Shown: positions 1-64,000 of the stretch, piece by piece
Numbering within the stretch: position 1 is the stretch's first letter
How the letters are laid out: each line of letters opens with the position of its first letter
Source of the DNA: Planctomycetota bacterium
GTDB taxonomy: Bacteria; Planctomycetota; Phycisphaerae; Sedimentisphaerales; Anaerobacaceae
Assembly (NCBI GenBank): GCA_019456255.1
Contig: VRUG01000004.1
Location: 124,001-188,000, forward strand
Reading direction: 5' to 3'
Length of the DNA stretch: 64,000 nt
The notes under the pieces: generated by a model
What the model was told of the DNA's origin: nothing
The model's input: only the letters and a program-made list of their open reading frames with translations
Database searches by the model: none
Made by a program: the position numbers and the translations under genes

Positions 1-1
1 T

Positions 2-1129
2 ACCGACGACGTCGAATTCTACGCCGAAGATTCAGGCAGGGCAAATCGTAAGTTCCTCTACGAGATACTCGAAGCTGTCGTCGACGCAGGAGCTACAACT
101 CTAAATATTCCGGACACCACCGGCTACGCAATACCCGAGCAGTATGGCCAACTTATCGCTGACATAAAGGCCAACGTGCCGAACATAAAAAAAGCCATCA
201 TCAGCGTACACTGTCACAACGATCTCGGGATGGCTGTCGCTAATACTTTAGCAGGCGTAAAAAACGGCGCAAGACAAATCGAAGGTACCATAAACGGCAT
301 CGGCGAACGAGCAGGAAACGCCGCCATCGAAGAGGTCGTAATGGCCATCAAAACAAGAAAGGATTTCTTCGATATCGAAACAAAAATCGTAACGCCCCAG
401 TTCTATCGTACAAGCAGAATGGTAGCTGACATGCTCGGCGTACCGGTACCAATAAATAAAGCCATCGTCGGAGACAATGCCTTCGCCCACAGTTCAGGGA
501 TTCACGTTGACGGAGTACTGAAAAAACGAGAAACATACGAAATCATGAAGCCAAGCGATGTCGGCTCGCCGAAAAGCAAGGTCGTCCTGACCGCAAGAAC
601 AGGCCGGCATGGCCTAAAGCACCGCCTCGAAGAGCTCGGATACAAATTAACTAAAGCTGAACTCGAGAAAACATATAAGAGGTTCATCGAAATTGCCGAC
701 AAGAAAAACGAAGTCTTCGATGAAGACATTACTGCGATCATCAGCGACGAGATTCACGCCGTTGAGCATACGTATAAATTGCAGTATCTCCATGTCGCCT
801 GCGGAACTGGAACGCTGCCGACCGCGAGTGTCAGAATCGAGACAAAGGGGAAATTTACACAGGCTGCCGCGTGCGGGGACGGACCGATTGATGCTGCCTA
901 CCAAGCTATTAGAGACGCAACAGGACTCTCGCCAAAGCTTGAAAGCTATTCCATCAGAGCCGTCACCAGTGGTAAAGAGGCACTCGGAGAAGCTACGGTA
1001 AAAATTACCGCCAATGGAATACTTTTTGTTGGGCGAGGAGTTTCAACTGACATTATTGAAGCTTCCGCAAAAGCGTACGTAGATGCAATTAACAGAATGG
1101 TTGCTGCAAAAAAGAAAAGTAAAAAATAA
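2..1129 (+). CDS. leuA: 2-isopropylmalate synthase, 5' end outside window
   Basis: This enzyme condenses acetyl-CoA with 2-oxoisovalerate, the first committed step of leucine synthesis. The frame is open from base 2, so the N-terminus lies before the window. The TIM-barrel signature HCHNDLGMA (near base 209), with metal-binding histidines, and the following GIGERAGN segment are typical of LeuA. The last 120 or so residues match the LeuA regulatory domain that binds leucine for feedback inhibition. leuC starts 11 bases downstream and leuD and leuB follow, which favours LeuA over the related homocitrate or citramalate synthases. Confidence 0.95.
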
Positions 1130-1140
1130 GGATTAGTAAA

Positions 1141-2406
1141 ATGGCTATGACAATTACTGAAAAAATACTCGCAAAGGCCGCCGGGCTTGACTCGGTTAAG
1201 CCAGGACAACTTATAGACGCTAATATCGACGTGGTAATGTGTCACGATGTCACTACCCCGCCGGCAATATCTATGCTACAGAAAAAAGGCATCGATAAGG
1301 TCTTCGACCCGGAAAAAATTATCGTAACACCGGACCATTTTCAGCCGGCAAAGGACATTCAAAGCGCTGAACTTCATAAAAGACTCGATAAGTGGGCAGT
1401 AAAACACGAGATCAAACATTATTACAAACTTGGAAAAGCTGGTGTATGTCACGCACTACTGCCTGAACAGGGACACATCAGACCTGGAGAAGTAATTGTT
1501 GGAGGTGACTCGCATACCTGTACATACGGTGCTTTCGGCGCTTTTAGTACTGGCGTCGGCTCCACCGACCTGGCCGCTACCATAGCAACCGGGCAGCTTT
1601 GGTTTAAAGTGCCGCCAACCATAAAAATTATCCTAAACGGAAAACTCGCCAAAGGCGTTTATAGTAAAGATGTAATACTTGACGTCATCGCAAGAATTGG
1701 TACAGACGGTGCGCTATACAAAGCCATGGAATTTACCGGCAGCACGCTCGCAAATCTGAGCATGGAATCTCGAATGACAATTACAAACATGGTGATAGAA
1801 GCTGGGGCAAAAAACGGAATCATCGAACTCGACAAAGTAACAAAGAAATATCTAAAGGAACATTTAGCGGAAAACAAAAAAGATTATACCGTTTTTGAAT
1901 CTGACCCGGATGCCGTATACGAATCTATCGAGGAATTTGACTGCTCAAAGTTAGAGCCTATAGTCGCTCTGCCTCATCTGCCCTCAGGAGGCGTACCCAT
2001 TGGTCAGTGCGAAGGCATCGAAATGGAGCAGGCATATATCGGAAGCTGTACAAACGGACGCATCGAAGATTTAAGGATCGTTGCAAAAATACTCGACGGT
2101 AAGCAGGTCGCTATCAGAACCATCATAGTCCCTGTCACGCCGACCGTCTGGAAGCAGTCGCATGACGAAGGCCTCTTCGATACCTTTTACGCAGCTGGAT
2201 GTGTCATCAGCGCACCGACCTGCGGGGCGTGCCTCGGAGGATTCATGGGAATTCTCGCCGCCGGCGAAAACTGTGTCAGCACGACAAACAGAAACTTTAT
2301 CGGGAGAATGGGACATCCGGAAAGCAAAGTATACCTCGCAAGCCCAGCTACCGCCGCTGCTTCAGCAATAGAAGGAAAACTGACCGACCCGAGAAAATAC
2401 TTATAG
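1141..2406 (+). CDS. leuC: 3-isopropylmalate dehydratase large subunit
   Basis: This is the large subunit of isopropylmalate isomerase, which interconverts 2- and 3-isopropylmalate using a 4Fe-4S cluster. At 421 residues it has the usual length of the bacterial/archaeal-type LeuC. The cluster cysteines are visible in GSCTNGR and in CGACLGG near the C-terminus, and the segment [15 protein letters not shown] is the conserved aconitase-family active-site region. It follows leuA closely and pairs with LeuD encoded after a 300-base interruption. Confidence 0.96.
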
Positions 2407-2454
2407 CCACAGATTACACGGATTTAAAGTGATTAACACAGATTAAAATATAGT

Positions 2455-2610
2455 TTGAAAAAAGAGATTAGACTTTTGGAAAAAACTTTTCCACACAAGG
2501 ATTTAACTCGAGAAATTATCGGGTCAGCCATGGAAGTGCATAGCACTTTAGGAAACGGCTTCCTCGAAAGTGTATATGAAGAAGCGTTAACTATGGAATT
2601 TGAATTTTGA
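2455..2610 (+). pseudogene. GxxExxY family protein remnant
   Basis: A short frame (possible TTG start at 2455, TGA at 2608) reads DLTREIIGSAMEVHSTLG then GNGFLESVYEEAL, which is the characteristic N-terminal motif of the GxxExxY family (G..E.H..LG.GFLESVYEEAL). Full family members are about 125 residues; this stops after 51, right after the motif. It lies between leuC and leuD, whose products form one enzyme, and is followed by a short tandem repeat. The family has been linked to a PD-(D/E)XK nuclease fold, but the function is not established. I read it as a decayed insertion. Confidence 0.75.
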
Positions 2611-2616
2611 TATTGA

Positions 2617-2668
2617 TTAGGATTTAGATATTAGGATTTAGATATTAGGATTTAGATATTAGGATTTA
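2617..2668 (+). repeat. 14-bp tandem repeat, 3.7 copies
   Basis: The unit TTAGGATTTAGATA occurs three times in full (2617, 2631, 2645) and once in part (2659). It directly follows the GxxExxY remnant in the leuC-leuD gap. Confidence 0.9.
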
Positions 2669-2708
2669 CATAAAAATATAACAAAATAAACTTGAAGGAT
2701 ATCAAATT

Positions 2709-3191
2709 ATGCCAAAAGCACACGTTTACAAAAGAGACCATATAAATACAGACGAGATTATACCTGCTCGATATCTAACTACCGATGACGAGCAGGAACT
2801 CGCAAAACACTGTATGGAAGACCTCGACTCTGAATTTGTTAAAAAGGTCTCTCGCAATGACGTCATAGTAGCCGGAGAAGATTTCGGATGCGGCTCAAGT
2901 CGCGAACACGCCGTCTGGGCAATTAGAGGAGCAAAGGTACAAACTGTCATAGCTAAAACATTCGCGAGAATCTTCTATCGAAACGCTATCAACTGCGGAT
3001 TCTATATCATAGAGTCAAAAGACGCTCTGGAAAAAATCAATGACGGTGACGAAATCGAAATTGATATCGAAAAAGCCTTGATCAAAAACAAAACAACTGG
3101 CGTTGATATTGCTTTCGAACCGCTGCCGACTTTCGCGCTGGAGATAATAAACGACGGCGGACTACTAAACCATATAACAAAAAAACTATAA
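2709..3191 (+). CDS. leuD: 3-isopropylmalate dehydratase small subunit
   Basis: This is the small (swivel) subunit of isopropylmalate isomerase, partner of LeuC. At 160 residues it matches the short form of LeuD that accompanies archaeal-type LeuC. The motif FGCGSSREHA near residue 60 is the diagnostic substrate-specificity loop of aconitase-family small subunits. A GAAGGA ribosome binding site lies about 10 bases before the ATG. It is separated from leuC by a gene remnant and a tandem repeat, so expression may depend on read-through or on a promoter within the gap. Confidence 0.96.
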   Translation: MPKAHVYKRDHINTDEIIPARYLTTDDEQELAKHCMEDLDSEFVKKVSRNDVIVAGEDFGCGSSREHAVWAIRGAKVQTVIAKTFARIFYRNAINCGFYIIESKDALEKINDGDEIEIDIEKALIKNKTTGVDIAFEPLPTFALEIINDGGLLNHITKKL

Positions 3192-3215
3192 TTTATTAGA
3201 TATGAATGCACACAA

Positions 3216-4094
3216 ATGGAATGGGAAAACTATATTGTTGGTATTGTTGACATATTAGGACAGAGCCAAAAGCTAAAAGAACTTGGCTCGCTCTTAGACC
3301 AAGACAGTTTAGAAAAAGATAATTGCAAAAGTATAGTGAAAAAACTTACCGATGAGACTTACGGAGAAGTAGGACACTTCCGGGAACTATTTACTAAGAC
3401 TTTTGACCTCATGAAGAAAAATATCCATGAACATCCAAAAATGAAAACTCTTTTACCAACTGAACGGGAAATGCTAAATGAAATAGCCGATGATATATGC
3501 AAATTGCGGTTTTTTTCTGACTTGGTTGTATGTTATATTCCCTGTGGTATTAACGAACTGGTAACCCGCACTAGGCTTGCAACTATGTTAGCTACATATA
3601 CGGGTGTATTGATTCTCGAATTTAGGGCCGGAACATTCTTTAGAGGTGGAATTGAAATGGGTGCAGGAACAGAACTGAATGATGGTGATATTTACGGGCC
3701 CGTGCTTAACGAGGCGCATTATCTTGAAAATGATATAGCTGACTATCCGAGGATTATAGTTGGAAAAAAACTTAGCGATTTTATTCAGAGTGACACTCAA
3801 GTACCAAATGATGGAGAGTTTCTTAGGTCAATGTTTGCGAGCGTAAATAATTTATCTAAGGGTATGGTATGCAGAGATGATGACGGGCATATCATTATTG
3901 ATTATCTTGGCGAAAGCGCAGCAAAATTACACCGGTTTGAAGGTAGTGAGGCATGCAGTTTTGTGAAAAAAAGTATAGCTAAGATAGAAAGCGAATTGGA
4001 AAGATATAATAAAGAGGGTAATCATAAGTTGGAAAAACGGTACGAAAAATTACTCACATATTGTCAAAGTAGAATGGAATTTTGGGACAACTAA
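3216..4094 (+). CDS. unknown protein, possible class III nucleotide cyclase-like fold
   Basis: I do not recognise this 292-residue protein with certainty. It opens with YIVGIVDILG, carries RFFSDLVVCYIP near residue 100, then FRGGIEMG and a GP...A.YLE..ADYPRIIVG block. The spacing of the first aspartate (VDILG) and the second (FSDL) resembles the two metal-binding aspartates of class III adenylate/guanylate cyclases (FxDIxGFT and GDxxxxxF). This is a weak analogy, not a domain assignment. The C-terminal 60 residues are charged and helical. It sits between leuD and leuB, and its codon use looks more AT-rich than the leu genes, suggesting later insertion. Confidence 0.6.
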   Translation: MEWENYIVGIVDILGQSQKLKELGSLLDQDSLEKDNCKSIVKKLTDETYGEVGHFRELFTKTFDLMKKNIHEHPKMKTLLPTEREMLNEIADDICKLRFFSDLVVCYIPCGINELVTRTRLATMLATYTGVLILEFRAGTFFRGGIEMGAGTELNDGDIYGPVLNEAHYLENDIADYPRIIVGKKLSDFIQSDTQVPNDGEFLRSMFASVNNLSKGMVCRDDDGHIIIDYLGESAAKLHRFEGSEACSFVKKSIAKIESELERYNKEGNHKLEKRYEKLLTYCQSRMEFWDN

Positions 4095-4122
4095 TAGGTT
4101 TTAAAGCAAAGGAGAATTACTC

Positions 4123-5217
4123 GTGGCAAAAAGTTATAAGATAGCAGTAATACCCGGCGATGGCACTGGACCGGAAGTTACCGCTGAAGCAGTAAAAGTA
4201 CTAAACACAACTGCAGAGAAGTTCGGTTTCAAGGTCGACCTCACAGAATTTGATTTCGGCGGTGAAAGATATAAAAGGACAGGAGAGACCCTGCCCGATA
4301 GCGCTATAGACGACCTCAGGCAGTTCGATACCATATTACTCGGTGCAATTGGACATCCGGATGTCGCGCCGGGAATTCTCGAAAAAGGTATTCTGCTAAA
4401 AGCAAGATTCGCTCTCGACCAGTATATCAATCTAAGGCCAGTAAGACTCTACCCAGGAGTCGAGTGCCCGCTAAAAGGCAAAGGCCCTGACGAAATAAAC
4501 TACGTCGTCGTACGCGAAAATAGCGGCGGAATATACACCGGCACAGGCGGTGTCTCAATGATAGGAACACCAAACGAAGTCGCCGTCCAATCCGCCGTCT
4601 ATAACAGGTTCCAGGTCGACAGATGCCTGAAGTACGCTTTCGAATACACAAAAAAACACGGCAAAAAAGCCCGCGGAATTGGCGACGAAAACACTCTCGC
4701 ACTCTGCGGAAAAACAAACGTACTGACATACGTTTACGGCCTCTGGGACAGAGCTTTCCACGAAATGGGTAAAAAAGATTACCCCGATATCCGCAGGGAC
4801 TACTACCATGTAGACGCAACCTGCATGTGGATGATAAAAAATCCCGAATGGTTCGATGTAATTGTCACCGGCAATATGTTCGGCGACATCATCACGGACC
4901 TCGCCGCAATAACTCAAGGCGGCATGGGAATCGCTGCAGGCGGAAATATCAACCCCGACAAAGGAGGCATCAGCATGTTCGAGCCTATCGGAGGAAGCGC
5001 ACCGAAATATACAGGCCAGAACGTTATCAATCCATTAGCCGCAATCTGCGCGATGCAGATGATGATCGAAACACTCGGAGAAGATAAAGCTGCAAAGAAA
5101 GTCGATGACGCTGTCAGATTCATCACTGCCAACAAACTCAAAGGACTCGGAGCAGGAAAAATGGGATTCTCAACCAGCGAAGTCGGGGACCTCGTCGCAG
5201 AGCACGTTGCTGACTAA
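4123..5217 (+). CDS. leuB: 3-isopropylmalate dehydrogenase
   Basis: This enzyme oxidises 3-isopropylmalate with NAD to 2-oxoisocaproate after decarboxylation, completing the leucine branch. The 364-residue protein shows PGDGTGPEVT at the N-terminus, the substrate loop VVRENSGGIYTG, the metal-binding GNMFGDIITDLAA and the nucleotide-binding FEPIGGSAPKYTG. The start is GTG, preceded by AAAGGAG at 8 bases. Members of this decarboxylating dehydrogenase family can also be isocitrate or tartrate dehydrogenases; the leuACD context decides for LeuB. Confidence 0.93.
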   Translation: MAKSYKIAVIPGDGTGPEVTAEAVKVLNTTAEKFGFKVDLTEFDFGGERYKRTGETLPDSAIDDLRQFDTILLGAIGHPDVAPGILEKGILLKARFALDQYINLRPVRLYPGVECPLKGKGPDEINYVVVRENSGGIYTGTGGVSMIGTPNEVAVQSAVYNRFQVDRCLKYAFEYTKKHGKKARGIGDENTLALCGKTNVLTYVYGLWDRAFHEMGKKDYPDIRRDYYHVDATCMWMIKNPEWFDVIVTGNMFGDIITDLAAITQGGMGIAAGGNINPDKGGISMFEPIGGSAPKYTGQNVINPLAAICAMQMMIETLGEDKAAKKVDDAVRFITANKLKGLGAGKMGFSTSEVGDLVAEHVAD

Positions 5218-5253
5218 AAAAATACTTAATCAATTAGTTTACAGGAGTTAAAG

Positions 5254-5448
5254 ATGGAATGTAAAAAAGAAAAAAACCTGCAGGATTGTATTTGCAGTTA
5301 TCCGGGATGTGAAAGAAAAGGCATCTGCTGTGACTGTATAAGCTATCATCTAAAAAGCAAACAGCTCCCGGGATGCTGCTTCCCGCAGGATATAGAAAAA
5401 ACCTACGACAGAAGCTTCACAGCGTTTGCAAAAGCGTGGGATCTCTAA
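5254..5448 (+). CDS. small cysteine-rich protein, DUF6485-like
   Basis: A 64-residue protein with nine cysteines arranged as C-x8-C-x3-C-x5-C-x4-CC-x2-C and later CC. The MECKKEKN start and YHLKSKQLPGCCFP end match a conserved small family (DUF6485) of unknown function, probably metal-binding. A GGAG site precedes the ATG. It is the last gene of the leu cluster, just before a strong terminator, so it is probably cotranscribed with leuB. Confidence 0.8.
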   Translation: MECKKEKNLQDCICSYPGCERKGICCDCISYHLKSKQLPGCCFPQDIEKTYDRSFTAFAKAWDL

Positions 5449-5473
5449 CAAAAACTTAAAAAATTGAAATATA

Positions 5474-5510
5474 AAGGCCCCCGCATCCGTGCAGGGGTCT
5501 TTTTTTTTGA
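5474..5510. terminator. bidirectional rho-independent terminator
   Basis: GGCCCCCGCA pairs with TGCAGGGGTC around a short loop and is followed by a run of nine T on the plus strand. An A-rich stretch on the other side serves the converging purC transcript. Confidence 0.85.
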
Positions 5511-5512
5511 CT

Positions 5513-6406
5513 CTAAAAATCGAAGCTCTTGCCGGTGATCTTCTCGTAAGCCTCAATGTATTTTGCTGCGGTCTTTTCTACAATATCATCCGGCAACTCA
5601 ACTCCGCTGCCCGATTTGTCAAAACTAATCGATTCGAGATAGTTTCTGACGAATTGCTTATCAAAACTTTCCTGGTCACGACCCGCCTCGTATTTATCCG
5701 CAGGCCAAAAACGAGATGAGTCCGGAGTCAGAACCTCATCGATTAAAATGATCTTGCCATCAACGATACCCCACTCGAATTTCGTGTCTGCCAGAATGAT
5801 ACCTTTACTCTCAGCGTGCGCCGAACCCTTCTCAAAGATGAATCTGCTTTTGTCACGAACATACTCAGCTTTTTCCTGCCCGATTATATCCGCGCATCTC
5901 TCAAAGCTTATATTCTCATCATGCTCACCCAACTCCGCTTTGGTCGCAGGCGTAAAAATAAGGTCGGGCAGCTTTTCACATTGCTTAAGACCAGCCGGCA
6001 GCTTTTCACCGCAAACCGTCCCGTCATTTTGATATTCCTTCCAACCCGAACCGGTGAGATAACACCTGATCACACATTCAACCGGCAGAACTTCAACCTT
6101 TTTCACAAGCATACTTCTACCAGCTAACTGCTCAGAATAATTACAGAAAGGCTCCGGATAATCCGCCACATTGTCACTTATCAAATGATGCTCGATGTCA
6201 CCGCCTAAAAGTTCAAACCAGAATTTCGATATCTGCGTCAGAACGATACCCTTCTTGCCGATGCCGTTGGTCATTATCACATCAAATGCGCTGATGCGGT
6301 CGGTTGCGACGATGAGCAACTTATCGCCAAGGTCGTAAATGTCACGAACTTTGCCCCTAACAGGGTTCGCACCCTCAATATTTGTCTCTAAAATTACGCC
6401 TGCCAT
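5513..6406 (-). CDS. purC: phosphoribosylaminoimidazole-succinocarboxamide synthase
   Basis: SAICAR synthase joins aspartate to CAIR with ATP in purine synthesis. The protein reads GKVRDIYDLGDKLLIVATDRISAFD at its start, the classic SAICAR synthetase signature, and LADTKFEWG and DEVLTPDSSRFW further on. I start it at 6406 (MAGVILETN), because AAAGGAAA lies 5 bases upstream; a longer frame to 6442 lacks such a site. The 297-residue length fits the eukaryote-like/long bacterial form of PurC. It converges on the leu cluster and shares its terminator. Confidence 0.95.
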   Translation of the reverse strand: MAGVILETNIEGANPVRGKVRDIYDLGDKLLIVATDRISAFDVIMTNGIGKKGIVLTQISKFWFELLGGDIEHHLISDNVADYPEPFCNYSEQLAGRSMLVKKVEVLPVECVIRCYLTGSGWKEYQNDGTVCGEKLPAGLKQCEKLPDLIFTPATKAELGEHDENISFERCADIIGQEKAEYVRDKSRFIFEKGSAHAESKGIILADTKFEWGIVDGKIILIDEVLTPDSSRFWPADKYEAGRDQESFDKQFVRNYLESISFDKSGSGVELPDDIVEKTAAKYIEAYEKITGKSFDF

Positions 6407-6503
6407 TATATTTCCTTTCCTTGGGAACTTGAAAACGAACATATGCTACGAAGACAAGGCAAATCTGTCAAGCCTGCAAAATCACAATAAGTAAAAACCC
6501 TTA

Positions 6504-7298
6504 TCAGCCGGACCCTGCTGTAAAAGCATTGATATCAGCAATTATTTTCTTGCGAATCTTGCCGATTTCCTCGCTCTTAGGCAGAAATTCAAACATCAAT
6601 TCAAGAAATCCTCGCTCCTTGATACGAACAAGCGCCGGAATAAAATTAATGTCATAAATCCACGAAAGCTGAAGAAGTTTCAGGTCGTTCCACGTCCGCA
6701 AACCCTTATAGTCAATACGCTCGCCATTAAGAAGGCCATCAACAACATGACCGGAACATTCAGGCCTGTCGGGAAATTCCAGTTCGAGTTTGAACTTTTC
6801 AGGCTCGTCACGATACTGGCGATAAGATTCGGTCACAACATAGTAAATATCAATCTTGTCGGCATCACGAATCAGCTTACAAAATAGCAAACTCTCGGCA
6901 CTAAGATTATCAGGCAAAACTTTTAGACCATGATATTGAATCGCCTTTTCAATCCATATCCGTTCAGATTTATCAAACGAATTAAGCAGCCTGTGTTCTT
7001 TGAGAACTTCTATACTCATCAGACAGTGACTCGGAGTCTTATTGTCGTTGTAAGTCCTGTATTTGTTAAACTGAACAAACCTGCCGATATCATGGAACAA
7101 CGCGATAAACTCTGCTATCCTGTTTTGATTCGCGCTAAGCTCCAGATGCCCCGTGACATATCGCATCTCGTCGCATACTCGCAGACTGTGGGCTTCTTTC
7201 AACTCAAGATTCGTGTTGACATAATCATTGCCCCCGTAGCATTTAGCAACGTACTGAGAAAACCACTCTTTTAATTCTTCCAATCTCTCTTGGTCCAT
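6504..7298 (-). CDS. HD-domain phosphohydrolase
   Basis: A 264-residue cytoplasmic protein with the HD metal-dependent phosphohydrolase pattern: H in KEAHSLRV (about residue 36), the HD pair in ALFHDIGRF (about 69), later H in YHGLK, and D in LIRDADKID. All metal ligands appear present. The substrate cannot be told from sequence; HD proteins of this size act on nucleotides or signalling phosphates. The gene is transcribed in the same direction as purC with a gap of about 97 bases. Confidence 0.8.
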   Translation of the reverse strand: MDQERLEELKEWFSQYVAKCYGGNDYVNTNLELKEAHSLRVCDEMRYVTGHLELSANQNRIAEFIALFHDIGRFVQFNKYRTYNDNKTPSHCLMSIEVLKEHRLLNSFDKSERIWIEKAIQYHGLKVLPDNLSAESLLFCKLIRDADKIDIYYVVTESYRQYRDEPEKFKLELEFPDRPECSGHVVDGLLNGERIDYKGLRTWNDLKLLQLSWIYDINFIPALVRIKERGFLELMFEFLPKSEEIGKIRKKIIADINAFTAGSG

Positions 7299-7578
7299 AA
7301 CGATTTTAGTCAGACAGGCCTGTCCCGAGCCAAGCCGATAGGATAACCAGACGACAATTTATCCTGTTCATCCTGCTTTAGTTCTCTTACCTTTCTCTTA
7401 ACTTCAACTTATCAACACTGCTGTTAATCTGTTTTTTTTATTATCCAATCAATCCTGTAATCCTGTCAAAAAAGTCTTTATAACAGATTTTTTGAAATTT
7501 TTCCATTAGAACTTGAAAAATACATTGCCAATGCTACAATTTCAAAAAAGATTTAAACAACAAAGAAAGGGAGACACA

Positions 7579-7851
7579 ATGCCAACCGTAAAAGATGTTC
7601 AGGTCAAAAAACCTTCACCGGACCAGCAGACAGAATGTGAAAATTGGCCTATCTGGAGCAAAGAAGCCTGTACCTTTGACTGGTCATACACCGAAACAGA
7701 AACCTGCCTCATCTTAGAGGGACAGGTCACCGTCAGCGACGCTGATACAGAAGTGACTTTAGGCGAAGGGGACCTCGTTATCTTCCCAACAGGACTCGAA
7801 TGCACATGGCAAATCACTAAACCTGTAAGAAAACACTATAACTTTAGCTAA
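7579..7851 (+). CDS. cupin domain protein (DUF861-like)
   Basis: A 90-residue single-domain cupin. WPIWSKEACTFDWSY, then ETCLILEGQVTV and GEGDLVIFPTGLECTW, match the cupin_3 (DUF861) family, whose better-known member is the ureidoglycine aminohydrolase domain. I start it at 7579, where AAAGGGAG precedes the ATG by 6 bases, rather than at the upstream 7513 start. Function is unknown; small cupins of this kind often bind a metal but few are characterised. Confidence 0.85.
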   Translation: MPTVKDVQVKKPSPDQQTECENWPIWSKEACTFDWSYTETETCLILEGQVTVSDADTEVTLGEGDLVIFPTGLECTWQITKPVRKHYNFS

Positions 7852-7908
7852 AATAAAAACATCTGGCGAATACCGAAAAACAAACTTTTGCGATTATCTA
7901 TTTCTTTC

Positions 7909-7937
7909 TTGCTTAATAGACAAAGAAGGCTTATAAT
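7909..7937 (+). promoter_or_regulatory. sigma-70-type promoter
   Basis: TTGCTT (7909) is followed after 17 bases by a perfect TATAAT (7932), about 46 bases before the lipoprotein start codon. Confidence 0.55.
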
Positions 7938-7982
7938 TATTCTCACTTGTTGTGTATTTATTCTTTTGAGAGAGGACAGAAA

Positions 7983-8684
7983 ATGCAAAAAAACAGAACA
8001 ATTCTACTACTATTGCTTTTCACCTGCTGTCTGACTTTAACCGGATGCAAGGACCCTGAAAAAGAGCAGGCACTTCAAGAGGTCGAAGAACTAAGAATAG
8101 AACTATCAGACATAGAAGATTCTCTGGCTAAAACCAAAAAAGAAAAAAAATCACTCAAGTCACAAACCGATGAACTCGCCGAAACTCTCGAAACCACCGA
8201 ACAACAGCTCAACGAAAAAAACGACTCATACGACACACTCAAACAAAACTTCGCTAAAATCGAAAAAGAAAATGACAGCTTAAAAAACAAAATCGAAAAT
8301 TTACAGCAAGAACTGGAATCTGATATCCAGGAACAGCAGACAAATGAATTATTAGGACTCGTACTTACAACACATATCGACAAAGAGGGACTGCCTCTGG
8401 ACGACTTCGATTCCTTCTTCATGGAAAAAAAACATTTCTATATCTTCAGCAAGTGGAACCTTACAAAAAAAGAACACACAGTAACTGTCAAACTTTACGA
8501 CGGAACCGGAAAACTGAGAAAACAAATACCAAGAACATTTACTCCGAAAACCCCAACACGTAACGCACGTTGCCTCTATACAATAAACAAAGCTCTCGAT
8601 AAGCCCGGAAAATGGAAAGTTGAAATCTACCTCGACGGACATAAAATGGGCGAAAAGAATTTTATACTTATGTCAGAGTACTAA
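7983..8684 (+). CDS. coiled-coil lipoprotein
   Basis: A secreted lipoprotein of 233 residues. A hydrophobic signal peptide ends in the lipobox LTGC (cysteine near residue 22). Residues 30-115 are rich in Glu, Lys and Leu with heptad spacing, predicting a long coiled coil (SLAKTKKEKKSLKSQTDE and similar). The C-terminal 110 residues look like a compact beta domain (VTVKLYDGTGKLRK, GKWKVEIYLDG). The start at 7983 is chosen because GAGAGGACAG precedes it and the signal peptide begins there. Function unknown; the shape suggests an envelope spacer or periplasmic binding role. Confidence 0.8.
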   Translation: MQKNRTILLLLLFTCCLTLTGCKDPEKEQALQEVEELRIELSDIEDSLAKTKKEKKSLKSQTDELAETLETTEQQLNEKNDSYDTLKQNFAKIEKENDSLKNKIENLQQELESDIQEQQTNELLGLVLTTHIDKEGLPLDDFDSFFMEKKHFYIFSKWNLTKKEHTVTVKLYDGTGKLRKQIPRTFTPKTPTRNARCLYTINKALDKPGKWKVEIYLDGHKMGEKNFILMSEY

Positions 8685-8759
8685 AATACATAACTTTAAG
8701 TTTGTCTTTTCACCGTCAGGCAATTAGCATTACATTTCTAATAAATCCGGAGAACTGCT

Positions 8760-9677
8760 TTGCGCCCTATCAGTAAAAAAAGGAAATTGGTTGAACAACA
8801 GGAACGTCTGCATCTGGCAAAAAGAAACTTCAAACGAAGGTTCCACACCGAAAATATACCATGGCTAAGACGAATAATGCGTTTCCTCATTAGACTGTTT
8901 TTTGTCCAGGCTATAGGCAAAAAAAATGCCGAAAATTTAAAACTTGAAAAAATACAATTCTCGTTCCCGAACCTACCCGAAGCCTTTGATAATACCAGAA
9001 TACTTCTGATAACCGACCTGCACTTAGACAATACAAAAGATTCCGAAGAGAGATTGATGAAGATAGTTAAAAATATTGATTTTGATTATTGCTTCCTCGG
9101 TGGAGATTACACTAACAGATGGCAGGAAAATGAAACTGCTCATATTAGTCTGACAAAAATCACTAAAGAACTTTTGAAAAAGTCGCGTGTATTTGGAGTT
9201 CTCGGAAATAATGACAAATATCAGATAGCCCGGACCCTTGCTCGCGCAGGAGCCGAAATGTTGATAAATGAAGGACTCCTGATCGAAAGAAACAATGACA
9301 AAATTTATCTCGCCGGAATAGATGATTGTTGTGAATATTACGCACTGGCTGATACCAAATTAGCAAATCAAAATGCAGAAAAAAATTCTTTCAAGATAAT
9401 GCTGGCTCACGCACCGGATAAATATCGCGAAGCCGAAAACCAAGGATATGATTTATATCTCACCGGACACACACACGGCGGGCAAATCTGTCTGCCGTTT
9501 GGAATTGCGGTTATAACAGGAACAACTGTACCGCGAACAATGGTAAAGGGGAAATGGAATTATCATGCCATGCAAGGATACACATCGCGAGGGGCAGGGA
9601 CAACCAATATAAAGGCGAGATATTTCTGCCCACCGGAAATCACCTTGATAACCCTAAGAAAGACTACCGCTAATTGA
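8760..9677 (+). CDS. calcineurin-like metallophosphoesterase
   Basis: A 305-residue phosphoesterase of the YkuE/LpxG-like group. All metal-binding motifs are present: LITDLHLDN, FLGGDYTN, LGNNDKY, MLAHAPD and LTGHTHGGQICLPFG. A basic N-terminus followed by a hydrophobic stretch (RFLIRLFFVQAIG) suggests membrane attachment. The start is TTG at 8760 behind CCGGAGAA. Relatives hydrolyse UDP-2,3-diacylglucosamine in lipid A synthesis or other phosphodiesters; the sequence alone does not decide which. Confidence 0.88.
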   Translation: MRPISKKRKLVEQQERLHLAKRNFKRRFHTENIPWLRRIMRFLIRLFFVQAIGKKNAENLKLEKIQFSFPNLPEAFDNTRILLITDLHLDNTKDSEERLMKIVKNIDFDYCFLGGDYTNRWQENETAHISLTKITKELLKKSRVFGVLGNNDKYQIARTLARAGAEMLINEGLLIERNNDKIYLAGIDDCCEYYALADTKLANQNAEKNSFKIMLAHAPDKYREAENQGYDLYLTGHTHGGQICLPFGIAVITGTTVPRTMVKGKWNYHAMQGYTSRGAGTTNIKARYFCPPEITLITLRKTTAN

Positions 9678-9765
9678 TTTCGCGACCATACCAACAAATT
9701 ACACCCGTAAACAGCTCTAAAAGTGACGATTTGGCCGCTTAAATGCCGTTTGGGGCGGATTTTCA

Positions 9766-9794
9766 TTGACTAATCACAGCTTCTACAATAGACT
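9766..9794 (+). promoter_or_regulatory. sigma-70-type promoter for argB
   Basis: TTGACT (9766), 17 bases, TAGACT (9789), placed about 30 bases before the argB start codon and its AAGGAG site. Confidence 0.6.
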
Positions 9795-9824
9795 TATCGC
9801 CTTGTTTTTAAGGAGTTTTCAGAC

Positions 9825-10700
9825 ATGCAGGAAGCGATTGCAAAAGCAGCGGCCTTGATCGAGGCCATGGGATACATAAAGAAGTTTCGCGGCAAGATTG
9901 TTGTCGTCAAGCTGGGCGGTTCCGTTCTGGATAATCCCGATTTGCAGAAGAAAATACTCACTGATATAGCTTTCATGGCAACTGTCGGCATACGACCGGT
10001 CATCGTACACGGTGGAGGAAAAGCCATAACACGAGCAATGGACAACGCGGGAATCGAAGTGCAGTGGGTAAAGGGACGACGATACACCGATAAGCGAACG
10101 CTCGCGATAGCTGAACATACTTTAGTTAATGAAATTAATATTCCGATTTGCGAAACGCTAAACGAACTCGGAAACACCGCAACCGGTATGCATACTCTGG
10201 GCTCATGCGTATTATTCGCTGAGCCTTTGCGACTCGAAGCAGAAGATGGACGAAAACTTGACCTCGGACTGGTCGGTAAAATGACCGAAGTTAACGGACA
10301 CATACTAAAAACCCTGTGTGAAAACGGAACTATTCCGGTTATTGCACCTGTCGCACAAGGAAAAAAAGGTGGAAAGTTAAATGTAAACGCTGACACCGCC
10401 GCCGGTATGGTAGCTGCTGCTCTCAACGCCGAAAAACTCGTCATGGTTAGTGACACACACGGTGTACGAAGTGACATCAACGACCCGGACAGCAGGGTTT
10501 CGAGCCTCGATGAAGAAAAAATAAAAAATATGGTTGAATCTGAAGTAATAGGAGGAGCTATGCTGCCGAAAATAGAAGCCTGCGTAACTGCTTTAGATGC
10601 CGGTGTAAAAAAAGCTCATATTATTGACGGACGAATAGGACATTCGCTGCTGCTCGAAATATATACCGACGAGGGTGTCGGAACTCAGATTCTAAGATAA
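9825..10700 (+). CDS. argB: acetylglutamate kinase
   Basis: This enzyme phosphorylates N-acetylglutamate in the second step of arginine synthesis. The 291-residue protein carries VVVKLGGSVLDN, VIVHGGGKAIT, the substrate segment LNVNADTAAGMVAAAL and GGAMLPKIEACV, all standard for ArgB. An N-terminal helix (about 25 residues before VVVKLGG) is of the kind seen in arginine-inhibited hexameric ArgB, so feedback inhibition is plausible. It heads an operon with a small membrane protein, argD and argF. Confidence 0.95.
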   Translation: MQEAIAKAAALIEAMGYIKKFRGKIVVVKLGGSVLDNPDLQKKILTDIAFMATVGIRPVIVHGGGKAITRAMDNAGIEVQWVKGRRYTDKRTLAIAEHTLVNEINIPICETLNELGNTATGMHTLGSCVLFAEPLRLEAEDGRKLDLGLVGKMTEVNGHILKTLCENGTIPVIAPVAQGKKGGKLNVNADTAAGMVAAALNAEKLVMVSDTHGVRSDINDPDSRVSSLDEEKIKNMVESEVIGGAMLPKIEACVTALDAGVKKAHIIDGRIGHSLLLEIYTDEGVGTQILR

Positions 10701-10716
10701 TGCGGAGATAACATAC

Positions 10717-10932
10717 ATGCCAGCTGACGTTTTAGCTTTTGGCCAAATCGGCTTTTATGAATCGCTGGTACTGCTTATGGTATTCTTCGTAGTATTCGTG
10801 ATTCCGTCGGCTATTGCTCTGGTACTTATGATTTATGCCGTAAGGAGCAAAAAGAAAATTCAAATTCTCGAAGAAAAATTGAAAATGACAAGTGAAGAAA
10901 CTAAAAAAGTTGAATCAATAGTGAAAGATTAA
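10717..10932 (+). CDS. small membrane protein of the arg operon
   Basis: A 71-residue protein with one or two membrane segments (residues 13-43, very rich in V, F, L and I) and a charged, probably coiled-coil tail (KKIQILEEKLKMTSEETKK). It lies 16 bases after argB and 4 bases before argD, so it must be cotranscribed with them. I do not recognise a family. The form, an N-terminal anchor with a short cytoplasmic helix, is common among small proteins of unknown function. Confidence 0.7.
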   Translation: MPADVLAFGQIGFYESLVLLMVFFVVFVIPSAIALVLMIYAVRSKKKIQILEEKLKMTSEETKKVESIVKD

Positions 10933-10936
10933 AATT

Positions 10937-12118
10937 ATGACAACTAACGAAGTAATTGAAATGTTTGACAAATACGTAATTGCAAACTACGGACGACTGC
11001 CGCGAGTAATTACCAAGGGCCAGGGATGCTACCTCTACGACAACGAAGGAAATAAAATCCTCGACATGTTCCCGGGATGGGCCGTCAGCGGCTTGGGACA
11101 TTGCCATCCGAAGGTAGTAGACGCTCTGCGCCACCAGGCCGGCGAACTGCTACATATTGACAATACCTTCTATTCCGAGCCGCAGGGAAATCTGGCAAAG
11201 CTACTGAGTGAACGGGCTTTCGGAGGAAAATGCTTTTTCTGCAATAGCGGCGCCGAAGCAAACGAAGCGGCGATGAAACTGGCACGTCTCGCAACCGAAA
11301 AAGGTAAATACAAATTCATCACCGCAGAAGGAAGCTTTCATGGCCGAACCTTCGCGACAGTTACCGCTACCGCGCAGCCTAAATATCACGAAGGGTTTCT
11401 CCCACTGCTCCCGGGTTTCATTTATGTACCATTCAACGACATCGAAGCAATGGAAAACGCTTTCGACGACGAAGTTGCTGCCGTACTGATTGAGCCTATA
11501 CAAGGTGAAGGCGGTATCAATATCGCTTCTAATGAATACCTCGCGCGAATTCGCCAGCTTTGCGACGAAAACGGCGCCATAATGATTCTCGATGAGGTCC
11601 AGACCGGCATCGGACGAACAGGAAAATGGTTCGGATACCAACACAGTGACACCGTGCCCGATATCATAACAATGGCAAAGGCACTCGGAGGCGGAGTCGC
11701 TATCGGTGCAATGATGGCAAAAAATGAAGTCGCCGAAAAACTGGTTCCCGGAAAGCACGCTTCGACTTTCGGCGGAAACTCACTCGCCTGCGCCGCTGGC
11801 ATCGCCGTCATCGAAGCTATCGAAGAAGATGACCTCCTGCAAAACGCAATCGACATCGGGCAATACACTCAGGAAAAATTAAATCAACTCGCCGACAAGC
11901 ATGACATAATCGACCACGTACGAGGTGTCGGCCTGATGATTGGCGTTCAGCTAAAAATTAACGGAAGCGACATCGTCAGCAAGTGCCTCGAAAACGGACT
12001 GCGTATAAATTGTACCAACGAAACAGTACTGCGATTTATGCCGGCAATGATTACGACGAAAAGTCAGATAGATGACGCAATTGAAATTTTAGATAATGTG
12101 TTAAGTGCAGGTGTATGA
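10937..12118 (+). CDS. argD: acetylornithine aminotransferase
   Basis: A PLP-dependent class III aminotransferase that makes N-acetylornithine from the semialdehyde. It shows NSGAEANEAAMKLAR, the SFHGRTFATVTATAQPKY block, ILDEVQTGIGRTG and the PLP lysine in TMAKALGGGV. At 393 residues it has normal length. Its stop overlaps the argF start (ATGA), a sign of translational coupling. Some homologues also act in lysine synthesis (N-succinyl-diaminopimelate). Confidence 0.95.
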   Translation: MTTNEVIEMFDKYVIANYGRLPRVITKGQGCYLYDNEGNKILDMFPGWAVSGLGHCHPKVVDALRHQAGELLHIDNTFYSEPQGNLAKLLSERAFGGKCFFCNSGAEANEAAMKLARLATEKGKYKFITAEGSFHGRTFATVTATAQPKYHEGFLPLLPGFIYVPFNDIEAMENAFDDEVAAVLIEPIQGEGGINIASNEYLARIRQLCDENGAIMILDEVQTGIGRTGKWFGYQHSDTVPDIITMAKALGGGVAIGAMMAKNEVAEKLVPGKHASTFGGNSLACAAGIAVIEAIEEDDLLQNAIDIGQYTQEKLNQLADKHDIIDHVRGVGLMIGVQLKINGSDIVSKCLENGLRINCTNETVLRFMPAMITTKSQIDDAIEILDNVLSAGV

Positions 12119-13029
12119 TGAAAGATTTTATCTCGATAAATAGTTGTTCCTCCGAGCAGCTAAACGAATTACTCGATCTGAGTATCGAACTGAAAAAACT
12201 TTACAAAAGCGGAGACCGTGACCTCTGTCTCGCAGGAAAAACTCTGATTATGCTTTTTGAAAAGCCGAGCCTGCGAACACGAATGAGTTTCCAGGTCGCT
12301 ATGACAAATCTCGGCGGCAGCGGTATCTACGTCAAACCAGAAGATATAGGCGGTATCGGAAAACGTGAACCTGTAAAAGATATCGCACGCGTTCTAAGCC
12401 GATACGCACACGGTATTATGGCAAGGACTTTCGAGCATGACACCGTCACGCAACTGGCTAAATACGCCCAGGTGCCTGTAATTAACGCCCTGACTGACTG
12501 GTCACATCCATGCCAGGCGATGGCAGACGTACTGACCATCCGTGAACACAAGGGAAAACTCAACGGCATAAAAATCGCATACATCGGTGACGGAAACAAC
12601 ATGGCACGCTCACTTGCTTTTGTCTGCGCAAAGTTAGATATGAAATTAGCCCTCGCCGCGCCAGCAGGTTACCAACTCGACGACGACTCAATAAAAATTG
12701 CAAACGACGTTGCCCCCGGCACCGTCACTTCAACCAACGACCCAGCCTGCGCTGTCACCGATGCAGACATCGTCTACACCGACACTTGGACAAGCATGGG
12801 ACAGGAAGATGAAAAGCAAAAACGTATCAAGGACTTCGAGGGCTTCCAGGTAAACACCGAACTGTTAAAGTCGGCACCAAAAGACGCCAAGATCATGCAC
12901 TGCCTGCCCGCATATCGCGGACTCGAAATTACCGACGAAGTCATCGAATCTGATAATTCAATAATCTTCGACCAGTCGGAAAATCGCCTCCACTTCCAGC
13001 GGGCACTGCTAAAAAAACTCTTAAGCTGA
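12115..13029 (+). CDS. argF: ornithine carbamoyltransferase
   Basis: This enzyme makes citrulline from ornithine and carbamoyl phosphate. The carbamoyl-phosphate motif reads SLRTRMSF (the usual STRTR has Leu in place of the first Thr), followed by HPCQAMADV and HCLPAYRGLEIT, where Cys and the HCLP loop bind ornithine. A Leu instead of Thr in S-T-R-T-R is a mild deviation. ATG at 12115 overlaps the argD stop; a second ATG follows at 12118. At 304 residues it has the normal length. AOTCase or SOTCase variants exist and cannot be fully excluded. Confidence 0.92.
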   Translation: MMKDFISINSCSSEQLNELLDLSIELKKLYKSGDRDLCLAGKTLIMLFEKPSLRTRMSFQVAMTNLGGSGIYVKPEDIGGIGKREPVKDIARVLSRYAHGIMARTFEHDTVTQLAKYAQVPVINALTDWSHPCQAMADVLTIREHKGKLNGIKIAYIGDGNNMARSLAFVCAKLDMKLALAAPAGYQLDDDSIKIANDVAPGTVTSTNDPACAVTDADIVYTDTWTSMGQEDEKQKRIKDFEGFQVNTELLKSAPKDAKIMHCLPAYRGLEITDEVIESDNSIIFDQSENRLHFQRALLKKLLS

Positions 13030-13083
13030 AGCAAAAATTATGGTAGAATTATTTCTTTATATCTTTAGGGACCGTAAAGAACT

Positions 13084-14178
13084 ATGAAAGAAAGTCTTGT
13101 GCAATGGACACTATTGAATAACCCCGACTTCTTGGGGAGATGCTTGGATTTCAGGATAGCCTCTAAAATTGGGCAGGAGATTACCACCGACTTTGGACGA
13201 ATCGACTTCGTGGTCGAGGATGTTAAGAAGAATCAGCTAATTGTAGAATTAGAAACCATTCTCGACACCAAACCCAAATTAGATTATTGCTTTAGCCAAG
13301 TCATAAGATATAAAAATGTCCAATTCTCGAAAAAAACTACTTATTGCATACTGTATGCTGCGGAAACACAGTCCCCCAACAAGCAAATAGTTAGAAACTT
13401 TGGTAACAAAAACGATGTTCTTATACGCACGTACTCGCTAAATAAAGTAAAAGGACTGTACGCACAAACTGTGGAAAGACTGAGTCTAAGCTTTGGATTA
13501 GCATTACCCGAACCAAAGAACTACACAATTTGTTTTCTAAGGTGGCTGAACAAAATATTGATGCCCTTTTCAAACTTCAAAAGAGTAATACTCACAAAAA
13601 ATGAGTTAGCCAAATATTTTACCTCTCACAGGACAACCAATTTTAAATGTTATCTGAAATTAGCTTTAGATTTCGAGATGGTCGAGCCACATAAGGACCG
13701 CTACAAAATAACCGCAAATGGACAAGACTACATAAGCAATTTCAGTCCTTATGTATTCAACTCTTCGCCTAAACAACTTCCCTCAATTGATTTAATGAAT
13801 GAGCAAAAACGGCTGTTGCTCAAAATTCTAACCAACGGAAACTGGACTGTTCATAAAATAAATATCTATTGGTTTTTAAGGTTTCTCGAAGTTACAAACG
13901 GAGAATGGATACCTAACATGAAAGATTTCGCACAAGAGAAGCTGGATTTAGCAAATGGTCTATTCGGAGTCTCATACAAAAAACGAACCATGTATGAACT
14001 GCTTAATTTTACATATAATTTCTGCTCAGAATTAGAATTAGTCGAGAGAGTGAAATCAGGCGGAATGTATGACAGGGTATACCTGACACCTTTAGGGGTA
14101 GAAGTAAACAATATTTTCAGCCTTGACCTGCTGGCTAAGAAAAGCAGGCTTAACCTAAGCTTTAAGTTTCTGGAATAA
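13084..14178 (+). CDS. possible PD-(D/E)XK nuclease with winged-helix domains
   Basis: I do not recognise this 364-residue protein as a named family. Residues 28-60 read GQEITTDFGRIDFVVED and then QLIVELET, the layout of a PD-(D/E)XK nuclease core (Asp, then E-x-E on the next strand). Two later segments look like winged helices: LALDFEMVEPHKDRYKITANG (about 197-217) and SELELVERVKSGGMYDRVYL (about 315-335). A DNA-binding or DNA-cutting role is therefore plausible. The stop overlaps the next start (TAATG), so the two genes form a unit. Codon use is more AT-rich than in argF and rdgB on either side, suggesting acquisition. No methyltransferase is adjacent. Confidence 0.6.
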   Translation: MKESLVQWTLLNNPDFLGRCLDFRIASKIGQEITTDFGRIDFVVEDVKKNQLIVELETILDTKPKLDYCFSQVIRYKNVQFSKKTTYCILYAAETQSPNKQIVRNFGNKNDVLIRTYSLNKVKGLYAQTVERLSLSFGLALPEPKNYTICFLRWLNKILMPFSNFKRVILTKNELAKYFTSHRTTNFKCYLKLALDFEMVEPHKDRYKITANGQDYISNFSPYVFNSSPKQLPSIDLMNEQKRLLLKILTNGNWTVHKINIYWFLRFLEVTNGEWIPNMKDFAQEKLDLANGLFGVSYKKRTMYELLNFTYNFCSELELVERVKSGGMYDRVYLTPLGVEVNNIFSLDLLAKKSRLNLSFKFLE

Positions 14179-14456
14179 TGGACGACACATATTTACCAGA
14201 TTATATCAGAGAAAACTATAACGTCTTTGACAGATTTACGTTTGATTATCTTTTCAAAAGACTTTTAGCTGATGGCTATGACAACAAAGATGCGAAAGAT
14301 ATAATACTATATAACTGTGCTCTTAGCACATTGGTTACACAAGAGAGAATTGATAATGATTATTACCTGGAAATATCAACAAATAGCGGAATGGCTCCGG
14401 ATCTCTTAAAAGTTTATAGAGAAGAATTTAATAAGGCAACATTTAATAAAAATTAA
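14178..14456 (+). CDS. unknown 92-residue protein coupled to the nuclease-like gene
   Basis: A small acidic, mostly helical protein (start MDDTYLPDYIRENYNVFD). Its ATG shares a base with the stop of the preceding gene, so translation is probably coupled. I recognise no domain. As the second member of a two-gene cassette it could be a partner subunit, inhibitor or antitoxin-like regulator of the nuclease-like protein; that is a guess from position only. Confidence 0.6.
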   Translation: MDDTYLPDYIRENYNVFDRFTFDYLFKRLLADGYDNKDAKDIILYNCALSTLVTQERIDNDYYLEISTNSGMAPDLLKVYREEFNKATFNKN

Positions 14457-14490
14457 TGTTTTGCAACACCTATAATTTTTTAAGCTGATT

Positions 14491-15117
14491 ATGACTCAAC
14501 AAATACTCATCGCGACAACTAATCCCGGCAAGGCAGCAGAACTGCAAGCCATGCTCACAGGAAATGTCCAATGGCTCACACTCAAAGACTTTGAAAACAT
14601 TCCCGAAATCGAAGAAGACGGAAATACATTTGCCGAAAACGCGCAAAAAAAAGCTTTAGGCTACGCAAAGGCTACCGGACTCTGGACAATCGCTGATGAC
14701 TCAGGACTTGTCGTCGATGCACTCGACGGTCAGCCCGGAATTAAAAGCGCACGCTTCAGCGGCGAAAAAAACGCCGACAAAACCTTGATCGACCACAAAA
14801 ATATCGCAAAGGTCCTTGAATTACTAAAAGATACACCACCGGAAAAAAGAACCGCAAGATTCGTATGTCACCTCTGCCTTGCAGGCACAGACGAGGTATT
14901 ATTGGAAACAAAAGGCACTTTAGAAGGGTTTATCGCTCAAAAACAGGTAGGGGAAAACGGCTTTGGATACGATCCTATCTTCTTTTTACCCCAAAAAAAC
15001 AAAACTGTCGCACAAATGCATAAAAAAGAAAAAAATTCTATCTCGCATCGAGGCAACGCCATTAAGGCTCTCAAACCTTTATTAAATCAGCTCTTAGAGA
15101 AAATCAACAACACGTAA
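14491..15117 (+). CDS. rdgB: XTP/dITP pyrophosphatase
   Basis: A house-cleaning enzyme of the HAM1/RdgB family that hydrolyses dITP, XTP and related nucleotides to monophosphates. Family motifs are clear: ATTNPGKAAEL at the N-terminus, EDGNTFAENAQKKA, the catalytic WTIADDSGLVVDALDG, and GENGFGYDPIFFLP with SHRGNAIKAL at the end. Length (208 residues) is normal. Confidence 0.94.
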   Translation: MTQQILIATTNPGKAAELQAMLTGNVQWLTLKDFENIPEIEEDGNTFAENAQKKALGYAKATGLWTIADDSGLVVDALDGQPGIKSARFSGEKNADKTLIDHKNIAKVLELLKDTPPEKRTARFVCHLCLAGTDEVLLETKGTLEGFIAQKQVGENGFGYDPIFFLPQKNKTVAQMHKKEKNSISHRGNAIKALKPLLNQLLEKINNT

Positions 15118-15129
15118 ATTTGATTTTGC

Positions 15130-15158
15130 TTGACAATTATCGCTCCTGACTGTATTTA
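15130..15158 (+). promoter_or_regulatory. sigma-70-type promoter before topA
   Basis: A perfect TTGACA (15130) is followed after 17 bases by TATTTA (15153), about 85 bases before the topA start. The -35 is strong and the -10 moderate. Confidence 0.5.
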
Positions 15159-15244
15159 TCCATTTCTAAATTTATTGGACAAAAGAGCCGATGGTGTAAA
15201 TTACAGCAAACTTTCTTAAACTGACTTGTGGTAAATACTTAGAT

Positions 15245-17653
15245 ATGCCGAAACCGAAAGCAAAAAGAAAATCGTTAGTTATCGTTGAGTCACCCGCAAA
15301 GTGCCGAACGATAAACAAATATCTCGGCCCGGACTTCAACGTCGTAGCTTCGATGGGACACGTCAGGGACCTGCCTTCAAAGGGCATCAACGTTGACATC
15401 GAAAATAATTTTGAGCCCACATACGATATAACACCCGGAAAAAAGCGAACCGTCATCTCACTAAAAGCTGCCGCGAAAAAATGCGACACCCTATATCTCG
15501 CTACCGACCTTGACCGCGAAGGAGAAGCTATCGCATGGCATCTCGCCGAAATATTAGGTTTCGACGAAGACAAAACATACCGCGTCATCTTCAACGCCAT
15601 AACAAAACAGGCCATAACCGCTGCTTTCGCAAAACCGGGAAAACTCGACATGGACAAGGTCATGGCACAACAAGCCAGGCGAATACTCGACAGAATCGTC
15701 GGGTATCAGATGTCACCGCTGCTATGGAAGAAAGTAGCAAGAGGACTAAGTGCCGGACGGGTGCAATCGGTCGCAGTAAAAATGGTCGTAGAAAGAGAAA
15801 AAGAAATTCGAGCCTTCGACCCCGTCGAATATTGGCTGATACCTGCCGTCTTTAGTACCGATACTAAAACCGATTACAGCAAGGACTGGGAAAAATTCAT
15901 CTCCACAAAAGATGAAAAAGATAATCCACCTACAATCATAGAACAAAACAAATGGCTCGCTGAGCGAAATGCTTTCAAGGCCGAAATTACAAAAATAGAC
16001 GATAAAAAGTACGAAGCTTCAAACAAAACGCAAGCCGACAAAATCTTTAACGCTTTAAACGACACCGAATTCAAAATTGCTGACCTGCAGAAAAAGGAAT
16101 CTTCTTCGAGACCCTCACCACCATTTATTACATCAACCCTCCAGCAAGCCGCTTCAAACAGACTTAGCTTCGGCGCAAAAAGAACTATGCAGACCGCTCA
16201 GCAGCTATACGAAGGTATCGATTTAGGCTCAATGGGCTCATTAGGCATGATTACCTATATGAGAACCGACAGCACGCACATATCGCCCGAAGCACTCGTA
16301 GAAGCTCGCAATTTTATATCAAATAACTTCGGACCGCAGTACATTCCGGAAAAAGCAAATGTATACACCTCCAAAAAATCCGCTCAGCAGGCACATGAAG
16401 CAATACGGCCAACAGACATCGACCTGACTCCAGATGAAATAAAGTCACACCTCACCGACGCGCAGTATAAACTTTACGACCTCATCTGGAGACGCTTCAC
16501 ATCTTCACAAATGTCAGCGGCAAAGTGGGACGTCACAAATGTTGATGTCACCGCACAAACTTCTATCGGAACATGTCACTATCGAACCACTGGAAGAGTA
16601 CTGGTCTTTGACGGATTCACAAAAGTCTGGTACACAACATCAAACCATCCGCAACTGCCGGAAATGCAAGTTGGACAACAGCTCCAGCCAGTAGATATAA
16701 GCCCGCAGCAGCATTTCACAAAACCGCCGTCGCGTTTCAACGAAGCTTCACTCGTAAAGGCACTCGAAAAAGAAGGTATCGGACGACCAAGTACATACGC
16801 ATCAATCATCAGTACTATTCAGGACAGAAAATATGTCGAGCAGGAACAGAGAAGATTTTACGCCACCGACCTCGGAATAGTCGTAACAGATAAACTAAAC
16901 GAGTATTTCTCGAAAATAATGGACGTCGAATTCACCCGCCACATGGAGGACCAGCTTGATAAGATAGAAGAGCAGCATCTTGACTGGGTCAGCGTACTGA
17001 AAGAATTTTACGGACCATTCAAGAAAACTCTCGACACCGCTCTCGCGGAAATGAAACACGCAAAGGCAGAAACCTCGCCAAGTGAATATACCTGCCCGGA
17101 CTGCAACGCTGAAATGGTATACCGATTCGGAAAGAACGGCAGATTTTTAAGCTGCTCACTATATCCAGAATGCAAATACGCCTGTCCTTGCGACAGGGAC
17201 GGAAAAATGATGGAACCAAAGCCAAGCGAACATAAGTGCCCGAATTGCAAAAAAGACATGATCGAAAAATTCGGAAGATTCGGAAAGTTCCTCGGATGCG
17301 AAGGATACCCCGAATGCAAAACTATCATGAGTATCGATAAAGACGGAAACGTCCTGCCCCCAAAACCGCCACCGGAACCAACAGGAGTAAAATGCTATAA
17401 ATGTCACAAAACTAAAGGCGGTGAACTCGTTATAAGGCAAAGCAAACGCGGACCTTTCATGGGATGCAACAAGTTTCCAAAGTGCAGAACCATTATAAGT
17501 ATCAAAAAATTGGACGAACTCAAAGAGATGCAGGAAAAAGGTATCTGGCCTCCCGAAACTTACGAACTCGCTGACGAAATGCTCGGAAGAAAAAAAGCTA
17601 AGAAAACCACTAAAAAGACCGCTAAAAAAACTGCAAAAAAGACCAAGGCATAA
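15245..17653 (+). CDS. topA: DNA topoisomerase I
   Basis: Type IA topoisomerase that relaxes negatively supercoiled DNA. The TOPRIM domain begins LVIVESPAKCRTINKYLG and contains ATDLDREGEAIAWHL; the catalytic tyrosine lies in GMITYMRTDSTH (about residue 340). Three C-terminal zinc-ribbon modules are visible (CPDCNAEM, CPNCKKDM, and CYKCHKTK with CNKFPKC). The protein ends in a Lys/Thr/Ala-rich tail rich in KKTAKKT repeats, probably a nonspecific DNA-binding tail. At 802 residues it has normal length. Confidence 0.97.
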   Translation: MPKPKAKRKSLVIVESPAKCRTINKYLGPDFNVVASMGHVRDLPSKGINVDIENNFEPTYDITPGKKRTVISLKAAAKKCDTLYLATDLDREGEAIAWHLAEILGFDEDKTYRVIFNAITKQAITAAFAKPGKLDMDKVMAQQARRILDRIVGYQMSPLLWKKVARGLSAGRVQSVAVKMVVEREKEIRAFDPVEYWLIPAVFSTDTKTDYSKDWEKFISTKDEKDNPPTIIEQNKWLAERNAFKAEITKIDDKKYEASNKTQADKIFNALNDTEFKIADLQKKESSSRPSPPFITSTLQQAASNRLSFGAKRTMQTAQQLYEGIDLGSMGSLGMITYMRTDSTHISPEALVEARNFISNNFGPQYIPEKANVYTSKKSAQQAHEAIRPTDIDLTPDEIKSHLTDAQYKLYDLIWRRFTSSQMSAAKWDVTNVDVTAQTSIGTCHYRTTGRVLVFDGFTKVWYTTSNHPQLPEMQVGQQLQPVDISPQQHFTKPPSRFNEASLVKALEKEGIGRPSTYASIISTIQDRKYVEQEQRRFYATDLGIVVTDKLNEYFSKIMDVEFTRHMEDQLDKIEEQHLDWVSVLKEFYGPFKKTLDTALAEMKHAKAETSPSEYTCPDCNAEMVYRFGKNGRFLSCSLYPECKYACPCDRDGKMMEPKPSEHKCPNCKKDMIEKFGRFGKFLGCEGYPECKTIMSIDKDGNVLPPKPPPEPTGVKCYKCHKTKGGELVIRQSKRGPFMGCNKFPKCRTIISIKKLDELKEMQEKGIWPPETYELADEMLGRKKAKKTTKKTAKKTAKKTKA

Positions 17654-17716
17654 AACCGCAAATCTGTTATAATCGTGCCATTATCAAAAGAGACTTAATA
17701 TCAGGAGTGTGAGATA

Positions 17717-18037
17717 ATGGACGAACAAAACAACATAGAAACAAAATCCCTCGAAACCGTGGAACCGATAGGCGCCAGAGTATTGATACGAAAGGACCAG
17801 GACAAAAAACAGACCAGAGGCGGAATCCAACTGCCGGACAACATTGAAATCCCAACCATAACAGGAAGAATCGTAGCTATATCTGCAGAAATAGAAAATT
17901 CATCAGACATTCCCCTCCGTCAATACGACAAAGTGCTATTCAACCCAAAAGGGGCAATTCCTGTAGATTTCGAAGGTGACAATAGACTCTTCGTCGTTGA
18001 AGTCGAAAACGTCGTTGCTGTCTTTAGAAAAAATTAA
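17717..18037 (+). CDS. GroES-like co-chaperonin family protein
   Basis: A 106-residue protein with a chaperonin-10 fold pattern: EPIGARVLIRKDQD, then TRGGIQLPDN (mobile loop position), TGRIVAISAE, YDKVLFNPKGAIPVDFEG and VVAVFRKN. No groEL is adjacent, so this is probably a divergent paralogue rather than the main GroES. An AGGAGTG ribosome binding site precedes the ATG. Confidence 0.8.
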   Translation: MDEQNNIETKSLETVEPIGARVLIRKDQDKKQTRGGIQLPDNIEIPTITGRIVAISAEIENSSDIPLRQYDKVLFNPKGAIPVDFEGDNRLFVVEVENVVAVFRKN

Positions 18038-18081
18038 AATCCTTACTAAATCATTTTAATGCAAATCTTGGGAGATATATT

Positions 18082-19518
18082 ATGAAAATCTTTAAGACGA
18101 ATTGGAAAAATTACGTTTGGGCATGCTCTTTTATTGCACTCTTCTTTTACTCGGCAATTTCCCAGGCAGCAGGCCAGCAAAAGATTTTAAAAGAAGCTAC
18201 TGTGTATATGACTGCAAAATCGACAGAGCATCTATTGGCCAATCGCGGGAATCGTGCCTTTGAAACACTTGCTCAGCCGGACGAAAACTACCCCACTATT
18301 ATGATTGATATCGACAAAACTTTCCAAACCATCGAAGGTTTTGGAGGTGCATTTACCGATGCCTCTGCGATTGTCTTTGCAAAGTTGTCAAAAGAGAAAC
18401 AGGAAGAGTTTTTGAAAGCATGCTTTGACCCGGACGAGGGCAACGGATATACGTTGTGCAGAACCACTATCCATAGCTGTGATTATTCCGACGAACAGTA
18501 CACATATGCCGAAAAACCAGATGACATCAATTTGAAACATTTCACTATTGACCATGACCGCAAATACCGTCTTCCTTTTATCAAAAGAGCATTAAAAGCT
18601 GCCAAAGGAAACATAAAAATTTATGCTTCACCATGGAGCCCACCGTCATGGATGAAGACAAATGGTGAAATGCTTCATGGCGGAAAACTAAAACCACAGT
18701 ATTTTCAAACATGGGCCGATTATTTTGTCAAATATGTCAAGGCTTACGAGAAAGAGGGTATTCCTATGTGGGGCCTTACCGTTCAAAATGAACCAATGGC
18801 TGTGCAGGTCTGGGAATCCTGTGTTTTTACCGCCCAGGAAGAACGCGACTTTGTGCGAGATTACCTGGGACCAACTCTGAAAAATAATGGGCTCTCAAAT
18901 CTGAAACTCATGATATGGGATCACAACAGAGGCGTCATGTATCAACGGGCTGAAGTCATATATGATGACCCTAAAGCTTCTCAATATGTTTATGGTATGG
19001 CTTTTCATTATTATGTCGGAGACCATTTTGACAATGTAAGGATGGTACATGACGCATTTCCAGACAAAAAATTGATCTATACAGAGGCGGGAATGCGAGG
19101 TGATTGGGAAACTGCCGTTCGCGTTGCCAAAAATATGATCATCGACCTGAACAACTGGACCAATGGATGGACATATTGGAACTTACTGCTCGATGAAAAT
19201 CGAGGACCACGACATGCAGGAGGCCTGGGTGGGACAAATATTGTTACTGCAAATACTAAAACAGGTGAACTCTTGTTTAATCCTCCGTTTTACTACTTTG
19301 GACACTTTTCTCGTTTTATCAAACCAGACGCAAAGAGGATTGCCTGTACATCAAACAGTGATGACTTTTTAGCAACTGCTTTCATCAATGTTGACAATAA
19401 AGTCGCTGTCGTAATTCTAAATCTAAGCGACGCTGACCGCATCTTTCAGCTTTGGGTAGGTGGAAAAGTACTTAAATATTCCGCTCCACCGAAAGCCATT
19501 ATTACTATGGTATTTTAA
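18082..19518 (+). CDS. secreted GH30-family glycoside hydrolase
   Basis: An exported glycosidase of 478 residues with an N-terminal signal peptide (about 28 residues, ending near SQAAGQ). GH30 features are visible: TIEGFGGAFTDASA, SPWSPPSWMKTNGEM, the acid/base glutamate in TVQNEPMAVQVWESC and the nucleophile glutamate in LIYTEAGMRGDWE. A short beta-sandwich side domain ends the protein (KVAVVILNLSD). GH30 members cleave glucosylceramide, beta-1,6-glucans or xylan; the substrate is not clear here. It stands alone before a hairpin. Confidence 0.9.
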   Translation: MKIFKTNWKNYVWACSFIALFFYSAISQAAGQQKILKEATVYMTAKSTEHLLANRGNRAFETLAQPDENYPTIMIDIDKTFQTIEGFGGAFTDASAIVFAKLSKEKQEEFLKACFDPDEGNGYTLCRTTIHSCDYSDEQYTYAEKPDDINLKHFTIDHDRKYRLPFIKRALKAAKGNIKIYASPWSPPSWMKTNGEMLHGGKLKPQYFQTWADYFVKYVKAYEKEGIPMWGLTVQNEPMAVQVWESCVFTAQEERDFVRDYLGPTLKNNGLSNLKLMIWDHNRGVMYQRAEVIYDDPKASQYVYGMAFHYYVGDHFDNVRMVHDAFPDKKLIYTEAGMRGDWETAVRVAKNMIIDLNNWTNGWTYWNLLLDENRGPRHAGGLGGTNIVTANTKTGELLFNPPFYYFGHFSRFIKPDAKRIACTSNSDDFLATAFINVDNKVAVVILNLSDADRIFQLWVGGKVLKYSAPPKAIITMVF

Positions 19519-19560
19519 AACTAAGCGATAGCTAACAAGATAGCACCAAATAAAAAATTA

Positions 19561-19594
19561 AAAGACCAGAAAGCTGCCTTGCCGTCTGGTCTTT
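19561..19594. terminator. terminator hairpin after the GH30 gene
   Basis: AAAGACCAGA pairs with TCTGGTCTTT around a 14-base loop. On the minus strand the stem is followed by an A/T tract, so it may serve the converging PEP-CTERM operon as well. Confidence 0.6.
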
Positions 19595-19659
19595 CGCGCC
19601 TCCTCTTACGGAAGCTTCGGGGGGGACAAATTTTCAATTATTAAAATAATGCCGCATTA

Positions 19660-20289
19660 CTAAATCTTCCGTAACTTATTTTTTCGTTTTCCCGCACGAC
19701 TCATAAACAACGTCCCGAATGTCACCAAAAGTACCGTTGCAGGTTCAGGAATCTCCTCGATATTCTCAGGGTCACTCATCTCTTCGCTATCTGCCATACC
19801 CGGAACAAGGAACGGGTCACTAATAGGAAAAACATTTGGCTTGTGGGGCCTTTTTCCCGCTACTGCCCTACCGCCACTCCCACTAGCAATATTTTGGCGA
19901 TTGGGAATACGCCTGTCTTGTCCACCAGCGCTTCCCTGAGGACCCGCTTCTATCGTAATGAATTCATGCGCAACTCTTTCAAAAACCGCGATAATTATTT
20001 TAGGACCATCAACTATTACAATTGTACTGCTGGATCCAGGGTCAACAACGTCACCAAGCCAGTAAACAAACTGATACCCAGGTTCTGCGATAGCACGAAT
20101 CTTAACCTCGCTATTAAAAACTATCTGATGGATACCTATCTCGGGAGTTACAATGCCGCCATCGGTTGGACTCTGCTGAACTAACAGCGACGTATCCATC
20201 TCTAAACCAAAAGCTAGAGCCTGCAGAGATATAAAAACTACCAATACCAGGCTTCTAAAAATACCAGATTGTGCGAAAACACGTCTCAT
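19660..20289 (-). CDS. PEP-CTERM secreted protein
   Basis: A 209-residue exported protein with a signal peptide (hydrophobic LVLVVFISLQALAFG) and a C-terminal sorting signal: IPEPATVLLVTFGTLF followed by a basic end (AGKRKNKLRK). The body contains YQFVYWLGDVVDPGSSST, which resembles the InlB B-repeat type (GY.F..W.GD). PEP-CTERM signals are cut by exosortase. It lies 15 bases after a second PEP-CTERM gene on the same strand, so the two form an operon. Confidence 0.8.
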   Translation of the reverse strand: MRRVFAQSGIFRSLVLVVFISLQALAFGLEMDTSLLVQQSPTDGGIVTPEIGIHQIVFNSEVKIRAIAEPGYQFVYWLGDVVDPGSSSTIVIVDGPKIIIAVFERVAHEFITIEAGPQGSAGGQDRRIPNRQNIASGSGGRAVAGKRPHKPNVFPISDPFLVPGMADSEEMSDPENIEEIPEPATVLLVTFGTLFMSRAGKRKNKLRKI

Positions 20290-20304
20290 CTTAATCTCTA
20301 ATAA

Positions 20305-21015
20305 TTATACTTTAAGTTTCTTCTTTCTTTGCCTCGAAAAAACACCAACTGAACCCAAACCAAGCAACACTATTGTAAATGGCTCAGGAACAACCATCGG
20401 CGCAAGAGCTGGGGCACCTTCAGGAGGAGCGTCACCAGGAACTATAATGCCGACATCAACCGGAGCAACAAACGTATAATCACCGGTAGTAGGCAAACTG
20501 TCACTCTTCAGCAATAAAAAGTAAGAATAGTCATCTACCCCCAGGTGCTCGCCGTCATAATCAAACTCCCAAATTCCTGTGGTAAGGTCGCTGCTAAAAT
20601 ATGAATCAGTCGCTTCAATTGCTTCTGTCGGCTCTGCTGGGTCGTCACTCACCGAACCAATAATATCTGATGTACTATTCGAAACTAAATCTATCGCATC
20701 GGTGCCCATACCCGTTATGCCGAAAAAGTCGAGACTGCCCAACGCTCCGGAGCTGCGGGTAATTTGATAGGCGTAGATATATCTGCCGCTGCCCTCAAGA
20801 GTATCACCCAAAGCAAGAAACGGGTCGCCATCGACATCTGTGTCATAGACTGCAAAATCAATCCGACCTATAGCACCGCCATCGCCGTCACTAAAATAAG
20901 ACGTGCCGTGGTAATACGCATCCATATAACCGGGCAGACCGGATGCAAAACCTGAACCGACAACCATAACGGTCAGCACCACTGACAAAATCCGGCATTT
21001 TCTAAACTTCTCCAT
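20305..21015 (-). CDS. PEP-CTERM secreted protein
   Basis: An exported protein of 236 residues. I start it at 21015 (MEKFRKCRILSV), because AAGGAG lies exactly 6 bases upstream; the ATG at 21021 would touch that site. A signal peptide ends near SGFASG. The C-terminus reads VVPEPFTIVLLGLGSVGVF followed by RQRKKK, a PEP-CTERM sorting signal. The Asp-rich middle part (YDTDVDGDPFLALGD) may bind calcium. No enzymatic domain is seen. Confidence 0.8.
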   Translation of the reverse strand: MEKFRKCRILSVVLTVMVVGSGFASGLPGYMDAYYHGTSYFSDGDGGAIGRIDFAVYDTDVDGDPFLALGDTLEGSGRYIYAYQITRSSGALGSLDFFGITGMGTDAIDLVSNSTSDIIGSVSDDPAEPTEAIEATDSYFSSDLTTGIWEFDYDGEHLGVDDYSYFLLLKSDSLPTTGDYTFVAPVDVGIIVPGDAPPEGAPALAPMVVPEPFTIVLLGLGSVGVFSRQRKKKLKV

Positions 21016-21642
21016 ATTCATCTCCTTGAATTCTCTAATTTTTTTACAGTCTTTATAAAATCTCATGACACACTTCCAACAACTTAATCTAAATGCGCAG
21101 ATTCCCTGCGCGAAAATATACTTAGCGACCATGCCCCGAGAGAACATCCGTGTGACAGACCAGCAATTACTACAACCAGCCTGCTTTATTGCCTCAAAAA
21201 CATTTATAAAAATGCTTATGATTATCTATAAGCGCGCAACTTCCACGCAGCATTAAACTTCGGGAGAACTAAAGATATGGGCCGGCTAATCGTCACCCCA
21301 ACTGCACCAGTCTCAACTCAAGCATCGACAATCCATATTCATCTGCATAACGCAAATATAAATGCCTAAGTGCCAACACTGATGTGCAGCAGCACTAACC
21401 CCCGAATTTTAAATTACAAATACAAAGAGCGGGATAGAGAGGAAAAAACCTAAACATCAGACCTTAAACCCCCTATCTTTTCACAACATTATTAGACCAA
21501 ATTATCACCACAAAGTCAAGCCATATTTACAATACTGCTTACACTTTCCACGCAGAATGATTCAACCCACGTTTAGATAAAATAAGCGATGTTTTTATCT
21601 GACAATGATGCAAAACCCCACCCAAAATTTTACAACAACTTT
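21016..21642. other. intergenic region without a recognised gene
   Basis: I see no coding frame with family resemblance, no RNA gene and no strong hairpin here. The right part lies downstream of the aminotransferase gene on the minus strand, and the left part must hold the promoter of the PEP-CTERM pair. Confidence 0.5.
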
Positions 21643-22869
21643 TTACTTATCTGCCAAAGGCTTGGATTTCCGGATAGGCTTTCCCTGTATAAATCGGCTG
21701 ATATTGCGAATCGCCTGCTTGAGACGAAGCTCATTCTCAACCAAAGCTAAACGGACATAGTCCTCGCCGTTCTCACCAAACGCACGCCCGGGAGCCACTG
21801 CTACCTCAGCATGCTCCATCAGGTCCATCGCATAATCTATCGTTCCTTTGCCCTTGGTGTGTTCTTTTGGGACCTTCGCCCAGACAAACATCGATGCACG
21901 AGGAGATTCAAGCTCCCACCCAATTTTACGAAGACCATCAACAATGATATCTCGCCTCCCCTGATAGATCTTGTTCTGGTTCGCTATATCTTCATCGCAG
22001 TGTCTCAACGCGATAATGCTCGCAATCTGCACCGCCTGGAAAATACCATAATCGTAGTACCCTTTGATCGTTGCCAAATAATCTATCATGTCCTTATTGC
22101 CAGCGATAAACCCAACACGAAAACCCGCCATATTATAAGGCTTAGACATCGTTATAAATTCAACACCAACATCTTTCGCACCCTTAACTGAAAGAAAACT
22201 CGGTGCCTTATAATCATCAAAGCAGCTCTCCCCGTAAGCAAAATCATGAATCACTGCAATACCGAAACGCTTCGCAATATCTACTACCATCTCAAAAAAT
22301 CCATCATCAACTGTCATCGCCGTCGGATTATGAGGATAATTAAGTATCAACAGTTTAGGCTTCGGATAAAGATGCTCTATCACATTAGCTACTGTATTGA
22401 GAAATCGCTCGTCATTACCAAGAGGAACTGAAACCACGTTACCACCGGCCAACGCCACCGCGTAATTATGTATAGGAAATGCCGGGTCCGGCACTACCGC
22501 CGTGTCACCAGGGCCCATCATCGCGAGACACAAATGACTAAAACCTTCCTTAGAACCAAGACATGCAAGAACCTCCGTCTCGGGGTCGAGACTAACGTTC
22601 CACTTTCTTGCATATTTCTTTGCTATCTCACCGCGAAGATTGGGAACTCCGCGAGACACGCTGTATCTATGATTGCGAGGGTCCTGCACAGCTTCACAAA
22701 GCTTGTCGACCACTATCTGAGGCGCAGGGTCAGAAGGATTACCCATTCCCAAATCAATTACGTCTGCACCTTCCTGACGAAGCTTAAGACGAAGAGCATT
22801 GAGCCTGCCAAAAAGATAGGGAGGTAGCCTCGTTATCCTGTCCGCTGGTTCTATTTTAAATTTTGACAT
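21643..22869 (-). CDS. class I/II PLP-dependent aminotransferase (AlaC/AspC-like)
   Basis: A 408-residue fold-type I aminotransferase. It shows DLGMGNPSDPAPQIV, the pattern of the AlaC/LL-diaminopimelate aminotransferase-like branch, then LNYPHNPTA and the PLP lysine in ITMSKPYNMAGFRVGF. YVRLALVENE near the C-terminus carries the substrate-binding arginine. It probably transfers amino groups between glutamate and pyruvate or a similar keto acid. The exact substrate is open. It is a single gene with long gaps on both sides. Confidence 0.88.
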   Translation of the reverse strand: MSKFKIEPADRITRLPPYLFGRLNALRLKLRQEGADVIDLGMGNPSDPAPQIVVDKLCEAVQDPRNHRYSVSRGVPNLRGEIAKKYARKWNVSLDPETEVLACLGSKEGFSHLCLAMMGPGDTAVVPDPAFPIHNYAVALAGGNVVSVPLGNDERFLNTVANVIEHLYPKPKLLILNYPHNPTAMTVDDGFFEMVVDIAKRFGIAVIHDFAYGESCFDDYKAPSFLSVKGAKDVGVEFITMSKPYNMAGFRVGFIAGNKDMIDYLATIKGYYDYGIFQAVQIASIIALRHCDEDIANQNKIYQGRRDIIVDGLRKIGWELESPRASMFVWAKVPKEHTKGKGTIDYAMDLMEHAEVAVAPGRAFGENGEDYVRLALVENELRLKQAIRNISRFIQGKPIRKSKPLADK

Positions 22870-23125
22870 CGTCGCACCAACTAAATAATTAAAAAATACC
22901 TAACTCATGTTAGCTAACCAGTTTACAATAAAACACAAAATTTTCAAACCTTTTTATACGCCCAAATAGTGACTTTGCGGCCTTTGTCGACGTGCCTGTA
23001 ACTTTTGAATTAAATGATGGTACTAAATTCGCCGGAACCGACAACATCAGGCTTATGCATAACACAACAATTCGTCCTTAATTGCCCGATGTCGTTTCGG
23101 CGATAAGAAAAAATAAGCAATAACC
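22870..23125. other. intergenic region with a possible coding fragment
   Basis: No intact gene. On the plus strand, bases about 22974-23081 read open and protein-like (DFAAFVDVPVTFELNDG, then GTDNIRLMHN) up to a TAA, directly before a terminator. There is no start codon, so this may be the tail of a lost gene. Confidence 0.35.
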
Positions 23126-23163
23126 AAAGGGTTGTAAGCGAAAACTTACAGCCCTTTTTTTAT
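23126..23163 (+). terminator. rho-independent terminator
   Basis: AAAGGGTTGTAAG pairs with CTTACAGCCCTT (one G-T pair) around CGAAAA, followed by seven T. No complete plus-strand gene precedes it; it ends the possible coding fragment at 22974-23081. Confidence 0.8.
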
Positions 23164-23213
23164 TAGGTAAAAATGTGATTTTATCTTAGAATAGGGGTGA
23201 AGGGTATTTCATT

Positions 23214-23963
23214 ATGCACAAACGAAAAGGGATTGGTTTAATTGAAGTCTTGGTAGCGGTATCGATATTCGCGTTGCTGGTGTCGCTAATGACCTTCTCT
23301 GCCGGTACCGTTCGCCGCAAAGCTAAACAGCTAATTTGCAGGTCCAATCTTCGCCAGTACAGTTTAGCTGCAAGAATGTATGTAGATAACAATGAAGGGC
23401 ATTATCCAGACGCCGAAAAATGGTTGTTCAAAGAAGGCGCAACTGGAAATCCGAACCGATGGCATGATAAGCAATTCGATATCGGAAAAAACAATAGCTT
23501 GGGAGGTGCGCTATGGCCTTGTTTGGCCGCCAAAAATGTGCACGTGTGTCCGACTTTCAAAACAATAGCAAAACTAAAAGGATGTCAATACTGTAACGAT
23601 TCTATAATCAAAATTGAACCGCAATACAGCTACAGCATGAACGCATATCTCGGAGTAGGTAACCACAAAAAAATAGAAACAGAGGACATGGTTAAAAAAA
23701 CCCATAAGATCTTTTTGTTTTCCGAAGAAAACACATGGGTCATCGACGGACTTAACAAAACGCCATTCAATGACAATAGCTTACTGGCAACAAAGAACGG
23801 GCAAAATAATTGCTTCGCAACATTCCACGAAGCAAAAATTGGGGAAACAAACAAAGGATATGCATACGCCGCATTCGTCGATGGCAGAGTAGACAGAGTG
23901 TGTGCATGGGACAAGCAAGACGCATCGTACCAGTTGGCATGGCCTTTAGAAAAAGAAAACTAA
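23214..23963 (+). CDS. prepilin-like protein with H...DG C-terminal motif
   Basis: A 249-residue protein with a type IV prepilin-like N-terminus: basic MHKRKGIGLIEVLVAVSIFALLVSL, with Gly before the cut site and Glu at +5. LRQYSLAARMYVDNNEGHYP and a late HEAKIG...FVDGRVDRV segment fit the large planctomycete family of pseudopilin-like proteins (prepilin-type cleavage signal plus H-x-DG), which are secreted by a type II-like apparatus. Function is unknown. ATG at 23214 follows GGGGTGAAGGG. Confidence 0.85.
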   Translation: MHKRKGIGLIEVLVAVSIFALLVSLMTFSAGTVRRKAKQLICRSNLRQYSLAARMYVDNNEGHYPDAEKWLFKEGATGNPNRWHDKQFDIGKNNSLGGALWPCLAAKNVHVCPTFKTIAKLKGCQYCNDSIIKIEPQYSYSMNAYLGVGNHKKIETEDMVKKTHKIFLFSEENTWVIDGLNKTPFNDNSLLATKNGQNNCFATFHEAKIGETNKGYAYAAFVDGRVDRVCAWDKQDASYQLAWPLEKEN

Positions 23964-24029
23964 GATTACAATAATCAGAATCTTTTGTGAAAGTTGATGC
24001 CCGCAACAAAACTCTCGTAAAAACCGCGG

Positions 24030-25571
24030 CTACTCCCACTCTATTGTTGCCGGCGGTTTGCTTGATATATCGTAAACTACCCTGTTGACCCCCCTGACCT
24101 CATTGATTATCCTGCTTGAAATAATACTCAGTATTTCATGCGGAATATGCGAAAAGTCAGCTGTCATAAAATCTGTTGTATCAACCGCCCTGACGGCAAT
24201 GACGTTTTCATAACTTCTTTCGTCCCCCATTACACCGACTGTTGATATCGGCAAAATAACCGTCAAGGCTTGGGAAATTTTTCTATAAAGACCCGCACTT
24301 TTTATCTCGTCAATAAGAATCTCATCAGCGTTCCGCAAAATCTCAAGCCTCTCATCCGTGATCTCCCCGATTACACGAACTGCTAAACCAGGACCGGGGA
24401 ACGGATGACGCCAGACCAACTCTTCCGGAAGACCCAGATACTCACCGACGACACGAACCTCATCCTTAAACAAGTCACGCAATGGCTCCACCAGCTCAAA
24501 ACCCAACTCTGCCGGCAGCCCGCCAACATTGTGATGAAGCTTGATATTCGCCGCTGGATTACCGCCCTTAGAACCCGATTCTATAACATCCGGATACAAC
24601 GTACCCTGAGCCAAAAACTTCACACCTTCAATCTTCGCAGCTTCACTCTTAAAAGCCTCGATAAATTCCCGCCCGATGATTTTCCGCTTCTCCTGCGGGT
24701 CAGTAACACCCACAAGCTCACTCAAAAACTGCTTCGACCAGTCAACCACGCGAAGGTCCATCTTGAAATGGTCGGAAAACATCGACACTACTTCCTCTTT
24801 TTCATTCTTCCTAAGTAATCCGTTATCTACAAAAATACATACCAGCTGCTTACCTATCGCCTTATGCAAAAGAGATGCAACCACCGAAGAATCAACCCCG
24901 CCGCTCAACCCGCAAATAACCGTGCTGTCACCGACTTGCTTTTGAACCGCCGATACCGTCTCACTCACAAAATCAGACATCTTCCAGTCGCCAACGCAAT
25001 CGCAAATGTCATAAAGAAAATTCTTGATAATTATCGCGCCTTTAGGAGTATGCGAAACCTCCGGATGAAACTGAACCCCGAAGAACTTTTTACTCTTATG
25101 CCTCACCGCTGCGTAAGGACAACTCTCCGTCATCGCCAGCTTAATAAAGTCACCATTAATCGCGTCAACCTGGTCGCCGTGGCTCGCCCAAACCGTCGTC
25201 GATTCAGGCATCGATTTAAACAAACCCGATTTCTCCACCACCGAAAGATTCGCCCTGCCGTACTCATGCTTCTCTGCACGGATTATCTTAGCACCCAAAA
25301 TCTGACATCCAAGCTGCATACCGTAACATATACCAAGTATCGGAATACCTAACTCGAAAATCTTCTCGTCGCATTTCGGGGCATCATCGTCATAAACACT
25401 CGCAGGCCCCCCGGAAAGAATTATCCCCTTAACATCCAAATCTTTAAGCTTCGCCGCTGTCGTCTCCGCCTGACAAATAATCGAGTAAACATTTTGCTCA
25501 CGAACACGACGCGCGATGAGTTGCCCGTATTGGCTGCCAAAGTCAAGGATTGCTATCTTCTCACGGCCCAT
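24030..25571 (-). CDS. guaA: GMP synthase (glutamine-hydrolysing)
   Basis: This enzyme aminates XMP to GMP. The glutaminase domain shows the nucleophile in [10 protein letters not shown] and the His/Glu pair in [11 protein letters not shown]. The ATP-pyrophosphatase domain contains [17 protein letters not shown]. The C-terminal dimerisation domain includes [16 protein letters not shown] and ends in PPATIEWE, the normal terminus. At 513 residues it is complete. guaB lies 30 bases upstream, so the two form a guaBA operon. Confidence 0.97.
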
Positions 25572-25601
25572 AATAAAACCTTACAAACTTTTCGCTTCAC
25601 A

Positions 25602-27074
25602 TTACGTCTCAAAAGGTTCCGTCGCTGAATAGTTCGGAGCCTCTTTAGTTATTTGAATATCATGCGGATGTGACTCGCCGACAGATGCCGAACTCACACG
25701 AACAAATTTCGCCTTACTCTTTAGCTCATCAATATCCCTCGCACCGCAATAACCCATACCCGCGCGAAGCCCGCCGACAAGCTGATAGATAAAGTCACTC
25801 AGCGACCCCCGATAAGGCACCCGCCCTTCAACACCTTCCGGCACAAGCTTCTGCAATTCGAGCGAACTGTCCTGCCCGTAACGCTCAGCCGAACCCTTCA
25901 CCATCGCACCCAAAGAACCCATGCCCCGGTATTCCTTGAATTGCCTGCCCTTATATATCACCAACTGCCCCGGGCTTTCCTTCAACCCCGCAAACAAAGA
26001 TCCAAGCATCACAGAAGATGCACCCGCCGCTATCGCCTTGGAAATGTCACCTGACTGCCTCACACCCCCGTCGGCGATAACAGGAATATTATGCTTATTC
26101 GCAACTTTCGCACAATCCATGATAGCTGTAACCTGCGGAACTCCAACGCCGGAGATGATTCTCGTCGTGCATATCGCTCCCGGACCTATACCAACCTTAA
26201 TAGCGTTAGCACCTGCAGCTATCAAATCTTCAGCAGCTTCAGCAGTAGCGATATTACCCGCAATAACATCAATGGAATGTTCAGACTTTATCTTCTTAAC
26301 AGTATCAATAACATTCTGAGAATGACCGTGAGCGGTATCTACTACTATAACATCTGCTTCTGCCTCTATCAATGCCGTAATTCTTTCAAAGTCACCAACT
26401 CCAACCGCAGCACCAACGCGAAGACGACCACGCTCATCTCTCGCCGCACGAGGAAACTCATATATACGGTCAATGTCACGCATCGTAATAAGACCAACAA
26501 GCTCGCCCCCGCCATTCACCAAAAGAAGCTTCTCGACTTTATGCTTCTGCAAAATTTCTTTCGCCTGCTCCAACGTCGTACCCGCCGGCCTGGTGACAAG
26601 ATTGTTCTTCGTCATCACCGTACTTATTTCAACGGCATAATCTTTCAGGAACTTCAAATCGCGCCGCGTCAAAATACCAACAAGCTTTTTTCCATCGACG
26701 ATCGGAATACCAGAAACATTTTGCTCGTTCATCAAATCCCATGCCGTCTTAACCGGCTCATTCGGGGCAAGTGTCACCGGGTCCTGTATCACACCATTTT
26801 CAGAACGCTTGACCTTTGCTACCTCACGCTTCTGGGCCTCAATCGACAGATTCTTGTGAATGATTCCTATCCCACCCTCTTGAGCGAGAGCGATCGCAAG
26901 TGCCGCCTCGGTAACCGTATCCATCGCTGCCGAAATTATAGGAATGTTGATACTGATATTGTTGGTTAGATTCGTGGACGTTTTGGCCTGACTCGGTACA
27001 AGGTTGCTCTTAGCTGGTATCAGCAGAACATCATCAAACGTTATACCGTCACTAACAATCTTCTTATGTTCCAT
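25602..27074 (-). CDS. guaB: IMP dehydrogenase
   Basis: This enzyme oxidises IMP to XMP with NAD, the rate-limiting step of guanine nucleotide synthesis. The barrel shows [22 protein letters not shown], the catalytic cysteine in GPGAICTTR and the flap GSLGAMV. Two CBS domains (about residues 95-215) sit in the usual place and may bind adenine nucleotides. I start the gene at 27074 ([10 protein letters not shown]) behind GGGAGG; the frame extends to 27251 but that part lacks homology. Length 490 is standard. Confidence 0.97.
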
Positions 27075-27391
27075 AAGAGCCTCCCTGACAAGCTTTTGCC
27101 CAATCGGATTTAAACCCCATAGTATAATATCCAAACCCGTTTTAGTCAATCCTTTTTTTAAACCTGTTAAGATAGGCAATCTACCACCCCACCTAACCAC
27201 CACACGAAGCGAAGCGGAGAGCCCGTACAGCGGAAAAACCCACGATATCACTAATTAGATTCCTTATTTTTGTGCTTTATGGGCTATTGAACACTTGCTA
27301 AAATCATATCCATAGATTCTATTGTACATGGTTCAATATCTGACCAAATCGACCATATCAGGCCGGATTCGAAAAAAATTGGAATTTACCT
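27075..27391. other. guaB upstream region
   Basis: No gene recognised. It carries the repeat module ACGAAGCGAAGC..GAGAGCCCG at about 27205-27228, also found at 57569 and 58898. The guaB promoter must lie here, but I see no convincing purine riboswitch or strong -35/-10 pair. Confidence 0.4.
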
Positions 27392-27619
27392 ATGATACAA
27401 GACAACCTGCAAAACCAAATTTTAAGGAAAATGACACCACAGCAAAAGCTCGACGCTGCCTTAAACCTCTACTATTCCGCTAGAAAACTAAAAGCAGCTT
27501 GGCTCACCCAAATACATAAAGATTGGTCAAAAAAACAGGTTGAACAAAAAGTGAAGGAAATCTTTGCCGATGTGCAAATCCCGCTATCTCAATGGGAAAA
27601 AGCAAGAACCGCCACCTAA
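27392..27619 (+). CDS. small conserved hypothetical protein
   Basis: A 75-residue helical protein: MTPQQKLDAALNLYYSARKL, then HKDWSKKQVEQKVKEIFA. The pattern (T..QKL..A..LY..AR.LK...L...H.DWS..QVE..V.EIF) is one I recall from many small hypothetical proteins of environmental bacteria, but no function is known to me. It has only a weak ribosome binding site. Confidence 0.6.
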   Translation: MIQDNLQNQILRKMTPQQKLDAALNLYYSARKLKAAWLTQIHKDWSKKQVEQKVKEIFADVQIPLSQWEKARTAT

Positions 27620-27761
27620 TAGCCAATTTAACAGCAAAATCACCTTTTTAGCGTTTTTTTCAAAAAAACCTTTACACAAAACACCCCCAACCCTGTTATT
27701 AATAGATAGACACTGAACATGTTCAAGTATTGAAACCTTAATAAATGTGGACAATAGCTAA

Positions 27762-27983
27762 ATGAACTATGCAAAGCAGGTAGAAATGTTTAGAAACGCA
27801 AAATCCAAATATATGGGTTTTTTGTCCGGTGTCCTATGGAAACTCACAGGCGACAAGGAACTGTTCACAGAAGCGATGCAGAACTCTCTGCTCCAGATGT
27901 GGACCCACGCTGACAAGCTAAACAGGCCAAAAGCAAAAGGCTACATATACAGGATAGCACTCTCGGCAAACGAATGTTTGTGA
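27762..27983 (+). pseudogene. ECF-type sigma factor fragment (region 2 only)
   Basis: The 73 residues match sigma-70 region 2 of ECF factors: KYMGFLSGVLWKLTGDKELFTEAMQNSLLQMW, then KAKGYIYRIALSAN, where the core-binding helices end. Region 4 is missing: a TGA at 27981 stops the frame. A +1 frame stays open from about 27973 to beyond 28130, so a frameshift may have cut the gene. A free region 2 domain could in principle still bind RNA polymerase, but decay is more likely. Confidence 0.65.
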
Positions 27984-28354
27984 CAGAAAGTTTGTGCAAC
28001 GAATATGTTGGCATTGAACAGATAGATGAAGATACTAGCTTGGTATGGTATTGCAGTTATTTAATAGGCCGGATAGACCATAGAAAATGGCAGATAAGCC
28101 CGGTTAAAAGTCAACCGCTTCGCTGCACAGCTAAGCGAGTGTAACCCTTAAAAGTGTTACCTATGTTTCGGTTGACATATTTCCATTTGTCACCCCCACG
28201 AAAGATTGCCTGCCCTGCGAAGCAGGGGCCCGAATCCAGTTGTTAGGCCGTAGGCCCTGCTTACAAGCTGGGCCTTTTTTATTGTATTAAAACCCCAATC
28301 CGCTATAGTAATTACACTAAAAAACGAATTCTTTCCTTTGAAAGATTTTGCTGC
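27984..28354 (+). other. intergenic region with repeat modules and a terminator
   Basis: No intact gene. It holds a frame-shifted open stretch that may be sigma factor debris, a CCTGCGAAGCAGG palindrome (28214-28226) and a terminator. Confidence 0.5.
28252..28280 (+). terminator. rho-independent terminator
   Basis: AGGCCCTGC pairs with GCTGGGCCT (one mismatch) around TTACAA, followed by six T. Confidence 0.7.
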
Positions 28355-29200
28355 ATGAACAAAACCAAATTCAAAATAACACGCCTCGATATAATTATTC
28401 TACTCTCAATTCTTTTTCTATCCGCACTTGCCATCTTATGCTATTTTTTTGTTGATACCCCCCTTTTTGAAATAACAAAGATAGCGCCCCTGAAACGTCA
28501 CCTAAACCCCTGGCAGGATGCCTTTAGACAATTAGGAAAAACCTGGCTCGTTATCTGGCTGCTGCTCGTCTGGGGATGGCTCAGCAACAAACCACGAGTC
28601 CTGCTCATGGGAATACTCGCACTGCTAATATTAGCACCATTCGTCGGCTCACTAAAAGGCTTGCACCACCGAACCAGACCAAAAGATGTCATAAAAGCAC
28701 CCGCCCGAGCAGCAACCGGCGACTACAAACTCAGAAGCTCATCGTTCCCCTCAGGCGACACCGCAAACTGCTTCGCAGTCGCTGTCATACTTTCAAGCTG
28801 CATCGGAGGACTTTGGCCAATACCATTATTTGCAACCGCCGCCGCTATCGGAGTATTAAGGGTCACCGCCCTGGCACATTACCCCTCTGACGCCCTCGCT
28901 GGAGCTGCCATAGGAATACTATGCGGATGGATTGCGCTCCATCTCGCCAGAAAATGGCCGCAAATAGCCGATGCAAAGCAATTTACTGCCACCGCAAGAG
29001 ACAAAATAGGAATCGCAATCATCGCAATACTCCCTTTCGTAAGCCTCATCGAAAGGGTAAATCCAATTTTTATGTTCTTAAAAAAATTCGGACTGCTGCT
29101 AATTCTACTTCTAATACTCTACAAAAAAAATGATATCCGCACCTGGCTCAAAAAAATGCCCCTCAACGGCATAATTAAACCCCCACCACCCACATTATAA
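28355..29200 (+). CDS. PAP2-family membrane phosphatase
   Basis: A 281-residue protein with about six membrane segments and the three PAP2 motifs: KGLHHRTRP (K-x6-RP), SSSFPSGDT, and RVTALAHYPSDALAG (R-x5-H-x3-D). In the second motif the usual PSGH reads PSGD; the other catalytic residues remain, including the nucleophile histidine in motif 3. PAP2 enzymes remove phosphates from lipids such as phosphatidate, undecaprenyl diphosphate or lipid A. No partner gene indicates the substrate. Confidence 0.88.
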   Translation: MNKTKFKITRLDIIILLSILFLSALAILCYFFVDTPLFEITKIAPLKRHLNPWQDAFRQLGKTWLVIWLLLVWGWLSNKPRVLLMGILALLILAPFVGSLKGLHHRTRPKDVIKAPARAATGDYKLRSSSFPSGDTANCFAVAVILSSCIGGLWPIPLFATAAAIGVLRVTALAHYPSDALAGAAIGILCGWIALHLARKWPQIADAKQFTATARDKIGIAIIAILPFVSLIERVNPIFMFLKKFGLLLILLLILYKKNDIRTWLKKMPLNGIIKPPPPTL

Positions 29201-29237
29201 GTTTTACTTATAACTCCATTAGCTTTCGAGAAAATGT

Positions 29238-29266
29238 TTGACACCCATCCACTTCCAGCTTAGAAT
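29238..29266 (+). promoter_or_regulatory. sigma-70-type promoter for pckG
   Basis: TTGACA (29238), exactly 17 bases, TAGAAT (29261). The pckG ATG follows 54 bases later behind an AAGGAGGTAA site. Confidence 0.75.
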
Positions 29267-29320
29267 ACTGTGCTTTTTGGAACTCGATTTTCTATCTATT
29301 TAAGGAGGTAACAGACTTAC

Positions 29321-31201
29321 ATGGCAAATGTAAACGAATTATTGAAAGAAAAACTAAACGAAAAACATTATCAAAGGCTAATGGCACTGGAAAATCCAAA
29401 ACTCCATGCCTTCGTAGCCGATGCGATCGAACTAACAAATCCAGAAACGGTATATGTTTGCACCGATGACGACGCTGATATCGAGTATATACGCAAGCAG
29501 GCTATCGCTCTGGGAGAAGAAAAAACCTTAAAAATACAAGGCCACACTTCTCACTTCGACGGATACAAGGACCAGGCGCGTGACAAAGCCATGACAAAAT
29601 ATCTCATACCGAAAGGCTCAAGCCTCGGCGAAAGTCTAAACTCCATCGACAAAACACAAGGTACCGATGAAGTCAGAGGTTTCCTGAAAGACTCAATGGT
29701 AGGAAGAGAAATGCTCGTCTGCTTCTTCTGCCTCGGACCTACTAATTCAGATTTCTCCATCGAGTGCGCTCAGATAACTGATTCTCCGCTCGTCGCACAC
29801 AGCGAAAGCATCCTATACAGAAGAGGATACGATCAGTTCAAAAATCTCGGCGACTCAGAAAACTTCTTCAGATTTGTCCATACAGAGGGCGAACTCGAAA
29901 ACGCCGTCAGCAAAAATGTCGATAAACGACGAATATATATGGACCTCGAAGAAAATCTCGTATACAGCACAAACACACAGTACGGCGGAAACACCCTCGG
30001 ACTAAAGAAACTTGCACTCCGGCTCGCTATTCAAAAAGCCTCCGCAGAAGGCTGGCTCGCAGAACACATGTTCGTCATGGGTGCGCACGGACCAAATAAT
30101 AGAGTGACATATTTCGCCGGTGCTTTTCCTTCTGCTTGCGGAAAAACTTCAACCTCTATGCTCCCAGGTCAAACCATCATCGGTGACGACATCGCGTACC
30201 TGAGAAAGAAAGACGGCAAAATGTATTGCGTAAATGTCGAAAAAGGCATCTTCGGCATCATCAGAGACGTAAACCCGAAAGATGACCCAGTTATCTATGA
30301 AGCACTCACAACACCCGGAGAGGTCATTTTCTCTAATGTCCTCATCGACAGCGACATGAAACCACACTGGCTCGGTTCTGGTTCCGAACTGCCCGAAGAA
30401 GGTATCAATCACAGCGGAAAATGGCACAAAGGAAAGAAAGACGACAAAGGCAACGAAGTCACCGCCTCACATAAAAACGCCCGCTACACTCTAAACATTG
30501 CTGACCTCTGCAATCGCGACCCACTCATCGACGACCCAAAAGGTGTCGAACTCGGAGGAATCGTCTACGGGGGCAGAGACAGTGACACTCTCGTACCGGT
30601 AGAGCAGGCCTTCGACTGGACCGAAGGAATTATACTAAAAGGCACCTCAATAGAATCCGAAACCACCGCTGCTACTCTCGGACAGGAAGGCGTTAGAACT
30701 TTTAACTTAATGAGCAATCTCGACTTCCTGTCAATACCGCTCGGAAAGTATATCCAGAACAATCTCGACTTCGCCGAAGGCGTTGATAAACGACCATCTG
30801 TCTTTTCCGTAAATTACTTCCTAAAAAATAAAGATGGGAATTACCTAAACGAGATACTCGATAAAAAGATTTGGATTCTGTGGGCAGAGCTCAGAGTAAA
30901 CGGCGATGTAGAGGCTATCAAAACTCCAACTGGTTACATACCAATATACGATGACCTCAAAAAACTCTTCAAAAACTCACTCAATGAAGAATACTCGCAG
31001 GCACAATACGTCGAACAGTTCACAATTAGAATCCCCGAAAACCTCGCGAAACTTGACCGTGTAGAAAAAATCTATAAAGAAAAAGTTGCTACCGCACCAC
31101 AAATTCTTTTCGACACTTTTGCAAATGCTCGAAAACGTTTGAAAGATTGCAGCGATAAACACGGTGACTATGTTTCACCTTTCGATTTAGTAACCAAATA
31201 A
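29321..31201 (+). CDS. pckG: phosphoenolpyruvate carboxykinase (GTP)
   Basis: This enzyme interconverts oxaloacetate and PEP with GTP, linking the TCA cycle to gluconeogenesis. At 626 residues it is of the GTP-dependent type. The P-loop FPSACGKTSTSML (about residue 269) contains the reactive cysteine; GDDIAYLRKKDGKMY and GVELGGIVYGGRDSDT match the metal- and GTP-binding regions. A strong promoter and ribosome binding site precede it and a terminator follows, so it is a monocistronic, well-expressed gene. Confidence 0.96.
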   Translation: MANVNELLKEKLNEKHYQRLMALENPKLHAFVADAIELTNPETVYVCTDDDADIEYIRKQAIALGEEKTLKIQGHTSHFDGYKDQARDKAMTKYLIPKGSSLGESLNSIDKTQGTDEVRGFLKDSMVGREMLVCFFCLGPTNSDFSIECAQITDSPLVAHSESILYRRGYDQFKNLGDSENFFRFVHTEGELENAVSKNVDKRRIYMDLEENLVYSTNTQYGGNTLGLKKLALRLAIQKASAEGWLAEHMFVMGAHGPNNRVTYFAGAFPSACGKTSTSMLPGQTIIGDDIAYLRKKDGKMYCVNVEKGIFGIIRDVNPKDDPVIYEALTTPGEVIFSNVLIDSDMKPHWLGSGSELPEEGINHSGKWHKGKKDDKGNEVTASHKNARYTLNIADLCNRDPLIDDPKGVELGGIVYGGRDSDTLVPVEQAFDWTEGIILKGTSIESETTAATLGQEGVRTFNLMSNLDFLSIPLGKYIQNNLDFAEGVDKRPSVFSVNYFLKNKDGNYLNEILDKKIWILWAELRVNGDVEAIKTPTGYIPIYDDLKKLFKNSLNEEYSQAQYVEQFTIRIPENLAKLDRVEKIYKEKVATAPQILFDTFANARKRLKDCSDKHGDYVSPFDLVTK

Positions 31202-31224
31202 AAATACAGTGACATAAAATTCAA

Positions 31225-31255
31225 GGGCCCCTGCTAAAAACAGGGGCTTTTTTTA
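31225..31255 (+). terminator. rho-independent terminator after pckG
   Basis: GCCCCTG pairs with CAGGGGC around CTAAAAA, followed by eight T (with the final base broken by A). Confidence 0.9.
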
Positions 31256-31525
31256 TCTGCCTAACCGGATACCAATAACATATTTTAGAAACAGCTTTTC
31301 TGTTAAAAACAACCCAACCAGCCTGTTAACTTAGTCAACCTTTTACGATTATACGGCCATAGGCCGCCGTAACTGCATATAAAATAACCCGTTACAGCCT
31401 GTTTTAATCCCCAAAAAACCCTTTTATAAAGGCATTCATTTCAGCCGGTTAATACCTGTTTTAGCTTTCAAGCATGCTTTTATTTCAAAATAGGCAACTT
31501 TTCAACCCAAAGTCCTATAATTCTC

Positions 31526-31554
31526 TTGACTTTTACGCAAGAAATCCATACTAT
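31526..31554 (+). promoter_or_regulatory. sigma-70-type promoter for the sigma-54 activator gene
   Basis: TTGACT (31526), 17 bases, TACTAT (31549). A transcript from here would carry a leader of about 110 bases containing ACCCT-TTATA-AGGGT (31580-31594) before the start at 31675. Confidence 0.6.
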
Positions 31555-31642
31555 AAAGACGAAGGAGTATTAGGCGTTGACCCTTTATAAGGGTTGACTC
31601 TTAAACGTGACTAACAAGTTGTACGAGTGAGAGAGAGTTTTA

Positions 31643-31657
31643 GGTCACGAAGTGACC
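31643..31657. promoter_or_regulatory. perfect inverted repeat, candidate operator
   Basis: GGTCAC-GAA-GTGACC lies between the promoter at 31526 and the activator start at 31675. Its symmetry fits a dimeric DNA-binding protein, possibly the activator itself (autoregulation); this is inference. Confidence 0.5.
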
Positions 31658-31674
31658 GCAGTAAAGGTAGGGTG

Positions 31675-32745
31675 ATGAGACAGGACGCGAGTAATAAGGC
31701 AACTCAGCGTGCACTGACCGATCTTAGCAACCCCTCTGCCAGCAATGTAAGAGGGAGTTCTGTGTCGAGCCAGCGCAAGGCTAAGATTCTTGGCCAGGAC
31801 TTTATTGGCCAGTCTACAGCTTTCGATTCGATAGTGGAAGTTATCGACGCGGTAGCTGCTCGTCGTTGTTCTGTCATCATTAGCGGGGAAACAGGCGCCG
31901 GAAAAGAAATGGTCGCCAGACAAATTCATCAACACGGAGATAGAAACGACAAAGTCTTCGTGCCTGTCGATTGCACTACTCTTACTGGCCAACTTTTTGA
32001 AAGTCAATTATTCGGCCACGTCAAAGGAGCTTTTACAGGAGCAGTCACAGATACTTTAGGTTTCTTCCGAGCGGCAAACGGGGGAACCATCTTCCTCGAT
32101 GAAATCAGCGAAATACCTCTCGAACTACAAGCCAAACTTTTAAGGGTCCTGCAGGAAAACGTTGTCACTCCGGTCGGCTCAACAAAATCTTACCCTATAG
32201 ACATTCGAGTTTTATGCGCAACAAACAGGAACCTCGCTGAAATGGTGCGAAACGACCGTTTCAGAGCGGACCTCTACTACCGTCTAAATGTCGTAAACCT
32301 CGAGGTACCGCCGCTAAGACAGCGTAGAGACGACATCATCCCGTTAGCAAAATACTTCTTAAACAACCAGTCAATCTTCTACAACGAACCACCAAAGATA
32401 CTAAGCGCAAAAACAAAACAGCTCTTCATGGATTATTCATGGCCCGGAAATGTCAGGGAATTAGCAAACGCCATCGAAAGAGCTTACGTCATGAGCAAGG
32501 GAAGAACTATTGAACCGTCCGCTATGCCGTTCGACATGATTACTAATGATGTCACTAATACCGTAAGAAATGACATGCCCACGCTCGACACTATACAAAG
32601 AAAACTTGTTGTACAAACTTTAGAGTTTACTCGCGGCAGAAAAATCGCCGCGGCGAAAATATTAGGGATTGAACGTCGTCGTTTGAATAGACTTATCGAA
32701 AGGTTGGATATCACCCTACCTGACAAATCAAACGGCCGCGATTGA
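31675..32745 (+). CDS. sigma-54-dependent transcriptional activator without receiver domain
   Basis: An AAA+ enhancer-binding protein. It shows the Walker A ISGETGAGKE, the sigma-54 contact loop GAFTGA, Walker B GGTIFLDEISE and the WPGNVREL motif, then a Fis-type helix-turn-helix (GRKIAAAKILGIERRRLNRL). Only about 35 residues precede the AAA+ domain, so there is no receiver or PAS sensor, as in PspF. I start it at 31675 (MRQDASNK) behind AGGTAGGG; a GTG at 31627 in the same frame has no such site. Control must come from expression level or a partner protein. Confidence 0.9.
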   Translation: MRQDASNKATQRALTDLSNPSASNVRGSSVSSQRKAKILGQDFIGQSTAFDSIVEVIDAVAARRCSVIISGETGAGKEMVARQIHQHGDRNDKVFVPVDCTTLTGQLFESQLFGHVKGAFTGAVTDTLGFFRAANGGTIFLDEISEIPLELQAKLLRVLQENVVTPVGSTKSYPIDIRVLCATNRNLAEMVRNDRFRADLYYRLNVVNLEVPPLRQRRDDIIPLAKYFLNNQSIFYNEPPKILSAKTKQLFMDYSWPGNVRELANAIERAYVMSKGRTIEPSAMPFDMITNDVTNTVRNDMPTLDTIQRKLVVQTLEFTRGRKIAAAKILGIERRRLNRLIERLDITLPDKSNGRD

Positions 32746-33295
32746 CATATGAATATTGGCGCAGGCATAATAGCTATGCGGCTTTTTCGGAGGTGCCTTA
32801 CCAACGGAAAATTCGGCTTTATGCTTTCGAGGATCTGATTATCATAGTGATAAAAAAACCAGTGCCGCAAACAGCACTATCATAATCAGATTCACCTGCC
32901 AAATGAGGAGACCATCTGTGACGTATTTGCATTTTGCGCCGGAGGTGCGCGCATTGTTTCCTCCTCAAATTCACAACTAACAGGCCAATCACCAACCCGC
33001 AACCGGTATATCCACCACCAAATCAACTCTCAGAGCCCCAAAATCCACATACCATACTATAAGCAACCGTTATAACCCACACACCCATCAGAGCCCTAAG
33101 CGACATTTCGCCTTTAATTGCCAGGCCGTTGCGGACACGCAGGCCGAACAATAGTAAATAGTAAATTCAACACCCCGCCAGCCGCATTTGGCGGTCATCC
33201 TGCCTAAAAGAACCCAATTTGGCGGTTTTCATACCCCGAAAACCCCTGTATTGCCCTATAAACAAGGTTTATCGCTGATATTATCCATTTTTGCG
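32746..33295. other. intergenic region downstream of the activator gene
   Basis: No gene recognised. It holds a long inverted repeat (32833-32892), a GAGGAG...CTCCTC pairing (about 32904-32966) around a GCGCC-rich centre, and copies of the genome-wide modules TTGCGGACACGCAGG and AATAGTAAATAGTAAAT. Confidence 0.5.
32833..32892. repeat. long imperfect inverted repeat
   Basis: ATCTGATTATCATAG (32833) pairs with CTATCATAATCAGAT (32877) with one mismatch, around a 29-base spacer. It lies about 90 bases after the activator stop. There is no T-run, so it is not a typical terminator. Confidence 0.75.
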
Positions 33296-33324
33296 TTGAC
33301 AGAATGTAGTTGATGTTATACAAT
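33296..33324 (+). promoter_or_regulatory. strong sigma-70-type promoter for the GH16 gene
   Basis: Perfect TTGACA (33296), 17 bases, TACAAT (33319). The predicted leader is about 160 bases long and contains a nested hairpin. Confidence 0.7.
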
Positions 33325-33368
33325 GCACAACGTGGTAAAGAAGTATAATAAGGAGTGGGCCATTTGTT

Positions 33369-33421
33369 TATATCCTTGACAATCCAGCTATGCCTTGATA
33401 GGATTGTGGGTAGGGGATATA
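33369..33421 (+). promoter_or_regulatory. nested hairpin in the GH16 mRNA leader
   Basis: Outer arms TATATCC (33369) and GGATATA (33415) enclose inner arms ACAATCC (33379) and GGATTGT (33401). All 14 pairs are Watson-Crick. It lies between promoter and start codon and could be an attenuator, mRNA stabiliser or ligand-binding element. It matches no riboswitch class I know. Confidence 0.55.
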
Positions 33422-33489
33422 GGAAATAAGGTCTTTGGCTTAAAGAATGTCGGTTAACGAAACAAAGTTTTAATCTTAGGGGTGCGGTT

Positions 33490-36400
33490 ATGAAGAGGCC
33501 AACACTATTAGTAATCATTTCAGTTATTTTAACATCTCAGGCATTCGGTGTAGTCATCTGGTCGGATGAGTTTGACGGCCCGAATATTGATACATCTATC
33601 TGGACGTGGGATGCCGGCGGTCATGGTTTCGGCAACGGTCAGTTAGAGTACAACACCGCTCTTAGTCAGAACTCTTTTATAGACAGCGGAGACCTTGTGC
33701 TTAAGGCTATCCGTGAAAACTATATGGGTAACTCTTTTACATCCGCACGCATGCTTACGCAAGGTCGTTTCGCATTTAAATACGGCACGCTTGAAGCACG
33801 CATAAAACTTCCTAACGTCGCCAACGGTTTGTGGCCTGCGTTCTGGCTGTTGGGCAATAACTTCCCTGGTATCCCATGGCCTGTTTGCGGAGAGATAGAT
33901 ATTCTCGAATCAGGCTCGGCTGATGGTATTACCAACGGCACTCAAAATGAATTGATCAACAACGCGATACATTACTCGATCGCCGATGGCAGCTATGAAT
34001 ATCAAGCTTCGTGGGACGATGCTTCTAACCTGATCGGTCCGGTTAACCTTAACGACGATTACCATTTGTATAAAGTTGAATGGACACCTACGTATCTGAA
34101 GTTTTATCTTGACGGTGTTGAGTACGGCAGCTATGACATCACGGCTGCCCATATGGCTGAGTTTCATCAGCCTCAGTTCCCTATCATTAACATTGCTATC
34201 GGTGGATGGAACTATGTTCAAATAAATGATCCTGCCGGTATAACGGCTCTGCCCACAGCTGGTTCAAGTCAAGAACTGAGAATGGACTGGATCAGACTTG
34301 AAGACAATGCGTTTACGGAAGTAATTCTTGGTGCAGATACCGAGGAATTCGGCAACTTTGGAATTTTAACAGAATTGACACCTGTCGATAATTCATTAGC
34401 CTATGGCGACGATACCGCTGCCGGCTGGCCATATAGCGATGAAGCGGCGGTGTATCTGTGGGAAAACACTGCGACATTTTCTACGACGCCTGCGACGCCT
34501 TCTGAAGGTACAGAATCTTGGACACTGGATGTTGGGTCGGTTGGTTGGTTTGGAATGGGTGTCTTTATGCCAAACTTCCGCAACATGACAAACTATTCTG
34601 ATGGTTTCCTGCACTTCGATATTCAATCGACCGCGACTTATACCATGAAAGTAGGAGTTCAAAGTTCCAGAGGCGGACAGTTCTGGCTTCCATTGGGAGA
34701 CGAGACGACTGAGTTCGGGTTTGCCCGTGACGGACTATGGCATACGATTACTGTCCCGCTTAACAGATTTGCAAATACCGACTTTAAGACAGTACACCAG
34801 TTGTTCATGCTCATGGCTGACGTATCTTCTCCATCGGCGATATCACTGGATAATATTTATTGGGAACCAAGCGTAGCACGCCCAACACCTGCAAACGGCA
34901 GCTTCGGTGTTTATACAGAAGATGCGACACACAAAGATGCCGGCGAGTTTGCTCTTGGCGTTGACGGTGACTTCTTTGTTTGGGAAAACACGCTGAATGC
35001 TACGACAGAGACTGCATATGAAGGTACCGAAAGCATGACCTTTACATCAGCCGGTGCCGGTTGGTTCGGTATGGCGTTTACTCCGAATGTAAAATATAAC
35101 TTAACCGCTTTCCGTTATCCGACAAGTAAGCTTCAGTTTGCGATGAAGACCACTGCTACAACAACGTTCCAAGTTGGAATGAAGAGCGGAAACGTAGATG
35201 GTGTCGGTCAAAAATGGATAACATTCGCCAACGGCAGCGATCCTTATGGATTCGTTCGTGACGGCGCGTGGCATGTAGTCGAAATACCAATGGATGATAT
35301 TCTCGCAGATGTCGATCTGTTTGAGGTTAGCCAGCTGTTCCAGGTATTGGGATTTGTTGATATCTCTAATATTGGGATCGACGATATTTGCTTTACCGGC
35401 GGCGGAGACCCTCTAACTACACCCGGAGGCGGAAACATCCCTCCAACTGTATCCATAACAAGCCCTGCAAACGGCACTTTTTACGACCCGGGAGATGATG
35501 TCACTATTATAGCCGAAGCAAATGACGTCAATGGTACAATAACTAAAGTAGAGTTTTTCAATGGTGCCGCTCTATTAGCAGAAGACGCCTGCAGCCCATA
35601 TAGCTACACATGGAACAGTATCCCCGAAGGCTCATACACTTTCACCGCACGCGCCACTGACAACAATGACGTATCACGAAATTCTTCGCCGGTAACCATT
35701 TACGTCGGAACACCGGTACTGGCAAGCATTAACGTGTCACCGTCATCAACAACTATTGCAGAGGGAACATACACACAGTTTACAGCCAGTGGCCTCGACC
35801 AATTCGCCCTGCCAATCTCAGCAAATGTCAACTGGTCAGTTTCAGGCGGTGGAGTCATTGACGAAAACGGTTACTTTGTTGCCCTCGATGCAGGCGGACC
35901 ATATACCGTCACTGCGCAAGACGGCGCAATTTCAGATACCGCAAATGTCACCGTAACTGGAAGCGGCATCATCTGCGACTATGACGCCAGCGGAAGAGTC
36001 GACCTGTTTGATTACGCATACATGGCATGGTTCTGGACGGCAAACGATTGCGACGGAATAAATAATTTCTGCGACGGCGCTGACCATGTTCAAGACGGGG
36101 ACGTCGACATCTATGATGCACAAATTTTTATGCATAGCTGGCTAAAGAGCATTCCGCCTTCAGTCACCATCACAAGCCCGGCAGACGGAGCAATTTTCAC
36201 CCCAGGTGACAATGTGACGATTGATGCGGCAGTAGTTGTAAATACCGCGGGCACGACCATAACGAGAGTGGAATTTTTCGAGGGCGCTAATTATTTAGGC
36301 CAAGACACGACTGCACCTTACAGTTACACATGGAATAGTATTCCCCAAGGCGCATTCTCTATAACAGCAATAGCAACCGATGATTTCGGCCAGTCCAGTA

Positions 36401-36909
36401 CATCCGCCGCCATTACGATTATAGCAGCGACAGCGTCAGTTGTAAATGGAGGCTTTGAGAGCGGCACAACCACCGGCTGGACGCTTAACAACCTCGGTGG
36501 CAACTCGACGGTGGTCAGTACAACAGAATCGCCGCGAACCGGCAGCTATTCGGCAAAGCTTGTTACCGATTCGACAGGCGCTGGCGTAAGGGCCGAGATG
36601 TTGCAGACGGTGACAGGGCTTTTCGGGAGCACCAGCTATGATTTTGATCTCTGGGTCAAAGGCTTGATGGGTGTTGGAGGGGTTGCCTGGGCTGAAATTA
36701 AGTGGTTTAATGCAAGCAGCGGGTACCTGGGTAGTAGCGGCTTGATCAACCTCTGGGCAGGTCTATCGAATTCGACCTATCAGCTGAGAGGCGGAACCTA
36801 CCTGACTCCTGCTGGGACAGCCAGTGCCGAGATCTCGATCCGTGTCGAAGGCGGAGCGATGGTTGCGACAAATACAATGTTTGTAGACGATGTTTCATTT
36901 TCAAATTAA
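33490..36909 (+). CDS. secreted multidomain GH16 beta-glucanase with dockerin-like module
   Basis: A 1139-residue exported polysaccharidase. After a signal peptide (about 19 residues) comes a GH16 domain to about residue 275, with the catalytic core GEIDILES near 135 (both catalytic glutamates) and WTPTYLKFYLDG. Two similar carbohydrate-binding-like domains follow (about 280-460 and 470-640, sharing GWFGM...F and FVRDGAWH/FARDGLWH blocks). Then come an Ig-like domain (SPANGTFYDPGDDVTI), another Ig-like domain, a dockerin-like calcium repeat pair (CDYDASGRVDLFDYAYMAWF and DVDIYDAQIFMHSWL), a second copy of the first Ig-like type, and a C-terminal jelly-roll (GGFESGTTTGWTLNN). It probably degrades laminarin or similar beta-1,3-glucans. 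Confidence 0.93.
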   Translation: MKRPTLLVIISVILTSQAFGVVIWSDEFDGPNIDTSIWTWDAGGHGFGNGQLEYNTALSQNSFIDSGDLVLKAIRENYMGNSFTSARMLTQGRFAFKYGTLEARIKLPNVANGLWPAFWLLGNNFPGIPWPVCGEIDILESGSADGITNGTQNELINNAIHYSIADGSYEYQASWDDASNLIGPVNLNDDYHLYKVEWTPTYLKFYLDGVEYGSYDITAAHMAEFHQPQFPIINIAIGGWNYVQINDPAGITALPTAGSSQELRMDWIRLEDNAFTEVILGADTEEFGNFGILTELTPVDNSLAYGDDTAAGWPYSDEAAVYLWENTATFSTTPATPSEGTESWTLDVGSVGWFGMGVFMPNFRNMTNYSDGFLHFDIQSTATYTMKVGVQSSRGGQFWLPLGDETTEFGFARDGLWHTITVPLNRFANTDFKTVHQLFMLMADVSSPSAISLDNIYWEPSVARPTPANGSFGVYTEDATHKDAGEFALGVDGDFFVWENTLNATTETAYEGTESMTFTSAGAGWFGMAFTPNVKYNLTAFRYPTSKLQFAMKTTATTTFQVGMKSGNVDGVGQKWITFANGSDPYGFVRDGAWHVVEIPMDDILADVDLFEVSQLFQVLGFVDISNIGIDDICFTGGGDPLTTPGGGNIPPTVSITSPANGTFYDPGDDVTIIAEANDVNGTITKVEFFNGAALLAEDACSPYSYTWNSIPEGSYTFTARATDNNDVSRNSSPVTIYVGTPVLASINVSPSSTTIAEGTYTQFTASGLDQFALPISANVNWSVSGGGVIDENGYFVALDAGGPYTVTAQDGAISDTANVTVTGSGIICDYDASGRVDLFDYAYMAWFWTANDCDGINNFCDGADHVQDGDVDIYDAQIFMHSWLKSIPPSVTITSPADGAIFTPGDNVTIDAAVVVNTAGTTITRVEFFEGANYLGQDTTAPYSYTWNSIPQGAFSITAIATDDFGQSSTSAAITIIAATASVVNGGFESGTTTGWTLNNLGGNSTVVSTTESPRTGSYSAKLVTDSTGAGVRAEMLQTVTGLFGSTSYDFDLWVKGLMGVGGVAWAEIKWFNASSGYLGSSGLINLWAGLSNSTYQLRGGTYLTPAGTASAEISIRVEGGAMVATNTMFVDDVSFSN

Positions 36910-36966
36910 TGATGCGCGTTAATGGCGAAACTAAAACTTACATACTTCGTCACAATGCAATAGACA

Positions 36967-36998
36967 AGGCCGGGTGTTTCGCCCGGCCTTTTTTATTG
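36967..36998 (+). terminator. rho-independent terminator after the GH16 gene
   Basis: AGGCCGGG pairs with CCCGGCCT around a short TGTTTCG loop, followed by six T. Confidence 0.88.
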
Positions 36999-37120
36999 AA
37001 ACCACCTGTTGCCGACAACGCAGGCTACTCCACATTTTGTCATTGCGAGGAGGCCAAAGGCCGACACGGCAATCTTTGCTTTTAGGTTTACTTGTGCCCT
37101 AGGTACCTGTCCCCACCTAT

Positions 37121-37154
37121 CCCCATGTCTGATTCATTTATGAATCTATGGGGA
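37121..37154. repeat. CCCCAT/ATGGGG hairpin repeat, copy 1
   Basis: CCCCAT, a 4-base bulge, GATTCAT-TT-ATGAATC, TATGGGG. One of five copies in this window; copies share the AGATTCATTTATGAATCT core. Confidence 0.85.
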
Positions 37155-37268
37155 GCCCTGCCATCACTATGGCAGGGTTTTGCCTGCCCTTCATAGCTCT
37201 TGTCCTCCATAGCTTTATGCGAAAGTTTGTCATTCCTGCGAAAGCAGGAATCCAAATTGGTTACTTGT

Positions 37269-37303
37269 CCCCATATCCAGATTCATTTATGAATCTATGG
37301 GGA
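37269..37303. repeat. CCCCAT/ATGGGG hairpin repeat, copy 2
   Basis: CCCCATATCCAGATTCATTT followed by ATGAATCTATGGGGA. Same element as copy 1, 148 bases away, in the same orientation. Confidence 0.85.
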
Positions 37304-37329
37304 GCCCCGGCCTATCTGGCCGGGGTTTG

Positions 37330-38565
37330 TCATTCCGATGTCGCCTCGGAATCCAACTTGCCAATGTCACGACCTCGTATGATAAACCAAACCGTCCCAA
37401 TTATGCCAAATGCAAAAGCGACAAGGAAATTCGTCGCAGGGCTTATCATCCAAAGCAGACCGCCGCCAAAAGCACCACCAGCGACTACCACATCTCGCAG
37501 CAAATAGTACAAGCCGAACATCCCGGCTTTTCGGTCTTCCGGAGCCAGATCCATTATAAGGGCTTTCCGGGTGGGTTCACCAAACTCCTTAAGACCGCGA
37601 AGCACGAACGCCGCAGCCAGAAGACCAAACGATTGGCAAAACAGTAACACAAGCGGAAAAAGTGTAAAAAAGACAAACGTTATTACAATAAATGGCTTCT
37701 TCCTGCTCCGGTCAGCGAAATAGGCAACTGGAATGTAGATTAGCATGGCGGTAACCATTTCAATACTTGTCAAAATCCCAAACTGTAACGGCGTGATAGG
37801 AGAACGAATTATTTGAACTGCCCAGATGACTACAAAAGCATAAGGGATCTGCTCACAGAATCGCACGAGAATATCAGCGACCAGCAAATTCTTTAACGCA
37901 GGACTCATCTCGCGAAAGACTTTAAGAGGATTCTTTTCTGCGCGCCGTCTGGGCGACTCACCCTGCTTCGAAGCCGAGTCGTCAACGATCAGGATCTGCT
38001 GAAGAAACAGTGCAACTCCCGCCATCACAAATGCCGCAACAAAAGCGATTCGCACCCCGTTGGTAACACCCCACAGGTGAATACACATTCCTCCAAAAAC
38101 AGGACCCAAAGCCATCGGAATCCGGCGAACAAACGAATGCATTGTAACACCCATAGTACGCTTGTTGCTTGGCAGAACATCAGCAACGAGACTCATTGTC
38201 GCAGGCAGCGATAGCGATGTCCACGAAAGGAAGAAAACTGCTCCCACGATAACCGCAGGCCAAGTAGGGATCAAAATTACGATAAGGAAACCAACCATAG
38301 CAGCAACGTTAAAAACTATCAACGCACGTTTGGTCCCAAGATGGTCAGACAGATAGCCCGCGGGAAAAGAGTAGAGCGCTGACAGCAGGTTGTCCATAGC
38401 GTTAAGAAGACCGATCACGATTGGCCCGGCACCTAAAGCCAGCAGGTAAAGAGGTAAAAAACGCTCCGCAAGACGCTCACCCATACCTACGAGGATAGCC
38501 ATCGACAATACAGCAACTATACTTTTTCGCAATGCGAAAAATTGCCTATATGATTTTTTACGCAT
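37330..38565 (-). CDS. MFS transporter
   Basis: A 411-residue membrane protein with about 12 hydrophobic helices in two halves joined by a charged loop near residue 200 (DDSASKQGESPRRRAEKNP). The motif GYLSDHLGTKRALI after helix 2 is the MFS motif A (G-x3-D-x-x-G-x-R/K). The substrate is unknown. The last 9 codons (LDSEATSE and stop) coincide with an intergenic palindrome, so the C-terminus appears to have been supplied by repeat DNA. The start at 38565 has only a weak ribosome binding site. Confidence 0.85.
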   Translation of the reverse strand: MRKKSYRQFFALRKSIVAVLSMAILVGMGERLAERFLPLYLLALGAGPIVIGLLNAMDNLLSALYSFPAGYLSDHLGTKRALIVFNVAAMVGFLIVILIPTWPAVIVGAVFFLSWTSLSLPATMSLVADVLPSNKRTMGVTMHSFVRRIPMALGPVFGGMCIHLWGVTNGVRIAFVAAFVMAGVALFLQQILIVDDSASKQGESPRRRAEKNPLKVFREMSPALKNLLVADILVRFCEQIPYAFVVIWAVQIIRSPITPLQFGILTSIEMVTAMLIYIPVAYFADRSRKKPFIVITFVFFTLFPLVLLFCQSFGLLAAAFVLRGLKEFGEPTRKALIMDLAPEDRKAGMFGLYYLLRDVVVAGGAFGGGLLWMISPATNFLVAFAFGIIGTVWFIIRGRDIGKLDSEATSE

Positions 38566-38603
38566 TGCAATATCTTACTATCTATTGACCGCTTTTACTA
38601 ATC

Positions 38604-39674
38604 TTAATCGTTGTCATCGGCTTCTGTTTCAACCTCAAAATCATCAAATGCTGTTGCCGCGTCTGCTTTTGTCCAGAGGCCAACCATTCCGCCTTCAGCA
38701 AAAGTCGAATCCTCTATCTCAATTACTTTCTCATCGTCGAATTCAGCCACGATCTTGTTGCCAACATGTTCGATCTCGATTTCATGCCATTTGCCTGGAT
38801 CAGTTTTGATATCAGCGGTAGCCAGCTGCACACGACGGCCGTCCTTGACATAATAAACACGCAAATTATTCTCTAACGGATTCCAACGGCTGATGTAATA
38901 ATTGTCCGCATCTTTAGCTCGCCAGATAGGACCACCGCCCCGGTCTTCCTTGCCGGAGATTGCTTTGACCTTAACGCTAACTTCAACGTCCTTGTAATTC
39001 GTTTTCTTGGCAAGGAGAAGATTAAATGTCTCTCCATAGTTCTCGCTTCTCGTTACCGCAACAGCCTTATCTTTACTCGGCGCAGAATCATCACGAATCA
39101 CTTCCCACTTAGCTGTTTTGCCCATACCAGCGGTCTCACCTATTATCCAACCTTCTGGAACTGAACCTATCTTCTCACTATCAAACGACCACTCTAATTC
39201 TTCTTCACCTTCATCTTCTTGCTCTTCCTCTTCGAGTAATACGAAACTACTTTCAAATAGATCGAAATAGGGTTTCTGAAAAACAGCTATGCTGCCCCAG
39301 TAAGCGAGTTTGGCCTTGGAGCCATTCAGTTCTCGAAGAAAGAATACGCCCGTATCTCCAACATTGAGTGCTGGGTCAAAACCTTTTACCCCTCGTGACT
39401 GTAAAACCAGACTGATATGATCCCGGCTGACTTTACCCTTAAGAACAGAGGCTATTTTTATCGTGACTTCATCATAGGGAGTAGGTCTTCTGGAATCTAA
39501 TTCTTTCTTCTCAATCTTAGTTACTTTCGCTAAAGCTATCACCTCAGCTCGGTCGGGCAGTTTTGCCAGATCAAATTTGCTAATTTGCGAAGCAATAAGA
39601 ACCGATCCAAGGCAGAAAATCACTACCGCAATTACCAGCTTCGCCAGCAAACATATACTATGTAAAGTCTTCAT
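38604..39674 (-). CDS. secreted protein with DUF1080/concanavalin-like C-terminal domain
   Basis: A 356-residue exported protein. I start it at 39674 (MKTLHSICLLAKL), which begins a signal peptide and follows GGGGACAG. Residues about 45-140 form a beta-rich domain (RAEVIALAKVTKIEKKEL, then YDEVTIKIASVLKGK). A run of Glu (LLEEEEQEDEGEEELEW) links it to a C-terminal domain of the 3-keto-disaccharide hydrolase/LamG type (GGGPIWRAKDADNYYISRWN, then VGLWTKADAATAFDDFEV). Enzyme activity cannot be inferred. It follows the same direction as the MFS gene. Confidence 0.75.
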   Translation of the reverse strand: MKTLHSICLLAKLVIAVVIFCLGSVLIASQISKFDLAKLPDRAEVIALAKVTKIEKKELDSRRPTPYDEVTIKIASVLKGKVSRDHISLVLQSRGVKGFDPALNVGDTGVFFLRELNGSKAKLAYWGSIAVFQKPYFDLFESSFVLLEEEEQEDEGEEELEWSFDSEKIGSVPEGWIIGETAGMGKTAKWEVIRDDSAPSKDKAVAVTRSENYGETFNLLLAKKTNYKDVEVSVKVKAISGKEDRGGGPIWRAKDADNYYISRWNPLENNLRVYYVKDGRRVQLATADIKTDPGKWHEIEIEHVGNKIVAEFDDEKVIEIEDSTFAEGGMVGLWTKADAATAFDDFEVETEADDND

Positions 39675-40495
39675 TTGACTGTCCCCTTTCCCCTGTCGTA
39701 AAACAGTTTCTGTTTTTGATACCACTTAGATAATGGTATATCCTTGCTCATCTACACCGCTAATCCTCATTTCCAATAGTCTATCAAGCCCATCTCAAAA
39801 ATCAACCTCTCTCATTGATTCTCCCATTCCCCTTACAGCCATGTCTTCCACGTCCCCGGAAGCCAGGAAAACACCCCTTTGGGGCCGGGAAACTACCATT
39901 TTTAAGATATTTCACCCCAAAACCAGCCTACATACCTTATTATATAGATAGAGCCTTTCCTCCGCCAATACCCCCATCAGAGCCCAAGCGACAGCGCAGG
40001 GTGCCTTGGTTAGCCCTGCCTAGGGTTTTGTCATTCCTGCTCCACGCCGTTCATTTCCAGACATCGTTTCGGCCATTTCGGACAGCTGCGGCGGGCAATA
40101 GTAAATGGTAAATAGCAAATATTAAATAGAAAATACCATATCCGACACCCCAACCGACCAAAACTGCCCCCCAATACCAAATCTTTTTATTTCCACCACC
40201 CCCTCTAATTGCGCAGAATCGCACTTTTTCATTTTATTTTGCAAAAAATAACATTTTCCCCGGAAAATCCCACACACCATGCCGCAAAATACCAGCCATT
40301 TTGGTCACCAAAAACCATAATGGACGTTTTTTTATAAACACAGAACACCAATAAACTTGCCAAAAAAGTCACTTACCCTAAACAACCATAATGGTTGGCA
40401 CACTTTCAATAATAAGATTACACGAGTCTACAATGTACTTATCGTAAGTCGTTTGCTTTTTTAGAGTTACAAAAAAGTTCCTCAAAAAACACCCT
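39675..40495. other. gene-poor region
   Basis: About 820 bases without a credible gene; several short frames lack any family resemblance. It contains modules seen elsewhere (GTCATTCCTGC, ATCGTTTCGG, AATAGTAAATGGTAAATAG) and A/T-rich DNA in the right third. Confidence 0.55.
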
Positions 40496-40512
40496 TTGGC
40501 ACACCGCTCGCT
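40496..40512 (+). promoter_or_regulatory. possible sigma-54 promoter
   Basis: TTGGCAC-ACCGC-TCGCT differs from the consensus YTGGCAC-N5-TTGCW at one position, and the GG/GC dinucleotides have the required 10-base spacing. It lies about 105 bases before the degenerate receiver gene. A sigma-54 activator is encoded 8 kb away. Confidence 0.45.
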
Positions 40513-40615
40513 TAATAGAAAACCAGTAAGACAAAAAAAAGAAAACAAGGATGAAAAGAAAAAGAAGCACGGACGGAAACGAAATTAAAAGTTAATAAGT
40601 TTTGAGGCATGGAAA

Positions 40616-40990
40616 ATGATAGCGTTTGTAGAAGCAACAGTTTTGACAATTGGACTTAACGGCAAAAGTGATGCACTAAAAAATTTACCAATAAACGTTT
40701 TAAAGATGCAGTCGGGTTTTGAAGCTGCACGCTCTTTGAAAAATACAAAGATAGACAGTGTTATTTGCAAGTGGGACCTGGACGACATGAAAGGCGGTGA
40801 GTTCTTAAGAAGACTCAAAATGGTTAAGCCTAACATACCAACAATTGCCTTGATTCGCGCAGGAGACATAGCCCAGGAAATTCAAGCAAGAAGTATCGGG
40901 GTCTCCGCTGTACTAACAGAGGAAACCGATGATAGTCTCTTCACCGAAATGGTAGCTAATATCTTGAGCCTCAACGTGAATGTCGAATAA
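40616..40990 (+). CDS. degenerate receiver-domain protein
   Basis: A 124-residue stand-alone domain with the CheY-like alternation of beta strands and helices: ATVLTIGLNGKSDALKN, DSVICKWDLDDMKGGEFLRRLK, PTIALIRAGD and GVSAVLTEETDDSLFTEM. The line D.V..DW..P.MDG is clear, but the phospho-acceptor Asp is replaced by Lys (ICKWD), the switch Thr by Arg (ALIRA) and the conserved Lys by Thr/Glu (VLTEETD). It therefore cannot be phosphorylated in the usual way and may act as a protein-binding pseudo-receiver. It ends 10 bases before the tandem array. Confidence 0.7.
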   Translation: MIAFVEATVLTIGLNGKSDALKNLPINVLKMQSGFEAARSLKNTKIDSVICKWDLDDMKGGEFLRRLKMVKPNIPTIALIRAGDIAQEIQARSIGVSAVLTEETDDSLFTEMVANILSLNVNVE

Positions 40991-41000
40991 CACAAAAAAA

Positions 41001-41426
41001 GTGAATATAGCAATTATCTTCTCCTCCTTGCTGGGTTTGATGTTTCTGAGCAATCATTAATGCAAACCCAGCAATATAAAGGCAAACGCGAAAATACCCG
41101 CGAGTAAATAGAGAAAGTTAAAAAGTGAATAATCAACTTCTCCTCCTTGCTGGGTTTGATGTTTATGAGCAATCAAAAATACGAACCCAGCAATATAAAG
41201 ACAAACGCGAAAACAGCCGCGAAAAAATAGAGAAGCTTTAAAAAGTGAATAATCAACTTCTCCTCCTTGCTGGGTTTGATGTTTTTGAGCACACAGAAAT
41301 GCGAACCCAGCAATATTGAAGACCAACGCGAAAATATCCGCGAAAAAATAGAAAAATTTAAAAGTGAATAGTCATCTTCTCCTCGCTGGGTTTGAAAACC
41401 TGATGAAAAGCCAGAACCCAGCGTGA
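41001..41426. repeat. four tandem units of about 120 bp with conserved hairpins
   Basis: Units begin with GTGAATA at 41001, 41125, 41245 and 41364 (periods 124, 120, 119); the fourth is truncated. Each has a CTTCTCCTC(CTT) run, then a hairpin whose arms are TTGCTGGGTTTG and CAAACCCAGCAA in unit 1. Units 2 and 3 have one G-T pair. In unit 4 the T-A pair outside GCTGGG is C-G, a compensatory change. Units 1-3 also share a CGCG...CGCG hairpin. On the plus strand CTTCTCCTCCTT is complementary to a strong ribosome binding site; on the minus strand the same bases are one (AAGGAGGAGAAG). Confidence 0.85.
41173..41256 (-). CDS. possible 27-residue hydrophobic peptide in the array
   Basis: On the minus strand, AAGGAGGAGAAG is followed directly by TTG and a 27-codon frame: MIIHFLKLLYFFAAVFAFV, then FILLGSYF and TGA. 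The peptide is a single membrane-spanning helix, like type I toxins such as Ibs or Ldr. Unit 1 has the same hydrophobic core (LLAGIFAFAFILLG) but a one-base deletion puts it out of frame with its TTG, and unit 4 stops after five codons (MTIHF). The coding reading is thus uncertain, and the hairpin evidence supports a structured RNA at least as well. Confidence 0.3.
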   Translation of the reverse strand: MIIHFLKLLYFFAAVFAFVFILLGSYF

Positions 41427-41434
41427 AAAGCAAG

Positions 41435-41449
41435 CACGGCTAAGCCGTG
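41435..41449. promoter_or_regulatory. 15-bp palindrome after the array
   Basis: CACGGCT-A-AGCCGTG is a near-perfect palindrome with a single central base, too tight for an RNA hairpin but well suited to a dimeric DNA-binding protein. It lies between the array and the PEP-CTERM genes. Confidence 0.45.
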
Positions 41450-41542
41450 ATAACGAAATAATAAATACAGCAATAAAGAAAAGTTAATAAAAGGAAAAAA
41501 GGGAAGAGGGAAAATGAAGGGCGATGAAAAGAACTCTCTCTC

Positions 41543-41617
41543 ACCAGGTTTGTCAGTCGGTCAGTTGTCTGTCAAATTGCCTGGTACCGCAGGAGGCCCA
41601 AAAGGCCTTCTGCGGTA
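41543..41617 (+). promoter_or_regulatory. two strong hairpins in the leader of the PEP-CTERM cluster
   Basis: ACCAGGTTTG (41543) pairs with CAAATTGCCTGGT (41573, two-base bulge). Next, TACCGCAGGAGGCC (41585) pairs with GGCCTTCTGCGGTA (41604) with one G-T pair around CAAAA. The second has no T-run and precedes the GTG start at 41655 by 38 bases. It may control read-through or translation. Confidence 0.55.
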
Positions 41618-41654
41618 GTAAATAAAAATCAAACGAAGCTTTAGGAGGTTTGCG

Positions 41655-42278
41655 GTGAAACACAAGTTGATAACATACTTAGGTGCCATGATGGCCATTT
41701 CAGTTCTACCGTCGATAGTTCTGGCATTTAGCTACACATACCAAATCGATGTTTTCACAAACAACGGAACATACGCCGAATCTGACCAACTTAGCCTTTC
41801 CGTACTCGCATCAAACAGAGGCACCTCACCAGACATCATAGACTTCACTATCACAAACCAAAGCACTATCAGCTCAAGCATTGCCGCAATATACTTTGAC
41901 TTCGACGACGCACTTAGCTTTAACGAACTAACCAGCGGTGCAGGTGTCGCTTACAGAGTCGGTGCAAAGCCTCCGGAACTGCCAAGCGGACACACACTTG
42001 AACCAATTTTCGACTCCGAATATAGCTTCGGAAGCAATTCCCCAAAATCCTCAAGAGGTATTAATCCAGGAGAGCAAGTACTGATAAGCTTTGATTTATA
42101 CGGCTCTGCAACTGACCTCATTGACAATATGAATGCAGGACTCTTTAGAATCGGAGCACACATAATTGCACTGCCAGACGGCTCAAGCGAAACTGCCGCT
42201 ACTATCCCTGAACCAACTACCATCGCAATACTCGGACTCGGGGCACTCCTAATTAGAAAAAAACGTAATAATAACTAA
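41655..42278 (+). CDS. PEP-CTERM secreted protein
   Basis: A 207-residue exported protein: signal peptide (AMMAISVLPSIVLA), a beta-rich body (VLASNRGTSPDIIDFTITNQ) and the sorting signal IPEPTTIAILGLGALLIRKK. The GTG start at 41655 is preceded by TTAGGAGG. The body resembles other short planctomycete PEP-CTERM proteins with an extracellular-matrix role, but no function is known. It is the first of four such genes in a row. Confidence 0.8.
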   Translation: MKHKLITYLGAMMAISVLPSIVLAFSYTYQIDVFTNNGTYAESDQLSLSVLASNRGTSPDIIDFTITNQSTISSSIAAIYFDFDDALSFNELTSGAGVAYRVGAKPPELPSGHTLEPIFDSEYSFGSNSPKSSRGINPGEQVLISFDLYGSATDLIDNMNAGLFRIGAHIIALPDGSSETAATIPEPTTIAILGLGALLIRKKRNNN

Positions 42279-42313
42279 AACAAAATACCACGGAGCCCGA
42301 AGGAGAAAAAATA

Positions 42314-43129
42314 ATGTATAAGGCAACAGGCAAAACTGTAGAAAAAGCCATCATAATTTTGGCTTTCTGCTTTACTTGCTCATCCGCATTCGGATACGCA
42401 CTGTTTTCAACACCAACCGCATGGGCTCCAGGAGAAAATACCATAAACTCCGCGAAACAACCAACGCCAGGAGGAGCTACTTTTAGTATCGCACCGGAAA
42501 ACCTCGTTTACGAAAACTCCCTTAGAACTGAACACGGTACAAATAAAACGCAAAACATTACTGCTTTAGGTATCGCAGGTTTTGAATTCGATGATTACGT
42601 CACAATGGTAGATGACGCCCTGGATATATGGGCCTCGGTCAGCGGATTTGAAAACCTCGGAAATGTAACTGACTCCGGAAACAATATCGGCACTTACGGA
42701 GAACATACTGCAGACATCAGAATCGCCGCATGGGAACTTACAAAACCTTCCGCTCTGGCACAGGCTTGGCAGCCCTCAACGCAGGACTTCTTTGCCGACG
42801 GCGCACTCGGAGGTGACATGCACATTGATGTCGGGAGAACCTGGATTGACGATGCTGCCGACTCCGCCGGAAACGGAAAATTTGACCTCTTCTCGGTCAT
42901 CTTACACGAACTCGGACATTCAATCGGACTCGCACATTCAACTGTAGCCGGTTCGGTCATGGCACCAAACTATATCGGGGCAAACAGAAATCTACATATT
43001 GATGATATCGCAGGAGCACAAGCTTTATATGGTAATACATATAACACCGCATATGTCGCAGTACCTGAACCGACAACAATTGCCCTGCTCGGTCTCGGTG
43101 CCTTACTAATTAAAAAACGAAAAAAATAA
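42314..43129 (+). CDS. PEP-CTERM matrixin-like metalloprotease
   Basis: A 271-residue exported protein with a zinc-protease motif HELGHSIGLAHS and SVMAPNY (Met-turn), as in matrixins (family M10). The segment ALDIWASVSGFENLGNVTD and ADIRIAAWELT upstream also fit. The C-terminus VPEPTTIALLGLGALLIKKRKK is an exosortase sorting signal. AAGGAG precedes the start. It probably cleaves extracellular proteins while anchored or processed at the cell surface. Only 35 bases separate it from the preceding gene. Confidence 0.85.
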   Translation: MYKATGKTVEKAIIILAFCFTCSSAFGYALFSTPTAWAPGENTINSAKQPTPGGATFSIAPENLVYENSLRTEHGTNKTQNITALGIAGFEFDDYVTMVDDALDIWASVSGFENLGNVTDSGNNIGTYGEHTADIRIAAWELTKPSALAQAWQPSTQDFFADGALGGDMHIDVGRTWIDDAADSAGNGKFDLFSVILHELGHSIGLAHSTVAGSVMAPNYIGANRNLHIDDIAGAQALYGNTYNTAYVAVPEPTTIALLGLGALLIKKRKK

Positions 43130-43171
43130 AAACCAATAATATTAAGCGAGAATAAAAAAGAGGAAGAGGAG

Positions 43172-44259
43172 TTGGAGATGGAGAAGTTAACACTAATTTT
43201 AGTAATGGTCACTATAATCTTGGCCGCCGCCACATTCACACAAGCTGACAGCCCCGTCATTCTAAGATATAATGATAATCTGGGACAGCTAACAGAAGAC
43301 ACATTTACATTATCTTCACCCCAGCGCGCAGTGGCAAATAACAATACAGCTATAAACCTAAATCCGGGAAGCGGTATCATCGCCAACACACCTGCACTCG
43401 ATGCTTTCAATAGAGCTGCACAAACATGGCAAAACTATCTGGGAGACGACGTCACACTAAACATTAATATAAACATGGCGTCACTCGGAACTGGAATACT
43501 TGGCTCAGCAAGCACTTCTTCTTACTACGCTAATTACGACTTCATCAGGGACATGGTAGCAACTGGCGCAGACACCGGAAGCTCAATAGAAGCTGCCACA
43601 CTAAGCTATCTGCCCACCGCTGCACAATACTCTACATACGCTCCTGTCGGATTCACACTCAGCGGGGACATGGAAGCAACAAGAGCAAACCTCCTGGCAT
43701 TAGGAGTTTCACAAGCCGGTTTAGGAGGCCTCGGAACACCTGACGCTTCTATCACTTTCTCAACAAACTTCACTTGGGATTACGATGACTCGGACGGTAT
43801 TACTGCTGGAGCTTTCTCGTTTGAATCTGTAGCTACTCACGAGATTGGACACTCTCTGGGATTCGTCAGCGAAGTCGACTACGCTGATTACATACTAAGC
43901 CTATCAGCAACCGCCGCACTTAGACCTAGCCCCCTTGACCTCTTTAGATTCGCTGCCGATAATGTTCCAACAACATCAGGGACCTCATGCCAAGCGGCTC
44001 GGACTACTTCTCTTATCTCGAAGGAAATATACAATTAGCCACCGGTGCATATAACGGAGACGGAAACCAGGCAAGCCACTGGAAAGATGGTCTCGGACTC
44101 GGAATCCTGGACCCAACTTTAGCACCGGGAGAACTATCGACTATCACATACAACGACCTCGTCGCTATGGATCTGATTGGATGGGAGATTGTTCCGGAAC
44201 CAACTACTATCTTAACACTCGCACTCGGCACTTTGCTAATGAGAAAACGAAAAAAATAA
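43172..44259 (+). pseudogene. PEP-CTERM metalloprotease (NF038122-like), frameshifted
   Basis: Two frames together make one protein. 43172 to about 43975 gives a signal peptide and a zinc motif THEIGHSLGFVSEVD. From about 43975 the homology continues one frame over as RDLMPSGSDYFSYLEGN, then MDLIGWEIVPEPTTILTLAL and RKRKK, a PEP-CTERM end. This matches the PEP-CTERM metalloprotease family NF038122. The frame change lies near the CATCAGGGACCTC sequence at 43974-43986. The catalytic part stays intact but would lose its sorting signal. A sequencing error is also possible. Confidence 0.75.
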
Positions 44260-44297
44260 AAAAGCGGAGATAAAAATTTTAAAAGGAGGAAAGAAGA

Positions 44298-45176
44298 ATG
44301 AGAAAGCTAATCTTAGTTGTTGCTGTACTATTGACAGTAGTAAATGTTGCTGCAGCTGTCACTATACAAGGTATTGACATCGACTTTGTAACTATCGGAA
44401 ATGCGGGAAATGCCGGTGACACCAGAAGCGAAGCAAATCCAAGTGGTGCTGGTGCGGTCGGCTACAGTTACTCAATCGGCAAATACGAAATAACCAATGC
44501 TCCGTGGGATACCTTTACCACAGCCGCAGGGGCGCCAACAGGGAATCCGGATCTCGCCTATGATGCAGCTGCAACATGGGTTGGAGATAACATCCCAACA
44601 AATGGAGTAAACTGGTATGAAGCGACGCAATTCTGCAATTACCTTACTACAGGGGACAAAAGCCAAGGGGCATATCTATTTAGCGGAGACAACACCAACC
44701 CTGGTGATTTCCTCGGCATAGACCGCGGCTCTGCTGTTACTGCATATGGAACTGTTTATGTCATTCCAACGGAAGATGAATGGTACGCCGCCGCATATTA
44801 TACACCTGCTGGATACTCAACTTATGCTAACAGTTTGGAGACCGTGCCATCAGCTGACAGCGGGTGGAATTACAGTAGCGGGGCATACAGCTCTCCTTGA
44901 AACGTCGGCACCGGAACAATGGAGTAGAATGGCACCTTTGATATGATGGGCAACGTCTGGGAGTGGAATGAAACACTATCGGCTGCCCTGAGAGGATGGC
45001 GAGGTGGATCATACGGTGACACGCTCGTCAGCACACTCGGTTCGTCATACCGCATCGGATACGACCCGAGCATCGAGCTGAATCTCACTGGATTCCGTGT
45101 CGCCGTAGTTCCAGAACCTGCAACTATAGCTATACTCGCTTTCGGTACCTTATTAATGCGTAAAAAACGTTCTTAG
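44298..45176 (+). pseudogene. SUMF1/FGE-domain PEP-CTERM protein with two in-frame stops
   Basis: One continuous frame encodes a signal peptide, a formylglycine-generating-enzyme-like domain (YSIGKYEITNAPWDTF, VNWYEATQFCNYL, PTEDEWYAAAYY, FDMMGNVWEWNE, RGGSYGD) and VPEPATIAILAFGTLLMRKK. It is interrupted by TGA at 44898, where the family has Trp (SPWNVGT), and by TAG at 44925, where Gln is expected. Each is one transition away from the expected codon. The rest of the frame shows no damage. A GGAGG site precedes the start. TGA and TAG are used as normal stops elsewhere in the window, so recoding is unlikely. Confidence 0.8.
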
Positions 45177-45341
45177 AACGTTATAGTGTAAGAACCGCCC
45201 GCTCTGAGCGACACACTCGGGTCGGGCTCCTGTTTTTAAACAAAAATATATTGATTAATTTACTTCAAAACAGTAGCATAACACTCTGATATTCAAGCCA
45301 ATAAACTTTTGATGGAACGCTCGAAACTAAAAGGATTTGCC

Positions 45342-45977
45342 ATGAGCAGCAAAACACCGAAAATATATTGTGCAGGACCTTTGTTCAACCCTAAAGAACG
45401 GGAAGACATGGCAAATATAGCTGCTGTCTTGGAACATGCCAACTATTCGGTTTTTTTGCCCCAAAGAGACGGGCTTGAACTGGCGAGACTTTTACCAATT
45501 TTAACTGAAAAAAATATTTCAAAAGAAGATGCCTCAATTGTTTTAAATAATGCCATTTTTTCACTTGATGTTTTTGAGGTTATAGACAGTGACGGTGTTA
45601 TACTTAATATAAATGGACGTGTCCCGGACGAAGGCGCAATGGTCGAAGCCGGTATCGCATGGGCACATGAGAAACCAATTGTTATTTTTAAAAATGATGA
45701 CAGGTCATTAATTCAGGGAAATTGCAATCCTTTGGTTATGGGCCTGGCAGATTTTGAGTTTATCGATAAATATGAAAACATTCCAATTGCTCTTGAAGAA
45801 AAACTCTCAAAATTAAATAAAAATAATGGTACGCCGAAAAAATCTTCTTTTTCTACTGCTAACGAAAAAGGCGAAGCTATAAGAAGTTATTTAATGAAAC
45901 AAAAAACAGAAAACGAAATAGCGGATCTACTCATAAGTCTTTTCGGGGAAATTGTATGCCAGACTTTAAAAGAGTAG
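45342..45977 (+). CDS. nucleoside 2-deoxyribosyltransferase-like protein
   Basis: A 211-residue protein. Residues 1-150 match the nucleoside 2-deoxyribosyltransferase family: IYCAGPLFNPKERED, SVFLPQRDG, and DGVILNINGRVPDEGAMVEAGIAWA, which carries the catalytic glutamate. It exchanges or hydrolyses the base of deoxynucleosides. A C-terminal tail of about 60 residues (SKLNKNNGTPKKSSFSTAN onward) goes beyond the family. I start it at 45342 behind AAAGGA; a frame from 45309 is also open. It overlaps the following dGTPase gene by 22 bases, so the two are coupled. Confidence 0.82.
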   Translation: MSSKTPKIYCAGPLFNPKEREDMANIAAVLEHANYSVFLPQRDGLELARLLPILTEKNISKEDASIVLNNAIFSLDVFEVIDSDGVILNINGRVPDEGAMVEAGIAWAHEKPIVIFKNDDRSLIQGNCNPLVMGLADFEFIDKYENIPIALEEKLSKLNKNNGTPKKSSFSTANEKGEAIRSYLMKQKTENEIADLLISLFGEIVCQTLKE

Positions 45978-47122
45978 AGAAAGAAATGTTCCCGAGTAGC
46001 CGTGCTGCCATCAAAACAAAAGGGAGACAAAAAAATCAGCCGCCGGACAAATTCAGAACAGAATTTCAAAGAGACATACATCGAATAATTTACTCGCAAT
46101 CTTTCAGAAGACTAAGACACAAAACTCAGGTCTTCTATTTCCCGCAAAATGACCACGTCTCAACAAGAATGGACCACGTCATCTTCGTCGCATCTGCCGC
46201 AAAAACTGTCGCAAGATGCCTGGGACTAAACGAGGACCTCGCAGAAGCCATCGGACTGGCACACGATATAGGACACCCGCCTTTCGGACATCAGGGAGAA
46301 ACATTTCTAAATGAAATAATCACTAAAAATGACACACTCAAGAAAAAAATGCACGGCTTTAGCCATGAAATTTACGGACTGAGAGTCGTTGACAAAATAG
46401 CAAAGCGCGACAGAGAAAAACCAGGACTAAATCTGACTTGGGAAGTCAGAGATGGAATTATATCTCATTGCGGCGAAGATTTTAAAACATGCAAACTTGT
46501 GCCAGGCTCGAAAAATAAAAAATTATCCGAAATTAAAAACAGAAAAGACGCCGGATATCCCGCAACTTTAGAAGGATGTATAGTAAGACTAATTGACAGA
46601 GTAGCCTACTGCGGGAAAGACATCGAAGACGCTATCGCTGCAAAAGTTATAAAAGAAAAAGATGTACCAAAAAATATTATCAAAAAACTCGGAAGGACAA
46701 ATGGAAAAATAATAGGCTCATTCGTAGAAAACATTATACAGCAAAGCCAAAATAAAGATTACATTGCAATGTCACGTGAGTATGGGGACCTGTTACACTC
46801 AATGACCGACTTTAACTATGAAAATATTTATCATAGCCACGAATCGCAAAGATATGGTAAACAGGCAAAGCTGTCTGTTAAATTACTTTTCGACAACCTC
46901 TTAGAAATATACCAAAACACTAATAAGTTCCAAAATTTCAAAGAAGATTACAAAACCCCCGACGTACATAATATTTTCGCTGAATATGTGAAAGATATGC
47001 AAGGTATTTATGAAAAATCCGACCCCGATGAACTCGTGGTTCTTGATTTCATAGCCGGAATGACTGACAGTTTCGTCGTTAGAGCGTTCCAGGAATTATT
47101 TATACCAAAAGCTACCGTCTAA
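45956..47122 (+). CDS. dgt: dGTP triphosphohydrolase-like protein
   Basis: An HD-family triphosphohydrolase of 388 residues. RTEFQRDIHRIIYSQSFRRL, KTQVFYFPQNDHVSTRMDH and GLAHDIGHPPFGHQGE are diagnostic of dGTPases; the HD pair and the other metal histidines are present. The enzyme cuts dGTP (or other dNTPs) to deoxynucleoside and triphosphate. It overlaps the deoxyribosyltransferase gene, whose substrates are deoxynucleosides, suggesting one pathway of dNTP breakdown or salvage. Some dGTPases act against phages by emptying dNTP pools. Confidence 0.88.
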   Translation: MPDFKRVEKEMFPSSRAAIKTKGRQKNQPPDKFRTEFQRDIHRIIYSQSFRRLRHKTQVFYFPQNDHVSTRMDHVIFVASAAKTVARCLGLNEDLAEAIGLAHDIGHPPFGHQGETFLNEIITKNDTLKKKMHGFSHEIYGLRVVDKIAKRDREKPGLNLTWEVRDGIISHCGEDFKTCKLVPGSKNKKLSEIKNRKDAGYPATLEGCIVRLIDRVAYCGKDIEDAIAAKVIKEKDVPKNIIKKLGRTNGKIIGSFVENIIQQSQNKDYIAMSREYGDLLHSMTDFNYENIYHSHESQRYGKQAKLSVKLLFDNLLEIYQNTNKFQNFKEDYKTPDVHNIFAEYVKDMQGIYEKSDPDELVVLDFIAGMTDSFVVRAFQELFIPKATV

Positions 47123-47247
47123 ATAATCCTTTTGTTTTGAATTTAGGATTTAGAATTTCCCTCACCTGCTTTTTTTATGAATAACCCTTGCGCAGAAAGG
47201 CTCCGCAATTTTGTTTTTTTAATCTTTGATGTTTGATTTTCGCCTGG

Positions 47248-49689
47248 CTAACCCGGCAAATAAACCCTGACCGTTGTACCCTCGCCAACCGTACTCGATA
47301 TCTCTATCCTGCCCCCGTTAATTCCAATAAGACGATTCGCATACGCAAGCCCCATACCACGCTGACGACCAGCCGTCTTACCTGAGAAAAACGGATGCAG
47401 CGCCTTACTCAAAGTCTCAGAATCCATACCCTTACCAAAATCTGTTATCGAAACCTCAACCATCTCACCTTTGCGATCAGACCGCAACTCTATCGCTCCG
47501 CTCTTAGCAGGATAAGACTCAAGACTGTTCACAAATATATTCGCCAAAGCAGAAACTACCTGACCGGAATCTACATAAACCGCACTACCGCCTTCCGATA
47601 TCTCACTAACTATCTCGACCTTCTCAACCTTACTCTTCATTGCCGCCAGCTGCGACGCCTCATCAATTATCTGACTAAGACCAGTAACCTCCCTCTTAGG
47701 ACTCGCTGGCTCTGCAAAACTCATCAAACCATCAATAATCCCCGCAAGCTCCGCCGCGTTAGCCTGAATCTGCTGCAAAATCTTTCGCTTACCATCATCT
47801 TCTTCACCACGAGCCAAAATCTGCGCTCGACCCGATATCACACTCAATGGATTGTTCAACTCATGAGCCGCACCTGCCGCCATCTCTGCCAATGCCTCTA
47901 ACAAATCGCCGCCACCGTCCTGCCTGCCCTGCCTGCCCTGAGCAGCGTCGAAGCCAACTTCTTTTTCTTCTTTACTCTCAACCACTTCCTCTACCGCCGC
48001 CCTGCCCTGCCTGCCCTGTCTACCCTGAGTATCACCGAAGGGAGCAGCGTCGAAGAGAGCCGCTTTTTCATCCTTACCCTCAACTGCCTCTTCCTCCAAC
48101 ACCAACTCGGCAACTGCAACTTTACCCTTACCCTTCAACTGAGCAAATCGCTCCGCGAATTCCTGGTGACGACCCGACGCCATCGCTATCGCCAATATAC
48201 CCGCCGCACTTTTAGCCTCCGCCTTGATACTGCCGCCTAATGCCTCCATATCCGCAGGATACGACAACTCAAACAATATACCACCAATCTCACGCTGACC
48301 GCACCAAAGAGGAACTACCTTAGTCGTACCAAAATCCATCTCGATACCGCACTGCTCCAATAGCCAACTCATCGAACTGTCCAATTCAAATACGTCACCG
48401 CTTTCAATGTCACCTGCCAACCCGCCGCCTTCGCCCGGACCAGCTATGACAACACTACTAACATCTTCGCCCCGCTCAGCAACAACCGCACGGCAATCCC
48501 CATCGGCCCCCTGCCCTTTTAAATAAAGACAAACCGTACCTGCCTGATAAAACTTCTGCCAGCACAACGCCAGCTTCTCTGCTATATCAATCAACTCGTC
48601 ACTCGAATCTATACTCGACAAAAACTCCGTCACAAATCCAAAGTGACTCGCCGCCGTCCGAAGCTCACGGTTCTGCTCAAGCAATAACGCTCTTTCCTTC
48701 GCCAATTGCCCCGCAACTGCCCCAACCACATCACAGTAAGCTGCTCTCGAATGTCGCTGCTCAAGCCCCAATATCAGACACTTCTCCGCAACACAATCCA
48801 AAACCTCACTCTGAATCCGCTCTACCTGCCCGTCACTAAGACCAAGTGACTTTATAACCTCGCCGCTCAACTCTACCGCATCATAACTGCCCGACTCACC
48901 TATCCCCTCTAACCGAACTATCGAATCTGCCAATTGAACGATACGAGCGATCTTTTCCTTCGCACTATCGCCGCCAATAACAGAAATGTCACTATGGTGA
49001 AGCCATATCGCAAAAACTATCTCTTCCGGAAAATGCCACCGCTGCGCCAATCGCTTACCAATAACACCGTGGTCTCCGCCAAGACTCTCACGCTCAACCT
49101 CGCAAAGACTAACCCCCCGCTCCTTCGCCTGCTCAACAAGACGGGCAAAACTTTTCGGCATCACCTTATCAATACCAAGCTTGCCAACATCATGCAATAG
49201 ACCAGCCGCGTAAGCCAATTCAACATTAACCCCGCCAACCTGCTCAGCTATCAACCGCGAGCAGCACGCCACTCCAACATTATGCTTCGCAAGCTCACGC
49301 TTCGGCAAAACCATGTCACCGTCATGCCTGCCCTGTCTACCCTGAGTATCACCGAAGGGAGCAGCGTCGAAGGGGCCTACACCAGAAAAAACCTTTATCG
49401 AAAACAATGCATCGCTAACCGCCTGACCATCCATCTGCCCAACTATCTCGTCTATCGAAAATCCCTCACCAGATACCACAACACCATTATCATAAGCCAC
49501 GCTAAGGATCTTAGACGTAAGAGCTGCGTCAGACTTGATAAGACCGCATAAATCTGATGCAGAGAATTGCTTGCTCGAAAGTTTGGAAAATAATTGACCC
49601 GCAACACTCGCCAGACTGCACAGCGACTCAATGCCGCGAAGCGAAAGTGCTATTTGATGAAATCCTGATATGTCCATTTGCTCTGACAT
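47248..49689 (-). CDS. HDOD-GAF sensor histidine kinase with in-frame repeat insertions
   Basis: An 813-residue signalling protein. Residues about 15-290 form an HDOD/HD domain (KSDAALTSKILSVAYD, LLHDVGKLGID, WLHHSD). About 340-505 is GAF-like. From 600 on comes a kinase: the H-box histidine in AGAAHELNNPLSVI, the N-box VSALANIFVNSLESY, and GMGLAYANRLIGINGG. Repeat DNA is read as protein at residues 106-122 (FDAAPFGDTQGRQGR), 545-563 and 579-590. These copies encode the same FDAA(PFGDT)QGRQGR peptide in loops or linkers and keep the frame. Its probable partner, a receiver protein, lies just downstream. Confidence 0.85.
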   Translation of the reverse strand: MSEQMDISGFHQIALSLRGIESLCSLASVAGQLFSKLSSKQFSASDLCGLIKSDAALTSKILSVAYDNGVVVSGEGFSIDEIVGQMDGQAVSDALFSIKVFSGVGPFDAAPFGDTQGRQGRHDGDMVLPKRELAKHNVGVACCSRLIAEQVGGVNVELAYAAGLLHDVGKLGIDKVMPKSFARLVEQAKERGVSLCEVERESLGGDHGVIGKRLAQRWHFPEEIVFAIWLHHSDISVIGGDSAKEKIARIVQLADSIVRLEGIGESGSYDAVELSGEVIKSLGLSDGQVERIQSEVLDCVAEKCLILGLEQRHSRAAYCDVVGAVAGQLAKERALLLEQNRELRTAASHFGFVTEFLSSIDSSDELIDIAEKLALCWQKFYQAGTVCLYLKGQGADGDCRAVVAERGEDVSSVVIAGPGEGGGLAGDIESGDVFELDSSMSWLLEQCGIEMDFGTTKVVPLWCGQREIGGILFELSYPADMEALGGSIKAEAKSAAGILAIAMASGRHQEFAERFAQLKGKGKVAVAELVLEEEAVEGKDEKAALFDAAPFGDTQGRQGRQGRAAVEEVVESKEEKEVGFDAAQGRQGRQDGGGDLLEALAEMAAGAAHELNNPLSVISGRAQILARGEEDDGKRKILQQIQANAAELAGIIDGLMSFAEPASPKREVTGLSQIIDEASQLAAMKSKVEKVEIVSEISEGGSAVYVDSGQVVSALANIFVNSLESYPAKSGAIELRSDRKGEMVEVSITDFGKGMDSETLSKALHPFFSGKTAGRQRGMGLAYANRLIGINGGRIEISSTVGEGTTVRVYLPG
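47920..47953. repeat. CTGCCCTGAG..GTCGAAG repeat inside the kinase gene, copy 3
   Basis: TGCCTGCCCTGCCTGCCCTG followed by AGCAGCGTCGAAG. Short version of the element; encodes FDAAQGRQGRQ on the minus strand. Confidence 0.8.
48001..48055. repeat. CTGCCCTGAG..GTCGAAG repeat inside the kinase gene, copy 2
   Basis: CTGCCCTGTCTACCCTGAGT then ATCACCGAAGGGAGCAGCGT. The same bases occur at 49324. The parts CCCT-GAGTATCACCGA-AGGG can pair. Confidence 0.85.
49324..49374. repeat. CTGCCCTGAG..GTCGAAG repeat inside the kinase gene, copy 1
   Basis: Same sequence as the copy at 48001. A related intergenic copy, CTGCCCTGAGCACGGTCGAA followed by GGGGGG, lies at 60471. Confidence 0.85.
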
Positions 49690-49784
49690 TGAAATATACT
49701 CATACCCTCCTGGTATCTATTACTGAAATGTAAAATTGAAATTGACTCACCAAGTATCCGATACACATCAAAAAATTCAACGAA

Positions 49785-50351
49785 TTACTTCATCTTCAGT
49801 GCAGCGGTAATCTTATCGGTAAGCTCAACTATATCAAATGGCTTCTTAATAAAATCTTCGGCGCCCGTCTTAAGCATACGGTCGATTTCATCCTGCTTGA
49901 TAACCCCGCTAACAATTATTATCTTGATATCCTCGAACTTCGGATTCTGACGGATCGTATGACAAACAACATCGCCGTTAACATCTGGAAGCATATAGTC
50001 AAGCAATATCAAATCAGGACCGAATTGCTCCGTCGCTATACCAGCCTCATAACCGCTCGCCGCTGTCTTGATCTCAAAACGACCATCGCGAATCAATACG
50101 TCTGCTATCAACTCAACTATCTCCTGGTCGTCATCAACTATCAAAACCTTCCGCTTACCCGAGTCAAGATTATCAAGAGGAATGCTGTTGTCCTTCATGA
50201 ACTTAATAAGACTTGCCCGCGGAATACGCCGGAACTTCGAACCGGGAACACGAAAGCCCTCCAGCTTACCAGCGTCAAAACACCGAATGATTGTCTGCTG
50301 ACTTACATTACAAATCTCTGCTGCCTTACCGGTCGTAAATAAATCTTTCAT
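49785..50351 (-). CDS. response regulator with N-terminal helix-turn-helix
   Basis: A 188-residue protein with unusual order: an excisionase/MerR-like helix-turn-helix first (LFTTGKAAEICNVSQQTIIR, then KFRRIPRASLIKFM), then a receiver domain (KVLIVDDDQEIVELI, DLILLDYMLPDVNGD, IIIVSGV, FIKKPFD) with all phosphorylation residues present. I start it at 50351 (MKDLFTTG), since the upstream frame lacks homology. It lies about 95 bases downstream of the HDOD-kinase on the same strand and is probably its partner. Confidence 0.85.
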   Translation of the reverse strand: MKDLFTTGKAAEICNVSQQTIIRCFDAGKLEGFRVPGSKFRRIPRASLIKFMKDNSIPLDNLDSGKRKVLIVDDDQEIVELIADVLIRDGRFEIKTAASGYEAGIATEQFGPDLILLDYMLPDVNGDVVCHTIRQNPKFEDIKIIIVSGVIKQDEIDRMLKTGAEDFIKKPFDIVELTDKITAALKMK

Positions 50352-50695
50352 CTCATCCCTATCCTTTTTAACAAAAACTTTCCTGCAAGGCTGCCCCAGT
50401 CTACCCGCTTGTCCCAGTTTAAACGCAAACAACTCATTTTGTCAAGAAAAAAATACCCAAAGCCCCACTTTTCACACTAAAAATCCATTTCCCATTTGAA
50501 AAATTGCAAATACCCAATAGTCGATAATCAATCAGTAATTGGGATTTTGCCAATCACGACCCCCTTAACCCCCCAGCTTAACACAATCGACATATATCTT
50601 TTCAAAACAGATAAACCAATTAACAACCAACCTGTTAAAAAATCCCCCGTTTCAACAATAGTAAATAGTCAATAGTCAATCGTAAATTAAAGCCC

Positions 50696-53600
50696 CTACA
50701 TCTTCCTCCGCAAAATCTCCAAATTTTTGCGAATCGTTATGGTGGTAGGATGCTCCGCCCCTAAGCTAGCCTCAAATATCTCCAACGCCCGTACAAATAT
50801 CGGCTCTGCCTTAGCTAAACGGCTCGTATCACTGTACAACTGCGCCAGATTGTTTAATCGGATAGCCACACTCGGATGGTCCTTGCCGAAACTTACTTCA
50901 TCAATCGCCAGTGCGCGCTCCATCAAAGGCTCTGCTTCGGCCAAACGATTCGTAGCCTGATACAACCCCGCCAAGTTGTTCAGATCTGTGGCCACATTCG
51001 GATGGTTCTTGCCGAAACTCGCCTCATCAATCGCCAACGCGCGTCTCATCAAGGGCTCCGCCTCAGCAAAACGACCAGTAGACTGATACAATAACGCCAG
51101 GTTATTTAATCGGATAGCCACAGTCGGATGGTCTTTGCCTAAACTGGCCTCATCAATCTCAAGTGCTCGTTTATAGAGAGGCTCTGCCTCTTTAAAACGG
51201 TCGGTAACCCTGTACAACTCCGCTAGGTTGTTCAGTTGTATTGCTACATGCGGATGATTTTCGCCTTTTGATTTTTCTTCTATTTCCAAGCCCCGTTTCA
51301 TCAAAGGCTCGGCCTCAGCTAAACGATTCGTAGCCTTATACAACTGCGCCAGATTGTTCAGACGAAGCGCAACTTTAGGATGATCCTTGCCAAAACTCAC
51401 TTCATCAATCGCCAGCGCACGTTTCATCAAAGGCTCTGCCTCTGCCAAACGATTCGTATCCATATACAACGTCGCCAGATTGTTCAAATCTCTGGCCACA
51501 CTCGGATGGTCTTCGCCAAAACTCGCCTCACTAATCGCAAGCGCCCGTTTCATCAAAGGCTCTGCCTTGGTCAGACGATTCGTAGCACCATACAACTGCG
51601 CCAGGTTGTTTAATCGGATAGCCACATCCGGATGGTCCTTGCCGAAACTCGCCTCACTAATCGCCAGCGAACGCTCCATCAAAGGCTCTGCCTCGGCCAG
51701 ACGATTCGTATCCTGATACAACTGCGCCAGGTTGTTTAATGCGATGGCATAATTGGGTAACGGTTCACCGCCAGGATTTTCTAATATCCCTACCACCCGT
51801 TTTAACATCGGCTCTGCTTCAGCCAGACGATTCGTAGCCCTGTACAACTCCGCTAGGTTGTTAAGGCACGATGCTGTATTAGGATGGTCGTGGCCAACGG
51901 TATTTTCATTGATATCCAGTGCTTTGCCGTATAATATTTCAGCTACTTCAAAAGAGGCCTTTGTATTATAATACATAGCCAGACTATTCATCAGCCAACT
52001 CGTTGGTTCCGGTATTTTAACTTTATTGCCGTGTTCTGTGACTACTAAAACATGTGGCGATATAACATCCCATATATGCCAGCTTCTAACATCATCTGCT
52101 TGTAAATCTTCCGGAATAAACCTTTCGACCATAGCTAAACTAATTTCGGTCCAGCTCTTAAGTGCTTCGTCCGGGATCCGCAGCCGAACCGAATCCTGAA
52201 CAAGCCTATGCACATAAAAACTCTTTTCGCTTAATGTTATCATCGACCAGTTGGACAATTCCGCCAGAACCCCGCGAATATCTATCTCTTCCATCTTTTC
52301 CAGTTCCGTGTCCTCGCCGTTTTCTTTTTTATATAACTCTATCGCAGCAGCTACTATCTCCGGATTCCCTTCAAACAATTCCACTGGTATTGCATCAGCA
52401 GATAGGAATGATACCAGACGCAGCACACTCTTTTCTGCCGCACCCAACTGCTCCTCTGTCGCCTGCCAGGCTATTAGCACAGGCTCTGGATAATCCTGAA
52501 GCTCCCCCTTGTGCCATTTCAATACCTCTTTGCGTGCGTCTTCAAATTTCCCCAGATACATCTCAAAACCGATATGAAGATAATTTATATACGCCGCAGC
52601 CTGCTCAAGCACCACCGGAAGACCATCAAGCTTCCCTGCTAATTCCCCGGCCAACTTTTCATCTTCCTCGGTTTCACTGCGGCCATCTGTTTTTTCCAAC
52701 AAATACGCAATTGCGTCTCTTTCTGCCAGCTTGTCGATGGGAAGTTTCTTTACACCTTTCCAGTTTGACACTCTGGAAGTTATCAATACCTGACAGCCGG
52801 CTAATTGTGGAAGTATTTCGTGAAGCTTTTCTATGGCATGTTCATCATCTGCGTTATCAAATATAACCAGACAATCCTTCATCTGCGAAATGGTCTTTAT
52901 CACTATATCCACCAACGCAGGCTGGTCTTGCATATCCTTTTCTTCAAGGTCTAAAAGCTTTGGTCCCGCAAGACTCGCAAGATTCGTAATAAGACTGGTT
53001 AACGAATCTGCCAGCACAAAGAACACTCTGCTTACATTACCATTGCCAATCTGATGCCAGCCAAATTCTACTGCCAAACGCGTCTTGCCGATTCCCCCTA
53101 ACCCATGTATTGCATGAGCTTGCGTTATCGCAGTCTTTTTACCTTTAGCCAATTGTTCCTGTAGCTGACCAAGCTTATCATCTCGACCCTTAAATAAATG
53201 ACCTATAGAACCATAAGGAAGATTGTGACGGATACTTTCATCCACTTGGGCAATGACACTCGGCGATAGTTTGTCAATTTTCTTACTAACCGCATCAAGC
53301 TTTTCATCATGCTGCTTATGATCCTCTTTCAGCCCCTTATGATCCTCGGCAATTTTCTGTTCAAGTTGCTTAAATAGCTCGTCTTTTATTATTGTTTTGA
53401 TATAATCTTTTAGTTCATCATAGTTAGCCTCAACATACCCCCCAAAATCTTTCAACAATTCCTTATGTTCTTTAAGCTGCTCAACAATCTGATTTGTGTC
53501 ACTCTGGATAGAAGCCGCTACTTTCTGAAGCATTTGAATTCGGTTCAATGCCTGTTCAATATCTTGCTTGGCATCAAAAAACTCATAATAGTCAGGTATT

Positions 53601-53878
53601 AATGCTTCCAACTCTTTGCGGGTAGTAGTCGAAGCATCCAGTATTTTCTGGAGAATCTCTTTCTGCTTCTCGTCGCTCTTCAATGCCTTCCATTTTTCAA
53701 GACCTGTCAAGCCTATATATCCCGCCAGAGCAACAATTGCCAAACTCAACGAACCCGCACTAGCTGTTGTTATTGCACCAACAACAGCCACTTTTTTAGT
53801 TGCTGTTTTGCAAACCTCCCAAACTGTTTCCGTTAACACATTAAGGCTAACTTCGCTAATGGGATTCTTTTTGCTCAT
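50696..53878 (-). CDS. NB-ARC/TPR (STAND) protein
   Basis: A 1060-residue signal-transduction ATPase. Residues 25-60 form a membrane-like hairpin (VVGAITTASAGSLSLAIVAL), followed by a long coiled coil (about 70-210). The NB-ARC NTPase has the P-loop IHGLGGIGKTRLAVEF (about 265), Walker B CLVIFDNADD, LITSR and LPVVLEQAAAYI. A helical winged segment follows. From about 650 on there are ten TPR units of about 42 residues, of the kinesin-light-chain type (NNLAQLY.ATNRLAEAEPLM), nearly identical at the DNA level. Such STAND proteins sense a ligand via the repeats; several act in phage defence. The effector here may be the N-terminal membrane part. Confidence 0.9.
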   Translation of the reverse strand: MSKKNPISEVSLNVLTETVWEVCKTATKKVAVVGAITTASAGSLSLAIVALAGYIGLTGLEKWKALKSDEKQKEILQKILDASTTTRKELEALIPDYYEFFDAKQDIEQALNRIQMLQKVAASIQSDTNQIVEQLKEHKELLKDFGGYVEANYDELKDYIKTIIKDELFKQLEQKIAEDHKGLKEDHKQHDEKLDAVSKKIDKLSPSVIAQVDESIRHNLPYGSIGHLFKGRDDKLGQLQEQLAKGKKTAITQAHAIHGLGGIGKTRLAVEFGWHQIGNGNVSRVFFVLADSLTSLITNLASLAGPKLLDLEEKDMQDQPALVDIVIKTISQMKDCLVIFDNADDEHAIEKLHEILPQLAGCQVLITSRVSNWKGVKKLPIDKLAERDAIAYLLEKTDGRSETEEDEKLAGELAGKLDGLPVVLEQAAAYINYLHIGFEMYLGKFEDARKEVLKWHKGELQDYPEPVLIAWQATEEQLGAAEKSVLRLVSFLSADAIPVELFEGNPEIVAAAIELYKKENGEDTELEKMEEIDIRGVLAELSNWSMITLSEKSFYVHRLVQDSVRLRIPDEALKSWTEISLAMVERFIPEDLQADDVRSWHIWDVISPHVLVVTEHGNKVKIPEPTSWLMNSLAMYYNTKASFEVAEILYGKALDINENTVGHDHPNTASCLNNLAELYRATNRLAEAEPMLKRVVGILENPGGEPLPNYAIALNNLAQLYQDTNRLAEAEPLMERSLAISEASFGKDHPDVAIRLNNLAQLYGATNRLTKAEPLMKRALAISEASFGEDHPSVARDLNNLATLYMDTNRLAEAEPLMKRALAIDEVSFGKDHPKVALRLNNLAQLYKATNRLAEAEPLMKRGLEIEEKSKGENHPHVAIQLNNLAELYRVTDRFKEAEPLYKRALEIDEASLGKDHPTVAIRLNNLALLYQSTGRFAEAEPLMRRALAIDEASFGKNHPNVATDLNNLAGLYQATNRLAEAEPLMERALAIDEVSFGKDHPSVAIRLNNLAQLYSDTSRLAKAEPIFVRALEIFEASLGAEHPTTITIRKNLEILRRKM

Positions 53879-53982
53879 CTGTTACAATCCTTAGTATATA
53901 TCTTCTTAAAAAATTCCATCAGGGTTGAAATCCATCCTCATCGTAGCCCGGCAATTATACAAACTCTGAAGCTATTTTGCAA

Positions 53983-54609
53983 CTATTTAATCTTCTTTAC
54001 TGCCAAAGTATATATCGCACGCTCCTCCTTGCGGTACTTCTTCTCAAAATTCGTCCCCACCCATTCGCCCGCGCTTACACCCGCCGTCGCCATAAAATCA
54101 ACCCGCTCCAGCTCATCGCCCCGCCTACCGACAACCGCCTCCATCTGCTCAAAATAATCCGCATGGTCCGTCGCCAGCTTGATAATCCCCCCCGCCGACA
54201 AACTCCGCAACAGCTGCCCCAAATTTTCATCATTAAAAAACCGCCTCTTATGATGCCTCTTCTTAGGCCACGGATCCGGAAAATATATATGATAGCACGC
54301 CACCGTCCCGTCCCCGACATATTCGGCAATAAAACCCGCCGCCTCCGTCCGAATCACGCGAACATTCGTCAAACCCCACCGCCCCAAACGGTCAACAGTA
54401 TAACGGTAATAGCGACGAGCCCACTCAATACCAAGAAAATTCAACTCACCAAAACTCGTCGCCTCATTAACAAGAAACGTCCCGCGCCCGGAACCTATCT
54501 CAACATGCACCGCCCCTTTACGTCCGAAAATCTTCTCAAAATCAATTTTCCCGCACAATTCTTCCTCGCCAAGCGAGATATCAGCGTAGTCCCTAAAGAT
54601 TCGTGCCAT
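53983..54609 (-). CDS. trmB: tRNA (guanine-N7-)-methyltransferase
   Basis: This enzyme methylates G46 in tRNA with SAM. The 208-residue protein contains the SAM-binding VHVEIGSGRGTFLVNEA, the diagnostic YFPDPWPKKRHHKRR and LATDHADYFEQM. I start it at 54609 (MARIFRDYADIS); the frame extends further upstream without homology. The C-terminal TNFEKKYRKEERAIYTL matches the family end. Confidence 0.94.
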   Translation of the reverse strand: MARIFRDYADISLGEEELCGKIDFEKIFGRKGAVHVEIGSGRGTFLVNEATSFGELNFLGIEWARRYYRYTVDRLGRWGLTNVRVIRTEAAGFIAEYVGDGTVACYHIYFPDPWPKKRHHKRRFFNDENLGQLLRSLSAGGIIKLATDHADYFEQMEAVVGRRGDELERVDFMATAGVSAGEWVGTNFEKKYRKEERAIYTLAVKKIK

Positions 54610-54841
54610 CACAAAATTTCCCACATAACACCATATCAACAATATACTTACCGAAAAACCTCCCATCATTATACTGAAAACACATTTTCACGCGAGCCCC
54701 AATTTATTTTATCTCCTTTCTAACATTAAAGTCTAAACCCGACATATTCGATAAATTCATTATGAACCTGCTGCTGCTATTATGCGTACCAGTCAATGGA
54801 GCAGTAGCTATAAAGTTCCGGTAAAAAAAGGATTGCAGACT

Positions 54842-55555
54842 ATGATTAGAGCTTTGCTGAAAAGAAGACGCAGGCAGATACTCATCGACGTCAGCACACA
54901 AAAAGACTTCTTCTTCGCCGATGGCAAAGCATGCATCAGAAATCATAGAAGAGTTCTCTCAAACCTAAGACGCGTCCTGGCATGGGCGAGACTAAAACAC
55001 ATACCAGTCATCTCAACATGCGACTCCTACCCGGACAATAACGGCAAAAGTGCTGTAAACTACTGCCTCGACGGAACTACAGGACAGGAAAAAATTCATT
55101 ACACTCTGCTTGAAAATCGCATCTCGTTCCCTGCCGACGGAAACACCGACCTGCCGCGTGACATGCTCAAAAAATACAGACAGGTCATTCTCCACAAAAG
55201 ATGCATCGACCCTTTCAGTGAACCAAGAATCGACCGACTCCTGACTGAAATAAACGCCACCAATTTCCTACTCGTGGGAGCTAGCGCAGAAGACACAGTA
55301 CAAGCCATGGCTTTAGGACTTATTCAGAGAGGAAAAAATGTCACCATCATTACTGACGCCATCGGCTCTCTAAACAAAAAACAATCAGAATTGGCTATTA
55401 GAAAAATGAAAGCTAAAGGCGCTAAACTCATCGAATCAAAAAAACTCGCCGGAACTACGCATCTAAAAAAAGTCGGTGCCTGCAAATGCCAGACTTGCAG
55501 CAAACAACCAGATCTCGCTCAGGCACCAGTCGCCACTGCCGCCGCACATAACTAA
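54842..55555 (+). CDS. isochorismatase-like protein lacking the catalytic cysteine
   Basis: A 237-residue protein of the isochorismatase-like hydrolase fold: QILIDVSTQKDFFF (catalytic Asp), VILHKRCIDPFSEPR (Lys) and LLVGASAEDTVQAMALGLIQRG. In hydrolases the last segment carries the nucleophile (ATDVCV); here it reads AEDTVQ, with Thr in place of Cys. Asp and Lys remain, as in isochorismatase itself, which does not need the Cys. A basic N-terminus (RALLKRRRR) and a CKCQTC metal-like knuckle near the end are extra. I start it at 54842 behind AAAGGA; 54782 is an alternative. Confidence 0.75.
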   Translation: MIRALLKRRRRQILIDVSTQKDFFFADGKACIRNHRRVLSNLRRVLAWARLKHIPVISTCDSYPDNNGKSAVNYCLDGTTGQEKIHYTLLENRISFPADGNTDLPRDMLKKYRQVILHKRCIDPFSEPRIDRLLTEINATNFLLVGASAEDTVQAMALGLIQRGKNVTIITDAIGSLNKKQSELAIRKMKAKGAKLIESKKLAGTTHLKKVGACKCQTCSKQPDLAQAPVATAAAHN

Positions 55556-56035
55556 ACATCTTTATCCTCTCCATGCTCCACCACCCTCACAACCCAACCT
55601 CTTTGCGTCCAAACTGCAGCACAATTCGTCTTTAATCGCCCGGCCCGCCCTGCGTAGCTTCATGCGAAGCAGGGTCATTGCGAAAGAGCCGAAAGCGACT
55701 GCGGAAATCTATGTCGTTAATTGCCAGATCGTTTCGGACACGCAGGGTGAATATCTTTTTACGGTTAGCCCTGCCGCAAGCAGCAGGGGATTTGTCTTTA
55801 CTCTTTTTACCTTTTATTCGCGTTAATTTGCGTTAATTCCGCCGTAATTTACCCCTTATGGGGGGGCATCACTTAGGGAGTGGTTCAACATTTTACTTTT
55901 TTCTTTTCTTCGCGTTCTTCGTGTACTTCGTGGTGAAAAATTTTCTTAATTCGTGCTTCGTCATTGATTCCTCATTCAAGCTTCTCCGTAAGGAGTCCTT
56001 AGGACTTAATTCAACATTTCGCTTCCCAAAACTCC
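55556..56035. other. intergenic region with repeat modules
   Basis: No credible gene. It contains CCCTGCGTAGCTTCATGCGAAGCAGGG (in pieces a palindrome), the modules CATTGCGAAAGAGCCGAAAG and ATCGTTTCGGACACGCAGGG, and T-rich phrases such as TTCGCGTTAATTTGCGTTAATT that recur at 57.0 kb. Confidence 0.55.
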
Positions 56036-56779
56036 TCAGCACGCATCAAAACCGCAATAACCTATCTGATTGCACACTCCCTTCATCCGAGCCCAAACCT
56101 TCTTATCAGATATCAACTCAAGAGCAAGAGGATAAATAACATTCGTCTCAATAAAAACATGAGTACGAACCGCAGCGACAAGATAACCCGTCAATTCTTC
56201 CAGCCTACTCTTAAACTTATCAAAATCAGTATCGTCAACATCCCAAATCAGACTGTTAAGAACATGATATTTTTTACTTATTCGGCTGTGCTGATAGCTC
56301 ACCACCTTCAACAGTTCATAAAAACCGCACTTGTCAAGCTCCGGAAAAATTACTTGCTCCTCACGCTCGCAGTGCTGCTCTGATGATACCAAATGACCCA
56401 CGATATGCGCAAGACGCCGAATCTCTTCGGTACTGCTCGAACCATAATCCAACTGCTGAATCTTACTGTTAACCTCATTAAGGTCGCTGATAAAACACAG
56501 CACCATCTCATGCTCAGCCAATACACGCTGTAAGATATGACCATCCTCGATCTCGCCCCGAAGCTTCGCACCCAAATCAGGAAGCACGCCACGATTATTC
56601 TTCCACAACAAACGAAGCTCATCAACCTCGAGCCCAGCGTCCAATATCTTCTGCTGAGCCAATGCTATCTCACTGCACCTCACCCCAGCCAGCAGCGCAC
56701 GGTCAATCTCACCGAAATCGACCGACTCATCCCCGCTCAAATGCAACAGCAGCTCAGCTATTCTATCTACACTATCCAT
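56036..56779 (-). CDS. hemerythrin-like HHE-domain protein
   Basis: A 247-residue protein. The N-terminal 80 residues resemble the DUF438-like helical part (LLLHLSGDESVDFGEI, LRLLWKNNRG). The rest is hemerythrin-like, with iron-ligand candidates in HILQRVLAEHEMV, SSEQHCEREEQVIFPEL, SYQHSRISKKYHVL and RTHVFIETNVIYPL. Such proteins bind a di-iron centre and act in oxygen or nitric-oxide sensing or iron-cluster repair. It stands alone. Confidence 0.8.
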   Translation of the reverse strand: MDSVDRIAELLLHLSGDESVDFGEIDRALLAGVRCSEIALAQQKILDAGLEVDELRLLWKNNRGVLPDLGAKLRGEIEDGHILQRVLAEHEMVLCFISDLNEVNSKIQQLDYGSSSTEEIRRLAHIVGHLVSSEQHCEREEQVIFPELDKCGFYELLKVVSYQHSRISKKYHVLNSLIWDVDDTDFDKFKSRLEELTGYLVAAVRTHVFIETNVIYPLALELISDKKVWARMKGVCNQIGYCGFDAC

Positions 56780-57356
56780 GACCTCACCTCATTTCTGCAA
56801 ACTCAATCCTTAATACACTCACTCTCATTACCTCTCTAACACCTCTACGTACAACAACACCAATTAGTACGAAATAATCCGACTTCCCCCCGGATTATTA
56901 ACCAAAATACCCACCCCGCCATTTTGGCATGCCGCCCCCATAAATTAAAACTCTTGCGCAGGGGGTTTTGTCTTTACTCCTTTTATCTTTTATTCGCGTT
57001 TATTCGTGTTAATTCGTGTTAATTCGCGGTTCAATATTTTGCTTTTTTCTCTGTGGCTATGTCTTTCATCCTTTTTCATCCTGCAATCCTGTCTAAAAAA
57101 ACTCTGTGTTCTCTGTGGCTAAAAATCTGTGTTAATCTGCCTTAATCCGTGTCCATCTGTGGAGGCTGTTTTTCGGGCTTCCTCATTGATTCCTCATTCG
57201 GACTTCCTAATTCAACATTCTCTTTCCCGCTTGTCCCCATGTTTAGATTCATTTATGAATCTATGGGGGACATCGTCTCGCATTTAGCACTTGTATCTCT
57301 CCCTTCCCTCCGTTATCGTATACACCAAATAAAAACAAATTTTAAGGACCATTCAT
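56780..57356. other. intergenic region with repeat modules
   Basis: No credible gene; a frame spanning 57149-57745 on the plus strand is a shadow of the next gene and repeat DNA. It holds repeated phrases (TTCGTGTTAATTCG, TCTGTGGCTA, AATCTGTGTTAATCTG) and one CCCCAT/ATGGGG hairpin. Confidence 0.55.
57235..57270. repeat. CCCCAT/ATGGGG hairpin repeat, copy 3
   Basis: CCCCATGTTTAGATTCATTT followed by ATGAATCTATGGGGGA. Same element as at 37121 and 37269. Confidence 0.85.
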
Positions 57357-58136
57357 ATGCCGGATACTTTCGCTATTACCGTAATTTTCATCGTCGTCTC
57401 AACCCTCATCGCAGCTTTCGTAAAAAGAACAAAAAGGGACAAATGCCTGAAAGACTTCGCAGGCAACACCGTAACCCTGAACCTAACCGCCGCCCGAACC
57501 ACAGCCGGAAAACTCCGAGTCGAAAATACAGGCCTCGAACTAACCTACCCCCCGGACACCGATACCAACACGAAGCGAAGCGCAGAGCCCAGAATGGAAA
57601 AGACAAGCTACATACTATACAAACACGAGTTCCCAAACATACAAACCCTCATCCGCTACCACGACCACCTAAGCGAGCAAAACAAAATACAAAGAAACGC
57701 CCAGCTGGAAAAAACTTACCACCCAAACACTTTACAAAAATCTAAAAGAAAAATTCAAAACATCTTCAAAACCGTCAGGGACTCAATCGCAGAAGTCGTA
57801 AACCTCCTCATGAGCCGTGCAAAAGCATCCACCGTCGGAACAACCCTAACCTCGCAGGACAAATATGTCACCCAAATGAAAAACGAACTCATGGGCTCTG
57901 TCGGCACATCATACGAACCACTCCTCGAAAGACATATAGGCCATAAAGTCATACTCGAACTCATCAACGCCGACAAAATCTCAGAACATATCGGAGTACT
58001 AAAGGAATATACCGCCAACTTCATCGAAATTATGGACGTCGACTACAAAGACAACCCCGACTCCGATACCCCCGCAAAAAAAACCGACCTCATCGTACCA
58101 AGAAACCTTGGACTTATAAGAAACCTCGCAGAATAA
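57357..58136 (+). CDS. unknown protein with N-terminal membrane anchor
   Basis: A 259-residue protein with one N-terminal membrane helix (FAITVIFIVVSTLIAAFV) and a cytoplasmic remainder: a beta-rich part (GNTVTLNLTAARTTAGKLRV), a helical part (RKIQNIFKTVRDSIAEVVNL) and a C-terminal HKVILELINADKISEHIGVL segment. I recognise no family. Residues about 71-79 (NTKRSAEPR) are encoded by the repeat module ACGAAGCGAAGCGCAGAGCC, also found between genes at 27205 and 58898, so repeat DNA has been inserted in frame. AAGGA precedes the ATG. Confidence 0.7.
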   Translation: MPDTFAITVIFIVVSTLIAAFVKRTKRDKCLKDFAGNTVTLNLTAARTTAGKLRVENTGLELTYPPDTDTNTKRSAEPRMEKTSYILYKHEFPNIQTLIRYHDHLSEQNKIQRNAQLEKTYHPNTLQKSKRKIQNIFKTVRDSIAEVVNLLMSRAKASTVGTTLTSQDKYVTQMKNELMGSVGTSYEPLLERHIGHKVILELINADKISEHIGVLKEYTANFIEIMDVDYKDNPDSDTPAKKTDLIVPRNLGLIRNLAE

Positions 58137-58140
58137 CTCC

Positions 58141-58737
58141 CTACTGCTTCAGATAATATGTCACCCCCGACATTATCATATGAACACCTATCGCCGCGAT
58201 AAACATACACATCACCTTCGAGAACACCAGACAAAACAGCTTACCCAAAATCCGCTCCAATGGCTCAAGAAAATGCATTATCAGCCATAGCAGGAAAAAC
58301 ACCACACCTATCGCAACAAGCGCAACAATTCCCCCTGACTGCTCAAGAGTCGTCAAACTTGTCACCATCGCACCCGGCCCCGCCAACAAAGGACACGCCA
58401 GCGGAACACAACCTATCTCATAAGGACTCAGGTTCCCGCTAACCGATATCGAACGACGAAGAGTACCGAACAGCAAATGGTCTATCGCGATTATCAAAAG
58501 CAGTATCCCACCAGCTATCTGCAAATCGTAGATCCCAATATGAAACACACTCGACAGTATCTGCCTGCCTGCGAACGAAAATATCACCAGGATACAAATT
58601 CCGACAATTATCGCCGTATTAAACGCCTTCCTACTCTGCCCATCAGGAACATGCTCGCTGATATTCACAAATATCGGAATATTCCCTATCGGGTCCACTA
58701 TCGCAAACAACGCCAGTATCGCCTCAACATAAACCAT
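58141..58737 (-). CDS. MarC-family integral membrane protein
   Basis: A 198-residue protein with about six membrane helices, of the MarC/UPF0056 family: LALFAIVDPIGNIPIFVNI, then GGILLLIIAIDHLLFG, and PLACPLLAGPGAMVTSLTTLEQ. These NPIGN/AGPG-type motifs are diagnostic. The role is unknown; despite the name the family has no proven link to multidrug resistance. I start it at 58737 (MVYVEAILAL), because AAAGGA lies upstream; the frame extends to 58770. Its end nearly meets that of the unknown anchored protein. Confidence 0.88.
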   Translation of the reverse strand: MVYVEAILALFAIVDPIGNIPIFVNISEHVPDGQSRKAFNTAIIVGICILVIFSFAGRQILSSVFHIGIYDLQIAGGILLLIIAIDHLLFGTLRRSISVSGNLSPYEIGCVPLACPLLAGPGAMVTSLTTLEQSGGIVALVAIGVVFFLLWLIMHFLEPLERILGKLFCLVFSKVMCMFIAAIGVHMIMSGVTYYLKQ

Positions 58738-58866
58738 TGCAAATTCCTTTAATTTTTCACATCCTAACATCTTATCGGTTCATTCTTTCACATTTCTTCA
58801 CCAAACATAAAAATCATTATTGACGCCAACCCAAATCTTGCCTATCATAACTCAAATTTCAACTTG

Positions 58867-58950
58867 CCCCCATAGCCAGACACCGCGTTTTTCGGACACG
58901 AAGCGAAGAGCCCGATGTCGTTTCGGATTTATTAAATAAATCTATGGGGA
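58867..58950. repeat. CCCCAT/ATGGGG hairpin repeat, copy 4, with a second module nested inside
   Basis: CCCCATAG (58867) and ATCTATGGGG (58940) are the ends of the hairpin element, but its centre contains GACACGAAGCGAAGAGCCCG and ATGTCGTTTCGG, a module found alone elsewhere. One repeat seems to have inserted into another. Confidence 0.7.
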
Positions 58951-58970
58951 AATTCGCCAAAGGTAATACC

Positions 58971-59897
58971 GTGACAAAGAACACCATAAAAAACATACTC
59001 CCATCGACCTTGCCGCACCAGCTGCTCGACGAAAACCTCATCACTTCATGGATCGCCGAAATCACAAACACCCCAAAAAACACCGTCACCGCCAGATTAA
59101 AAGACGAATTCAACTCACCTGGCATTAATGTCGCCCGAGACTTCAAAAAAGCAAACCTCACTCCGTACACTTGGTCCCCTGCCCTCGGAGACTTCTACAA
59201 AAACACCGACGCATTCCTATACGAGCTCGTCATCTGGAACCTAAACCGCCTAAAACGCCGAATGAGACGACGACTCGCAAATTTCCTACATAGCCCCAAA
59301 AAACACCCAAACGTCCTCATCATAGGTGACGGCCTAGGATGCGATTCGCTCTACCTCGCACAATCCGGATACAATGTCACTTACTTCGAACTGCCAGGAT
59401 ACTCCTCCACCTTCGCAAAAAAACTTTTCTCACTCTACCCAAAAAATATCACCGTCCTCACCAATCCTGATGACATCCGCCGCGAATATTACGACGCTGT
59501 CATCTGCCTCGACGTACTCGAACACGTACCCAACCCGCCAGACTTCATAAAAAACATCACAACATACCTAAAACAAAACGGCATACTCATAACGCATACA
59601 CCATTCTTCATGATACACCCCTCAAACCCAACACATCTGAAACAGAACCGAAAATTTAGCGGCTCACTAAAACTATTCAGACGCCAGGGTCTAAAATTTG
59701 TCGAAGGAAGAATAGACTGGAACCCTATCGTACTGCAAAAAAAATCCCAAAACTCGAATTTCTCACTAACACAATTCGCAAAACTAATCGCAGTAAAAAC
59801 CACAGGACTATACCTCGCACTCGGAAGATTCTCCAACGCACCATTCAAATGGGTAGATTCATACAGAAAAAACAAAAACAAATGGCTGGAAAAATAA
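58971..59897 (+). CDS. SAM-dependent class I methyltransferase
   Basis: A 308-residue protein. The SAM-binding motif VLIIGDGLGCDSLYLAQSG is followed by VTYFELPG, YDAVICLDVLEHVPNPPDF and LKQNGILITHTPF, the usual order in class I methyltransferases. The substrate is unknown. I start it at the GTG at 58971, behind AAAGG; an ATG at 58944 in the same frame lies inside the hairpin repeat, so the repeat could add 9 residues. Confidence 0.82.
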   Translation: MTKNTIKNILPSTLPHQLLDENLITSWIAEITNTPKNTVTARLKDEFNSPGINVARDFKKANLTPYTWSPALGDFYKNTDAFLYELVIWNLNRLKRRMRRRLANFLHSPKKHPNVLIIGDGLGCDSLYLAQSGYNVTYFELPGYSSTFAKKLFSLYPKNITVLTNPDDIRREYYDAVICLDVLEHVPNPPDFIKNITTYLKQNGILITHTPFFMIHPSNPTHLKQNRKFSGSLKLFRRQGLKFVEGRIDWNPIVLQKKSQNSNFSLTQFAKLIAVKTTGLYLALGRFSNAPFKWVDSYRKNKNKWLEK

Positions 59898-59945
59898 ACC
59901 CCCAACACCTACCACACTATTCCAACCACCACAATATAAAAAAAG

Positions 59946-60020
59946 GGTGAAAGAGGGGAGTCGAACCCCCGACCCCTGGATCCACAATCCAGTGCTCTAA
60001 CCAGCTGAGCTACTTCCACC
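59946..60020 (-). tRNA. tRNA-His (anticodon GTG)
   Basis: Read on the minus strand, the sequence folds into a cloverleaf: acceptor GGTGGAAG/CTTTCACC (eight pairs including the extra G-1:C73 typical of tRNA-His, one G-T), D arm GCTC..GAGC, anticodon arm CTGGA-TTGTGGA-TCCAG with GTG, and T arm GGGGG-TTCGACT-CCCCT. CCA is not encoded. A run of T follows directly. Confidence 0.95.
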
Positions 60021-60166
60021 AAATATTCGCCAAATGACGAAAAAACGATTCTAACAAAACACTACTCTACAGTCAATACCATTGTCATTGCGAGCGAAGC
60101 GCGGCAATCTCGCCTTTTGTCATCCTGAGTGACCTGTCCCCAAGGGAAACGAAGGATCTCGCTCGT

Positions 60167-60202
60167 CCCCATCGCCAGATTTAGCTATAAATCTATGGGG
60201 AA
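60167..60202. repeat. CCCCAT/ATGGGG hairpin repeat, copy 5
   Basis: CCCCATCGCCAGATTTAGCT followed by ATAAATCTATGGGGAA. The core differs (AGATTTA-GC-TATAAATCT), with changes on both arms that keep pairing. Confidence 0.8.
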
Positions 60203-60292
60203 CTATAAGCTATGACTGAACCATTAATCTTTAGGTTTTTCCGTCCTCCATAGCTTTACGCGGAGGAGGATTGGCGACGAAGGGTTATGCCT

Positions 60293-60416
60293 AGCAGGAG
60301 CCTTGCCCTGCACTCAACGCAGTAGCGGGAGCCTTGCCCTGCACTCAACGCAGTAGCAGGAGCCTTGCCCTGCACTCAACGCAGTAGCAGGAGCCTTGCC
60401 CTGCACTCAACGCAGT
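60293..60416. repeat. 31-bp tandem repeat, four copies
   Basis: Unit AGCAGGAGCCTTGCCCTGCA followed by CTCAACGCAGT at 60293, 60324, 60355 and 60386; one copy has AGCGGG. The units are contiguous with no spacers. Confidence 0.95.
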
Positions 60417-60641
60417 GCAGGGTTTCACTGGACTTTAAACCACTTTTATGATATAATACCCCTAACATGCCTGCCCTGAGCACGGTCGAAGGGGGGATCC
60501 GATTCACCATTTCACTATAAAATCAACCTTTGCATAGCAAAGCTCATAGGACTAAATACTATTCACTATCGACTAGCCACTATAAATTCTTGCCATAACT
60601 GCTGCTTCTCAACTTTCGCCGCCGCACCTACGCGTGCCCCC

Positions 60642-61253
60642 CTGATATGCAGACAGCAATACCGCCGCGAAGGAACATGGACCGTCCAACCCCTCACTAA
60701 CAGCTGCAAAAACTTCTACCCTGCCCGTTCTGCCGACCCAAAAAACAACGCTCCACGCATCATACCACTAACACAAGGACAATTCGTAATAATTGACGCT
60801 GAAGACTATCGGCGGCTTAGTAAATTTAGATGGTATGCGAGAAAATCGCATAATACATACTACGCTGTAAGAAAACACAAAGGAAAATCGGTAAAAATGC
60901 ACCGAGAGATAAAAAATGCTCCGGAGCACCTGGTTGTTGATCATATTGACCATGACGGCCTAAACAATAGAAAAGAAAATCTTCGGCTTTGCACTTACGC
61001 GCAAAACGCGAAAAATATTAAAAGCTGTGCTAAAAAAAGTTCTATTTATAAGGGTGTGTATTGGCATAAAGGCACGAAAAAGTGGGCTGTTCAGATAACT
61101 TGTGATGGCAAATCGCACCATTTAGGGTATTTCGATGATCAAACCGCCGCTGCTAAGGCTTATGATATAGCTGCGACAAAGCTCCACGGTGAGTTTGCAA
61201 GCCTGAATTTCCCTGATATTTCACCAAAAATCACTATTGATAAACTTCCTTAA
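60642..61253 (+). CDS. HNH endonuclease with AP2 domain, start unclear
   Basis: A homing-endonuclease-like protein. IPLTQGQFVIIDAEDYRRL and FRWYARKSHNTYYAVR lead into the HNH motif VDHIDHDGLNNRKENLRLCT, and the end is an AP2 DNA-binding domain (SSIYKGVYWHKGTKKWAVQI, HHLGYFDDQTAAAKAYD, LNFP). This is a common paralogous family in related genomes. The frame is open from 60480 to 61253, but the first ATG is at 60897 inside the conserved part, and no GTG or TTG occurs in frame before it. I give the CTG at 60642 as a tentative start. The gene may have lost its start or use a non-standard one. Confidence 0.7.
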   Translation: MICRQQYRREGTWTVQPLTNSCKNFYPARSADPKNNAPRIIPLTQGQFVIIDAEDYRRLSKFRWYARKSHNTYYAVRKHKGKSVKMHREIKNAPEHLVVDHIDHDGLNNRKENLRLCTYAQNAKNIKSCAKKSSIYKGVYWHKGTKKWAVQITCDGKSHHLGYFDDQTAAAKAYDIAATKLHGEFASLNFPDISPKITIDKLP

Positions 61254-61300
61254 TAACATTATAATCCTGGTTGTACTGAATAAGGAGGTTTTGTTAGAGA

Positions 61301-64000
61301 ATGGAATCCTGTGTAATTGAAATCACTTCTGCCGCTGCGAAGCATGGCAATTTAAATATAGGCAAATGCGGCCTTTCTTTTTTTCCTTCCGACGTTTTTG
61401 GTGGTTCGTCTCGAGATGATTATCTCGGAGTTCCAATTACTATAAAAGCCAAAGGCTTAAAAGAACCCATCAAAACCGACATCCCCACCCATAAAATCAA
61501 TAAGAAACCCCGAGGAATTTTCCGGGAGCGTGCTTGGGTAAAAGAATTTGTACGGGCTAATAAATTAATCCCAGGCGACAAGGTTACAATTAGACATAAA
61601 CAAAATAGAACCTATGAACTCGTCCCACATCTAAGAAAACTTACATATATCAGCCTTTTTAGTAATGCGGGGATAGGTTGCTACGGATTTAAACAAGCCG
61701 GATTCAATTGTGTCGCAACAAACGAATTACTTGAAGAAAGGCTATCCATACAGAAATACAATGACAAATGCAAATTCCAATCTGGGTATATCTGTGGTGA
61801 CATCACCAAGCCGGAAATAAAAAACAAAATTTTTGATGAAATTAGTACTTGGAGATTAGAAGAGAAAGTAAAAGATATTGATGTTGTGATTGCCACTCCT
61901 CCGTGTCAGGGAATATCAGTGGCCAATCACAAGAAGAAAAACGAGATCAACAGAAACTCTCTTATTGTTGAATCGTTAATCTTAACCCGAGAGATAAATC
62001 CAAAGTTTTTTATATTTGAAAATGTAAGGGGTTTTCTTAAAGCAATTTGTAGAGATAAGAATGGAGAACTTAAACCAATCAAAGATGCCATTGAGTTTCA
62101 TCTAGGAAATTACAATATCATTCATAGCGTTATAAATTTTTTGGATTACGGTAATCCCTCAAGTAGAACTAGAACACTAATATTGGGAGTTCGTAAGGAC
62201 TTATCCGAGATAACACCATTGGACATTTTCCCTGAATCTGAAAAGCTTCCAACATTAAGAAAGTCAATCGGCCATTTTAAAAAGCTTTCAAAAATGGGGG
62301 AAATTGATCCTGATGATATATTCCATAATTTTAGAAAATACCCAAAACATATGGAAACCTGGATTAGCGACCTTGAAGAAGGAAAGTCTGCATTTGATCA
62401 GGACGATGCCAGAAAAAGGCCACATCAAATTTGTGATGGCAAAATCATACCTAATAAGAATAAAAATGGTGATAAATATAGTAGGTGCCTATGGAACAAG
62501 CCCGGCTTCTGTATACATACAAGAAATGACCAACTTGCAAGCCAGAAAACAATACACCCGGAGGACAATAGAGTTTTTTCCATACGAGAAGTTGCGACCT
62601 TAATGTCAGTGCCCAAAGATTTTAAATGGGCCTCGCAATCTCTTGAAACTCTTAATGCGTTAACGTACGAAGAAAAACGAAAATTTCTAAAGAAAAACGA
62701 ACTCAACATAAGAAGAACTCTTGGCGAGGCAGTTCCGACCAGAATCTTTGAAAAGATTGCAAATAAGATACGCTTTTTTGTAGAAAATGAAAAAATTACT
62801 GACAAGAATATTGAAAAAACTATTGAAGATAATAATCTTCAGGACTTTTCCCATCTTTTGGCTTATTTAGAAAGTAATATTAAAAAATATGATTTTAGTG
62901 AACTTTCTAAAATCGCAGAGTTGGCTAACGCTAAACGTCTTCATAATGCTGCATACTACACCTCCCAGGATATTTGCTATAACATAATAAAAGATTTGCC
63001 TGATTTTACGAAAAAGAGAGAAATAAACATTCTTGAACCAGCTGTGGGTACAGGCAACTTTCTGCCACTACTGTTTTGTAAGTATAAAAACATAGAAAAG
63101 GTCAATCTTGACTTAGTCGACATTGACCATTGCTCTTTAAAGCTGCTTAAGCTTCTATTAAGAAAGATGAAAATACCTAATAATTTTAAAATCAATTATA
63201 TTAATGGTGATTTTCTTAATGGAAGCACTTGTTATTGCAAACAGTACGATTTAGTGATTGGGAATCCACCATTTAAGAAGATTACAAAACAGAAAGAGCT
63301 TCTAGCAAACTACAAGAAGGGGGCATTTAACACCAATACAAATAATCTTTTCTCGTTCTTTATCGAAAAATCATTGCTGCTAGGTGATTATGTTGCCCTT
63401 ATTGTTCCAAAGAGCCTGCTCTCAACTCCAGAGTTTAATAAGACAAGAGAGTTGCTCGACAGGCATAAACTAATTAAGATTTCCGATTATGGTGAGAAAG
63501 CCTTTAAAATAAAAATTGAAACTATCGGTATTATTGTCAAAAGCATTTTAAATGAAAACAAAGGCAACCTTGTAAAGATTGAGTCATATACCCTAAGAGA
63601 AACCCGTCACTTTCCGCAAAACCATATCTGCAACTCTATATATCCATACTGGCTTATTTATCGAAATGATTTTTTTGATAAGGTGGCAAAGCGTATAATC
63701 TTTAATATTTTTTCTGTATTTAGAGATCGCCAAATAACAAACAGGCTGTTAAGTAACCGTGGCAAGTATCGTGTTCTGAAATCGAGAAATGTAGAGAGCA
63801 ATCGCACCAGAAAACTGAATGGTTATGATTGCTACATAGACAATTTAGACGGCTTAAGTGTTGCCAAATTCCTAAACAAGGAAAAGGTTGTTATGATTCC
63901 AAATCTGACCTATAACCCTAGAGCTTGCTTTTTGCCACGTAATACTATCACAGATGGGTCAGTAGCATTAGCAACACCAATTAACGGGTATGATGTCAGC
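61301..64000 (+). CDS. fused C5-cytosine and N6-adenine DNA methyltransferase, 3' end outside window
   Basis: The frame is open from the ATG at 61301, behind TAAGGAGG, to the window end (900 codons). Residues about 73-107 (RERAWVKEFVRANKLIPGDK) resemble a B3/EcoRII-N-like DNA-binding barrel. Residues 115-490 are a C5-cytosine methyltransferase: SLFSNAGIGCYGFKQAGF (motif I), TPPCQGIS with the catalytic cysteine (about 200), FENVRG (motif VI), SSRTRTLILGVR (motif VIII) and GEAVPTRIFEKIA (motif X). From about 550 on is an N6-adenine methyltransferase: YYTSQDICYNIIKDL, ILEPAVGTGNFLPLL (SAM) and YDLVIGNPPF (catalytic). The DNA is AT-rich compared with neighbours. Probably part of a restriction-modification system with an asymmetric target. 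Confidence 0.9.
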   Translation, partial: MESCVIEITSAAAKHGNLNIGKCGLSFFPSDVFGGSSRDDYLGVPITIKAKGLKEPIKTDIPTHKINKKPRGIFRERAWVKEFVRANKLIPGDKVTIRHKQNRTYELVPHLRKLTYISLFSNAGIGCYGFKQAGFNCVATNELLEERLSIQKYNDKCKFQSGYICGDITKPEIKNKIFDEISTWRLEEKVKDIDVVIATPPCQGISVANHKKKNEINRNSLIVESLILTREINPKFFIFENVRGFLKAICRDKNGELKPIKDAIEFHLGNYNIIHSVINFLDYGNPSSRTRTLILGVRKDLSEITPLDIFPESEKLPTLRKSIGHFKKLSKMGEIDPDDIFHNFRKYPKHMETWISDLEEGKSAFDQDDARKRPHQICDGKIIPNKNKNGDKYSRCLWNKPGFCIHTRNDQLASQKTIHPEDNRVFSIREVATLMSVPKDFKWASQSLETLNALTYEEKRKFLKKNELNIRRTLGEAVPTRIFEKIANKIRFFVENEKITDKNIEKTIEDNNLQDFSHLLAYLESNIKKYDFSELSKIAELANAKRLHNAAYYTSQDICYNIIKDLPDFTKKREINILEPAVGTGNFLPLLFCKYKNIEKVNLDLVDIDHCSLKLLKLLLRKMKIPNNFKINYINGDFLNGSTCYCKQYDLVIGNPPFKKITKQKELLANYKKGAFNTNTNNLFSFFIEKSLLLGDYVALIVPKSLLSTPEFNKTRELLDRHKLIKISDYGEKAFKIKIETIGIIVKSILNENKGNLVKIESYTLRETRHFPQNHICNSIYPYWLIYRNDFFDKVAKRIIFNIFSVFRDRQITNRLLSNRGKYRVLKSRNVESNRTRKLNGYDCYIDNLDGLSVAKFLNKEKVVMIPNLTYNPRACFLPRNTITDGSVALATPINGYDVS

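Follow-up and report, generated by a model that had tools for sequence, protein, structure and literature searches.

A structured RNA family of Planctomycetota found as a tandem array beside a pseudo-receiver gene: a candidate sigma-54-dependent anti-Shine-Dalgarno RNA module

The CcsR RNAs carry the motif CCUCCUCCC, and in the decoys CsrB/C and Rli55/EutX repeated hairpins titrate a regulator, the partner being a response regulator in the ANTAR cases. At the ccaF1-CcsR1-4 (CIN1) loci of alphaproteobacteria, the 3' UTR of a small-protein gene gives rise, on maturation, to tandem RNAs (PMC8625941, PMC10253847). For NfeR1, an alpha-r14 sRNA, trans silencing at ribosome-binding sites by redundant CCUCCUCCC seeds has been demonstrated (PMC10746234). 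PEP-CTERM genes of Proteobacteria, for their part, lie behind -24(GG)/-12(GC) sigma-54 promoters served by an enhancer-binding activator, as described for PrsK/PrsR (PMC1569441, PMC9850573). In this work, we describe a tandem array in a Planctomycetota bacterium, contained in a stretch of 64,000 nucleotides that was analysed as a whole and is hereafter called the window. As judged from sequence, each of its units is a copy of a small structured RNA, not catalogued before, that is common to many relatives within one planctomycete order.

The tandem array in the window

An earlier note on this DNA had described an array of tandem units of about 120 bp, and TRF indeed placed one at 41018-41395 (period 119, score 556). 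Its count of four units was right, and these span 41011-41454 on the plus strand, whereas the periods it gave (124, 120 and 119) have to be replaced: the hairpin core GCTGGGTTTG begins at 41030, 41149, 41269 and 41385, with spacings of 119, 120 and 116. In each unit, a pyrimidine tract of the anti-Shine-Dalgarno type precedes a long hairpin, and a linker of constant length (10-11 nt) joins this to a second hairpin.

Unit 1 (41011..41107, plus strand; E 7.2e-13 with the covariance model R2 described below; fold z -4.26) has its tract CTTCTCCTCCTT at 41018-41029, a hairpin 1 with the perfect 12-bp arms already reported (41028-41039 with 41063-41074), and a second hairpin CGCG..CGCG. Unit 2 (41130..41226; tract 41137-41148; R2 E 3.5e-12; fold z -6.40) and unit 3 (41250..41347; tract 41257-41268; R2 E 4.4e-12; fold z -5.54) follow on the same strand, and the CTTCTCCTCCTT tracts are present in units 1-3 as had been stated. 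Unit 4 (41366..41454, plus strand; tract 41376-41384; R2 E 8.7e-14), with CACGGC/GCCGTG as its second hairpin, contains the T-A to C-G change pointed out before; it is the nearest of the window units to the family consensus and was the first to be matched in other genera by BLAST. The second hairpin is weak in units 1-3. Against dinucleotide shuffles, the plus-strand fold z of units 1-4 was, in rounded values, -4.3, -6.4, -5.5 and -2.5; relative to shuffles the plus strand beats the minus strand in units 1-3 and not in unit 4.

Behind the array, an extra pair of strong hairpins follows CTCTCTCTCACC (41543..41616; plus-strand fold z -6.64). It is possibly a degenerate fifth unit, although it is without the linker and gave no R2 match even with the filters off. 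Two further repeats were observed elsewhere in the window: 126-bp repeats at 50802-51862, which on the minus strand resemble coding repeats of the TPR (kinesin-light-chain) type, and a 31-bp tandem repeat at 60292-60421 (4.2 copies, 97% identical).

The RNA family and its covariation

A DNA search with the window units over 99 related genomes gave weak but real matches to unit 4 in other genera. The loci of these relatives show the same module: a pyrimidine tract and a GCUGGGUUUGA...AACCCAGC hairpin are followed by a linker (for example ACGAAAGUAAC) and a second hairpin (for example CACGGC..GCCGUG), after which comes AUAA. A covariance model, R1, was built from ten sequences, and a second model, R2, was also used. 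In the genome of the window, R1 detected five plus-strand units, the four described here and one at C41:63959, so that the RNA occurs at two loci only, and in the family as a whole 30 of the 89 genomes had R1 matches. The covariance-model search of related genomes proposed in the earlier note thus gave a positive answer: with R2 (the E-values of the models are rough), units were found in 58 of 161 genomes of the order, most of them MAGs, and these belong to 34 of its 84 genera and to four families. When genomes were sampled evenly from the class (matches in 38 of 397) and from the phylum (4 of 392), every match fell within the same order, and the relatives with the RNA are named as MAGs of Planctomycetota, Phycisphaerae and Sedimentisphaerales. 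A locus contains from one to five tandem copies of the unit. At the gathering cut-off of Rfam 15 there was no match other than tRNAs on the window or on seven related loci, and a permissive Rfam search returned sub-threshold matches only. In the open-access papers searched, no record of planctomycete RNAs near PEP-CTERM genes was found.

The pairing is conserved in these homologues. Two alignments were fitted to the model, and therefore their covariation figures lean towards it: in A6 (105 family sequences) 98.3% of the pair cells are standard and 13 of 16 pairs show two-sided changes, with 118 such cells against 26 in shuffles, and in A8, whose 57 sequences come mainly from other families, each of the 16 pairs shows them, with 163 cells against 38. 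A small alignment made from sequence only, in which there is little variation, agrees (98.1% paired; two pairs with two-sided change). Since homologues in other genera carry two-sided compensatory changes, the structure goes beyond chance, and compensatory changes are abundant. The wobbles of hairpin 1 largely have U in the 5' arm and G in the 3' arm; such wobbles can pair on the plus strand and not on the minus strand, which identifies the former as the RNA.

An anti-Shine-Dalgarno core (CCUCC, CUCCU, UCCUC or CUCCC) is present in 132 of 161 tracts and in none of the 161 hairpin-1 loops. The linker between the hairpins measures 10-11 nt in nearly all units and the loops range widely in length, from 1-2 to tens of nucleotides. 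A DNA operator was also considered and is disfavoured, because the half-sites are spaced very variably and the covariation of the stems, which includes G-U pairs, is that of an RNA. As for the loop of hairpin 1, it contains GUGA in 35 of the 57 A8 units (mostly of families f2, f6 and f7; for example in CGGUGAUC contexts) and far more rarely in the window's own family (21 of 104); a protein-binding site is possible there.

Genetic setting and possible modes of action

Two parts of the module lie outside the array and were absent from the earlier note. The first is a putative sigma-54 (-24/-12) promoter, TGGCACACCGCTCGCT, identified by pattern match at 40497..40512 on the plus strand, about 514 nt before the first unit; the second is the gene of a stand-alone pseudo-receiver (40616..40990, plus strand). 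The genome of the window has 11 TGGCACN5TYGCT sites in total (one in the reversed control), two of which head its only two loci with the RNA, and in relatives a sigma-54 site is found at the same position. We surveyed the surroundings of 60 unit clusters selected by the RNA model, using simple patterns for sigma-54 sites and PEP-CTERM genes, so that absences are weak evidence: 33 of the 60 have a sigma-54 site in the 1.3 kb upstream (downstream 0, opposite strand 1), and PEP-CTERM genes were assigned downstream of 25 clusters, upstream of 3 and opposite none. The pseudo-receiver gene adjoins the array on the same strand in 45 of the 60 clusters. When loci were instead selected by the protein, 27 of 32 had the RNA in the same orientation as the gene, and of the other five, most either reveal a tract and hairpin on visual inspection or are truncated by a contig end. 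The two sets are not independent, since the clusters were chosen with the RNA model and many of the loci chosen by protein belong to genomes already represented among them. The genetic setting is thus conserved along with structure and strand, and the genes appear to form a recurring operon with a sigma-54 promoter, the pseudo-receiver gene, the array and often PEP-CTERM genes.

In the window, the array is followed on the plus strand by a PEP-CTERM protein gene (41655..42278; TIGR02595 21.3 bits, cut-off 16) and by a gene for a PEP-CTERM metalloprotease of the matrixin type (42314..43129; Peptidase_M10 1.7e-19 plus the PEP-CTERM motif). Further on, a frameshift near 43987 interrupts a metalloprotease PEP-CTERM frame (43172-44259) whose C-terminal part is NF038122-like, and an FGE-sulfatase-like PEP-CTERM gene at 44298-45176 has two in-frame stops (TGA near 44898 and TAG near 44926), at each of which Trp would fit; this may be a decayed gene, a matter of sequence errors or something odder. 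Among the relatives, L036 (5900-6300) and L037 (5700-6115) have a conserved leader of several hundred nucleotides, possibly another structured RNA, before the first of three PEP-CTERM genes with one unit each.

The position of the array within the operon varies. It may precede the pseudo-receiver gene (e.g. L100 and L141), follow it, or stand directly before PEP-CTERM start codons, as in G001 and G045, where each PEP-CTERM gene has a single unit 12-25 nt 5' of its start codon. At L133-L135 (one genus), L042, L094, L102 and L127 the array follows the pseudo-receiver gene and is itself followed by a strong intrinsic terminator, with no evident gene between, and at L109 and L140 a single unit has its own intrinsic terminator within about 25 nt. 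These last two (L109 4459-4600 and L140 4910-5062), as well as L096 (4867-4956), are single units behind genes of LuxR-type sensors or regulators, two of them with their own terminator, and are candidates for free-standing small RNA genes.

Because the terminator-ended arrays lack genes behind them and the single units of L109 and L140 have terminators of their own, the unit has no need of a downstream gene and is best read as a small-RNA module. Terminator and position data favour an RNA acting by itself over the leader of a particular gene, and a cis role may exist where a unit adjoins a start codon. We consider it somewhat probable that the array is a trans-acting anti-Shine-Dalgarno sRNA module, transcribed with the pseudo-receiver by sigma-54 RNA polymerase and lowering translation of its targets. 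Of the alternatives left by the earlier note, small regulatory RNA or type I toxin-like locus, the first is supported by the conserved plus-strand structure, the anti-Shine-Dalgarno tract, the putative sigma-54 promoter, the terminators after some arrays and the single units with a terminator. From this setting we infer transcription and promoter use, processing, target pairing and the part played by the pseudo-receiver, as follows. Transcription would run rightward from the promoter assigned from sequence, through the pseudo-receiver gene and sometimes the PEP-CTERM genes, and the long transcript would probably be cut into units or act as a multivalent RNA. Each unit would display, on a scaffold of two hairpins, a largely unpaired pyrimidine tract similar to the end of 16S rRNA that carries the anti-Shine-Dalgarno sequence, and this tract would pair with the Shine-Dalgarno region of target mRNAs, decreasing their translation when the sigma-54 regulon is on. 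The pseudo-receiver might be a binding partner or a maturation factor of the RNA, or it might exert feedback on the sigma-54 activator that is often encoded next door in relatives. Against this sRNA reading, the tract could bind a protein such as Rho, S1 or a cold-shock protein instead of mRNA, the units before the PEP-CTERM starts of G001 and G045 would fit a cis role, and the weakness of the second hairpin in window units 1-3 also counts against it.

Such a cis role, in which the units would be leader or intercistronic elements acting on the PEP-CTERM genes of their own mRNA at the level of translation, stability or elongation, for example through pairing of tract and Shine-Dalgarno sequence or through antitermination, is rather unlikely. 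It would account for the individual units of G001 and G045 and for the fact that PEP-CTERM genes, where assigned, are almost never anywhere but downstream. However, over 160 units there was no conserved complementarity between the tract and the 45 nt that follow the unit (mean z +0.17), many arrays end in a terminator without a gene or lie before the pseudo-receiver gene, and units can stand alone. The same z value led us to reject pairing of the tract with downstream cis sequence as the P1 of a three-way junction, which the fold of unit 2 had suggested.

The pseudo-receiver (124 aa) was assigned by Pfam (Response_reg, 1.2e-9), by the family alignment and by an AlphaFold model (pLDDT 87) with receiver matches in the PDB, the best Foldseek match being Spo0F (1e-7, TM 0.83). 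It is a bare receiver fold of five beta-alpha repeats and nothing further, in which Pfam finds Response_reg only. In ten aligned members the position of the phospho-acceptor Asp is occupied by R, K, N or C (VIS[R/K]W), the equivalent motif of CheY being VISDW, and the protein is predicted to be switch-dead with respect to phosphorylation. All six tested activators adjoining pseudo-receiver loci consist of AAA and HTH_8 (Fis-type) domains without a receiver; thus, it is possible that regulatory and activator domains are split between the two proteins. No sigma-54 activator was found by simple pattern near the array of the window, and at the second locus of its genome the divergent activator does have a receiver. 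At this second locus, L103 (4960-6175, on C41), the sigma-54-led unit heads an operon whose genes encode a small HTH protein and a DUF438-hemerythrin protein, and the activator, a full NtrC-type regulator, lies divergently to it; similar hemerythrin-like loci were seen in L039, L095 and L128.

The frequent association of this protein with the RNA raises the possibility, which we regard as unlikely, of a multivalent decoy whose tandem hairpins titrate an RNA-binding protein, e.g. the pseudo-receiver itself, in the manner of CsrB and CsrA or of the sRNAs that sequester ANTAR proteins. The co-conservation in cluster and protein-selected sets, and a two-stem geometry that is fixed while copy number varies, would be expected of it. 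On the other hand, a bare receiver fold has no known RNA-binding domain, and both stand-alone units and the hemerythrin-type loci do without the pseudo-receiver. An ANTAR substrate was rejected on account of the loop lengths and the lack of an ANTAR domain. A combined scheme, in which the phosphorylation-dead receiver would be the RNA-binding partner of the array on its own transcript, so that the copy number of the array would set how much free regulator is left to act on the receiver-less sigma-54 activator and on anti-Shine-Dalgarno silencing, is offered as a doubtful idea.

The toxin half of the earlier proposal, a type I toxin-antitoxin repeat like Ibs/Sib or Ldr/Rdl with hydrophobic peptides on the minus strand, fell and is now very improbable. 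The 27-residue hydrophobic minus-strand ORF does exist after AAGGAGGAGAAG, in one place only, and is not conserved: since such ORFs follow the purine tract in 5 of 161 units, where shuffles predict 2.25, the peptide is not a property of the family. Moreover, the evidence for pairing, including its wobbles, belongs to the plus strand only, and the minus-strand terminator-like sites of the array are the same hairpins read backwards. A mobile or selfish intergenic repeat of the REP or MITE kind would be tandem, palindromic and intergenic as these units are, and is hardly credible given their single orientation relative to the sigma-54 promoter and pseudo-receiver, their two loci only in the genome and their fixed setting across genera.

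Comparison with known systems

The RNA family described here, absent from Rfam 15 and conserved across an order of largely uncultured Planctomycetota, would be tied to sigma-54 and to the regulation of PEP-CTERM surface proteins, and it would assign a testable function to a phosphorylation-dead receiver as well as to receiver-less sigma-54 activators. As in the PrsK/PrsR regulon, a sigma-54 site lies upstream (the 33 clusters mentioned above, and 40497 in the window). Unlike PrsR, which has receiver, AAA and Fis domains, the six neighbouring activators tested are without a receiver, and the RNA array and the solo pseudo-receiver are additions to that scheme. The pseudo-receiver itself has the fold of CheY-like receivers and lacks their phospho-acceptor Asp.

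With CsrB/C and Rli55/EutX the array shares repeated hairpins in one RNA, which could titrate a regulator, whereas in comparison with Rli55/EutX and other ANTAR RNAs there is no ANTAR domain (Response_reg only) and, judged on loop lengths, there are no fixed hexaloops. The conserved short hydrophobic ORF that lies opposite the RNA in Ibs/Sib and Ldr/Rdl has no conserved counterpart in the 161 units. Like NfeR1, the array would present multiple redundant anti-Shine-Dalgarno seeds in one RNA, although NfeR1 is one RNA of three hairpins with seeds in unpaired regions and is not known to form a tandem array next to a protein gene (PMC10746234).

The closest likeness is to the CcaF1-CcsR1-4 (CIN1) loci, in which tandem homologous RNAs with a C/U-rich anti-Shine-Dalgarno motif are co-transcribed behind a small-protein gene from an alternative-sigma promoter and closed by an intrinsic terminator. 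Here the same arrangement is predicted, and at L094, L127, L133, L134 and L135 tandem RNAs indeed follow a small-protein gene and end at a terminator. The parts, however, differ: the small protein is a pseudo-receiver rather than a DUF1127 protein, the promoter is of the sigma-54 rather than the RpoHI/II type, the hosts are Planctomycetota rather than alphaproteobacteria, and the anti-Shine-Dalgarno tract lies 5' of the hairpin rather than in the hairpin loop as in CcsR and the cuckoo (alpha-r14) RNAs. There is no known sequence relation between the two, and some of the planctomycete arrays run into PEP-CTERM genes. Since the parts are unrelated, we take the likeness as one of layout and not of membership. 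If the proposed mode of action holds, a small protein followed by tandem anti-Shine-Dalgarno RNAs under an alternative sigma factor would have arisen independently in planctomycetes and alphaproteobacteria, and the planctomycete units are most likely convergent with the CcaF1-CcsR1-4 loci, built from unrelated parts.

What the first reader, a model, noticed from the sequence alone, without database searches (positions are those of the whole stretch)
61301..64000. Bifunctional C5-cytosine/N6-adenine methyltransferase fusion with a B3-like N-terminus
Both methyltransferases have complete catalytic motifs in one open frame. Two different base methylations suggest an asymmetric target with one modification per strand, as in type IIS systems, where paired or fused methylases of both kinds are known. 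The B3/EcoRII-N-like N-terminus would add a third DNA-recognition unit. The gene is AT-rich and lies beside tRNA-His and an HNH gene, a typical island position.
Basis: partly seen in the sequence, partly recalled or inferred. Interest (0 to 1): 0.7.

Follow-up and report, generated by a model that had tools for sequence, protein, structure and literature searches.

The report
B3-headed double DNA methyltransferase
A planctomycete bacterium carries a two-headed DNA-marking enzyme from a restriction system whose cutting gene is interrupted by a jumping gene, and its front end is a plant-like DNA-binding domain that this bacterial lineage has attached to many unrelated DNA-marking enzymes.

Summary
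One open frame (944 aa; 900 inside the window) joins a complete m5C methyltransferase to a complete gamma-class (NPPF) adenine methyltransferase. Its first ~110 residues form a confident B3 fold (mean pLDDT 94; best solved matches LlaJI.R1, plant B3, BfiI, NgoAVII, EcoRII). The next gene, overlapping by one base beyond the window, is an HNH-type endonuclease, so this is a type II system with a double methylase. Fused m5C/gamma methylases are known (Esp3I/BsmBI), so that part is ordinary. In this assembly the nuclease gene is split by an insertion element (4-bp duplication) just before its HNH motif, leaving the methylase without an intact partner. The unexpected part is the B3 module. In 161 genomes of the same order it occurs at 37 places in 31 genomes, N-terminal to m5C, N4/N6-amino, gamma and D12 methylases next to nucleases of several families. 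Type A modules stay 54% identical on average while the rest averages 16%. Named hits are all planctomycetes. Bifunctional relatives on Moraxellaceae plasmids lack it. It therefore cannot set each enzyme's target; I infer a shared regulatory or DNA-anchoring role. A shared operator was sought and not found.

The parts
61237..61265 (+). sigma70-like promoter of the methylase gene: TTGATA (61237-61242), 17 bases, TATAAT (61260-61265)
   Evidence: read from the upstream sequence; consensus match only, no transcript data
61282..61288 (+). Shine-Dalgarno AAGGAGG, 12 bases before the ATG
   Evidence: sequence
61301..64000 (+). B3 - m5C - gamma-m6A methyltransferase, 900 of 944 codons (ends 135 bases past the window, contig C206:188135)
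61301..61630 (+). N-terminal B3 module, residues 1-110
   Evidence: AlphaFold2 pLDDT 94.4; Foldseek and VIA matches; 37 places in 31 of 161 order genomes
61643..62770 (+). C5-cytosine methyltransferase domain, residues 115-490, motifs in the usual order; PPCQ at residues 200-203
   Evidence: Pfam PF00145 E=3.7e-40; motifs
62933..64000 (+). gamma-class N6-adenine methyltransferase domain, residues about 545-944; NPPF at residues 655-658
   Evidence: Pfam PF07669 E=1.5e-13, NCBIfam TIGR02987 60 bits, below its cut-off; motifs
60897..61253 (+). HNH_3 + AP2 protein, homing-endonuclease type, directly upstream
   Evidence: Pfam E=3.3e-9 and 5.2e-9
59945..60019 (-). tRNA-His(GTG)
   Evidence: ARAGORN

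Best explanation
This is the modification enzyme of a type II, probably type IIS-like, restriction-modification system. The m5C half and the gamma (m6A) half, each with its own recognition region, would each methylate one strand of an asymmetric site. The partner is the next gene, an HNH endonuclease of about 400 aa, split in this assembly by an insertion element just before its HNH motif, so here the methylase has no intact partner. The N-terminal B3 domain is an added DNA-binding module of near-constant surface, shared by many unrelated methylases of this planctomycete order. It does not set the methylation site; it most likely gives these enzymes a common second function, DNA anchoring or control of their own expression. 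Shown: domains, fold, gene order, nuclease split, module spread. Inferred: methylation activities, asymmetric site, DNA binding by the module and its purpose.
For: Complete catalytic motifs of both classes. Same m5C and gamma parts in Moraxellaceae plasmids: fused in Psychrobacter (830 aa), as two overlapping genes in Acinetobacter, each with the same nuclease gene nearby. HNH residues shared by the nucleases. Insertion: the 77-base contig end of C206 recurs at four other contig ends, the other half of the nuclease lies at the end of C339, with a 4-bp duplication ATCG and a 399-codon frame at the empty site. B3 fold. Module identity mean 54% against 16% for the rest over 171 pairs of 19 proteins. 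Partners are m5C, N4/N6-amino, gamma and D12 methylases; 8 of 11 neighbouring genes scanned hit a nuclease family above cut-off, of 5 kinds. Bifunctional relatives on plasmids lack the module, and no plasmid record matches the module.
Against: No methylome or biochemistry. Module presence is a minority trait: 15 of 75 m5C places in the order. No shared operator was found, so the control reading lacks support. In the window protein one well-conserved residue of the module (W72) is G. The nuclease halves sit on two contigs, so the insertion is inferred from contig ends and the duplication, not from one read.
Confidence: 0.7

Rival explanations
1. The B3 module is an autoregulator, as the N-terminal region of M.SsoII is: it binds an operator at its own promoter and balances methylase and nuclease.
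For: Precedent: residues 1-71 of M.SsoII regulate transcription in its system (PMC3978073, abstract). The module is always N-terminal and separately folded. Most carriers have a nuclease gene next to them.
Against: No shared motif beyond promoter-like and A-tract sequence in the upstream regions: EM on 21 sequences (mononucleotide block shuffles only); hexamers and dyads on 17 (top hexamer GAAAAA in 9 of 17, reached by 6 of 100 shuffles).
Confidence: 0.3
2. The B3 module is a third target-recognition unit that sets or narrows the methylation site of this enzyme.
For: B3 domains of BfiI, NgoAVII and LlaJI recognise specific sites (passages in PMC4267653 and PMC12707154).
Against: Its conserved positions barely change while methylases and nucleases belong to unrelated families. 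The bifunctional relatives on plasmids lack it.
Confidence: 0.1
3. The module anchors the methylase to host DNA, non-specifically or at a common host sequence, so that the host genome is fully modified.
For: One constant module on methylases of all chemistries; N-rich stretches that look like flexible linkers follow it in several.
Against: No direct evidence; 60 of 75 m5C places of the order do without it.
Confidence: 0.3
4. The fusion is a solitary, perhaps decaying methylase kept for epigenetic or anti-restriction use.
For: The nuclease gene is interrupted in the assembly.
Against: The methylase frame is intact, and the insertion looks recent: the flanks still give an open frame.
Confidence: 0.25

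Closest known systems
M.Esp3I / M.BsmBI (gamma methylase fused to m5C methylase)
   Same: One chain with a gamma m6A and an m5C methylase for an asymmetric site (PMC3874165, passages)
   Different: Order here is m5C then gamma, the m5C part is not circularly permuted (Esp3I's is: PMC5944983, passages), a B3 domain is added, the nuclease has no NCBIfam family above cut-off, and the match to the Alw26I/Eco31I/Esp3I adenine model is 60 bits against a cut-off of 353
Bifunctional system of Psychrobacter plasmid pA18P2 (NZ_MN657046)
   Same: 45% identical over residues 109-943; same nuclease family
   Different: No B3 module; nuclease gene in the opposite orientation with three annotated genes between
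Acinetobacter plasmid systems (NZ_CP114603, NZ_CP101116)
   Same: About 42-44% identical; methylase genes followed directly by the nuclease
   Different: m5C and gamma parts are two overlapping genes, no B3 module (the second record is cut at its start)
LlaJI.R1 N-terminal B3 domain, BfiI, NgoAVII, EcoRII-N
   Same: B3 fold
   Different: There the B3 domain is on the restriction side and binds the target or effector site; here it is on methylases and constant across targets
M.SsoII / M.Ecl18kI
   Same: m5C methylase with an extra N-terminal DNA-binding region
   Different: Theirs is modelled on the phage 434 repressor (PMC3978073, abstract), not B3

Membership tests
m5C DNA methyltransferase | PF00145 above cut-off, PCQ and ENV motifs | tested here: met
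   138.8 bits against 22; motifs
gamma-class N6-adenine methyltransferase | Eco57I-type domain above cut-off with (N/D)PP(Y/F) | tested here: met
   51.6 bits against 25.3; NPPF
Alw26I/Eco31I/Esp3I methylase family (TIGR02987) | score above curated cut-off | tested here: not met
   60.3 bits against 353.5
Esp3I-type double methylase | gamma domain before a circularly permuted m5C domain | tested here: not met
   order is m5C then gamma; the m5C profile matches 2-322 of 324 in order
type II RM system with double methylase | methylases of both classes plus a linked nuclease gene | tested here: met
   nuclease gene starts on the last base of the methylase gene; HNH pattern in the split other half
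type IIS system | asymmetric site, cleavage outside it | not testable with these tools
   no methylome or cleavage data
B3 DNA-binding domain | B3 fold | tested here: met
B3 DNA-binding domain (Pfam PF02362) | score above curated cut-off | tested here: not met
   18.6 bits against 30.1
B3 DNA-binding domain | sequence-specific DNA binding | not testable with these tools
   needs EMSA or SELEX
HNH endonuclease (partner gene) | HH...N...H pattern conserved in relatives | tested here: met
   HHIFP, ENLI and a following H shared by the three plasmid proteins and the C339 half
HNH endonuclease (Pfam PF01844) | score above cut-off | tested here: not met
   17.0 bits against 21.4 in the Psychrobacter relative
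M.SsoII-like autoregulated methylase | shared operator at carrier promoters | tested here: inconclusive
   none found, limited power

The most novel reading that the evidence does not exclude
The B3 domain is a lineage-owned adaptor: Sedimentisphaerales-type planctomycetes attach one DNA-binding head, with its promoter, to type II methylases of any chemistry and any target that arrive by transfer, so that one resident regulatory or anchoring signal governs many unrelated restriction systems. Module GC exceeds that of the methylase behind it in 16 of 19 genes, and one locus keeps a second copy of the promoter plus the first 27 module residues, as expected if the 5' cassette recombines separately.
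Probability: 0.3. Interest if true: 0.72.

Novelty: new variant of a known kind. Interest (0 to 1): 0.5.

Why it matters
Double methylases are known, so the fusion alone adds one more member. The shared B3 head is different: one DNA-binding domain kept under protein-level selection on methylases of four chemical or structural classes, beside nucleases of several families, in one bacterial order. If it is a common control or anchoring device, it would show how a lineage domesticates incoming restriction systems, and it offers a ready domain whose binding site can be found by a single selection experiment.

Tried and rejected
Shared operator: EM motif search on 200 bases before 21 type A genes (controls were mononucleotide block shuffles) and hexamer/dyad counts on 17 de-duplicated sequences (dinucleotide shuffles) gave nothing clear. 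Hidden DNA element inside the module: codon agreement among type A genes is only 1.14 times expectation over the module (19 genes), so conservation is at the protein level. Concerted evolution within a genome: four same-genome module pairs are 52-55% identical, no more than the average of 54%. Viral source: no relative of the module, the methylase or the nuclease in viral contigs; no match to the window's module in phage or plasmid records. Solved relatives by sequence: none for the module profile or the nuclease. tRNA-borne island: no tRNA repeat of 14 bases or more in the stretch searched. Small stand-alone relatives in other planctomycetes lie beside genes that I did not recognise as a defence locus (those neighbours were not scanned). 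Literature: searches for B3 domains on methylases and for Sedimentisphaerales with methyltransferase listed no paper whose title or abstract start describes such a fusion; most subscription journals are not held, so this is weak evidence of absence.

Full report
What is there. The frame starting at 61301 runs to the window's end without a stop and is 944 codons long in the source contig, ending 135 bases past the window. It holds an m5C methyltransferase (residues 115-490, PF00145, E=3.7e-40) and a gamma-class adenine methyltransferase (Eco57I family, E=1.5e-13), with the usual motifs PPCQ, ENV, EPAVGTG and NPPF. The m5C profile matches in the normal order, so the domain is not circularly permuted.

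The N-terminus. By sequence the B3 match is weak (18.6 bits against a cut-off of 30.1). A model built on 15 aligned modules has mean pLDDT 94.4. Foldseek's best solved match is the LlaJI.R1 N-terminal domain (E=2.5e-4), followed by plant B3 domains and BfiI. VIA-align places FUS3, VAL1, LlaJI.R1, BfiI, NgoAVII, EcoRII and UbaLAI B3 domains at Z 10.0 to 4.7, and the first unrelated row is at 3.1.

The partner gene. Overlapping the methylase by one base stands a gene whose first 264-289 residues have no Pfam or NCBIfam family above cut-off. It matches genes on three Moraxellaceae plasmids at 36-37%. On those plasmids it accompanies the same pair of methylases: fused without the B3 module in Psychrobacter (830 aa), and as two overlapping genes in one Acinetobacter plasmid; in the second Acinetobacter record the m5C gene probably runs across the record's start. 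The contig ends inside the gene. Its last 77 bases recur at four other contig ends. The missing part was found with the Acinetobacter protein at the end of contig C339; the 77 bases before it recur, in 75 to 77 bases, in six other contigs. The element's ends are TGATCTGACCCC and GGGGTCAGGCCA, flanked by ATCG on both sides, and the empty site gives an open frame of 399 codons, against 405 aa in Acinetobacter. The C339 half bears the conserved HHIFP...ENLI...H pattern, an HNH arrangement. So the nuclease gene is split just before its catalytic motif in this assembly. That the element is of the IS3 kind is my recollection of such ends, not a test.

How ordinary the fusion is. A review states that the modification enzyme of Esp3I/BsmBI is a fusion of a gamma and an m5C methylase, while Eco31I/BsaI have them separate (PMC3874165, passages). 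The present enzyme has the reverse domain order, a non-permuted m5C part and a different nuclease, and misses the TIGR02987 cut-off. It works like those enzymes but is not a member by the tests available.

The module is shared. Searching 161 genomes of the order with residues 1-112 gave 37 places in 31 genomes. I fetched all 37 (window contig, C333 and 34 further loci). By sequence they fall into type A (22 places, window included) and a more distant type B (15). Partners, by BLAST groups and motifs, with Pfam on 11 of them besides the window and PF00145 places: 15 m5C (two of them cut short), 16 amino N4/N6, 2 gamma, 1 D12, and 3 fragments without a partner. No non-methylase fusion was seen in the order. 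Among 171 pairs of 19 type A proteins the module averages 54% identity and the rest 16%; in the 149 pairs whose rests are under 25% identical the modules still average 53%. On a tree of 34 modules the partner class changes at least 5 times (many branches weakly supported). Of 75 m5C places in the order, 15 carry the module, so it is common but not universal.

Partner nucleases differ. Of 11 neighbouring genes scanned, 8 hit a nuclease family above its cut-off: MvaI/BcnI (2), TdeIII (2), HNH_2 (2, with different companions), BsuBI/PstI and GIY-YIG; 3 had no match. Members of these families cut different sequences (recalled). A module of near-constant sequence cannot set all these targets.

Where else it occurs. 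In one genome for each of 84,980 species, a pattern-based scan confirmed 15 loci for type A (of 133 stretches that matched a pattern), all in records titled Planctomycetota, Planctomycetes, Phycisphaerae, Phycisphaerales or Sedimentisphaerales; the scan needs short conserved patterns and is not exhaustive. In 392 genomes spread over the phylum, 8 had a match to a mixed profile. A stand-alone relative (142 aa) lies on a Bradyrhizobium plasmid between an HmaA-type helicase (1587 bits) and a TmtA-like ATPase, with a DUF1156 protein after it, which looks like a helicase-methylase-ATPase defence locus. Stand-alone copies also occur in other planctomycetes.

What the module does. Three readings remain. 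Autoregulation has the M.SsoII precedent (PMC3978073, abstract), but no shared operator was found. Anchoring to host DNA is untested. A target-recognition role is unlikely. Module GC is above that of the methylase behind it in 16 of 19 genes and nearer the locus average in 15 of 19, and locus L062 holds a second copy of the promoter and the first 27 module residues. Both fit separate exchange of the 5' part, but other causes, such as codon choice near gene starts, are not excluded.

Verdict. A real double methylase of a known kind with an insertion-split nuclease gene, headed by a lineage-specific B3 module that deserves a binding experiment.

Noticed in passing
L135:4896-5324 (Bradyrhizobium plasmid NZ_CP049702): A stand-alone B3-module protein annotated as hypothetical sits inside an HmaA-helicase / TmtA-like ATPase / DUF1156 locus, perhaps an unrecognised DNA-binding subunit of that defence system.
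   Followed up: partly
L002 / G000:C333:13162-16482: The same genome has a second module-headed methylase (N4/N6 amino type) beside an MvaI/BcnI-family nuclease.
   Followed up: yes
L062:6950-7030 (-): A remnant with nearly the same promoter and the first 27 module residues lies 1.6 kb upstream of the complete module gene.
   Followed up: partly
L061, L078, L079: Short genes near three module loci look like Vsr mismatch nucleases (recalled from their sequence, not scanned).
   Followed up: no
G000 contigs C206, C262, C212, C47, C124, C339, C110, C26, C298, C193, C65, C14: A multi-copy insertion element leaves its end sequences in these contigs, in several of them at the contig end, and so breaks the assembly.
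   Followed up: partly
L139-L142: Small stand-alone B3 proteins of 120-147 aa in other planctomycetes, neighbours not scanned.
   Followed up: partly
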